In this document: piece by piece, positions 1 through 36,257 of the stretch | Numbering within the stretch: position 1 is the first letter of the stretch | Layout: every line of letters starts with the position of its first letter | Origin: an uncultured Myxococcales bacterium | GTDB lineage: Bacteria > Myxococcota_A > Polyangia > Palsa-1104 > JAEUJZ01 | Direction: 5' to 3' | NCBI GenBank assembly: GCA_937868485.1 | Contig: CALMML010000474.1 | Coordinates: 1-36,257, forward strand | Length of the DNA stretch: 36,257 bases | The notes under the pieces: model-generated | Database searches by the model: none | Seen by the model: the letters and a program-made list of their open reading frames with translations, nothing else | What the model was told of the DNA's origin: nothing | Made by a program: the position numbers and the translations under genes

Positions 1-494
1 ACTTCTGTTAATTTACCAGTGTCACCACCTTGTACTTCTTTTCCGTCGACAACAAAGTACTTCGCGTGATGATTTCCGCTGGCCACCAAGTTGAAGTCAA
101 TCAGTCGAACCATCGCGCCCGGCATCCGTTCCAAAAACCCGAGCGTCTGCAGATCATTTTTCGCCATCTGCTTATCGATCAGGAAGCGAACGCGGACTCC
201 TTTGGCCGCCGCAGAAGCCAGCTCCCGCAAGATCGGCTCGAGCGCTTCCCCGGGAGCAGAGGCCACGTAAAACGCAGCCCAGTCGATGCTGCGGGTGGCG
301 CTGCGAATCATCTGAATCCAGACACGCTGGGTACTCGGCAGCGTCGGATCCGCCAGCGACGTTCCAGCCGGAACGCTCTGAACAAGCTGCACATCACGAA
401 GCACTGTCACGGGATCGGCACGCAGCACTTCCGGCTGCTGCGGCGTCGCACAGCCCATCCACAGGAGCAGGGCTCCCCCGATCCAAGCGCGCAT
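1..494 (-). CDS. Phospholipase D-like lipoprotein, 3' end missing
   Basis: Reading the minus strand from the ATG at 494 gives about 164 residues before the window edge. The N-terminus (MRAWIGGALLLWMGC) is a lipoprotein signal with the lipobox cysteine at residue 15, so the protein is probably membrane-anchored outside the cytoplasm. Near the edge lies GNHHAKYFVVDG, which contains an HxKxxxxD (HKD) phosphodiesterase motif preceded by an LIDFNLV-like strand, as in the phospholipase D superfamily. A full member has two HKD motifs; only the first is inside the window. The substrate cannot be told: PLD-fold lipoproteins act on phospholipids, nucleic acids or cell-wall polymers. The gene is divergent from the next one, with about 150 bases between the starts. 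The last dozen residues after DGKEV do not follow the usual GSxN continuation (see findings). Confidence 0.75.
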   Translation of the reverse strand, partial: MRAWIGGALLLWMGCATPQQPEVLRADPVTVLRDVQLVQSVPAGTSLADPTLPSTQRVWIQMIRSATRSIDWAAFYVASAPGEALEPILRELASAAAKGVRVRFLIDKQMAKNDLQTLGFLERMPGAMVRLIDFNLVASGNHHAKYFVVDGKEVQGGDTGKLTE

Positions 495-644
495 CCGTAC
501 AGCCGAACCCGCAGCGATCACAGCGTAACAGCGTACGGCAAAATCACCTGCAGCGGACACTGTTTTGCGCGCAGCACGAAGCGCACAAGCGTAGGGTACG
601 GGGTCTGCTTGCGGACTTTGTGACAAGCGTGTTACGAAGAAAAG

Positions 645-1457
645 ATGACCATGCTCAGTGACGCAGCAGTGGCGCTCCGGGACGTCGCAGAAGCAGGTTC
701 AGATGCACCTGTGTCTGAATCCGCCGTACATCAGGAACAGCCAGCGGAGGATGTCTCACACGCTCCGTTTACGCTGCTGATCGATGTCGGCGCGCGCAGC
801 ATCAGAAGCCTGCTGATCGATGGAAACGGAACGCCAAGTGGCAAGCGTCAGCGTCAAGAAATCGAACGACCGATCCAGCCTTCTTCTGTGCTTGCTGCGA
901 TCAAAAAGCTGATTCCTGACACCACGTTTACACAGATCTCTGTCTGCGTTCCGGGCGCTGTCAAACAGGGAGTGATTCAGGCCTCGTCTGGGCTCGGCTG
1001 CTCGATGATCGACTTTGACTTGCAGCGCGAGCTGGCGCAAGCGTTCGAGCGTCCTGTGCGCGTCCGTTCCAAAGCAGAGTGGCTGGGATTGGGAGTGGTT
1101 CGTGGCGAAGGAACAGAGCTTGTTCTGACGCTTGGAAAGACGCTGGGTGTGGCGGTTTTTTTCGACGGAAAGCTGATTCCCAATGTGGACCTTTCGCAGC
1201 AGCTTCTGCGGAAGTCGAAGACGTATCAGCAGTGCATTTGTTCTGCGGCACGAAAGAAGCTGGGCGCGCGCAAGTGGTCACGCATGGTTCGCAGAGCGAT
1301 GGCGCAGCTTCAATCACTGTTTTCCCCGCAGCGAATCTATCTGTACGGATGCGAGGTCTCTGCGCTAAAGGGCAAGCTTCCCGACGGTGTCGAGCACATT
1401 GAAGACAAGCAGGCGCTGCGCACAGTGGTGTCAGACTGGGATCGCAATCCTTCTTAA
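645..1457 (+). CDS. Degenerate ROK/polyphosphate-glucokinase-like protein
   Basis: 270 residues. After a ~40-residue acidic N-terminal tail, the protein follows the actin-like ATPase/ROK layout of polyphosphate glucokinase (PpgK). Visible in order are a first phosphate loop region LLIDVGARSIRS (44-55), VCVPGAVKQGVI (100-111), a TELVLTLGKTLG second loop (157-168), FFDGKLIPN (172-180) and a C-terminal LQSLFSPQRIYLYG (222-235) like the LFSPDLFVIGG of PpgK. The catalytic features are altered. DIGGT has become DVGAR, the TGIG glycine loop has become KTLG, the ND pair with the catalytic aspartate has become SKAEW, and the LGH metal-site region has become DLSQQ. I infer a non-catalytic or strongly altered sugar-kinase fold rather than a working glucokinase. 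Two ATGs (645, 651) are possible starts. Confidence 0.6.
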   Translation: MTMLSDAAVALRDVAEAGSDAPVSESAVHQEQPAEDVSHAPFTLLIDVGARSIRSLLIDGNGTPSGKRQRQEIERPIQPSSVLAAIKKLIPDTTFTQISVCVPGAVKQGVIQASSGLGCSMIDFDLQRELAQAFERPVRVRSKAEWLGLGVVRGEGTELVLTLGKTLGVAVFFDGKLIPNVDLSQQLLRKSKTYQQCICSAARKKLGARKWSRMVRRAMAQLQSLFSPQRIYLYGCEVSALKGKLPDGVEHIEDKQALRTVVSDWDRNPS

Positions 1458-1466
1458 CCTGCGCAT

Positions 1467-1499
1467 CACATATGAATCCTTTAAAAGGAGTAATATGTG
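1467..1499. terminator. AT-rich inverted repeat between convergent genes
   Basis: CACATAT at 1467-1473 pairs with ATATGTG at 1493-1499, and inside it TCCTTT pairs with AAAGGA. The two arms are separated by a 3-base internal mismatch. The element sits exactly between two convergent stop codons and overlaps the end of the minus-strand gene. It reads the same on both strands, so a bidirectional terminator is the simplest view, although there is no long T tract. Confidence 0.45.
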
Positions 1500-3292
1500 G
1501 TTAGCAAGATCGAGTGCTTGGTGTAGTTGCGGTTGTCGATTCCGTTCGCAATGTTTGATCCGTTGCGTAGGAATGTGTAGGTCAAGTCCAGACTAAAGCC
1601 TGCAGGCAGGGACTTTGCGACCCCGAAGTCGAGCGCAACCAAGACATCGCGACGACGAACCGAAGGCAGAGCGATCGTGCTGGTGCCATCTTTGGGAATC
1701 GTCACGGTTCCGCCTCCTGAGCAGCCGATCGCAGCGACGCACGGAACGGTGAGCGGACGAGCGGTGTAGGTTGCGGTGGTGTCTTCGCGATAGCCTCGGA
1801 AGTCTGCACTGCCACCGAGTGCCAGATCGACGCCAGCGGGAAGCAGCAGTCGCCAGCGCGTACCGATCTCATGGCCAAAGTAGCTAAGCGGCGTTCGGTA
1901 GTCGTAGTTTCCGACGGTGACGGTCGCTCCATTCGGGGACAGCACCTGCAGATCGACGCTCTGGTCGAGAAAGCCGCTCAGATCGGCGCGAAACCGATAG
2001 GAAAGCTGACCACGCGCAGAGACTTTTCCACCGGGATTGATGCGCAGCTCTTGGCTGACTTTTCCGTCGATGCGATTGCCATCCAGATAGTCGTAGGCGC
2101 GATCGAAGGATCGACGAAGCTGATAGGTGCCAATCACGCGCGTTCGAAAGCGCGATGACTCGATAAACAGCATGTCGAGCACCGCCGTGAGTCCGCCTTG
2201 GAACGGCGCAAAGCTCGACAGTCCGGTGAAGTTCGCGAAGCCTTCCAGTCGAGGACGCAGCAGCAGCCAGCGCTTGGCTTGCCACTGAAAACGCAGCGGA
2301 ACGACGTGCTCTTGCAGCGAATACGCTTCGTGGTTGTAGACGGGCGACGTCATCACAATCTGCGTGAAGCGATAGCCAGCCCACAGCTCCGTCTGAGCAG
2401 TCCCGAGCAGCCGTCCGCCCAGATCCATCGACAGCGTCACGGGAACATCGAACTCTGCCTTCGAGGGAATCGGCTCGTTGTAGTTGCTAAGAATCGTCGA
2501 GCGATAGTCGCGAACCAGGCCGCCGATCAGCTCGCGGTTGCGCTCGCGGAGCTGGGTCTGATACGTCTGCGTGGTCTCGGTATTCTGGCGTGCTCCCGTC
2601 GGAACACCACCGATCGTCTCAGCCTGACCGCCTTGGATGACGTTCGAGTCAAAGCCAGCAGAGACGCTGAAGTCGAGCGACAGTCGCTCATGAATCATCG
2701 CGCTCTTGGCTTGCTGAACGACTTTCTGCGCATCTTTGCGATCATCTTCCGACGACAAACCGAGCCGGAGCGCTTCTTCCGCATGCTGCTTGGCTTCGCG
2801 GTTCTTTTCGGCGGACAGAAGCTGATTGGCCAGCTCCAGCTGATAGTCCGCTTCCTTCGGTGCCAGTCGAACCGCTGCGGTGATCGCCAAGAGAGCCAGC
2901 TCATCGTCGCCTGCGCGAATGGCAGCCAGCGACAGCAGATACTGCATCAGCGCTTGGTCGTCGGCAGCCAGGCTTTCTTTTTCCGCTTGCGCGAGCGCTG
3001 CTTTGATCTTGGCGACGGCACCAGGTCCGTCTTTTTCCTTGAGCAGCGTGCGTCCAGCCAGCGCCAATTCCCACGCAGAGGGCTCTTTTTTGTCAGCATC
3101 GGTCGACGAAGAAGTCTCTCCACCAGCGGTCGCTGAATCGGTCGCGGCAGCGCTTCCGGCTGAAGTCGCTTGCGAAGAGGCTGTCGTCGGACTGGCAGCA
3201 CTCTGCGCAGAAGCAAAAGGACTGACGGAAACACCCAGCACGCAGGTCAGTCCCAGGACCGTCCCTCGCAGCGCCCGAATGGAAACGCACAT
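1481..3292 (-). CDS. TPR domain plus outer-membrane beta-barrel protein
   Basis: About 603 residues from the ATG at 3292, chosen because it begins a good Sec signal peptide (MCVSIRALRGTVLGLTCVLG, cleavage after SPFASA). A low-complexity Ser/Ala/Thr linker follows. Then comes an alpha-helical repeat block with TPR-like spacing (LLSLAAIRAGDDELALLAI, LANQLLSAEKNREAKQHAE). Beyond this the protein turns into alternating hydrophobic strands starting at LDFSVSAGFDSNVI, with many aromatic girdle residues. It ends in a typical barrel C-terminus with terminal phenylalanine (TTYYSF). The layout of periplasmic TPR plus barrel resembles Slam/DUF560-type and other outer-membrane secretion or assembly proteins, but I cannot assign it to one. 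It is divergent from the epimerase gene, with 86 bases between the starts. Confidence 0.65.
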   Translation of the reverse strand: MCVSIRALRGTVLGLTCVLGVSVSPFASAQSAASPTTASSQATSAGSAAATDSATAGGETSSSTDADKKEPSAWELALAGRTLLKEKDGPGAVAKIKAALAQAEKESLAADDQALMQYLLSLAAIRAGDDELALLAITAAVRLAPKEADYQLELANQLLSAEKNREAKQHAEEALRLGLSSEDDRKDAQKVVQQAKSAMIHERLSLDFSVSAGFDSNVIQGGQAETIGGVPTGARQNTETTQTYQTQLRERNRELIGGLVRDYRSTILSNYNEPIPSKAEFDVPVTLSMDLGGRLLGTAQTELWAGYRFTQIVMTSPVYNHEAYSLQEHVVPLRFQWQAKRWLLLRPRLEGFANFTGLSSFAPFQGGLTAVLDMLFIESSRFRTRVIGTYQLRRSFDRAYDYLDGNRIDGKVSQELRINPGGKVSARGQLSYRFRADLSGFLDQSVDLQVLSPNGATVTVGNYDYRTPLSYFGHEIGTRWRLLLPAGVDLALGGSADFRGYREDTTATYTARPLTVPCVAAIGCSGGGTVTIPKDGTSTIALPSVRRRDVLVALDFGVAKSLPAGFSLDLTYTFLRNGSNIANGIDNRNYTKHSILLTTYYSF

Positions 3293-3378
3293 ACCTGTCA
3301 GGATACCAAGCTCTGAGGGCGGCGGACGGTAACAAAGACGCGTTTTGCCGACCGCGCTTGCCTGATACACTCACGGCG

Positions 3379-4269
3379 ATGTCGTTCGATGGAGCATCCG
3401 TCAAGCAGCCCACCACTGACCACGTTCGCGATCCGTCTGGGATCGACTTCTTTCGACTGCGTGCGGGTCGAGCGGTGGCAGAGCTGGCCCCAGGTCGCGG
3501 CGGTCTTATCACTCGCTTTGCCGTCGATGGCGACGAGATTCTGTATCTAGATCGCAAGACCTTTTTGGATCGCAAACAGAATGTCCGAGGCGGCATTCCG
3601 GTGCTGTTTCCGATTGCGGGAAGGCTCACCGGCGATCGCTATCAAGCACTTGGACAGAGCTTCCCGATGCGTCAGCACGGACTGGCGCGACACGCGAACT
3701 GGGAAGTGATGGACGTCGAGCAAGCACGGGTTTCGATGGAGTTTCGTTCGAGCCCGGCGAGCAAAGTGAACTTTCCCTTCGACTTTGTGCTGCGCATGTC
3801 GGTCGATCTGGGACGCGCAGGGTTTCGCACGCTCGGGCTGGAGATCTCGATCACCAACACCGGATCACAGCCGATGCCGACGCACTTTGGACTGCATCCG
3901 TACTTCTTTGTGCCCGATCACGACCGCGACCGGATTCGTGTCGAAGTCGATGCGCAGTACGCGTTTAACAACAACACCGGCGAAAGCGGACCGTGGAATG
4001 GCCACGTCGATCTGACGCAGCCGAGCGTGGATCTTCACCTGAGTGATCTCCAGTCGCAGACGTCGCTGATTCACATTCCGGGACGGCCTCCGCGTCGCAT
4101 CGAGATGAGCGACTTTTTTACGACGGTGGTGCTCTGGCAAAGTCCGCTGCAAGACTTTCTGTGCGTCGAGCCCTGGAGCGCTCCGTCGGATGCGCTCAAC
4201 ACCGGCGTCTGTCTGCGTACGCTCGAGCCCGGTGACAGCCTGAGCGGCGAGGTCATCATCAGCGTCTAG
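3379..4269 (+). CDS. Aldose 1-epimerase (galactose mutarotase) family enzyme
   Basis: 296 residues from the ATG at 3379; a TTG at 3358 in the same frame would add seven residues. The family signature is clear. VRGGIPVLFPIAGRL is followed by the QHGLAR loop with a conserved histidine, then THFGLHPYF with the catalytic-type histidine, then CVEPWS carrying the glutamate that acts as base in this family. These enzymes interconvert the anomers of hexoses or hexose phosphates in the cytoplasm. The short length and the VRGGIP/QHG pattern fit the branch that includes hexose-6-phosphate epimerases and uncharacterised mutarotases, so I leave the sugar unspecified. No signal peptide is present. The acyltransferase gene follows 18 bases downstream on the same strand and is probably co-transcribed. 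Confidence 0.82.
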   Translation: MSFDGASVKQPTTDHVRDPSGIDFFRLRAGRAVAELAPGRGGLITRFAVDGDEILYLDRKTFLDRKQNVRGGIPVLFPIAGRLTGDRYQALGQSFPMRQHGLARHANWEVMDVEQARVSMEFRSSPASKVNFPFDFVLRMSVDLGRAGFRTLGLEISITNTGSQPMPTHFGLHPYFFVPDHDRDRIRVEVDAQYAFNNNTGESGPWNGHVDLTQPSVDLHLSDLQSQTSLIHIPGRPPRRIEMSDFFTTVVLWQSPLQDFLCVEPWSAPSDALNTGVCLRTLEPGDSLSGEVIISV

Positions 4270-4287
4270 CGCGAAGGACCGCTTGTC

Positions 4288-6033
4288 ATGTCGGATTCCG
4301 CGCCACAGCCTCTGTCCTCACCGCGTCCGAGTCGCAACCTCGGCATCGATCTGGCGCGCGGCATCGCGGTGGTGCTGATGATTCAGACCCACGCGCTCGA
4401 TGGCTGGGTCACGACGGTGGACAAAGCCGAGTGGCCGTATCGACTGACGCGCCTGTTTGCCAACATTCCCGCACCGCTGTTTCTGCTGCTGGCTGGACTG
4501 TCCGTCGGCATGCAGACCGTTTCTGCGCAGCGAACTGGCACAGATCCGGCGTCGCTGCGTGCTTCGTTATCAAAGCGCGCCCTGGAGGTCGTCGGCTACG
4601 GCTATCTGGTCAGCATGGTCTACGCCATCATCGACGGACAGCTTCAGCCCGCGACGCTGCTCCGCGCCGACATCCTGCACTGCATTGGGCTGTCGCTCCT
4701 GCTGTGTACGCAGCTTCTCGTCGGACGAAGTCACCTGACCGCGCGCGTTGTGCTGCTTGCGCTTGTCAGTGTCGGGCTTGGTCTGCTTTCGCGACTGCTG
4801 CCGACGCTGCCCTTGCCACTTGCGACGCCGCTGGGTCTGCTGATCGATGTCGCCCCGATTACACGCTTTCCGCTGTTTCCGCTGTGTGTCTTTGTCGCGA
4901 TCGGTCTGTGGCTGGGTTACACACTTCGCCCGACAGATTGGACTCAATCCAAAACCCTGCTGGTTCTGCTCGCGATGCTGGCGCTCACTGTGATCGCAAA
5001 AGAGCTGACCGCTCTGACGCTGGCGCTGCTTGGCGGCAAGCTGTCCCGCGCGCATCCCGCCGTCCTCTGGAACCTGTGTGAAGGCACTGCGCTGTCGCTG
5101 TCCGTGCTGTCGCTGTCGCTCGTTTTCGCACGGCAACTACCGGCTTGGCTGTTTGGCTTTTTGCTGCGTCTGGGCCGAGGCTCCCTGTTTGCGTACGCCG
5201 TTCACATTCCGCTCTGTTACAGCCGGTTGGCGCAGCCTGTGCAGGGAAAGCTGACGATGAAGGAAGCGATGCCACTGCTGCTTGGGCTCATCGCGCTGAC
5301 CTGGCTGGCGGTGAGGATCAAAGACTCAGTCCAAACGCGGCTGACCCAGCGAAAGACAGCATCAGCGACGACGATTGTGCTTCTGATGCTGGCTTCATCC
5401 ACGGCGCTGGCACAGCCTGCGACGCAAAAAGACACAGTCCAACAAAGTGAATCCGTCGCGCTCGCCCAAGAGCTGGCTGCATCCGGTCGCGCTCCGCTCG
5501 CCTATGCGCTGCATCCGATCGACAGCTATCGTGCGCAGGTGACGCTTCCCGACGACTTTTCGATCAAATCAGAGGTCGAGCGCAGTCATCAGCTCTTTCA
5601 GTCGGGCCAGTTTCGCGAGTCCGCCGATTCGTATGCGCTGCTGCTCGTCGCTCGGCCCGACTTGACGCGCGTGCTGTTTAACATTGCGCAAGGTCTACGT
5701 CGCGCTGGAGACGATCGCTTTGCGCTCGGCTTTTATCGTCGCTATCTGCAAGTGGACCCGAGCACACCGCTGCGTGCCGAAGTCGAAGGCTACATCCGAG
5801 AGCTGGCGACGGTGATCTTGGCGCGTGCGCAGGCTCAAAATCGTCCACCGACGCCGACGCCAACGCCGATTCACAAGCGAGCATGGTTTTGGGTGACGCT
5901 GACCGCTGGGGTTGCGGTCGTAGCGACGGTGGTTGGGCTTGGTATCACGATCGGAACACAGACGCAGCCAACGACGCCGACGGACGAATACCTGGGACCG
6001 TTCGATGTGATGTTTCCGCGTCCGACGCCCTGA
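4288..6033 (+). CDS. Membrane acyltransferase (HGSNAT/DUF1624-like) fused to a TPR protein
   Basis: 581 residues, ATG with GAAGGA about 9 bases upstream. Residues 1 to ~355 form a polytopic membrane domain starting RNLGIDLARGIAVVLMIQTH, the opening motif of the DUF1624/heparan-glucosaminide N-acetyltransferase-type and related acyltransferases. These move acyl groups across a membrane onto sugars or other acceptors. Around residues 360-375 a hydrophobic stretch ends in SSTALAQ, just like a signal-peptide cleavage site. The rest (ERSHQLFQSGQFRESADSYALL..., FNIAQGLRRAGDDRFALGFYRRYL) is a two-repeat TPR block. A PTPTP linker, a second transmembrane helix (FWVTLTAGVAVVATVVGLG) and a short tail close the protein. 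The second half matches a common stand-alone myxobacterial gene type, so this is a fusion of two proteins. The frame is open throughout. Confidence 0.7.
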   Translation: MSDSAPQPLSSPRPSRNLGIDLARGIAVVLMIQTHALDGWVTTVDKAEWPYRLTRLFANIPAPLFLLLAGLSVGMQTVSAQRTGTDPASLRASLSKRALEVVGYGYLVSMVYAIIDGQLQPATLLRADILHCIGLSLLLCTQLLVGRSHLTARVVLLALVSVGLGLLSRLLPTLPLPLATPLGLLIDVAPITRFPLFPLCVFVAIGLWLGYTLRPTDWTQSKTLLVLLAMLALTVIAKELTALTLALLGGKLSRAHPAVLWNLCEGTALSLSVLSLSLVFARQLPAWLFGFLLRLGRGSLFAYAVHIPLCYSRLAQPVQGKLTMKEAMPLLLGLIALTWLAVRIKDSVQTRLTQRKTASATTIVLLMLASSTALAQPATQKDTVQQSESVALAQELAASGRAPLAYALHPIDSYRAQVTLPDDFSIKSEVERSHQLFQSGQFRESADSYALLLVARPDLTRVLFNIAQGLRRAGDDRFALGFYRRYLQVDPSTPLRAEVEGYIRELATVILARAQAQNRPPTPTPTPIHKRAWFWVTLTAGVAVVATVVGLGITIGTQTQPTTPTDEYLGPFDVMFPRPTP

Positions 6034-6116
6034 CGAAGGCAAGCGAACCGCACGCCAGCCTGCCGACCGTCCAAAAGCGATGCACACACTGTGTTTAGAG
6101 GCTCACATCCCGAGCC

Positions 6117-7208
6117 ATGGCTGTGCTAGCGTTGCCCGCGATGCGTTCCCTGCTTCGTCGCGCACTGCCGCTGCTGATTGCCGCTGCTGCGCTGTTTTTG
6201 GCCCTTCGCGGCATCAACCTTTCCGAGCTCGCCACGATGACGAAAGACGCGCCGCTTTTGCCGCTGCTCGCCTTTTCGGGATTGATGGTTTTGATCAACT
6301 GCGCGGCGGACACCTTGGCGATGTATTACGTCTTCAAGTGGTTTGGCCTGTCGCTGCGCTTCACAGAGCTGTACGTCATCCGCGCCGCCACCTACACGCT
6401 CGCCGTCATCAACTATCACGCGGGGCAGCTTGGCATCATCGGCTACATCCATCGCGTCGGGAAAGTTCCGCTGTCACGAGCAAGCGCGTACATCCTGTTC
6501 ATCGTCGGTGTTTGGGTTGCGCTGCTGCTGATGTTTGCGGCGGGAAGTCTCGCGCTCGGAGGCGCCAAAGCCGCAGCCCTTCTGCCGATCTTGGTGATGT
6601 TCTTTGCCGGACTGGTCGTGTATTCGCTGCTGCTGACGTGGCCGCCGCGCTTTTTGCTGTCGGGACCGCCGCCGGTGAGCGCGCATGAGCGCCTGGCGCT
6701 GCGTCTGTGGCGACGGCTGTGGCGCGTCACGCACAAGCTGTGGGAGCCGCTGTATCAAGCCGGAATCAAAGGACATGCCCGCGCACTGCTGATCCGCGTT
6801 CCGCACCTGCTCGTGCTGCTCAGCTGGCACTTTGTCGCGCTGCGCTGCTTTCACATCGACGTGCCGGTTCACATTGCGATGCTCTATCTGCCGGTGGTGT
6901 TCGCCGTCGCGTCGCTGCCGATCAGTGTGCAGGGTCTTGGCACGTCGCAGATTGCCGCCAAGTACTTCTTTTCCGAGTTTTCCCCGCGCGGAGACGCTGC
7001 CGTCGTGGCCTACAGCCTGACGATGACGGCAATTTCGACGGTGAGCAACCTTGCGATGGGCATCCTGTTTCTGCGCGCCGGCGCCAAGCTGGGACTCAAA
7101 GAAATGACCGAAGAAGCGCAGCACGAACTGGATGAAGAAGCCGCCGCTGCAGCCAGCGAAGAAGCCGCCGCTGCGTCGGCAGCAAGCCTGTCCGCCGAGT
7201 CTCGCTGA
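6117..7208 (+). CDS. Flippase-like membrane protein (lysylphosphatidylglycerol synthase TM family)
   Basis: 363 residues with roughly seven to eight hydrophobic segments. The layout agrees with the UPF0104/LPG-synthase transmembrane family: an N-terminal LRGINLSELA segment after the first helix, a YVIRAATYTLAVINYHAGQLG loop, and a C-terminal PISVQGLGTSQIA motif followed by helices. Members include the lipid-flipping half of MprF and related proteins linked to isoprenoid, glycolipid or polysaccharide export. This one lacks the soluble aminoacyl-transferase half, so a transport role is more likely than lipid modification. The C-terminal 35 residues are an acidic, alanine-rich tail built from a repeated EEAAAAAS unit. 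The start may be ATG 6117 or ATG 6141; neither has a clear ribosome-binding site. It probably continues the operon from the two preceding genes. Confidence 0.7.
   Translation: MAVLALPAMRSLLRRALPLLIAAAALFLALRGINLSELATMTKDAPLLPLLAFSGLMVLINCAADTLAMYYVFKWFGLSLRFTELYVIRAATYTLAVINYHAGQLGIIGYIHRVGKVPLSRASAYILFIVGVWVALLLMFAAGSLALGGAKAAALLPILVMFFAGLVVYSLLLTWPPRFLLSGPPPVSAHERLALRLWRRLWRVTHKLWEPLYQAGIKGHARALLIRVPHLLVLLSWHFVALRCFHIDVPVHIAMLYLPVVFAVASLPISVQGLGTSQIAAKYFFSEFSPRGDAAVVAYSLTMTAISTVSNLAMGILFLRAGAKLGLKEMTEEAQHELDEEAAAAASEEAAAASAASLSAESR
7134..7174 (+). repeat. Two 17-base direct repeats inside the flippase-like gene
   Basis: GAAGAAGCCGCCGCTGC occurs at 7134-7150 and again, identical, at 7158-7174, a period of 24 bases (8 codons). 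It encodes the repeated acidic/alanine tail, and slippage could change the tail length in steps of eight residues. Confidence 0.8.
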
Positions 7209-7266
7209 TCCGCCAAGGCGCGCAGTCGCTTCCGCGCCGCAGCCAAAGTTCGCTACGATACGTTCG

Positions 7267-7764
7267 ATGGCTTCGGTGCCGCCCGTCACTCATGTGCTGC
7301 TTTCGCTGCGTCGGATGGCAGAGGCGGACGCGCAGGCACGCTTGCGAATGGCACGCAGCGCGCTGGAAGTGGCCAAGCTCGTCGAGCAGCAAGCCACAGC
7401 GCAGCGTCAGCAGTGCGAGCAAAAGCTGGCCAAGGCTTCGCTGCGCTTGGTCCAGTCCGTCGGAGCGATCACAACGAGTGTCCGGCTAGAAGACGATGCG
7501 CGCGACACCGTGCAGCTTCGTCATCAGCTCGTTCAGGCAACCCAAGAAGAAGCGCTGCGCATCGAACAGACGACAGCGCAGCGTCAGCAGATCGAGGAGC
7601 TTCAGCGCCACCTTCGTCTGTGCGTTGCTCGTCGAGAAGCAGCCGAGCTTCATGATGCAGCAGAGCGTCGTGAGCAGCGGCGACTACGGGACCGTCGCGA
7701 GCGAGCGATTGAGGAAGATGCGCGCGATCGGATCCTATCGACGCAGCGTGGAGTCCGTCGCTAA
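7267..7764 (+). CDS. Small coiled-coil protein, FliJ/YscO-like in form
   Basis: 165 residues from ATG 7267; upstream in-frame ATGs lie inside the previous gene and are ignored. The protein is almost wholly alpha-helical and rich in Gln, Arg, Glu and Ala, with heptad-like spacing and no signal peptide or membrane segment. It opens with a short hydrophobic head (VTHVLLSLRRMAEADA), then two long helices separated near residue 60, then a very basic tail (REQRRLRDRRERAIEE). Length and shape resemble the ATPase-stalk proteins FliJ/YscO of flagellar and type III systems, but no other export genes are nearby, so I do not name it. Its 3' end overlaps the end of the convergent PEGA gene by 30 bases. 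Confidence 0.6.
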   Translation: MASVPPVTHVLLSLRRMAEADAQARLRMARSALEVAKLVEQQATAQRQQCEQKLAKASLRLVQSVGAITTSVRLEDDARDTVQLRHQLVQATQEEALRIEQTTAQRQQIEELQRHLRLCVARREAAELHDAAERREQRRLRDRRERAIEEDARDRILSTQRGVRR

Positions 7765-9327
7765 ATCCTGCGCTGGCGGCCAGACCAGCAGCATCGTTCC
7801 GGTCAGCAGCGCGGCACCGCCAATCGACGTCAGCGTCGAGCCCGGCACCGTCGTATCGTAGACCTGCATGCACTGCGTGGTCACGTCGCCCAGCCCCGAC
7901 ACACAGCGACTGTTCACCGCCAGCGCCGACAGCCCGAAGCCAATCATCACCGCACCCGCCATCACCGAGCTTGCGCCCGCCAAGATCCGCCAGCGAGGAC
8001 GCTGTCCCGACGGACTGCGCTCCGATTCGCCTTCGACGATCGTGATCTGCCGAAGTGGCTCACTGCTTCCGACGAGCAGCGTCTGTTCTACCGTCTGAAG
8101 CTGTCCCGCCGAAAGTGAGATCTCACGCGACGCTGGCAGCAGTCCCTCTTTCCGTAGCGTCAGCGAGTGACTGCCTGCCCACACCGTTCGTCGCAGCGGC
8201 GTCAGACCCAGCGTGCGTCCGTCGAGCACAACCTCTGCGCCCTCGGGCTGCGAGCGCACCACAATCGTCCCACGCGGCCTCGTCAGCGCGTCCGTCAGCA
8301 CCTGGCTCGTTAGCATCGCTGTCTCGTCGCCCGCTTGACTGAGACCACAGCCCGAGCACGTTCGCACCGCTTGCGCCGCACGCTCCGTCACCGACGTATC
8401 CAGCGCTTCCAGCTTCAGCTTCAGCTCTCGACCCGACCGCCAGCGATGGCTCACTTCGACGTGAAGAAGAAGCAGCAGCGTCGCTTGGTTTTCTTCCGCC
8501 AGCGAGAGCTGACAGCGCAGCTCCGACAGACAGCCCGACAGCCGTGGCGACGTCGACAGCGCCGCCGTCTTTCCTTGCACACCAAGCTGCTTTTCCGTCG
8601 CAGCCCGCGTCACAGCCTGTTCCAGCGCCTGAATCTCTTCGTCGGACAGCGACTCAGGAGAGCCTTGATCAATCACCTTCAGCGTCGGCTGCACCAGCAG
8701 AAGCACCGCAGGCTGAAGCGTCGCAACCACCGCATCCGACGAAAACTGAAAGCGCAGCTCGGCAGTACGCGACGCCATCACCTTGTACAGCTCTTCTTGT
8801 CGACGCGTACCGAGGCTCATCGCAAGCAGGTGCGGTCCCGGCGACAACAGCAGCGGCGTCGGCAGCGGAAGCACACCGACGGGACGATCATCCACCGTCA
8901 GAACGGCTCCTCGCTCGCCGTGAATCACCACTTCCCCACACAGCGGCCTCGGCAGCGCAACCAGCTTCCGCGCCACCGCTTGCAGATCTTCCGAGTCCGC
9001 GCCCGGCTCTGCCACAAAGCGTCGCAGCAGGTCCATGGCGTCGAGCGCTCGTCCTTCCGCCTGCGCCAGCCGTCCCAGCAGATACAGCGTCTGCGGCTGC
9101 GGCGACTGTCGATACGCATCGTCGAGCAGCTTGTGCGCCAGCGCAAAGTCCGCCCGTCCCAGCGCCGCTTCTACTTTCTGACGAAGCTCACGCGCGGCTC
9201 GCCGAAGCTGAGGCTCTTTGGACGAGCCTGCATGCCGAGCCTCGGCAGGAACCGCCATCAACGAGCCCAGCCACAGCGCCGCAGCCGCACTACGAACAGA
9301 GCTTGAGCTCGACGCTTTCACCGGCAT
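7735..9327 (-). CDS. Secreted or membrane-anchored TPR/PEGA-domain protein
   Basis: 530 residues from ATG 9327, chosen because it starts a signal peptide (MPVKASSSSSVRSAAAALWLGSLMAVPAEA). The mature part begins with a TPR-like block (VEAALGRADFALAHKLLDDAYR, TLYLLGRLAQAEGRALDAMDLL). A short PEGA-like strand region follows (GEVVIHGERGAVLTVDDRPVG). The middle resembles a regulator or lipoprotein-associated adenylate-free domain that I cannot name. Near the C-terminus there is a clear PEGA domain (RGTIVVRSQPEGAEVVLDG ... GLTPLRRTV), named after its own PEGA-like core, here PEGAEV. The protein ends with two transmembrane segments. PEGA proteins are typical of the envelope of myxobacteria and relatives, and their ligands are unknown. 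It is convergent with the coiled-coil gene and divergent from the vWA lipoprotein. Confidence 0.7.
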   Translation of the reverse strand: MPVKASSSSSVRSAAAALWLGSLMAVPAEARHAGSSKEPQLRRAARELRQKVEAALGRADFALAHKLLDDAYRQSPQPQTLYLLGRLAQAEGRALDAMDLLRRFVAEPGADSEDLQAVARKLVALPRPLCGEVVIHGERGAVLTVDDRPVGVLPLPTPLLLSPGPHLLAMSLGTRRQEELYKVMASRTAELRFQFSSDAVVATLQPAVLLLVQPTLKVIDQGSPESLSDEEIQALEQAVTRAATEKQLGVQGKTAALSTSPRLSGCLSELRCQLSLAEENQATLLLLLHVEVSHRWRSGRELKLKLEALDTSVTERAAQAVRTCSGCGLSQAGDETAMLTSQVLTDALTRPRGTIVVRSQPEGAEVVLDGRTLGLTPLRRTVWAGSHSLTLRKEGLLPASREISLSAGQLQTVEQTLLVGSSEPLRQITIVEGESERSPSGQRPRWRILAGASSVMAGAVMIGFGLSALAVNSRCVSGLGDVTTQCMQVYDTTVPGSTLTSIGGAALLTGTMLLVWPPAQDLATDSTLRR

Positions 9328-9640
9328 CCAAGTCCAGCAGTCCTCGCTTCGATCCGCCCCGTCCCGCCCCAGGGGCACCGCACGACCGCACAACCCTCGG
9401 TCACTACGCTGGCCAACTGGCCCAGGTTCTCACAAAGCACCAACAATTGGTAAGCGATCCGCAGGAAGGGGATCGTCCTACGTCCACGCACAGCAAAAAT
9501 TGCCAGCCAATCTTGCTGCGTCGCAGTCCTTGCCGGGTAAGGAATCGCTCCTCTTCCGTCGGTGAATCGCAACGGAATCGCTTGGCACTGTTGCTGCAAT
9601 TGCTTGGCTCGTCCGCGCTTACACAACACGGAGAACGCCT
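9328..9640. other. Divergent intergenic region, 313 bases
   Basis: This stretch separates the starts of the PEGA gene (minus) and the vWA lipoprotein gene (plus). Long plus-strand open frames that cross it are out-of-frame readings of the PEGA gene and its leader and show no family features. The right part holds a candidate sigma-54 promoter (9583-9597) and a Shine-Dalgarno sequence (CGGAG, about 8 bases before ATG 9641). I see no riboswitch, small protein or hairpin that stands out. Confidence 0.6.
9583..9597 (+). promoter_or_regulatory. Candidate sigma-54 (-24/-12) promoter
   Basis: TGGCAC-TGTTG-CTGC matches the sigma-54 consensus TGGCAC-N5-TTGC at all positions but one (C for T). The invariant GG and GC doublets are 10 bases apart. 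Transcription would start near 9609, giving a leader of about 32 bases before ATG 9641. Myxobacteria use sigma-54 widely. No activator site was identified upstream. Confidence 0.45.
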
Positions 9641-11119
9641 ATGAAAAAGACCTTCCTGACCCGATTCATCGCGCCCTGCATTGCTCTGTCACTTGCGAGC
9701 GGCTGCTCTTCCTATTCCTCGCTCAGCGGAGCCGCGCCAAGTGGTGACTTCGGAGCCACTCCGGGAGGCGTAAAAGATCTCTCTTCCGCACGAGCGCTCG
9801 TCGACAACGGACAAGTTCCACCAGCCAGTGCCCTGCTGGTAGAAGCAGCATTTGCAGAGCACGATCTGCCACTCAACGGAGCCCCCTGTTCGCGCGCGCT
9901 GTGTCTACGGAGTGCTGTAGGAATCGCTCCTGATGAGGAAGGAAGACAGGCTGGTTGGCTTCAGATCGGAATGTCTTCCAGCATCGATCCAGCGACATAC
10001 AAGCGCAACACACTGCATGCAATCCTAACTGTAGATGTCTCTGGTTCGATGGGATGGAGCTCTGCGCACAGTGACAACCCGGACTACGCAACCCCAGGAC
10101 GACTCGCGTATCTGTTGTCGCGCAAGATCGCATCGCAGCTCACACCGGGAGACAGCGTGTCTTTGGTCACGTACGGAAGCAATGTCACCACCGTGCTAGA
10201 GAGCGTGGCCGGGGACGATCCGCAGATCTATGCTTCGATCGAGCGGCTCACGACTGCGGGTTCCACCAACATGGAAGCGGGTCTGCGCCGCGCCTATGAG
10301 ATTGCAAGTCGCCGAAAAGGAGTCGCAACCGATTCTCGCGTCTTTCTGTTTTCCGATGAACAGCCCAACGTCGGAGCCACCGCCGCAACGGACTTTCAAA
10401 AGATTCTGCAGAGCGGAGCCAGTGAAGGAATCGGCATCACACTGTTTGGACTCGGTCTGGGACAGAGCAACGAGCTGACGCAGCAGCTGAGTCACCTGCG
10501 CGGAGCCAATGCCTTTAGCTTGACCAAGAGCTCCGATGTCGATGCGCTGATTCAAGACTCGTGGCCGTGGATGGCGAGTCCGATTGCCTATGATCTGAAG
10601 CTGAACGTACAAGCAGCGATGGGCTTCTCTGTGACGACAAACTATGGCTTCCCTGGCGATTCACAGAGCGGTCCGATGCTCGATGTGTCCACTGTATTCC
10701 TGAGCAAGCGCAAAGGAGCGCTGCTGCTTCAGCTGGGTGGCGATGGCACCAACTGGAAAGGAATCGGCGCAAACACGCAGCTTTCCTACACCAGCACATC
10801 CGGTCAGGCGCTGACGGACTCGCTCAGCAGCGCCTATTCCGGTGCACCCCTGGATGCACGCAACATGTACTTCGAGCAACCATCGGTCGGAAAGACTGTT
10901 TCGCTTGCCATGTTGGTATCAGCAATGAAGTCCGCAGCAGAGCTGTACGCCATCGATCATGCCGCCGCGATTGCAAAAATGGAAAAGGTTGTGACCCGAA
11001 TCAGCGACGACGCAAAGGCATTTGCAGACCCCAGCTTTGATCGCGATGTGAAGCTTGCAACAGACATCCTTGCACTGATGAAGAAGGGCGCACCGCAAGG
11101 GAATCTGTATGGACGGTAG
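9641..11119 (+). CDS. von Willebrand factor type A domain lipoprotein
   Basis: 492 residues. The N-terminus (MKKTFLTRFIAPCIALSLASGC) is a textbook lipoprotein signal with lipobox cysteine at residue 22. A ~100-residue linker region leads to a vWA domain with a complete metal-ion-dependent adhesion site. The MIDAS shows DVSGS at 132-136, a threonine in the TTAGSTNMEAGL loop, and a third aspartate in FLFSDEQPN. Beyond the vWA fold (to about residue 310) the protein continues with a beta-rich domain, as in other secreted vWA/YfbK-type proteins. The likely role is metal-dependent protein binding or adhesion at the cell surface or periplasm; the ligand is unknown. A good Shine-Dalgarno sequence precedes the ATG and a sigma-54-like promoter lies upstream. 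Confidence 0.82.
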   Translation: MKKTFLTRFIAPCIALSLASGCSSYSSLSGAAPSGDFGATPGGVKDLSSARALVDNGQVPPASALLVEAAFAEHDLPLNGAPCSRALCLRSAVGIAPDEEGRQAGWLQIGMSSSIDPATYKRNTLHAILTVDVSGSMGWSSAHSDNPDYATPGRLAYLLSRKIASQLTPGDSVSLVTYGSNVTTVLESVAGDDPQIYASIERLTTAGSTNMEAGLRRAYEIASRRKGVATDSRVFLFSDEQPNVGATAATDFQKILQSGASEGIGITLFGLGLGQSNELTQQLSHLRGANAFSLTKSSDVDALIQDSWPWMASPIAYDLKLNVQAAMGFSVTTNYGFPGDSQSGPMLDVSTVFLSKRKGALLLQLGGDGTNWKGIGANTQLSYTSTSGQALTDSLSSAYSGAPLDARNMYFEQPSVGKTVSLAMLVSAMKSAAELYAIDHAAAIAKMEKVVTRISDDAKAFADPSFDRDVKLATDILALMKKGAPQGNLYGR

Positions 11120-11129
11120 TCGTTCTGCT

Positions 11130-11144
11130 ACGCGCAGCTCGCGT
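11130..11144. terminator. Small GC-rich hairpin between convergent genes
   Basis: ACGCG (11130-11134) pairs with CGCGT (11140-11144) across a 5-base loop, in the 34-base gap between the vWA and CapA stop codons. The stem is short and has no T tract, so it is only a weak terminator candidate. Confidence 0.3.
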
Positions 11145-11153
11145 GTCACCGGA

Positions 11154-12254
11154 CTATCTCTGCGTGGTCTGCGTGTGCACGGTCCAGCTTCCGACAAGCT
11201 CTAGCTGTTCCTGTTGCCTCTGCCACTTCGCACCAAGTCCTCTGCTGATCTTTTGAACTGTTTCTACGATCTCATCCGCATCGGACCCAGTCGCCAGCAT
11301 GGGCACTTCTGTCGCTTCATCAATCAAAACGGGCGTCAGCAGCGCGCTGTGAATCGGCTGCGATCCAGTTCCAATCGAGATCGTCAAGATCGCAGACATC
11401 CGACGGACTTTTGGCTGTTTCCCAAACAGAAAGTTCCCCAGCGAATAGAAGATCGGACGATCTCGATACACTTCTACGGACTGAAGCACATGCGGATGAT
11501 GTCCGATGACAACATCGACTCCGGCATCGATCAGCGCGTGCGCAAACTGTGTCTGTTTGGGAATCGGCGTGTGCTTTCCTTCTTGTCCCCAGTGAACCGA
11601 CACCAGCAGCACATCCACTTGCGAACGAAGCTTGCGCACTGCAGCGATCGGAGCCGGTCCCCAGCGTCGAGCCACCACCGCATCTCCGTGAGCTGGACGG
11701 TTGACTCCTGATGCGTATGCGAGCCAGCCGATGCGGACTCCTTTCACGGTGCTGATGTGCGGAGCATACGCTTGGGAATCGTTTTTTCCTGCGCCTACCG
11801 CTGCGATCTGCACGCGAGCCAGCGACTTGAGCGTGTCATCAAATCCGGGCGCAAAAAAATCGAAGATGTGATTGTTCGCGACGGAAACAACATCAAATCC
11901 TGCTCGTGACAGAGCCTCTGCACCTTGGGGCGGACCCTTGATGATTGGATAGCTGCGCGAGGTCTTGGGAGAAGGAAGCGGACGCACGGTCAGTACGGAC
12001 TCTAGGTTGGCAAAGCGCAGATCTGCCGCCTGCAGCACGCTTCGCACATGGGAAAACGGATCGCCCTGCCCGCGCGCCACATCGATTCCAACCTGACGAC
12101 GGAATCCAACATCTCCGACGGCAGAAACCACAACGCGAGGGCCCGTCCCTTCCGCATGTGCGACGTCGTGCGGAAGCAGCATGCGGACACCCAGCAGAGC
12201 CTGCGTAAGCCTACAGCGCATCCACTGCGACAGCCAGCGAACGGAAGCGCGCAC
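11154..12254 (-). CDS. CapA/PgsA-family metallophosphoesterase-like exported protein
   Basis: 366 residues. The PGA_cap (CapA/YwtB) fold is recognised by its ordered motifs: VVVSAVGDVGF at the start of the domain, RFANLESVL, VSVANNHIFDF, LLVSVHWGQE and DVVIGHHPHVLQ, then IFYSLGNFLFG. These supply the Asp, Asn and His ligands of the calcineurin-like dimetal site. In Bacillus the family takes part in poly-gamma-glutamate capsule synthesis or export; in many other bacteria its role is unknown, and no capsule ligase genes occur here. The N-terminus has a positively charged hydrophobic segment ending HDVAHA, which looks like a signal peptide. The start used is GTG 12254; ATG 12221 is an equally reasonable alternative. 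Confidence 0.8.
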   Translation of the reverse strand: MRASVRWLSQWMRCRLTQALLGVRMLLPHDVAHAEGTGPRVVVSAVGDVGFRRQVGIDVARGQGDPFSHVRSVLQAADLRFANLESVLTVRPLPSPKTSRSYPIIKGPPQGAEALSRAGFDVVSVANNHIFDFFAPGFDDTLKSLARVQIAAVGAGKNDSQAYAPHISTVKGVRIGWLAYASGVNRPAHGDAVVARRWGPAPIAAVRKLRSQVDVLLVSVHWGQEGKHTPIPKQTQFAHALIDAGVDVVIGHHPHVLQSVEVYRDRPIFYSLGNFLFGKQPKVRRMSAILTISIGTGSQPIHSALLTPVLIDEATEVPMLATGSDADEIVETVQKISRGLGAKWQRQQEQLELVGSWTVHTQTTQR

Positions 12255-12352
12255 AGCCCATCATCAACCGGGTGGACTCCGACAATCAAGCAGGAATGTC
12301 GTTTCGTAGGGCGGCGATGGCGTGCGATGATGGGACAAGGAGCGATCCGCTG

Positions 12353-13945
12353 ATGAGTGATGTCCGTACGTCCACAGAGACAGAGTACGATGAGCTTCCG
12401 TATCCATGCGGAGGACACGATCAGACACATCCTGCGCACCTGGCCACACTGGCGACCCTGCTGGGACTTGTGCCTGCGCCCCTGCAAACCTGTCGCGTGC
12501 TAGAGCTTGGCTGTGGCGACGGAAGCAACCTGATTCCGATGGCCCTGAGCATGCCGCAAGCCACCTTTGTGGGAATCGATCTGTCGCATCGTCAGATCGA
12601 AGCCGGACAAGCAGAAGTGCGTCAGCTTGGGATCGAAAACTTGTCCCTTCGTCATCAGGATCTGATGACGTTTGGCGATTCCGAACAGCCCTTTGACTTC
12701 ATCATTGCGCACGGAATCTATTCATGGGTTCCGAATCCCGTACGGAACAAGATCTGGGAGATCTGTCGCAAGCTACTGAGCCCGAACGGCGTTGTGTACA
12801 TGAGCTACAACGCGTATCCCGGCTGGCATCAGCGCATGATGGTTCGTGACATGATGCGCTTTCATACGCAGAACATTCGTGATCCAGAGCGTCGGCGTGC
12901 GCAAGCGCTGGCGATGGTTAACTTCGTCGCACAGTCGACTCCTCCCCAGCTTCCGCTGCACCGCAAGGCGATGGAAACAGAGCGCACTCGGCTGAGCGAA
13001 CTTCCGCTCAACTACGTGCTTCACGATGATCTGGGAGACATCAACCAGCCGTTCTACTTTCACGAGTTCATCACTGCTGCTTCATCGAACGGCTTTCAGT
13101 TTCTTTCAGAGTCTCGCTTCCACGCGATGCAAGATACGCGACTGTCACCAGAGACGCGCAGTGCGCTCCTGAAAGCAGGCGATCTGCTGGTGATGGAACA
13201 GTATCGCGACTACATCACTTGCAATGCGTTTCGACAGACGCTGATCTGTCATGCCAACAGAGCGCTGGATCGTCGCTTGCGTCCCGAGCAGATGGAGTCC
13301 TTTCGCTTCTCTTCCGTGCTGCGCAGCAAGTCTCCGCAGCCCGACGTAACGCGAGCCGTGGAGGAGTCGTTTCAGCACAACGGAATGACGCTGACGCTCT
13401 CGATTCCGATTGCCAAAGCGGTGCTTGTGATCTTGCAAGAGCATGCGCCCCAAGCAATTCCTTTTGAGACGCTGTTTCAGCTTGCACTCAAGCGGAGTCA
13501 GACCGATGCACCCGCAAGCTTCGATCTGAAATTCCGTCTGCATCAGCGAAATGAAGTGGCCGAGCTTCTGCTCGCAGGATTCGGTGCCGGAGTGATTCTG
13601 CCAACCCTGTTTCAAGCGGAGTTTTCGCTCAAGGTCGGTGACAAGCCAAAGCTTGAGCGGCTCGCGCGCTTGCGAATCGCTGCGAACAAAGAAGTCACCA
13701 CGCCGCTGCTCGACAACATCCGCTTTGAGGAGCCCTTCGGTCGTGCGGTTGCGCTGTGCTGTGATGGTCAGACAACGCAGGCCGAGATCATTGAACAGCT
13801 CAAGCAGCGCGTTGCAGCCGGAGAGTTTCCCACCGAGCTATCCGACGGAAAAGTGCCCGTTCCAGAGGACCTTCACAGTCAGGTGACTGCGCGCGTAACA
13901 GAGTGTCTGGATCGAATCGCGCACTACGCAGTGCTGACCGGATGA
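12353..13945 (+). CDS. SAM-dependent methyltransferase with methyltransferase regulatory domain
   Basis: 530 residues from ATG 12353, chosen because AAGGAG (12337-12342) lies 10 bases upstream; a longer open frame begins at 12272. The N-terminal class I methyltransferase domain shows motif I VLELGCGDGSNLIPMA, the acidic end of strand 2 in VGIDLSHRQIEAG, and LSPNGVVYMSYNAYPGW near motif III. The YNAYPGW motif and the following ~350 residues fit the bacterial family with an attached MethyTransf_Reg (PF10119-type) domain, which is usually annotated as regulatory. The acceptor is unknown. There is no signal peptide, so it is cytoplasmic. It is divergent from the CapA gene, and its 3' end faces the STAS-like gene 37 bases away. 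Confidence 0.82.
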   Translation: MSDVRTSTETEYDELPYPCGGHDQTHPAHLATLATLLGLVPAPLQTCRVLELGCGDGSNLIPMALSMPQATFVGIDLSHRQIEAGQAEVRQLGIENLSLRHQDLMTFGDSEQPFDFIIAHGIYSWVPNPVRNKIWEICRKLLSPNGVVYMSYNAYPGWHQRMMVRDMMRFHTQNIRDPERRRAQALAMVNFVAQSTPPQLPLHRKAMETERTRLSELPLNYVLHDDLGDINQPFYFHEFITAASSNGFQFLSESRFHAMQDTRLSPETRSALLKAGDLLVMEQYRDYITCNAFRQTLICHANRALDRRLRPEQMESFRFSSVLRSKSPQPDVTRAVEESFQHNGMTLTLSIPIAKAVLVILQEHAPQAIPFETLFQLALKRSQTDAPASFDLKFRLHQRNEVAELLLAGFGAGVILPTLFQAEFSLKVGDKPKLERLARLRIAANKEVTTPLLDNIRFEEPFGRAVALCCDGQTTQAEIIEQLKQRVAAGEFPTELSDGKVPVPEDLHSQVTARVTECLDRIAHYAVLTG

Positions 13946-13982
13946 CAACACGAAGAACCAACGACAAAAGACGCTGCGTGGA

Positions 13983-14387
13983 CTAGCTCTTCTTCTGACG
14001 AATCGAATCCAGAAACTCGTACGCTTCGGACTCCTCTTCAAAGAATCGAAACGACCACGAGCGCAGTCCCACAAGCTCTGCTGCGCGCAGATACAGACCT
14101 CCCATGGTCCGCACCGCGAGACTCGCACCAATCACCGCACTGGCAGACACATGTTTGTCCCTACGCCAGTCCGCCATGATCTTGCGAACCTCCGGCGAAG
14201 GAGGCACTGCGCGCGCGACAAAGAAGACACTAAAGAGCTGCGCGTGCTCGTTCAGACATGCATCGTACACTTGCTGAATTGCACGCACTTCTTCGACGCT
14301 GCTTGGTCCATCCCAATAGACGCTGACCGTGTCCTTTTCGACCACCACGCGGTGCTTACCGATCTGCGTCTCCTTGCGCGCTCGCAT
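13983..14387 (-). CDS. Small STAS/SEC14-like protein
   Basis: 134 residues from ATG 14387, 17 bases after the stop of the upstream DUF1552 gene; an earlier ATG at 14456 would overlap that gene by 53 bases and is less likely. The fold reads as alternating strands and helices: HRVVVEKDTVSVYWDGPSS, then a helix, then FSVFFVARAVPPS, a helix, ASAVIGASLAVRT and a C-terminal helix ending in an EAYEFLDSIR motif. This is the pattern of the SpoIIAA-like/STAS family found in many myxobacterial genomes next to unrelated genes. There is no obvious phosphorylatable DSxG motif. The function is unknown; binding of a lipid or partner protein is only a guess. Confidence 0.55.
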   Translation of the reverse strand: MRARKETQIGKHRVVVEKDTVSVYWDGPSSVEEVRAIQQVYDACLNEHAQLFSVFFVARAVPPSPEVRKIMADWRRDKHVSASAVIGASLAVRTMGGLYLRAAELVGLRSWSFRFFEEESEAYEFLDSIRQKKS

Positions 14388-14403
14388 AAGCCGTTCATCG
14401 TAC

Positions 14404-15780
14404 CTAAAAACCGCTGGAAAGAAATCCTGGTAATGGTCCCGCGCTGGAATCTCCAAAGCGCCAGATGTCTTGCTTCATCGCACGCGCAAGGGAGACCAGC
14501 AGATCCCCATGTCGCCGGTATCCGTACTGAAGGAGTCGTCCCGTGGTCAAGGCTCCGCCCGCTTTTCCAGCGACGACAAAAGGGAGATTGTCATGGCTGT
14601 GGGTATTGCCATCGCAGATCTCGCTACACAGGATCACCAACGAGTAATCCAGCATCGTTCCATCGCCTTCGGGCCGCTGCTTGAGCTGATCCACCAGATA
14701 CGCAAACTGCTGCACCCAGTAGCGTCGCTGCGCAAAGTAGTCGCGGAACTCGCGCTTCGCTTTGTCCTGACTGGGTCCGTAGTGCGACGCTTGATGACTG
14801 CGCATGTCAAACTTTGGATCGTACATCTCCGTCGCTGGAAAACGACTCATGATGAGCTCACTTGTGTGATGCGATGCTTGCACCACACCTACTTTGGTGA
14901 GCCCACACGCCATCGCTTGCACCATCAGATCCAGCTGCGCGCGCAGGATCTTCGGAAAGTTCCCTGGATCGTACAGCACAGCGTCGGTGAGTCCGGTTGT
15001 ATCAATGCGCGGATCCGAGCACGTCGCTTTGGACGGAGGCATCATTTCTGGAATTCCCTTCACCCTCCGTTCGACCTCTCGCAGCGCTTCCACATGCAGA
15101 TCCAGCTTCTTTTTTTCCACGGTTCCAAGCTGTCCGCGTAGCTCTTCCAAGTCCTTCATCGTGGCATCAATCACACTGACAGCCAGCGGATCTTGGGTCG
15201 TTCCCCCAGTGCCTCCTCCCGACGGATTGGTCTTCCCAAACAGACGCTCAAACGCACGCATCGGACTGTCTTCCGGGGTCGCGCTCGCTCCGGCACTGGG
15301 ATAAGAGATGTGCTTGTCTCCTGATGCGCTGTTGTGATTCGCCATCGCGCCCAAATACAGATGACGAAACAGTGCAGCTGACCCTGCGGTCTTGGCCAGA
15401 TACTGATCAATCGATTCGCCGTTGCCACCGTCGACAGCAGTCAGCAGCTTCTTGGCTCCGCCTGGGTGACTTCCGGTGTCTGTGGGACCAGAAGACAGAC
15501 CGTTTAGGAATACACACTCATCCTTGAGCGTCCCCAGTCCTTGGAGCTGTTCGTTGACGGAAAATCCGCGCTCTGGACCTTGCAGATGCCACAGGCTCGG
15601 ACTGCCATCTGCCGACGGACCGGCTACGCCATCTGGAAAGTAGAAAAAGATGATTCGTCGCGCACCACCGGAAGGAGCAGCCAGCGCACGTCGCGCCTTC
15701 GGATACAGTCCACCGAGCGGAATGGCCAGCGCGGAAGCCGCCGCAGCACGAAGTAGATCTCGTCGAGAAAACACGCTCAT
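14404..15780 (-). CDS. DUF1552 family Tat-exported protein
   Basis: 458 residues. The N-terminus MSVFSRRDLLRAAAASALAI is a twin-arginine signal, so the protein is exported folded. The body matches DUF1552: RRIIFFYFPDGVAG near the N-terminus, FLNGLSSGPTDTGSHPGGA, GESIDQYLAKT, LYLGAMANHNSASGD, and a C-terminal half with VVQASHHTSE and a YSLVILCSEICDGNTHSHDNLPFVVAGKAGG segment. The His/Asp-rich end resembles the metal site of alkaline-phosphatase/sulfatase-like folds. DUF1552 genes nearly always follow DUF1592/1588-type cytochrome genes in Planctomycetes and Myxococcota. Here the ATG overlaps the stop of the cytochrome gene (ATGA at 15777-15780), so translation is coupled. GGAGAG lies 5 bases before the start. 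The biochemical role is unknown. Confidence 0.85.
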   Translation of the reverse strand: MSVFSRRDLLRAAAASALAIPLGGLYPKARRALAAPSGGARRIIFFYFPDGVAGPSADGSPSLWHLQGPERGFSVNEQLQGLGTLKDECVFLNGLSSGPTDTGSHPGGAKKLLTAVDGGNGESIDQYLAKTAGSAALFRHLYLGAMANHNSASGDKHISYPSAGASATPEDSPMRAFERLFGKTNPSGGGTGGTTQDPLAVSVIDATMKDLEELRGQLGTVEKKKLDLHVEALREVERRVKGIPEMMPPSKATCSDPRIDTTGLTDAVLYDPGNFPKILRAQLDLMVQAMACGLTKVGVVQASHHTSELIMSRFPATEMYDPKFDMRSHQASHYGPSQDKAKREFRDYFAQRRYWVQQFAYLVDQLKQRPEGDGTMLDYSLVILCSEICDGNTHSHDNLPFVVAGKAGGALTTGRLLQYGYRRHGDLLVSLARAMKQDIWRFGDSSAGPLPGFLSSGF

Positions 15781-17999
15781 CGGGACTCTCCTTGCTGTTC
15801 AGAAGGGGACGCAGCGCGCAGCAGGAATCCTTCCCGCTCGACAATGGCAAGCAGCAGATCTTGGATGCGATAGCCACTATCACGAAAACGATTCTGGAGT
15901 CGCCACAGCGTGCAGAAGTGCTCGCCCACATCTTCCTGCGTCCCTTGGCTGTAGCGCAGCGTCTTGCGAACGAAACACATGCGTGCGCGCTCGGACTCTG
16001 CAAGCAGCTGACCCAGCGCTTTGAGCGATCCATACTGCGCATGGGTCAGCGATCCCAGCGCTTCCCGATCGTTTAAATCACCGACGGAATCGATCGGCTG
16101 ACCGTTTTCCGATTCGCGCCACCTGCCAATCGCATCGAAGCGCTCAAAGCCAAAGCCGACATCATCAATGTACTGATGGCAGCTCTTGCAAAATGGAACG
16201 CTGGTATGTTGTCGAAAGCGCTCACGCGTGGTCGCGTTCGGATCAACCTGCGGCACTCCGCCCGCATTGGGAGGCGGTGGCGGAAGCTCTTCACACAGCA
16301 GCTGTCGACGCACAAACAGACCTCTGCGAATGGGCGAGCTTTGATCAGAGTGCGCATAGCTGCCAAGCACGCTGCCGTGACCCAGCCAGCCTGCACGCGG
16401 AGTCGATCCGTAAGACTGCTTGCCCAGCGCGCTGCCGGACACGCCGCTCATTGCGTACAGCGTCCCAAGCTCTGCGTTCACAAAGGAATAGTCGGCTGAA
16501 AACAGCTCATCCAAGCGGCCCGTTCCGTCGAAGACCACATGTGAAACAAAGCGCTGTGTCTCTTCTGCCATGGCCCTGCGGAGTGACTCCGAAAAGCCCG
16601 GATACAGCGCGGTGCTCTTGTTGGTGGTCAGGATGTCTTCCGCGCCCAAATACGACAGACCATAGGCACCGATCACGCTGCGACTTCGCGGGCTGGCCAG
16701 CAGTCGCTGCGCCTGCTCACGCACCTGTTCAGGAGTCAGCAGCTCCCCGCGCGCCGCTGCCGCAAAGAGCTGATCATCTGGCATCGTGCCCCACAGCAGA
16801 TACGACAGCGCGCTCGCTGCTTCATATCCTGTCAGCTTGTACGTTCCGTCGGACTGTAGCTCTCCCAGCTCGGATCGATACAGGAAGTAGGGACTCGTCA
16901 GCAGCGCCTGTACTGCCGCAGAGATTCCTTCCGCAAACGTCTTTTGGGATGTGATGAGCGCCGTATATCGCGACAGCTCACTGGGGCGAAGTGGTCGACG
17001 GAACGCACGCAGTCCAAAGGTCTGTAGGAACTGCTCTGCACAGACTCCCAATCGGCCTCCGCTGGGATCACAAGGAAGCACAGAAGAGAGCTGATCCGTG
17101 ATCTGTTTGGCTGCGATCTCTGCACCTTTTCGGAAGCCTTCCAGATGCGACGTCGAGACAAGTCTTGCGTCGGAGTGATTGTCGAATCCGTAGCCCTCTG
17201 GTCGCGCATCAGGAGGCAGATCCGCTGTCAGATCAAGCGGCTCTCCCCCTGGCTTACAGGTCACAGTCAGGACAGAGTTCTGTCCGCCAAAGCCATCTGG
17301 CATCGTGCGAGGATTGCTGGAGTCTGTCACCCAGTCCTTTTCATCCAGCACAAACTTGTAGCTGTAGGAACCGGGGTCCAGGACTCGCGTCAGTTTCCAG
17401 CGCTTTTCCGTCGCAGAATATGTCAGCGGCCAGCCGCCTGCAGCCAGCGTTCCGGGCCAGCCATTGAAGCTTCCCGCCACATGAACAGAGCGAAGCGTCT
17501 TCCCTTGTGGATCGAACGAAAACACCGGAGCCGTACAGCTTGTGCTGCGCGGTGGAAGCAGATCCGTGATCGTGTTTTGGTATTCCTTTCGCGTCAGCAG
17601 TCGCAGTCTACGGACTCCCAAGCTGCGCTCTGCACACGTCGGAGATCCCGCTTTCATGTCGGCCTTGAGATAGGCCGTTACATACTTTGCACAGGAATCA
17701 CCACAGCGGCCCGGACTGCCGGGGGGCATCCGCTCGGTGATGATCTGGCGAAGCGACTCTGCGCTCTGTGTCGACGGAAGCAGAGCGGGAGCAGAGACTC
17801 CTTGTCCGCTTGTGCCATGACAGACAGAGCAGTGCTCAACATAGAGCGCTTGTCCTTTCGACACCGCATCTGGATCGGCTGTCATCGGATCTTCGGCTGT
17901 GGTCTGTACACAGCTCGATCCGAAACTGAAGGACACAAGCGCGACGACAAGGTTGCGCGACAGACCGCGCACCGACAACGATTGGGCGGGAGTCTTCAC
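15777..17999 (-). CDS. DUF1587/1592/1588/1585 c-type cytochrome with inserted CBM48-like domain
   Basis: About 740 residues from GTG 17999; GTG 18008 or 17972 are alternatives, and a longer frame to 18104 would overlap the upstream gene. VRGLSRNLVVALVSFSFGSSC is a lipoprotein-type signal. A cytochrome c domain follows with heme motif CSVCH (about residue 57) and a TERMPPGS methionine-ligand region. Then come DUF1587 (RLLTRKEYQNTITDLL), DUF1595/DUF1592 (FLYRSELGEL, FSADYSFVN, LGHGSVLGSYAHSDQSSPIRRG), DUF1588 with a second CxxCH (FCKSCHQYIDDVGFGFERFD) and DUF1585 at the end. Between DLL and PEGYGFDNH of DUF1587 an extra ~90 residues match the AMPK/CBM48 glycogen-binding fold (HVAGSFNGWPG, YSYKFVLDEKDWVTD). 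It heads a coupled pair with DUF1552. The function of the family is unknown; secreted electron transfer or polymer turnover is inferred. Confidence 0.85.
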   Translation of the reverse strand: MKTPAQSLSVRGLSRNLVVALVSFSFGSSCVQTTAEDPMTADPDAVSKGQALYVEHCSVCHGTSGQGVSAPALLPSTQSAESLRQIITERMPPGSPGRCGDSCAKYVTAYLKADMKAGSPTCAERSLGVRRLRLLTRKEYQNTITDLLPPRSTSCTAPVFSFDPQGKTLRSVHVAGSFNGWPGTLAAGGWPLTYSATEKRWKLTRVLDPGSYSYKFVLDEKDWVTDSSNPRTMPDGFGGQNSVLTVTCKPGGEPLDLTADLPPDARPEGYGFDNHSDARLVSTSHLEGFRKGAEIAAKQITDQLSSVLPCDPSGGRLGVCAEQFLQTFGLRAFRRPLRPSELSRYTALITSQKTFAEGISAAVQALLTSPYFLYRSELGELQSDGTYKLTGYEAASALSYLLWGTMPDDQLFAAAARGELLTPEQVREQAQRLLASPRSRSVIGAYGLSYLGAEDILTTNKSTALYPGFSESLRRAMAEETQRFVSHVVFDGTGRLDELFSADYSFVNAELGTLYAMSGVSGSALGKQSYGSTPRAGWLGHGSVLGSYAHSDQSSPIRRGLFVRRQLLCEELPPPPPNAGGVPQVDPNATTRERFRQHTSVPFCKSCHQYIDDVGFGFERFDAIGRWRESENGQPIDSVGDLNDREALGSLTHAQYGSLKALGQLLAESERARMCFVRKTLRYSQGTQEDVGEHFCTLWRLQNRFRDSGYRIQDLLLAIVEREGFLLRAASPSEQQGESR

Positions 18000-18022
18000 A
18001 ACCCGCACACTAGCAAAACGCG

Positions 18023-19363
18023 CTAATTTTTTGCGGGTGGTCGCCAGCCTTTTAACGGTCCAGGCTTGCGACGGACTCCGTAGTGACCGCCCACAAACTT
18101 GCACTGCATCACGTACAGCGCCGACGACAAAATGTTGAGCGCTGACTTCAGATCGGCCCGCTCACCGGGACGCTGCGGATCGGGCGGAACAGGAACCGGA
18201 AACGCTTCGTAACAGACAAGCTCCGCTTCACGCGCCGTGGCTCGACACTGATACAGCCTCGCGACCAGCTCACCCTGACGAATCGACGGATACATGAACG
18301 GAACGCCGTACAGCTTGTGCGTGTTGTGCGACGCGTGCCGAATCTCTGCCTGCGTCATGCCGAGCAGACGAAGCTCGGGAAGCGGCGTCTCCATCACCTC
18401 GCAGCCCACCATTGCGCGCAGAAGCTGCATCACTTCTTCGAGATCTCCGACGAGTCCCGATGCACCTTCCTCATCTGCCGTGCGCTGCGCATCGAGCACC
18501 AGCCCTTGCAGCAAGTCCAGCTTGCCACGCAGTCGCATCCGAGGATGGCTCTTTTCGACCAGCGTCTCATCGTCGCGCAGATGCGTCAGGTGATCGGGCT
18601 TCTTCTGCAGGCGCTGTCCCGTCGACAAAACCTTGAAGCGACCTTCTCCCGGTCCTGGCGGTCTGCCTGACAGCGACTCACCACCACCACGCGCCGACTG
18701 ACGAGTCGCGAGCGGAGCCTTGGCCACGTCGATGACTGCCGCTGCAAACGCTTCCGCTGCCGCTTCACACGCAGCAAGGGAGCCCGAAAGGTATGCGCCC
18801 GCGAAGTTGGTTTCCGTCGGAGGACCAAAGAACTTGACCAGCTCGACACCACCCACTTTCAGCGCCGCATCGATCGCAATCATCGCTTCCAGCGGAGGCG
18901 CAATCAGATACGCAAGCGGCTCGCCGACAGAGACACCAGCCAGCTTCGACAGATACCGTCCCGTCGCGCGGATGACATGAGGAAAGAAGCAGAGCTGTCC
19001 ATGTCCGTCCGCCGAATAGAACCACGCTTCGTCGCGGAGTGTGCGCTGACAAGCTTCGAGCGCGTGATGCACCTCGTCGATGTCATGACTGGCATAACAG
19101 CCAATCACTTCTCCCGACAGAGGTCCCGACGCATGCGCAGCCCCGGCATAAAACGACTTGGCATAGACCACTTCGACTGAAGCAGCCTTGGTTCCTTCGT
19201 CGAGCGCCACGTACAGCGCATCATCGCTTGTGCAAGTGATAAACCCAACCGAGCGAACACCGTCGGGAAGTCCAAGCTGCTGAGCCAGCGGCTCTGCGAC
19301 GGTGGCAATCGTACGCACCGACAGAACCGAAGGCTTGACCGGACACAGAGAAAAGCGCGCCAT
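18023..19363 (-). CDS. eutL/eutT: EutL microcompartment shell protein fused to EutT-like corrinoid adenosyltransferase
   Basis: 446 residues. Residues 1-217 align along their whole length with EutL, the trimeric tandem-BMC shell protein of the ethanolamine compartment. Shared stretches are DDALYVALDEGTKAASVEVV, KSFYAGAAHASGPLSGEV, GEPLAYLIAPPLEAMIAIDA and PPTETNFAGAYLSGSLAACE. After a ~33-residue Gly/Pro/Arg linker, residues ~251-428 match EutT, which makes adenosylcobalamin from ATP and cob(I)alamin. Matching stretches are KKPDHLTHL, EKSHPRMRLRGKLD and a C-terminal LNILSSALYVMQ helix. The EutT N-terminal lobe with the HX11CCX2C metal motif is missing, so this belongs with metal-motif-lacking EutT forms or has lost that function. 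It starts 17 bases after eutC and is surely in the same operon. The adenosylcobalamin product is the cofactor of ethanolamine ammonia-lyase. Confidence 0.85.
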   Translation of the reverse strand: MARFSLCPVKPSVLSVRTIATVAEPLAQQLGLPDGVRSVGFITCTSDDALYVALDEGTKAASVEVVYAKSFYAGAAHASGPLSGEVIGCYASHDIDEVHHALEACQRTLRDEAWFYSADGHGQLCFFPHVIRATGRYLSKLAGVSVGEPLAYLIAPPLEAMIAIDAALKVGGVELVKFFGPPTETNFAGAYLSGSLAACEAAAEAFAAAVIDVAKAPLATRQSARGGGESLSGRPPGPGEGRFKVLSTGQRLQKKPDHLTHLRDDETLVEKSHPRMRLRGKLDLLQGLVLDAQRTADEEGASGLVGDLEEVMQLLRAMVGCEVMETPLPELRLLGMTQAEIRHASHNTHKLYGVPFMYPSIRQGELVARLYQCRATAREAELVCYEAFPVPVPPDPQRPGERADLKSALNILSSALYVMQCKFVGGHYGVRRKPGPLKGWRPPAKN

Positions 19364-19380
19364 GCGATTGCCCTGCCCTT

Positions 19381-20235
19381 TTACCCGAGGATGACGCCGG
19401 ACTTTTTGTCCCGCAGGATGCGCGCGATGCTGTCGGAAATCTGCGCCGCCGCTTGCGCCGGAGGAAAGCCGCGCGGGTTGATGTTCGAGATCACTTCTCG
19501 ATCCGCATCGGTTGCGCCCGTCGCTGGCCGATAGATGTAATACGCTGACAAGCTGTCCGCAAAGCCCAGTCCGGGACGCTCACCGCAGATGAACAGACAG
19601 CTCTCACACGCGATGAGCCGCGCGACTTCATCCATGATCTTGACGCGCGACAGGTGAACGAACAGCGGCGGATTTGCGACAATGCCTCGCGACGAAAGCT
19701 CCCGAGTGAGCGCTTGCTGAAGTGGCTCGGCATTGACGTTGATCGCTTCCGCCGACAGTCCGTCGCCGTAAATGATCTGAAGCTGCGCACCTTTTGGCAG
19801 CTTCGCGGCAATCACGTCCTTCGCTTCGTCGGACAGCGCACGCCCCGCATCGGGACGCTGCAAAAAGTGCTTCTTGTCTTTGGCCTGACTGCGCACTTGC
19901 ACAAAACCGAGCCGGTCGAGAAGCTCGCTCTTGACCTCGGACAGCACCGCTTCTTTCGCCGCTGCGTGATCCGCGCGAAACTTCAGCAGCGTCGACGTGG
20001 TATAGCGCGTTCCGGTTCGGCCCACCGCCACCCGCGCCGGAGTCGAAGCAATCAGCGACTTCAGCGACGAAGGCTGCGCGGGATTCGGCAGCACACTTGG
20101 CTGAAGCAGCACTTCGCCACCCTGCGTAAAGGTCGACTGTGCGACGTGCTCGGCGACTGCGCGCGGATCAGAGTGCTTGCGCAGCGCTTCCCGAACCATT
20201 GCTTCAATTGCGCCTCGGTCGAGTGTGTCAGCCAT
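19381..20235 (-). CDS. eutC: Ethanolamine ammonia-lyase small subunit EutC
   Basis: 284 residues from ATG 20235 (the frame stays open to 20256). EutC is the light subunit of the adenosylcobalamin-dependent lyase that splits ethanolamine into acetaldehyde and ammonia. The conserved core is intact: TPARVAVGRTGTRYTTSTLLKF, RADHAAAKEAV, KKHFLQRPDAGR, IIYGDGLSAEAIN, LFICGERPGLGFADSLSAYY and SNINPRGFPP. The N-terminal ~70 residues are variable, as usual for this family. The heavy subunit gene eutB, normally directly upstream, is not here: the region before eutC holds a divergent coiled-coil gene. A functional lyase would need eutB elsewhere in the genome. A small hairpin lies in the leader 21 bases before the start. 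Confidence 0.92.
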   Translation of the reverse strand: MADTLDRGAIEAMVREALRKHSDPRAVAEHVAQSTFTQGGEVLLQPSVLPNPAQPSSLKSLIASTPARVAVGRTGTRYTTSTLLKFRADHAAAKEAVLSEVKSELLDRLGFVQVRSQAKDKKHFLQRPDAGRALSDEAKDVIAAKLPKGAQLQIIYGDGLSAEAINVNAEPLQQALTRELSSRGIVANPPLFVHLSRVKIMDEVARLIACESCLFICGERPGLGFADSLSAYYIYRPATGATDADREVISNINPRGFPPAQAAAQISDSIARILRDKKSGVILG

Positions 20236-20255
20236 GTGCGGCGGGTTATAGCACA

Positions 20256-20275
20256 CGCCTCAAAAAACTGAGGCG
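20256..20275. promoter_or_regulatory. Perfect 7-bp hairpin in the eutC leader
   Basis: CGCCTCA (20256-20262) pairs fully with TGAGGCG (20269-20275) around a 6-base loop, which is AAAAAC on the plus strand and GTTTTT on the minus strand. It lies 21 bases upstream of the eutC ATG. It could be a leader hairpin, an operator or chance. It is not a cobalamin riboswitch, since no B12-box-like sequence was seen. Confidence 0.4.
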
Positions 20276-20366
20276 AGCGACTTTGCGTTACGATGCGGTC
20301 ACGACTCGACGTAGACTTGGGTCGCCTGGGCACACGGTTTGCAAGAGGTCGGTACAGGCTCTATCG

Positions 20367-21449
20367 ATGAATCGGCGACACGCACACAGCACTCCGCACC
20401 CAGCGCAGCGATCGTTTTCATGGCTGCGTGCGCTGCTTGTGTCGATGCTGCTGATGCCGATTCCGCTGCGGGTGTCGCTGGCCCAGGTTGCGCAGACAAG
20501 TCCGTCGCTGTGGCAGCAGCTGGACAAGACGCAGAGCGAGCTACAGCTGACCCAAGCGCACAAAGCCCAGAGCCTGCGCGAGCTGTCCCAGCGAGAGTCC
20601 GAGCAGTCGAAGCTGATCGCTCAGATTGAGCAGCTCAAAGCCCAGCCCGCCGGTCCGGTGCGCGACCTTCGCTTAAACGAACTGCTGGCGCAGGCCAAAG
20701 ATCGTGCCGATGAGCTGTCGCAGCGCGCATCCTCTGTGCAAAAGCACAGTCAGCAGCTTGTTGCGCAGCAAAAGCGAATGCTCCAGCTGACGGATCGACT
20801 GCTATCGGGAGAGTCGGGCACGCTGGACGCGGGAAAGCGACTGCTGCTGCTGCGTCAGCGAGCGACGCTGACTGAGCAGCTCTATGCCGATGAGCCCGAG
20901 CGACTGCGCGCGCTGGCTTTGTCGAGTGCGACGCTGGGGCAAAAGACCGCGATGCTCGACGAGCCGCAAGAGCTGCGCGACCGGGCCGATCTGCTGCGCG
21001 ACTCTGCCGATAAGCTGCTGCGAGAGATGAAGCGTCTGAAAGATCGACGCGAGACACTCGTGACCCGTCAGCGCGTTCGTCAGCGTGCGCAGTCCGTCGA
21101 TGAAGATCTGTTTGCAGAGCAGGCGACCTCGCGACGTGGCAGTAGCTCGTTCGGTGGGCGAAACGAAAAGCAGACCGATGCAGCCGCTGCACCCTCGGTG
21201 GGAGGCGGCACGGGCTCGGGTCCTGTGACGACTCCGACGGACCCCAATGCACCGAGTGGCGCGCTGCGAACCACGATGGACCCTGCGACGCTGGATGCGC
21301 TACTGCGCAGCGAAGCCTCGGGTGATGCCGCCGCGCAAGTCGGAGCGCTGTCACGCGCCGAAGCAGAGCTTCAGTCGCTGGCGTCTCAGCTTCAGCGTCG
21401 CGCCGCGCAGCTGGAGCAGCAAGCCGCAGGCCTGGGCAGCAACAAGTAG
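20367..21449 (+). CDS. Exported coiled-coil protein
   Basis: 360 residues from ATG 20367, chosen because it begins a long signal peptide (basic start, hydrophobic LRALLVSMLLMPIPL, cleavage after VSLAQ); the longer upstream frame overlaps eutC antisense. The mature protein is rich in Gln, Leu, Arg and Glu with clear heptads from about residue 50 to 250 (SELQLTQAHKAQSLREL, ADELSQRASSVQKHSQQL). A low-complexity Gly/Ser/Pro/Thr region (about 255-300) and a final short coiled coil (EAELQSLASQLQRRAAQL) follow. I recognise no enzymatic motif. Such proteins often act as periplasmic spacers or scaffold parts. It is divergent from eutC with 131 bases between the starts. Confidence 0.65.
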   Translation: MNRRHAHSTPHPAQRSFSWLRALLVSMLLMPIPLRVSLAQVAQTSPSLWQQLDKTQSELQLTQAHKAQSLRELSQRESEQSKLIAQIEQLKAQPAGPVRDLRLNELLAQAKDRADELSQRASSVQKHSQQLVAQQKRMLQLTDRLLSGESGTLDAGKRLLLLRQRATLTEQLYADEPERLRALALSSATLGQKTAMLDEPQELRDRADLLRDSADKLLREMKRLKDRRETLVTRQRVRQRAQSVDEDLFAEQATSRRGSSSFGGRNEKQTDAAAAPSVGGGTGSGPVTTPTDPNAPSGALRTTMDPATLDALLRSEASGDAAAQVGALSRAEAELQSLASQLQRRAAQLEQQAAGLGSNK

Positions 21450-21542
21450 CGCTCGTCCGATGTACTGATCGCACGTACGCCGCATCCAGCCGTTTTTCCT
21501 ACACGGACCCGCCATTCGCGTTTAAGATCTGGCCAGACTGTC

Positions 21543-22205
21543 GTGATCAAGCGGGCGGAGACAGAGTTTGGGATGCTCTGTGGGGAGCTGGTCGCCGATT
21601 TGGAGCGCTATCGGCCAGCGATTCCTGCAGAGTCCAGTGAGTCCGAGGTGCTTTCGCTTCTGGAGAAGCGGAGCGACCTGCGGCTTGGCGAGCTGTATCG
21701 TGAGTTCCGCGTCGAAGAGAGCGATTCAGATCTGTCCCTCGACACGCAGTTTGCACTGTATCAGCGGGAAGTGCGGGCGGTGCTCCTGCCGCGTTATGCG
21801 CGTCTTGCGAAGCTTCAGAATCAGCAGGAACAAGCGCCGCGTCGCGCCTGGCAAGGTCGCGAGCTATACAACCGCATTACGTACGGAATCAGCTTCTTTC
21901 TGCTCGGTGTCTTTTTGGTGCGCGCTCCGTTCATTCCGCTGTGGGAAAAGTGGATTCCGTTTGCGCTCGCTGCACTGGCTCCGATTCTGAGTCCCTTCCT
22001 TCCCGATCTGCATGGCGCGTGGCTTGCGCAGAAGCATCAGGTGGCGCTGTTCGGACTTGCGGAAGATCTCGACAAGCTGGGACGCTCGCTACCGCTGCCG
22101 CCGGTCAGTGACTCACGCGAAGGAAAGCGACTGCTGGCCGCATCCGCGCAGGTCGCTTCTGCACAAGCAGCGACGATCGCTGCGACCAAAAAAGAGTCCT
22201 CGTAA
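21543..22205 (+). CDS. Hypothetical membrane protein with two transmembrane helices
   Basis: 220 residues with GTG start at 21543; ATG 21573 is the first methionine codon. The first ~100 residues are soluble and acidic, with a helical pattern (LERYRPAIP, LSLLEKRSDLRLGELYREF). A hydrophobic hairpin follows: YNRITYGISFFLLGVFLVRAP and PFALAALAPILSPFLPDL. The last ~60 residues are helical and alanine-rich, ending in a basic TKKESS tail. I do not recognise the family. It lies 51 bases upstream of the tandem SPFH genes on the same strand, so it may work with them at the membrane. Confidence 0.5.
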   Translation: MIKRAETEFGMLCGELVADLERYRPAIPAESSESEVLSLLEKRSDLRLGELYREFRVEESDSDLSLDTQFALYQREVRAVLLPRYARLAKLQNQQEQAPRRAWQGRELYNRITYGISFFLLGVFLVRAPFIPLWEKWIPFALAALAPILSPFLPDLHGAWLAQKHQVALFGLAEDLDKLGRSLPLPPVSDSREGKRLLAASAQVASAQAATIAATKKESS

Positions 22206-22221
22206 CTGCTTCATATTGACT

Positions 22222-22237
22222 GAGGAATCCGTTCCTC
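22222..22237 (+). terminator. Short hairpin with T/C-rich tail before the SPFH genes
   Basis: GAGGAA pairs with TTCCTC around a 4-base loop, followed by TTCTTCTTC. It lies between the stop at 22205 and the SPFH start at 22257. It could be a weak terminator or attenuator; the six-pair stem is A/T-mixed and may be chance. Confidence 0.25.
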
Positions 22238-22256
22238 TTCTTCTTCAGGAGTCCGC

Positions 22257-23288
22257 ATGGATACACTGTTTCGGGTCATCAGGTATCTGCTCAGTAGACG
22301 CTGGTTTAGCATTCCACTGATTCTGTTTATCGGCGGATGGTGGATGTCTTCCTGCACCACGGTGTACGTCGGACCTGCGGAAGTGGGCATGCGACAGGTC
22401 TATTTCGGCAGCAACTCAGGCATTCGCAAAGAGCCGCTGCGCACCGGAACGCACCTGGTCATTCCCAACTACGAGCGCGTTCACGTCTTCCCAACGGATC
22501 TGCAAGCGCTGAACATGAGCTCGTCGCCGGAACGGACGCAGAGCGGACGAACGCATGATCCAATCGTGATCCAGATTGCGGACAGCTACAAAGTCACGGT
22601 CGATGCAACCGTGCTGTATCGCATCAAAGATCCACATCGCGTCATCACGATGATCGGTCCGGGCAAGATGTATGAAAGCTCTGTGGTGATTCCGACCGCA
22701 GACAACGCACTGCGAAAAGCGCTCGGAGAGCTGACCGCAGAGGAGTTCTACCAAGGGGACAAGCGCCTTCGTCAGACCAAGCTGGCGTCGGACATGCTGC
22801 GTGCAGAGTTTGACAGCAAAGGCATCGAGCTGGTGAAGCTGCTGATTCGACAGTTTTCGTATGACAAAGCGTATCAGCACCAGATTGAGCAGCGAAAAAT
22901 CCAAGATCAAATGGTCTTCAAAAATCGTGCAGAGAGTGCGGCTGCGCGAGAGGATGCGCGCAAGCGTGAGATCATCTCGATGGGACAAGCAGCGGTTCAG
23001 GTCGAGCGCGAAAAGGGAGCGCGTGATGTGGCGCAGCTTCTGTCGGATGCGAACCTGTTTCAGCGCACCAAAGCAGCGGAAGGAGACTTGCTGGTCAAGA
23101 GCTCGCAAGCGCAAGGAACAGAGCTGGAAAATCACGCGCTGGAAGGAGCCGGTGCCCAAGCGATGGTGGGACAAAAGCTCGCGGATCTGATGAAGGGAGT
23201 CCGCGTGATCATCGTTCCTTCGACGGGACAGGGCAGCACCAATCCGCTCAACATCAGCGATCTGCTCCGGCCGTTTGAGGTGAAGTAA
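22257..23288 (+). CDS. SPFH/band-7 domain protein, probable lipoprotein (first of a pair)
   Basis: 343 residues, with AGGAG 5 bases before ATG 22257. The N-terminal helix (WFSIPLILFIGGWWMSSC) ends in a plausible lipobox at Cys33, so the protein may be lipidated rather than simply spanning the membrane. The SPFH core follows: TTVYVGPAEVGMRQVYF, GTHLVIPNYERVHVFPTDLQ, a VTVDATVLYRIKDPHRV strand pair, and a GELTAEEFYQGDKR helix. After that comes a long charged helix (about 200-260) and an ending that includes VRVIIVPSTGQG. The family forms ring- or cage-like oligomers that organise membranes and proteases (prohibitin, HflK/C, stomatin). Its stop overlaps the start of the next SPFH gene by one base (TAATG), so the two are made together, probably as a hetero-oligomer like HflK/HflC. 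Confidence 0.78.
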   Translation: MDTLFRVIRYLLSRRWFSIPLILFIGGWWMSSCTTVYVGPAEVGMRQVYFGSNSGIRKEPLRTGTHLVIPNYERVHVFPTDLQALNMSSSPERTQSGRTHDPIVIQIADSYKVTVDATVLYRIKDPHRVITMIGPGKMYESSVVIPTADNALRKALGELTAEEFYQGDKRLRQTKLASDMLRAEFDSKGIELVKLLIRQFSYDKAYQHQIEQRKIQDQMVFKNRAESAAAREDARKREIISMGQAAVQVEREKGARDVAQLLSDANLFQRTKAAEGDLLVKSSQAQGTELENHALEGAGAQAMVGQKLADLMKGVRVIIVPSTGQGSTNPLNISDLLRPFEVK

Positions 23289-24355
23289 TGCGCAACCAGA
23301 CAAGCGTAAGGAGCCCGCGCGCACAACTTGTGGGGCTTCTGTGTTCGCTGTGGATGATCTTCGGACAGAGTGGCTGTAGCACCTATTCCACCGAGAGCAC
23401 AGAGGTCGGTGTTCGCACGCGCAAGATCTTCGGAGCCGGAATCGATCCGCATGTCTATGAGCCCGGTGCAACGTACGTATTCTTTCCGTTCCTTTCAGAC
23501 TGGGCGACGTTCGACATCACGATCCAAAAGCTGGAGATGGCGACCAACAAGGATCGCAACTCGGATCGGGTAGATGATCCTGTTTTGCTGAAAACCACCG
23601 ACGGAAATGACATCAGCATTGATGTAACGGTGACGTGGCAGATCGATCGCACCAAGGCGCCGCAGATCCTGACGCACGGAGGAAGAAGCACCGCGATCAT
23701 CAAAGAAGAGCTGGTTCGTCCGGCGTGTCGCGCCTACGTTCGGGATGCGTTCAACGAGCTGCACTCAGAGGAGTTTTTTGATCGCAAGCGACTGCTCGAA
23801 AAAGCGAGCAAAGCGAAAGCAAAGCTCAATGAGGAGCTGAACGCAGAAGGCGTGCTCATCCTGGAAGTGATGCCCGGAGAGCAGCGCTTTAACCCGGAAT
23901 ATGAGCGCGTGATTCACGATCGGAAGATCGCGGAGCAGAATGCAGAGCGGCTCAAGAGCGAAGCGCAAGCGGCGGAAGCGGAGCAGACGCGGCAGCTTGA
24001 AAAAGCGCGCGGTGATGTGCAGGCGCAGATTGCAGAGGCCAAAGGTCGCGTCGAGCGGATTCGCATCGCCGCCGAGCGTGGCCTGTATGAAAATGAGCGC
24101 ATCGCGAAAGCGATCCTGGTTGAAGCCAGCGCGAAGGCCAAAGCGATCGAAAAGCAGAACAAAGCGATGGCAGGTGCAGGTGGGCGAACGGCGGTGAAGC
24201 TCCGCATTGCAGAGGCGCTCGCGGGCAAGCCGATCTTGATCGTTCCGGCAGCGAGCGGCGCCAACATCCAAAAGCTTGATATGACGCGCATTGTCGATGC
24301 AGTGCTGGCCAAAGAAGCCACGTCTGGCTCATCCAGCAGTCACGAGTCCGAATAA
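23288..24355 (+). CDS. SPFH/band-7 domain lipoprotein (second of a pair)
   Basis: 355 residues. The signal MRNQTSVRSPRAQLVGLLCS continues to a lipobox FGQSGC (Cys30), a clear lipoprotein. The SPFH domain follows: STEVGVRTRKIFGAGIDPHV, GATYVFFPFLSDWATFDI, DGNDISIDVTVTWQID and a conserved-type AYVRDAFNELHSEEFFD. A long coiled coil rich in Ala, Glu and Lys (about 210-300) precedes a C-terminal AGKPILIVPAASGAN segment parallel to the VRVIIVPSTG of its neighbour. The shared architecture shows the two are paralogues, though divergent in sequence. Placement beyond the inner membrane is unusual for SPFH proteins and hints at an outer-membrane or periplasmic scaffold. Coupled translation (TAATG) supports a joint complex. 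Confidence 0.8.
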   Translation: MRNQTSVRSPRAQLVGLLCSLWMIFGQSGCSTYSTESTEVGVRTRKIFGAGIDPHVYEPGATYVFFPFLSDWATFDITIQKLEMATNKDRNSDRVDDPVLLKTTDGNDISIDVTVTWQIDRTKAPQILTHGGRSTAIIKEELVRPACRAYVRDAFNELHSEEFFDRKRLLEKASKAKAKLNEELNAEGVLILEVMPGEQRFNPEYERVIHDRKIAEQNAERLKSEAQAAEAEQTRQLEKARGDVQAQIAEAKGRVERIRIAAERGLYENERIAKAILVEASAKAKAIEKQNKAMAGAGGRTAVKLRIAEALAGKPILIVPAASGANIQKLDMTRIVDAVLAKEATSGSSSSHESE

Positions 24356-24419
24356 GTCCCGTCGATCGCCTACGCAGTGGCCAACGCAGCGCTGCCGGAT
24401 GCACGCAAAACATGTGACA

Positions 24420-25658
24420 ATGGATCGCGTGTCACTGAGCCAACCCGAGTTTGTGTCGAAGCTGTCACCGCTGGGTCCGCGTCTGCGTCGCATCATCTTG
24501 ATGGCGTGGGATGGATTTTGGCAGGATCGCTGCTCGCTTTCGGCGTCGTCTCTGTCGTATCAGACTGCGCTGGCGCTGGTTCCGTCGGTTGCGATCGGAC
24601 TGGCCTTGCTCAAGTACTCTGGACAGCTTGAAGACGGCTCGCGGCTGCTGTCGGTGGTGGTGCAGCAGGTGTTTCCGTCTTCACAGGAAGCCCAAGCGGA
24701 AGTGGTCGGTCGGCTCTCTACGTTTTCCCAGAACTTCACAGCAGGAGGTCTGGGTAGCTTCGGTATCGTCGCTGCGCTCGGAGTCGGATTCTTCCTGTTC
24801 CTTTCGGTCGAGTCGATCTGGAATCACATCTGGGAATCCCATCGCGAGCGAACCTATATCGAGCGATTCCTGCTGTTCTATACCGGGATTACGCTGATTC
24901 CGTTTGTGGTGACGCTGTCGTTTGTGCAAACGGAAAAGCTGTGGGGTGGATTTGCGGTGTATCTGCCCTATCTGTCTCCGCTGCTTACGACGGTGGTGCT
25001 GTCGCTCGCGAATCGCTTGATTCCGACGCTGCGCGTGTCGTGGCAAGCGGCTCTGTCCGGGGGCGCAACGGCGGCAACACTCCTAGAGATCAGCAAGTTC
25101 GGACTGGGTCGTTACCTAAGCTGGGTGGCGACGAGCTACAAGTCGATCTACGGAGCGCTCGGTGTGCTGCCGCTGTTTCTGCTGTCGATCTATCTGTGGT
25201 GGCTGATTGTGCTGTGGGGCGTGGAAGTCTCGCGCGCAGTACAGCGTCTGCCGTGGCAGCTCAAGTTTCATGAAAGCGGAGAAGCGCGGGACACACACCT
25301 GACGATCAGTGGACCGCTTGCGGCGCGGCTCCTGACCGATGTGGCGCGACAGTTCAAGAGCGGCGGAAAACACCTTCCAATTGATGAGCTGACGCAGCGA
25401 CACGGACTGCCAGAGAGCGTTGCGCGTCGGGTGCTGTCTCGTCTGGCCAAGCACAACTTCGTGGTCGAGCATGAGGATGGTTATCTGCTCGCGCGGCCTC
25501 CCGAGTCGATCCGCATGGTGGAAGTGCTGCGCATCTTTACGCCCTCGCAATATCAGCGATCTGAATCAGAGCCCGATCAGCTCGATCAAGTGCTGGCCAA
25601 GCTGGAAAAACAGCAGCAGCAGACGCTCACAGATACGACGTTTGCTGATCTGCTGTGA
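24420..25658 (+). CDS. YihY/BrkB-family membrane protein with C-terminal winged-helix-like domain
   Basis: 412 residues from ATG 24420. The transmembrane domain carries the family pattern: FWQDRCSLSASSLSYQTALALVPSVAI at the first helix, GSFGIVAALGVGFFLFLSVESIWNHIW, RFLLFYTGITLIPFVVTL, TLRVSWQAALSGGATAATLLEISKFGLG and YKSIYGALGVLPLFLLSIYLWWLIVLWG. About six helices end near residue 275. A soluble tail (~295-360) looks like a winged helix-turn-helix (ELTQRHGLPESVARRVLSRL, then NFVVEHEDGYLLARPP), as in the long members of the family. BrkB/YihY proteins have no settled function; transport or envelope roles are proposed. The gene follows the SPFH pair by 64 bases and converges on mbnH with a 6-base gap. 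Confidence 0.8.
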   Translation: MDRVSLSQPEFVSKLSPLGPRLRRIILMAWDGFWQDRCSLSASSLSYQTALALVPSVAIGLALLKYSGQLEDGSRLLSVVVQQVFPSSQEAQAEVVGRLSTFSQNFTAGGLGSFGIVAALGVGFFLFLSVESIWNHIWESHRERTYIERFLLFYTGITLIPFVVTLSFVQTEKLWGGFAVYLPYLSPLLTTVVLSLANRLIPTLRVSWQAALSGGATAATLLEISKFGLGRYLSWVATSYKSIYGALGVLPLFLLSIYLWWLIVLWGVEVSRAVQRLPWQLKFHESGEARDTHLTISGPLAARLLTDVARQFKSGGKHLPIDELTQRHGLPESVARRVLSRLAKHNFVVEHEDGYLLARPPESIRMVEVLRIFTPSQYQRSESEPDQLDQVLAKLEKQQQQTLTDTTFADLL

Positions 25659-25664
25659 CCGACG

Positions 25665-26828
25665 CTACTTGCTTGCAAACGGATCCGAAAATGCAGGGTC
25701 TTGCAAAAACGTCGGATCGGTCAGCGCATTGAGGAACTCGATCACATCCGAGCGCTCCTGCGTGCTGAGCGAAAACGGACGGACAAACAGGCTCTTGTTC
25801 GGATGCAGTGCGCCATCCCCGGCATTCGGACCCCCCGTGACGTTCCGTCCTCCCCGTGCGTAGTGATCCAGCACATCTTCCAGCGTCGCAACACTTCCGT
25901 CATGCATATACGGAGCCGTAACCGCCACATTGCGCAGCGTTGGCGCCCGGAATCGGCCCCTGTCCCGATCCTTTCCGGTTAGCTCATACAGACCTTGATT
26001 TCCCGTCGGATAGGCTCCCGTTCCTGCGATGTTATACAGGCCGGTGATGTGGAAGTTGGTTTCATCAAATGTGGACTGTTCCGATGTGGTTGCATCCGAA
26101 AAGTTAAAGCCTCCGTGACAGTGAAAACACTCCAGCTTTTCGGAAAAGAACAGATCCATTCCACGCTTGGCAGCGTCGGAAAGTGCGCTCGATTCATTGC
26201 CATATAGGAATCGATCATACGCAGAGCGACCCGAGATCAGCGTCCGCTCAAAGCTCGCCAGCGCCCTTGTGATGTTCGCCAAAGAGATCGGACGCGCATC
26301 CCCAGGAAAGGCCCGTGCAAACAGCGCTGGATAGCGCGCATCCGACGCAAGACGTGCCAGTAGTTCGTCTTCTTTGCCGGCCAGACCCAGCTCGACAGGA
26401 TGCTCTCCGAACATCGGTCCCAGCGCTTGTTCTTCCAGCGTGCGCAGCAGCGGATTCGCCCACGTCAGCGCAGAGACATACGCCACATTGGTCAGTCCCA
26501 TCGCAGAGCGCGGATGCATCTGTCCCGTCGAGCCCACCGAGTGCGCCAGACCGTCGGTGAATCCCAGCGCTTGCTTGTGACACGATGCACACGACTGCGT
26601 TCCGTTTCCTGACATCCGCTTGTCATAAAACAGATGCCTTCCCAGCTCGACCTTGACCGCACTCTGAAGGTTCTCAATCGGAATGAGTGGCGCTGGGAAT
26701 CCTTTCGGAAGCGGCGCAAGCTCCGCGCTCACTGGCTCCTCTGTTTCCGTCGGAGAACATCCCCACAGCGAGCCAATCAGCAGGCTCCCAAGCACGCGAC
26801 AGACAAGCAGCGATCGGGAAGTGATCAT
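25665..26828 (-). CDS. mbnH: MbnH/MauG-family diheme c-type enzyme
   Basis: 387 residues. It starts with a lipoprotein signal (MITSRSLLVCRVLGSLLIGSLWGC). Two heme-attachment motifs are present: CASCH in GTQSCASCHKQALGFTDG and CFHCH in FFSEKLECFHCHGGFNFSD. Further family marks are ELGRHLFYDKRMSGN, SLANITRALASFERTLISG, FRAPTLRNVAVTAPYMHDGS and LEDVLDHYARGG. This is the bacterial diheme peroxidase/MauG family. Its pairing with an MbnP-like gene six bases upstream places it in the MbnH branch, known as the 'metallo-mystery pair' with the MXAN_0977-type cytochrome. In Methylosinus, MbnH oxidises a tryptophan of MbnP to kynurenine through a bis-Fe(IV) state. It is the last gene of the regB-regA-lipoprotein-mbnP-mbnH run. 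Confidence 0.85.
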   Translation of the reverse strand: MITSRSLLVCRVLGSLLIGSLWGCSPTETEEPVSAELAPLPKGFPAPLIPIENLQSAVKVELGRHLFYDKRMSGNGTQSCASCHKQALGFTDGLAHSVGSTGQMHPRSAMGLTNVAYVSALTWANPLLRTLEEQALGPMFGEHPVELGLAGKEDELLARLASDARYPALFARAFPGDARPISLANITRALASFERTLISGRSAYDRFLYGNESSALSDAAKRGMDLFFSEKLECFHCHGGFNFSDATTSEQSTFDETNFHITGLYNIAGTGAYPTGNQGLYELTGKDRDRGRFRAPTLRNVAVTAPYMHDGSVATLEDVLDHYARGGRNVTGGPNAGDGALHPNKSLFVRPFSLSTQERSDVIEFLNALTDPTFLQDPAFSDPFASK

Positions 26829-26834
26829 GTTGCG

Positions 26835-27749
26835 TTACGGTCCGGCGACAAAGATCTTCTGGGTGACAGCAGGACTTGTTCCATACGCAAGTCCCAGCGC
26901 CGAAAACAGCGGTGCGCAGTCGGCATTTCCTGGTCCCGACATACACTCTGTTCCTTTGCTCTGCGTCAGATCGGAATCCGCCAGCAGCTTCGCGAGATCG
27001 AGCACCACCTTGCTCTTTTGCGGATCGATTCCCATCAAAGAGACCTCCGGTCGGTTCGGACTCTGGCAGCTTGTGACGATGCCCGCTGCATCCTTTTGAC
27101 AGCCGGTGCTGCCGATGTGAACGACCAGTCCGGCACTGCCTGTGACTTCGCCTTCCAGTCGCAAAAACTTATAACCGGACTGCCACGACCAGAACATCGA
27201 GCTGAGGTTCAGCGGCGACTCTGCCTTCGCCACATCCGCATGATTGAGCGCAAACGGAACGCCCAAGCGGAAGCGAAGTCCTTGCCACTTGTAGCTACCT
27301 GCCGGAACGGTTCCGCGCACTTCCGTGTTCGTCTCTGTTGTTCCGGTACACGCGCCGCTCTTGTCTTCAAAGTCGATGAGCGCCACGCTCTGGTTCTGCC
27401 ACTTCTTGTCCGCAGTCAGCGTCACCGGCACTTCCGTTCCTGACTGATCAACCAGTCGCAGATCGTGAACATAGAAGCGAAGATCGGACAGCTCCAGCGT
27501 CGCAGATCCGCCCTTTCCTAAGCCGCTGTACTTCTGTCCACAGCGCGCTTCCTTTTGTCCAAGCTGCGCCGCAAACGATACGATCACTGGCTGCGAGGAA
27601 GACAGATCAGCGCTGGCCATGTCTGCTTCATGATGATGATCGTGCGAGTCCGCATCTTCGGATTCCGCATGATCCTCCGCTGCGTGTTCACAGCCCACAG
27701 GAAAAAGACACAGTCCGCTCACCAGCAGCGATAGCAAAGGAATCTTCAC
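26835..27749 (-). CDS. mbnP: MbnP-like copper-binding four-Cys protein, lipoprotein
   Basis: 304 residues from GTG 27749, preferred over ATG 27791 because AAGGAG lies 7 bases before it and it gives a clean lipoprotein signal (VKIPLLSLLVSGLCLFPVGC). A histidine/acid-rich stretch follows (HAAEDHAES, SHDHHHEAD), a likely metal-binding tail. The domain has the MbnP layout: QPVIVSFAAQLGQKEARCG, LSDLRFYVHDLRLVD, VALIDFEDKSGAC, YKWQGLRFRLGVPFALNH and the core SSMFWSWQSGYKFLRLEG. This core holds the Trp pair in which the kynurenine-forming residue of known MbnP lies. A GCQKDA...SCQSP cysteine pair and a later EC...DC pair complete the four-Cys motif. MbnP binds copper after MbnH has processed the tryptophan. 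A RegA-like box lies 72 bases upstream. Confidence 0.85.
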   Translation of the reverse strand: MKIPLLSLLVSGLCLFPVGCEHAAEDHAESEDADSHDHHHEADMASADLSSSQPVIVSFAAQLGQKEARCGQKYSGLGKGGSATLELSDLRFYVHDLRLVDQSGTEVPVTLTADKKWQNQSVALIDFEDKSGACTGTTETNTEVRGTVPAGSYKWQGLRFRLGVPFALNHADVAKAESPLNLSSMFWSWQSGYKFLRLEGEVTGSAGLVVHIGSTGCQKDAAGIVTSCQSPNRPEVSLMGIDPQKSKVVLDLAKLLADSDLTQSKGTECMSGPGNADCAPLFSALGLAYGTSPAVTQKIFVAGP

Positions 27750-27756
27750 GGCTTGG

Positions 27757-27762
27757 CTCCTT
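27757..27762 (-). promoter_or_regulatory. Ribosome-binding site that sets the mbnP start
   Basis: AAGGAG on the minus strand, 7 bases before GTG 27749. It lies inside the reading frame that would start at ATG 27791, and no comparable site precedes that ATG, so GTG 27749 is the better start. Confidence 0.75.
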
Positions 27763-27820
27763 GGAAACAGAGGTTTCGTCCAACATCGCAACGCTAGTCA
27801 AGGACTATGCGTGTGACCAT

Positions 27821-27835
27821 GCGACAAGATGTCGC
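27821..27835. promoter_or_regulatory. RegA/PrrA/RegR-like box upstream of mbnP
   Basis: GCGACAAGATGTCGC is a perfect 6+3+6 inverted repeat (GCGACA...TGTCGC). It fits the half-site rule GCGNC-Nx-GNCGC of the RegA/PrrA family with a 5-base spacer, and 13 of 15 positions of the RegR box as I remember it. It lies in the gap between the lipoprotein stop (27852) and mbnP, 72 bases before the GTG. It suggests a second, regulated promoter for mbnP-mbnH. Confidence 0.5.
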
Positions 27836-27851
27836 AGCGCGCAGGTTCGGA

Positions 27852-28415
27852 CTACTTCACAGACACCGTCAGCGACTCGGACCGGAAGGGACCAGACACG
27901 ATCTCGTTTTTGTCCAAGCTGCTTCGGTACACAGTGACCGTCAGCGTCTTGCCGCTCCACGTTCGCCACGTTCCGAGCGGAATCCCCGCAAACTGCCGCG
28001 TGGTCAGCACCCGATAGACATCCGCTTCTGCGATCGCGACATGCAGATCAAAGATCGTTCCTGTCACCACAGGAAGATGCAAAGGGCCTGTGCCCGCTAC
28101 ATGCTGCGGCTGATATTGCGGACAGCTCACGTTGCCTCCGCTCTGCCCTGCACTGCTGCGACTGGGTGCAAAGCGAAAGACGGGAGCGACATCAGCATCA
28201 AGCGACGCAGCACTTGCGGGCGCTAAGAAGATCGGCGCTTCTGCGACATGGACTTCAGTACTTGCGTCGCGGAGTGCAGCATCAAGCGTCATCCAGTTTT
28301 CGTCGGTGGCGCAGCCTTCATAGCTGGGCTCTGGACCTTTTTCGGATAGGTCGCTGCACTGACAAAGGAACAGACAAAGGAGCACGCCGAATCGGCTCCC
28401 AACCGTAGTCTTCAT
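27852..28415 (-). CDS. Unknown lipoprotein in the regBA-mbnPH operon
   Basis: 187 residues. The N-terminus MKTTVGSRFGVLLCLFLCQC is a lipoprotein signal (Cys20). The mature part has one cysteine in YEGCATDENW and one in GNVSCPQYQPQHV, which could form a disulfide or join a metal site. The C-terminal half is beta-rich (PVVTGTIFDLHVAIAEADVY, LTVTVYRSSLDKNEI) and looks like a small immunoglobulin-like or cupredoxin-sized fold, but I recognise no family. It starts 16 bases after the regA stop, with AGGAG about 13 bases before its ATG, and is followed by mbnP. Co-transcription suggests a role with the copper protein pair. Confidence 0.65.
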   Translation of the reverse strand: MKTTVGSRFGVLLCLFLCQCSDLSEKGPEPSYEGCATDENWMTLDAALRDASTEVHVAEAPIFLAPASAASLDADVAPVFRFAPSRSSAGQSGGNVSCPQYQPQHVAGTGPLHLPVVTGTIFDLHVAIAEADVYRVLTTRQFAGIPLGTWRTWSGKTLTVTVYRSSLDKNEIVSGPFRSESLTVSVK

Positions 28416-28431
28416 GGTGAACAGAGGGCTC

Positions 28432-29013
28432 CTATTTTCCCGGTGGATACTTGCTCAGCTTGCGCTGAAGAGAGCGACGATGAAGACCCAGGCGACGCGC
28501 CGCTTCGGAGATGTTCCCACCACTTTCCGAGAGCACGCGCTGGATGTGTTCCCACTCTGCTTGGGCCAAAGAGGGAATCTGCACCTCTACCGCAGTGGTG
28601 GTAAGCGGAGGCTGTCCGGCTCGCTCAAAGGCCGCGATCAGCTCATCCGCATCGGTCGGTTTGGTCAGATATTGAAGTGCCCCCAGACGCACCGCATCGA
28701 CGGCGGTGGCAATGCTTCCATAGCCAGTCAGGACCACGATTCGGATGCCTGCATCCAGCGCAGACAGATCGCGGACCAGCTCCAGTCCTGACCGTCCAGG
28801 CATCTTCAGATCCACCACAGCCAGCTCAGGAGGCTCTGCTTTTGCGAGCAAGATGGCGGCATCGTATCCGTCGGCAGTTCGGACTCCATAGCCACGATCA
28901 CGCAGCGCTTTTGCCATCCGCTCGCGCAGTCGATCGTCATCATCCACAAGCAGCACGGTCTGTGAATCCAGCAGCGCCGAAGCGCCCGATTCCGTCTTGG
29001 ATCCGACTGTCAT
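28432..29013 (-). CDS. regA: RegA/PrrA/ActR-type response regulator
   Basis: 193 residues. Receiver domain 18-130: VLLVDDDDRLRERM with the acidic pocket, phospho-acceptor Asp68 in LAVVDLKMPGRSG, VLTGYGSIATAVDAV and the YLTKPTDADEL lysine. A short linker leads directly to a Fis-type helix-turn-helix (ERVLSESGG-like helix, NISEAARRLGLHRRSLQRKL), with no AAA+ domain between. That two-domain form and the HRRSLQRKL recognition helix are those of the RegA/PrrA/ActR/RegR redox regulators. In Proteobacteria these control photosynthesis, respiration, nitrogen and hydrogen genes. Its ATG overlaps the stop of the kinase gene (ATGA at 29010-29013), so the two are made together. Confidence 0.88.
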   Translation of the reverse strand: MTVGSKTESGASALLDSQTVLLVDDDDRLRERMAKALRDRGYGVRTADGYDAAILLAKAEPPELAVVDLKMPGRSGLELVRDLSALDAGIRIVVLTGYGSIATAVDAVRLGALQYLTKPTDADELIAAFERAGQPPLTTTAVEVQIPSLAQAEWEHIQRVLSESGGNISEAARRLGLHRRSLQRKLSKYPPGK

Positions 29014-30317
29014 GCTACGGCCTCTGTCTGCGAAGAAATCGGAAGCCGCAGCGTCGCGGTTGTGCCTTTTCCTTTCGCAGAGTCAATGTGAAGGGATCCG
29101 CCCATGCTGTCCGCAACCTCACGGCACAGGAACAGTCCCAAGCCCATTCCGCGACCTGGCTGCTTGGTGGTAAAAAACGGCTCCCCCGCATGTTCCAGCG
29201 TCGCTGGATCCATTCCTGTTCCGGTGTCTGCAACCTGAATCTCGATCGCACTGTCTACAGCGCGGACATAGACATCCACGCTGCGTCCTGCATCCAGCGA
29301 TGCATCTTGCGCATTCTTGATCAGCGCCGACAGCGCGTGAGTCAGCGCCCGCTCTGGCCCCGTCAGAAGTACCTTCGCAATCGGACCCCGCAAATGAACG
29401 TACACCGGAGGAAAAGACGGCAGTGGATGTCGCGCGGAAGACACCCAGTCTGGCACCGCGTGTGTGGACAGACTCTCTCCCGGATGCTGTCCTGCGTCGC
29501 TGGCAAGCTGCGTCAGGACCAACCGACAGCGCTCGACCGATTCGCGAATCAGCTCTAGATCTTCGCGCAGTCCTTCCGCATGGGGACTCAGGTTCCGCAG
29601 CAGCTCTTTGGCCACCAAGTTGATCGTAGACAGCGGCGATCCCAGCTCATGGGCAGCGCCCGCAGCCAGCGTGGCCAGCGACGCCAACTTCTCTTTTCGC
29701 AGCGCCAGATTTCGCGCCGCTTGTAGCTCATGTTCACGCTCTCGCAGTGCATGCGTCACACGCATCAGGAAGTACACAATGAAGATCGCAGCGACGCTAA
29801 ATGCGACCCACATTCCGGGAATGTGAAGCTGCATCTGCTCTGCATGTGACATCGGAAGGGGTCGATTCCACACAAACAGAAGCGCGGAACAGACGGCTGA
29901 CAGCGTCGCGAGCGTCCAGGTAAAGCGTGACGTCATCGACACCGCAGCCATCGCAATCAAGACCAGATACAGAAAGCCAAACGGATTGAGCGGTCCCCCA
30001 GTCAGCGATAGCAGCGCGGTCAGATGCAGCACATCATGAACCATCAGCGCAGGCAGCAGAAGTGCGGGAATGGCTCTCTGTTTCCGTCGCCAGTACAGCG
30101 CACCCAGCGTCGTTGTCAACGCCAGCGAAATCAGGACAAACAGCGGAAGCAGCGGAAGCTGAATTCCCATTCCCCACTGCACCGTTGCGATCGTTGCAAG
30201 CTGTCCCAGCAGCGATCCGAGTCGCAAGCGCAGCAGCCAGTCACAGTTGATCGCACGAGGCTCCGGCGGTTCCGGATCGCGCAAGGACACAGGCAGACTG
30301 GAGCAATCAGCAGACAT
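29010..30317 (-). CDS. regB: RegB/PrrB-type redox-sensing histidine kinase
   Basis: 435 residues from ATG 30317; ATG 30371 is possible but would put the divergent-region RegA box at its start codon. Five to six transmembrane helices span about 30-185. The loop motif TGGPLNPF (GGPLNPF at 107-113) is the quinone-binding GGxxNPF hallmark of RegB/PrrB. The H-box AAGAAHELGSPLSTI carries His223. Cys264 in ESVERCRLVL sits where RegB has its redox-active cysteine (Cys265). The C-terminal catalytic domain shows LIKNAQDAS (N box), VADTGTGMDPAT (G1), FFTTKQPGRGMGLGLFL (F/G2) boxes. It therefore senses the quinone pool or redox state and phosphorylates RegA, with which it is translationally coupled. Confidence 0.88.
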   Translation of the reverse strand: MSADCSSLPVSLRDPEPPEPRAINCDWLLRLRLGSLLGQLATIATVQWGMGIQLPLLPLFVLISLALTTTLGALYWRRKQRAIPALLLPALMVHDVLHLTALLSLTGGPLNPFGFLYLVLIAMAAVSMTSRFTWTLATLSAVCSALLFVWNRPLPMSHAEQMQLHIPGMWVAFSVAAIFIVYFLMRVTHALREREHELQAARNLALRKEKLASLATLAAGAAHELGSPLSTINLVAKELLRNLSPHAEGLREDLELIRESVERCRLVLTQLASDAGQHPGESLSTHAVPDWVSSARHPLPSFPPVYVHLRGPIAKVLLTGPERALTHALSALIKNAQDASLDAGRSVDVYVRAVDSAIEIQVADTGTGMDPATLEHAGEPFFTTKQPGRGMGLGLFLCREVADSMGGSLHIDSAKGKGTTATLRLPISSQTEAVA

Positions 30318-30354
30318 GAGACGGCAACTACCACGGTTTTGCTGCGCTGTGGCT

Positions 30355-30369
30355 GTGACAATTTGCCGC
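30355..30369. promoter_or_regulatory. RegA/PrrA/RegR-like box in the regB/OM-protein divergent promoter
   Basis: GTGACAATTTGCCGC matches 14 of 15 positions of the RegR box as I recall it (GNGRCRTTNNGNCGC), and GNGNC-N5-GNCGC with the same 5-base spacer as the box near mbnP. It is in the 91-base gap between the divergent regB and outer-membrane-like genes, about 38 bases from each start. It suggests autoregulation plus control of the divergent gene. Confidence 0.5.
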
Positions 30370-30408
30370 ATGTCCACGCCCGCTCGGACCTTGTAGCGTG
30401 CTGCGGTG

Positions 30409-31305
30409 ATGATCGCTCGGTCTGCTTCCAGAGTCCTACTACTTGGCATCAGTGCGGTGCTGCTTACGCCGCACCTTGCAAGCGCATGCGCATCCTGCGG
30501 CTGTGGAGATCCCACGTTAACCGCCATGGGAATGGAAAAGCCGTTCAAGCATCGTGTCCGCTTGTCTCTGGAGCAGCGCGCAGGGGTTCACACGTCTCCT
30601 TCCGAAAGCGAGCAGACCGTCATCTCTCGCAGTGCGCTGTCTGGATCGTATTCTCCGACGACATTTTTGACCGTTGCAGCGCTCTTTCCGTTTTTTTTCG
30701 CACAGACAAAGACGCCTGCACAGGATGCACGTACGGTGTACGGAATCGGTGATCTAGAAGTGATGGCACGCGCGCTGATCTTCCGCGATCGATCGTTTTC
30801 TCCTCGTCACGTGGTGGGAGTGCTGGCTGGGATGAAGGCCCCAACCGGACCGCGCAGAACGGACAGCAGTGGCTATCCTGCGCCATCGGATATGCAGCCC
30901 GGAAGTGGATCTTGGGACGCGCTGTTTGGCGCGCAGTACAACTACTTTGGCGACGCGGTATCTCTGTTTGTATCCGCAAGCTATCGACTGACCGGAACGG
31001 GCTATGTCGACTATCGGAGAGGCAGTGTCCTCGGCGCTACCGCCTTTGTGCAGCTTCCCATCGTGCGCAGCTTCGCGATCGGCCATGGACTGGATGCGTC
31101 ATGGACCGCGCAGAGTGTTCTATCGAGTGGCGCGCTGGCTCCGAACACAGGAGGATCGCTCTTGTCCTTGACCTACGGTGCGCTGCTTGCGATTCGGAGT
31201 GACTGGCTGCTTCGGCTTCAGCTTCAAATTCCGATCATTCAGCGCTGGATTGGGAGTCAGTCCGAGTCTCCCACTGGCATTGTGTCGTTGACCATTGATT
31301 TGTAG
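30409..31305 (+). CDS. Outer-membrane beta-barrel-like protein with N-terminal CxxCxC motif
   Basis: 298 residues from ATG 30409; a GTG directly before it, at 30406, is also in frame. The signal peptide (SRVLLLGISAVLLTPHLASA) is followed at once by CASCGCGDPTLTAMGMEKP, a cysteine-rich motif that could bind metal or form disulfides at the mature N-terminus. The rest is alternating beta strands with aromatic residues: LSLEQRAGVHTS, FLTVAALFPFFFAQTKT, VYGIGDLEVMARALI, SVLGATAFVQLPIV and an end at SPTGIVSLTIDL. This is typical of a small outer-membrane barrel related to the transporter/'phenol degradation' barrels. I infer an envelope metal-handling role because it is divergent from regBA-mbnPH and shares the RegA-like box. 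I cannot name the family. Confidence 0.65.
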   Translation: MIARSASRVLLLGISAVLLTPHLASACASCGCGDPTLTAMGMEKPFKHRVRLSLEQRAGVHTSPSESEQTVISRSALSGSYSPTTFLTVAALFPFFFAQTKTPAQDARTVYGIGDLEVMARALIFRDRSFSPRHVVGVLAGMKAPTGPRRTDSSGYPAPSDMQPGSGSWDALFGAQYNYFGDAVSLFVSASYRLTGTGYVDYRRGSVLGATAFVQLPIVRSFAIGHGLDASWTAQSVLSSGALAPNTGGSLLSLTYGALLAIRSDWLLRLQLQIPIIQRWIGSQSESPTGIVSLTIDL

Positions 31306-31362
31306 ATCCATCTCTGCTTATGGCTCTGCTTGTGTCTCTGTTTCCGTCGCTGAATCAGACTC

Positions 31363-32553
31363 TTATTGGGAAGGACAGCTTCCAGTCAGGTTCAGAATCT
31401 GCTGGTCGTAATGGACACGGAACAAGCTGTTTAGGGACAGCGAATCCACGATCAGACCTCCGTAGAAATCAAGCGGAGAGCTGATCGAAACGGCGCGCCT
31501 ACGTCCCATCAGCACCGCGCCAATGAATCCGCCACCTGCCAACGAGATGCTATCGACTCCGCCTGCAAAGAAACGGACACGCGGTGGAGAGCTGGGATCT
31601 CCGATCGCGACCACGCCTCCGACTTCTACATCCCCATGAACATACAGATCCAGCTGCGCCCCTTCAGCCAGCGAGATCGTCAGCGCATTTCCGACGCTGA
31701 GTCCGCCTCCGATTGCCAGCTCTACGCGACCACTGACCTGAATCGAAAGGCTTCCCAGTCCCGAGACACGCTGAAAGTAGTAGCGACCACAGGACAGGCT
31801 CAGCACAGGACTCCCTGCGTAGCCTTCCAGTGCGTTCTGATCCAGTCCCAAGCGACTCGTTTGACTCGCAGCTTGAATCGCCAACATGGGACCAGAGACA
31901 TACGGATCGAGGTCACACGGACACGGAGGAGCCACTTGAACCGCAGCACTTCGCGCTTGGTTTATCGCACGCTGTCCAGTCACCGAAGTCGTGCTTCCAA
32001 TCGGCGTTGTGAGCGTTCCCATGACCGATAGATTGACGAGCGAGATGTTCCCCCCGATCTCTGCATCGGCTGCGGCCCGAACCGTGTCTCCGCTGAGATC
32101 ACCAGCGAGAGAAAGCGGACCGCGAACCCAGAGCGTTCCCAGCACTTGTGCGGTCGTCGCACTGGAGCTACGGAGTGCGCCGCCAATGTTCCAGCTTCCT
32201 TGCGGACTGATGCCACCGACCACACCAACATCACCACCTGTGCTTCCCGCTTGATACGGACCGACTGCGCTGTCAAAGGAGTCGAGCTGCAAGTCGCCTC
32301 CGCTCAGCATTCCACAGACACAGAGCGGAGAGGGCAGAGACGATGCCAACAGCTTGCCACCACACAGCGATGCATCTTGCGCGCCCGCAATCATCGGACC
32401 CTGTTCACTACAGAATCCAGGGAGTGGGACATCACATACCCTGCCTGCGCAGCGCACGGTTGCGATGACATCATCAACGGAACATCCAGCATCAGCCAGC
32501 GCAACCAGCAAGACCCAGCGCGCCGCGCGGAAGGTGAAGGGCCTGCTGCTCAT
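31363..32553 (-). CDS. Exported repeat-rich beta lipoprotein of unknown function
   Basis: 396 residues. The start MSSRPFTFRAARWVLLVALA runs into a lipobox ADAGC (Cys24). The N-terminal ~80 residues hold several cysteines (VRCAGRVCDVPLPGFC, SLCGGKLL, SPLCVCGML). Then the chain shows many short glycine-rich strands that read like a right-handed beta helix or stacked repeat: GSTGGDVGVVGGI, GSWNIGGALRS, VLGTLWVRGPLSLAGDLSG, AEIGGNISLVNLSVMGTL, and later VELAIGGGLSVGNALTI and VHGDVEVGGVVAIGD. The style resembles bactofilin-like or DUF7305-type myxobacterial surface proteins. Its ATG overlaps the stop of the TPR membrane gene (ATGA), making it the last gene of the sigma-factor operon. Confidence 0.65.
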   Translation of the reverse strand: MSSRPFTFRAARWVLLVALADAGCSVDDVIATVRCAGRVCDVPLPGFCSEQGPMIAGAQDASLCGGKLLASSLPSPLCVCGMLSGGDLQLDSFDSAVGPYQAGSTGGDVGVVGGISPQGSWNIGGALRSSSATTAQVLGTLWVRGPLSLAGDLSGDTVRAAADAEIGGNISLVNLSVMGTLTTPIGSTTSVTGQRAINQARSAAVQVAPPCPCDLDPYVSGPMLAIQAASQTSRLGLDQNALEGYAGSPVLSLSCGRYYFQRVSGLGSLSIQVSGRVELAIGGGLSVGNALTISLAEGAQLDLYVHGDVEVGGVVAIGDPSSPPRVRFFAGGVDSISLAGGGFIGAVLMGRRRAVSISSPLDFYGGLIVDSLSLNSLFRVHYDQQILNLTGSCPSQ

Positions 32554-33359
32554 CGTGCAAGACGCTCCGTGACTTGACGAAGCCGTGCTTCCATTTTCCC
32601 TTTCGCAGGAGAGTCGCTGTGATGCGCCAAAAACTCTCGAATGGCTTGCGCTTCCGCCGTGCGATCGGACAGCAGGGCCAGCGCATCACAGATTCCCATC
32701 CGTGCTTCTTCGGTCAGTGTTCCTTGCGGACGAAGTCGAAGCGCCGATCGAAACATCCGCAAGGCGGACTGCGGTTGCTTCTTCTTTTCCAGCAGCAGTC
32801 CACCGGCAGCCACTTTCGCAACATAGCTCTCTTCGCTGCTTGGATCTTGCTGCACGATCTGCAGATAGATTTGGAGCGCTTCCGCAAAGCGCTTCTGTCT
32901 TCGACGCTCACTGGCCATCCGCAGCAAGTCCTGCGTGCTGCGCAAGCTGGTCCGTTTCGCGGATGTGCTACGCGTGCTGGAGGTGTCTGGACTGACTGAT
33001 TCACGATCTACTGCCGCGTGGGAATCGACCCCCGGATCGACCGTCTTTGCCAAGGTGTCCGACATCGGACTGGGGCCCGCAGCTGCTTCCTTCTTCGTCG
33101 GAGAGACAGGATTACTAGACGTACGCAGCCATCGCCGAAACAGTGCATAGATGATCGCAGAAGTGATCGCAGCCGCTCCCCCAAAGGCCAGACCGCGACG
33201 CATACGCTGCATCGGAATCGCAGCACTTCGATCGAGTGCTTGTTCGATCAGCGCCGCTTGCGCTGCGGTGGACAAGGGCGCTGCAGGACCAAGCCGATCG
33301 TCGAGCGGAGGCAGCAGCTGATCCATCTTAAGTGACTCTGTCGAGCTGCGGTTGCTCAT
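32550..33359 (-). CDS. Single-pass membrane protein with C-terminal TPR, candidate anti-sigma factor
   Basis: 269 residues. The cytoplasmic N-terminus (about 1-55) is followed by one transmembrane helix (GLAFGGAAAITSAIIYALF, about 57-75). A Ser/Thr/Pro-rich linker and a C-terminal TPR region (RRRQKRFAEALQIYLQIV, AGGLLLEKKKQPQSALRMFRSAL, LLSDRTAEAQAIREFL) complete it. The gene overlaps the sigma-factor gene before it and the lipoprotein gene after it, each by four bases (ATGA). That tight coupling, the small cytoplasmic domain and the single helix match membrane anti-sigma factors. However I see no zinc-binding HxxxCxxC anti-sigma motif, so the role rests on context. The exported TPR part would sense the signal. 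Confidence 0.6.
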   Translation of the reverse strand: MSNRSSTESLKMDQLLPPLDDRLGPAAPLSTAAQAALIEQALDRSAAIPMQRMRRGLAFGGAAAITSAIIYALFRRWLRTSSNPVSPTKKEAAAGPSPMSDTLAKTVDPGVDSHAAVDRESVSPDTSSTRSTSAKRTSLRSTQDLLRMASERRRQKRFAEALQIYLQIVQQDPSSEESYVAKVAAGGLLLEKKKQPQSALRMFRSALRLRPQGTLTEEARMGICDALALLSDRTAEAQAIREFLAHHSDSPAKGKMEARLRQVTERLAR

Positions 33360-33979
33360 GATTTGTTCTCCGTCTTTGCAGAGTCATCTTGCGTTCGCGC
33401 CAGATCTTGCAGCTTTCCTTGTGCGAGCCGTAGCCTGCTCCGAATCGTTTCCTGCGAGACCGCAAAGTGTGCAGCCACTTCAGGAATGCTCAGTCCAATC
33501 ATGTGATGAAGTACCAGCGCTTGTCTCTGTTCATCGGGAAGGTGATCTAGCCGAGCCACCGCTTGTCGACGCAGCGTGTACTCATCCGGTAGCTCTGCTG
33601 CACTTGTCAAAGGACTCGCTGCCGACTCACGCTCTCTGTCCTTTATTCGACGTTCTTTCCGACGCCAGCCGATCGCCGTACGCGCCACAATGCGATCCGC
33701 CCAAGATGTCAGCTTTCCTTCCGCACGATAGGAAGGAAGCCCACGCACAATCGCAATCAGCGCTTCTTGCGCGATGTCATCTACGTCACTGTCACCACGT
33801 ATCAGGTAGCGAATGAGGTTGCGCATGCGCGGAAGCAGCTCTGCAAGCAGAGACGCCAGCGCTTTGCGATCGCCCTGTTGCGCCGCCAAAATCCGAGGAT
33901 CTGGCGGTAGGGATTCGCTTGTCACCGTCGGAACGGGCAGCAGCGGAGGATCACTTGTTGGTGTGGCAATCAGTCTCAC
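33356..33979 (-). CDS. ECF-like sigma-70 family RNA polymerase sigma factor
   Basis: 207 residues from GTG 33979. Region 2 is clear: LLAELLPRMRNLIRYLIRGDSDVDDIAQEALIAIVRGL, with DVDDIAQEA as the core-binding helix, then SYRAEGKLTSWADRIVARTAI for -10 recognition. Region 4 is also clear: ARLDHLPDEQRQALVLHHMIGLSIPEVAAHFAVSQETIRSRLRLAQGKL, the helix-turn-helix for -35 recognition. Region 3 is absent, so it is an extracytoplasmic-function type. It is the second gene of a four-gene minus-strand operon: an exported protein (33992-35107) ends 12 bases upstream, and the TPR membrane protein overlaps its end (ATGA). Such sigma factors are held by a membrane partner and released by envelope signals. Confidence 0.88.
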   Translation of the reverse strand: MRLIATPTSDPPLLPVPTVTSESLPPDPRILAAQQGDRKALASLLAELLPRMRNLIRYLIRGDSDVDDIAQEALIAIVRGLPSYRAEGKLTSWADRIVARTAIGWRRKERRIKDRERESAASPLTSAAELPDEYTLRRQAVARLDHLPDEQRQALVLHHMIGLSIPEVAAHFAVSQETIRSRLRLAQGKLQDLARTQDDSAKTENKS

Positions 33980-33991
33980 AGGACGGCGTCC

Positions 33992-35107
33992 CTAACTCGG
34001 CGCAGAAGCGCGTTCCGATGATGGAGGCGTCGCGGACCGCGATCGGGTCAGTGGACTCCACAGAATTTGCAAACCACCGAGCGGCCACACGGGCCACAGC
34101 TCCTTGTAGACCACAAACCCACTTGTCTCGACGTAGCCCAATCGAGGCTGGCGCAGCAGCACGTCCGCCGAGACAGACAGCTCAAGCCACAGCGGAATGC
34201 GCCGCGAAGGACGAATCCACAGCGACACCATGGGCGAAGCTCCGATTCCGAACATCGTCAGATCGGCTGTCGGTTCATATCCCGCAGCAGCCGACACCGT
34301 GGCTCGATGAAAGACAGATCCGCTGACGCCAAGTCCGGTGAGCAGTCGCAGCGAAGGAGTCTGCCAGAGCACCACCTGCGCACTCCCTACCGCGCTATAG
34401 CGAGACAGGGAAACCGTGAACTGTTCGTCGGAAAGCAGCGAAGGGAGTCCCGCCCACAGCGCCAGTCGCAGCACAAAGCGATGAAGCGGAACCGACACAG
34501 AAAGACCCAGGGAATGGTGGCCAAACGGACTCTGTCCATCACCGCCTCCCTGCCAGCCCAGTCCAAGCAGAAGCGGTGTCTGTTCCACTTCTGCAGAAGG
34601 AATCGTTGGCTCTGTTTCTCGATTCATCTGCCGCACCGGCTGTGCCGCCATGACGTCAGCCAGACTGACGCCAGGTTGTTCGCCCGCAAGCAGCGTACGG
34701 ACCACCGCGCGTGTCACCACCGCGGCACTCTCCATCGCTGCGGACAGTCCCTGCGCACGCTCTGGCTGCTCGATCAGACGCTCAAACAGCCTATCTGTTG
34801 TCACAATACGGAGTCGTCTTCCGCGTGATTCCTTTTCCCAATACAGAAGACAGAGTGCGCTCATCTGGCTCCGCAGCTGCGTCGCACGAAGCAGTCTCTC
34901 TTCCGCTGTCGGACGACTGTCTTCACTTCCCACGGTCTGAAGCTGCACGGGCAAGTCCGCAAGCTGTCCACTCATGCGTGCGGCCAGCTCACTGTCATCA
35001 GGTGACTGCATCCACAGCACAACCATCGACGGAGAATCAGCCAGCGCTACGCGCGGAAGGAACAGCAAACCAAGCAGCAGAATCCACAGCCGAGCGCGCG
35101 GCAACAC
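33992..35107 (-). CDS. Exported protein of unknown function with beta-rich C-terminus
   Basis: 371 residues from GTG 35107. A signal peptide (MLPRARLWILLLGLLFLPRVALA) is followed by an alpha/beta N-terminal part (SMVVLWMQSPDDSELAARMSGQLADL, LRIVTTDRLFERLIEQPERAQGL). The C-terminal half (about 170-350) is rich in regular amphipathic strands such as SLGLSVSVPLHRFVLRLALWAG, LRLLTGLGVSGSVFHR and LWLELSVSADVLLRQPRLG. This suggests a membrane-associated or outer-membrane barrel. I recognise no named family. It heads the sigma-factor operon (gap of 12 bases to the sigma gene), so it may be the envelope component that the sigma circuit monitors. Confidence 0.6.
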   Translation of the reverse strand: MLPRARLWILLLGLLFLPRVALADSPSMVVLWMQSPDDSELAARMSGQLADLPVQLQTVGSEDSRPTAEERLLRATQLRSQMSALCLLYWEKESRGRRLRIVTTDRLFERLIEQPERAQGLSAAMESAAVVTRAVVRTLLAGEQPGVSLADVMAAQPVRQMNRETEPTIPSAEVEQTPLLLGLGWQGGGDGQSPFGHHSLGLSVSVPLHRFVLRLALWAGLPSLLSDEQFTVSLSRYSAVGSAQVVLWQTPSLRLLTGLGVSGSVFHRATVSAAAGYEPTADLTMFGIGASPMVSLWIRPSRRIPLWLELSVSADVLLRQPRLGYVETSGFVVYKELWPVWPLGGLQILWSPLTRSRSATPPSSERASAPS

Positions 35108-35180
35108 CCAGCGAATTGTAACAGGACTTCATGGTTGCGCCGCAGCGATGCAGCGGTGATGCGCAAAGGAATCGCGGCAG

Positions 35181-36257
35181 TTAGCGACGGCGGGTAAAGT
35201 GCGGAGACGTAGTCAGCTGAAGGAGATAGTCGGTCAAGCTGGCTTCATTCGATCCGAGATCAGGACGAACTTTTCGCACCAAACAGCTTGGGAGTCCGTC
35301 ACTGATTCCGTAGCTATACGTCGCCATCATGTCTGCTGCGCAGGCCCGAACATCATCACGACTCGCCAGCTGCTCCGCCAGATCCACTTGTCCGGTTGCC
35401 GTCATCAGCAGCTCATCGCTGGCATTCACAATCCGCGCCGAAGCATCAATTGGGAGTCCCTTTTCCGTCGAGCGATAGCGACCCACTTCATCGAAGTGTT
35501 CAAAGGCAAAGCCGATTGGATCGAACTGTTTGTGACAGAACACGCAGCCAGACTGCACATGCTGTTTTTCGTAGCGCTCACGCGTGGTCGTCACGCCCGG
35601 CATCGTCGTGGGAAGCGCTGGAATGTTCGGTGGCGGATCGGGACGATGCTTGCAAAACAGCTTTTCATACAGCAGCAGTCCGCGCTGGGTGGGCGACGAT
35701 CCTTGAGCCTGTGCATGCGCCGCCAAGATCGATCCCTGCGACAGCAGTCCAACGCCCCACTGCGGCGGTCGCTGCGTCCTCACAAAGCCTCCGGTCGAGC
35801 TTCCGTATCCGTAGTGTGTAGCAAGCATTGGATCGACAAACGTATAGTCCGCAGTGAGCAGCGTCTTCAGTCCGCCTCTGTCTGTCAGCACCACCTGATC
35901 GATGAAGCGCTTGGTCTCTTCCACCAGCGAGGTCCGTACCGTAAAGTAGTTCGCAACATCGGGTCGTGTTACCGTCGCTGCGCGCTCATATCGGAACCAG
36001 TACCGGAAGAGCTGTCGAACCACATCCTGACCGCGCGGACTTTCCAGCAGTGCTTTGGCCTCTGCTTGCAGCACTTCCGGTGAAGAAAGCTCTCCGCGAT
36101 CGGCTCTGTCCAGCAGCTGAGCGCTCGGTGTCGTTCCTGAATAGTTGTACGCCAGCTCTGTCGCTAGCTCATGCTGTGACAGCTTCCGACTGTCTCCTTC
36201 TTGGGTTCCTACTTCCGATCGATACAGCGCATGCGGAGACTGAATCATCGACACCAA
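35181..36257 (-). CDS. DUF1592/1588/1585 cytochrome-like protein, 5' part beyond the window
   Basis: The reading frame enters at the window edge, so the first residue here is not a start. 358 residues are visible. The DUF1592 part has SPHALYRSEVG, ELATELAYNYSGTTP, LLTADYTFVDPMLATHYG and LLSQGSILAAHAQAQGSSPTQRG. DUF1588 carries the CxxCH site in SGCVFCHKQFDPIGFAFEHFDEVGRYR. DUF1585 closes the protein (LVRKVRPDLGSNEASLTDYLLQL). The N-terminal cytochrome and DUF1587/1595 domains must lie outside. It is a paralogue of the gene at 15777-17999, clearly diverged, and has no DUF1552 gene after it on the visible side. The two share gene type but not operon structure. Confidence 0.85.
   Translation of the reverse strand: MVSMIQSPHALYRSEVGTQEGDSRKLSQHELATELAYNYSGTTPSAQLLDRADRGELSSPEVLQAEAKALLESPRGQDVVRQLFRYWFRYERAATVTRPDVANYFTVRTSLVEETKRFIDQVVLTDRGGLKTLLTADYTFVDPMLATHYGYGSSTGGFVRTQRPPQWGVGLLSQGSILAAHAQAQGSSPTQRGLLLYEKLFCKHRPDPPPNIPALPTTMPGVTTTRERYEKQHVQSGCVFCHKQFDPIGFAFEHFDEVGRYRSTEKGLPIDASARIVNASDELLMTATGQVDLAEQLASRDDVRACAADMMATYSYGISDGLPSCLVRKVRPDLGSNEASLTDYLLQLTTSPHFTRRR

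Follow-up and report, generated by a model that had tools for sequence, protein, structure and literature searches.

A conserved fusion of the shell protein EutL and an EutT-type adenosyltransferase domain in an ethanolamine-utilisation satellite of Haliangium-type microcompartments

The shell protein EutL, a permuted BMC-T (PMC8217296), has been proposed to act as a gated entry pore for adenosylcobalamin (AdoCbl) in an article (PMC5821096) that also cites a shell protein with bound cobalamin (Thompson 2014). According to the same article, the AdoCbl of the ethanolamine ammonia-lyase EutBC is inactivated during use and needs replacement or readenosylation. A metal-independent class of the adenosyltransferase EutT, found in Listeria, has been recognised (Costa and Escalante-Semerena 2018, as cited in PMC9426561), while the human adenosyltransferase is a trimer with its active sites at the subunit interfaces (PMC9262797). 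EUT modules comprising EutA/B/C and EutL are described as satellites of Haliangium-type (HO) shells (PMC8217296), and those of the HO, SPU3 and SPU6 types (Sutter 2021, PMC8217296) carry eutB, eutC and an EutL-type BMC-T apart from the main HO-like locus. In the Escherichia, Listeria and Clostridioides loci examined here, EutL and EutT are separate proteins, as a previous reading of the present DNA from its sequence alone had held to be the normal state.

The window analysed here, a stretch of 36,257 nucleotides from an uncultured Myxococcales bacterium (contig CALMML010000474.1 of assembly GCA_937868485.1), carries an eutL-eutT fusion gene at 18023..19363 on the minus strand (ATG at 19363, stop codon at 18023-18025), present as one copy in the source genome. 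Its uninterrupted frame encodes a protein of 446 residues, hereafter referred to as EutLT, in which an EutL-type shell protein is followed by a variable linker and an EutT-type domain. The sequence-only reading had proposed such a union in one polypeptide, and domain searches bear it out, with TIGR04502 and NF011934 matching as EutL models and PF01923 and NF011595 matching at the C-terminus; an EutL model and an EutT model both match each of the 30 fusion proteins aligned.

The EutL domain (residues 8-219; 18707..19342, minus strand) consists of two circularly permuted PF00936 BMC domains that extend across the whole EutL model. TIGR04502 is matched over model positions 2-213 of 214 with an E-value of 1.1e-86 and 289.7 bits, slightly missing its cut-off of 300, and NF011934 (EutL) with an E-value of 5.3e-85 and 284 bits, above its 198-bit cut-off. 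A PDB search with EutLT retrieves the EutL chain 4edi (E=1.4e-59), the EutL half is approximately 46-52% identical to the solved EutL chains (PDB 4edi, 3gfh, 3i82/3i87 and 3u27), and its predicted structure fits the EutL crystal structures with a TM-score of 0.90 by target. The EutL identity previously given to residues 1-217 stands, with the end of the domain corrected to near residue 218-219. Like EutL of Escherichia, Listeria and Clostridioides, it is a complete two-domain protein encoded next to eutC, differing from those proteins in the added C-terminal linker and adenosyltransferase domain; by homology it would assemble into a trimeric pseudohexamer whose central pore is gated.

The source is a draft assembly of 514 contigs, so that two genes might have been joined artefactually by misassembly or a frameshift. 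This explanation was rejected and retains practically no probability, since an uninterrupted frame holds the identical fusion in 32 separate genomes from this phylum, which makes the junction independent of any single assembly, and both halves are under purifying selection. The fusion is real. Sixteen of these genomes came from a search of 58 relatives and 16 more from a phylum sample of 379 genomes, together spanning at least two classes, and no stop interrupts the junction in any of the 32, one of the proteins (L075) ending at codon 427. In two genomes (G001 and G016) the two halves lie at contig ends, probably owing to assembly breaks.

In a maximum-likelihood tree built from 50 EutL domains, all 32 fusions fall in one clade (support 97/87), in which the sole unfused member comes from the genome G003; the simplest reading of this pattern is a single fusion event with one sampled later loss, and the fusion is an old trait found across the phylum. 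The G003 gene (L033:8170-9156, plus strand) encodes an EutL without the EutT half but with an EutC-like N-terminus, and its frame stops just past a linker-like remnant; its beginning is such as might result from a deletion that brought the encapsulation-peptide-like start of eutC up against eutL, and the genome holds a further EutB/EutC pair elsewhere (L034). In eight pairs of fusion genes, dN/dS ranges from 0.068 to 0.145 for the EutL half and from 0.066 to 0.264 for the EutT half, values indicative of purifying selection on both. Apart from its three positive controls, a profile search for EutT in 79 genomes recovered only the contig-split G016 and a weak match (7.4e-4) in G119; among the 75 EutL-bearing genomes without the fusion, 74 showed no match to a separate EutT and the remaining one a weak match. 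In the plasmid collection no record was matched over 80% of the query, and among the matches listed only those of EutL length occurred. One scan of genome contigs for the fusion outside the phylum, with other phyla essentially unsampled, returned only close relatives.

The EutT-type ATP:corrinoid adenosyltransferase domain was placed at about residues 250-425 (18089..18616, minus strand) using models, alignments and invariant residues, in good agreement with the range of about 251-428 suggested earlier. PF01923 (Cob_adeno_trans) is matched at residues 260-421 with 36.3 bits against a gathering score of 24, while NF011595 (EutT) is matched only at model positions 85-245 of 267 (E=8.9e-19; 67.6 bits against a cut-off of 226), the N-lobe being missing from the alignment. 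Similarity to EutT proteins begins shortly before the KPxxxTHL motif, and the HX11CCX2C motif of the metal-dependent EutT class is absent; the loss of both N-lobe and metal motif had been noticed in the sequence-only reading. Absence of the motif alone is not unusual, since Listeria EutT also lacks it. The domain is 33-34% identical to the EutT proteins of Listeria and Clostridioides, which share this absence, but the N-lobe kept in Listeria is replaced by EutL in EutLT. The Escherichia and Salmonella enzymes belong to the same catalytic domain family (25% identity to E. coli EutT) and differ in having both the N-lobe and the metal motif.

Catalytic-domain features are retained, as the motifs R-A-x-x-R-x-x-E and L-N-x-x-S are both present and their residues R374, R378, E381, N410 and S413 are invariant in all 30 fusion proteins. 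Four of these (R374, R378, E381 and S413) correspond to Arg186, Arg190, Glu193 and Ser217 of human MMAB, a correspondence drawn from the shared motifs alone, with the human protein unaligned; the human residues coordinate ATP and AdoCbl or support this coordination (PMC9262797). A profile of the C-terminal domain retrieves solved adenosyltransferases from the PDB and aligns to the housekeeping adenosyltransferases of these genomes with a probability of 95.5, whereas a single-sequence PDB search with the domain gave no match. The structural model of this domain is poor (pLDDT mostly 35-69) because the prediction was built on only six sequences, and no natural adenosyltransferase occurs among the structural matches listed for the EutLT model. 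The EutT half is predicted to have ATP:cob(I)alamin adenosyltransferase activity. A stand-alone PduO-type adenosyltransferase is also present in every genome checked for it, so that this activity may be redundant. That enzyme, together with the loss of the N-lobe and the fact that most EutL-bearing relatives manage without EutT, would suit a noncatalytic role for the domain, as a corrinoid-binding or structural appendage that could, for example, retain cobalamin close to the pore of EutL or to EutBC; the invariance of the five residues, including the matches to ATP and cobalamin contacts, and the low dN/dS of the EutT half make such a role improbable.

The two domains are joined by a variable linker at about residues 218-255 (18599..18712, minus strand), which was proposed to be flexible from the sequence and is supported as such by its variation in length from 37 to 52 residues across 30 homologues (about 37 in this EutLT) and by low pLDDT over residues 218-271 of the EutLT model. 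Its dN/dS exceeds that of the domains in most of the eight pairs. A long, variable and predicted disordered segment of this kind could be cut after synthesis, in which case the fusion would serve only to make free EutL and EutT in matching amounts and to co-target them, but the linker alignment shows no conserved cleavage motif and this explanation is considered very improbable.

The gene eutC, for the small subunit of ethanolamine ammonia-lyase (19381..20256, minus strand; PF05985 E=3.5e-75; NF003971), is separated from the downstream fusion gene by 17 bases and shares its strand, an adjacency kept in relatives. Most relatives examined have the order eutB-eutC-eutLT; the genus of the source bacterium has eutB on a different contig. 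The N-terminal extension of EutC, LDRGAIEAMVREALRKHS, read by eye, resembles an encapsulation peptide, and so does the similar N-terminus of the shell aldehyde dehydrogenase, VDEKRIQEIVDKVLLRLS. The source genome has an HO-like main shell locus in the order BMC-T, BMC-H, BMC-P, aldehyde dehydrogenase and BMC-T, and a separate satellite of two BMC-P and a class II aldolase, of a kind described for type I HO compartments (PMC8217296). Contig C339 of this genome encodes four successive BMC-P (pentamer) domains in one region (L032, about 8569-9819, plus strand), out of seven genome-wide. With eutB, eutC and EutL located away from the main shell locus, the fusion locus belongs to the described eutB-eutC-eutL EUT module, a satellite of HO microcompartments. 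It departs from the published modules (PMC8217296) in the fusion of EutL to EutT, the latter without mention in the parts of that article consulted, in the separation of eutB, which this genus has on a different contig, and in the lack of a full-length EutA.

Full-length EutA was absent from the 25 genomes searched for it; 22 of these contain PF06277 matches of 42-68 positions, which probably represent FtsA/PilM-like ATPases, and three contain none. No cobalamin riboswitch or other Rfam RNA turned up in scans of the window and of three related loci. A second ethanolamine ammonia-lyase, an EutB-EutC fusion of 783 residues, is encoded on contig C98 of the source genome (L030:8104-10452, plus strand); its N-terminus, MKSASWFSLRRRSFLAAMLGGAATAALPSCSKS, resembles a Tat lipoprotein signal, and export would be unusual for a B12-dependent lyase. 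Long EutB frames similar to it occur in G001, G002 and G003. Elsewhere in the window, a BrkB-family membrane protein shares one frame with a C-terminal Rrf2-type regulator domain (24291-25655, plus strand), and a multi-domain cytochrome c/DUF1592-DUF1588 protein carries an AMPK1_CBM glycogen-recognition domain (15777-18104, minus strand).

EutLT is best read as a bifunctional shell tile whose lumenal adenosyltransferase would make or renew AdoCbl beside EutBC, a reading to which a probability of about 0.6 is assigned. The EutL pseudohexamer would occupy a facet of the HO-type microcompartment, and the EutT half, devoid of the metal motif and held on a tether of 37-52 residues, would most likely project from its lumenal face. 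In this position its ATP-dependent adenosylation of cob(I)alamin would supply or renew the AdoCbl of the EutBC lyase, whose EutC has the encapsulation-peptide-like N-terminus; a tethered adenosyltransferase would serve the need created by inactivation of the cofactor in EutBC. The lumenal placement is predicted from two published observations, namely that permuted hexamers have their termini on the convex face (PMC6109187, PMC10938918) and that tiles of the HO shell have the concave side outward (PMC6787980).

How shell proteins are oriented in native compartments remains debated (PMC6109187), the cytosol is rich in ATP, and EutL has been proposed to admit AdoCbl (PMC5821096), all of which would favour a cytosolic loading dock, where the EutT domain adenosylates the corrinoid outside and the AdoCbl is passed in through the EutL pore. 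The convex termini of permuted BMC domains and the lumenal convex side in the HO shell argue against this arrangement, which is regarded as unlikely. For the bifunctional tile with a lumenal enzyme, trimer formation, shell incorporation, the lumenal position, the enzymatic activity and any transfer of corrinoid from the pore of EutL are inferred. Tethering of cofactor synthesis to the shell facet, with three enzyme domains on each trimer, was part of the sequence-only reading and would follow from homology. Since EutL and the human adenosyltransferase are both trimers, a coaxial C3 arrangement of the two is possible. A more tentative extension, held at clearly less than even odds, is that the EutL pore binds corrinoid and passes it to a coaxial lumenal EutT trimer, so that the shell itself would make or repair the cofactor and replace a separate EutT and perhaps EutA.

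In the literature searched, which lay mostly outside subscription journals, no earlier description of an EutL-EutT fusion was found. The fusion is regarded as new and as built of known parts; its architecture may already have entries in sequence databases. The closest engineered counterparts are the permuted hexamers PduA-P and CsoS1A-P, which likewise carry cargo on a terminus of a permuted BMC domain; EutLT differs in being natural and in having a predicted catalytic domain as the cargo.

Proteins that occur fused commonly act in the same pathway, and the fusion therefore lends independent support to the proposed handling of cobalamin by EutL. It also offers a direct route to testing which face of EutL points inward, and a natural template for the tethering of enzymes to shells, which has so far been done by engineering only. 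If the proposed role is true, a natural and conserved fusion of tile and enzyme would mean that microcompartment shells can be catalytic surfaces as well as barriers.
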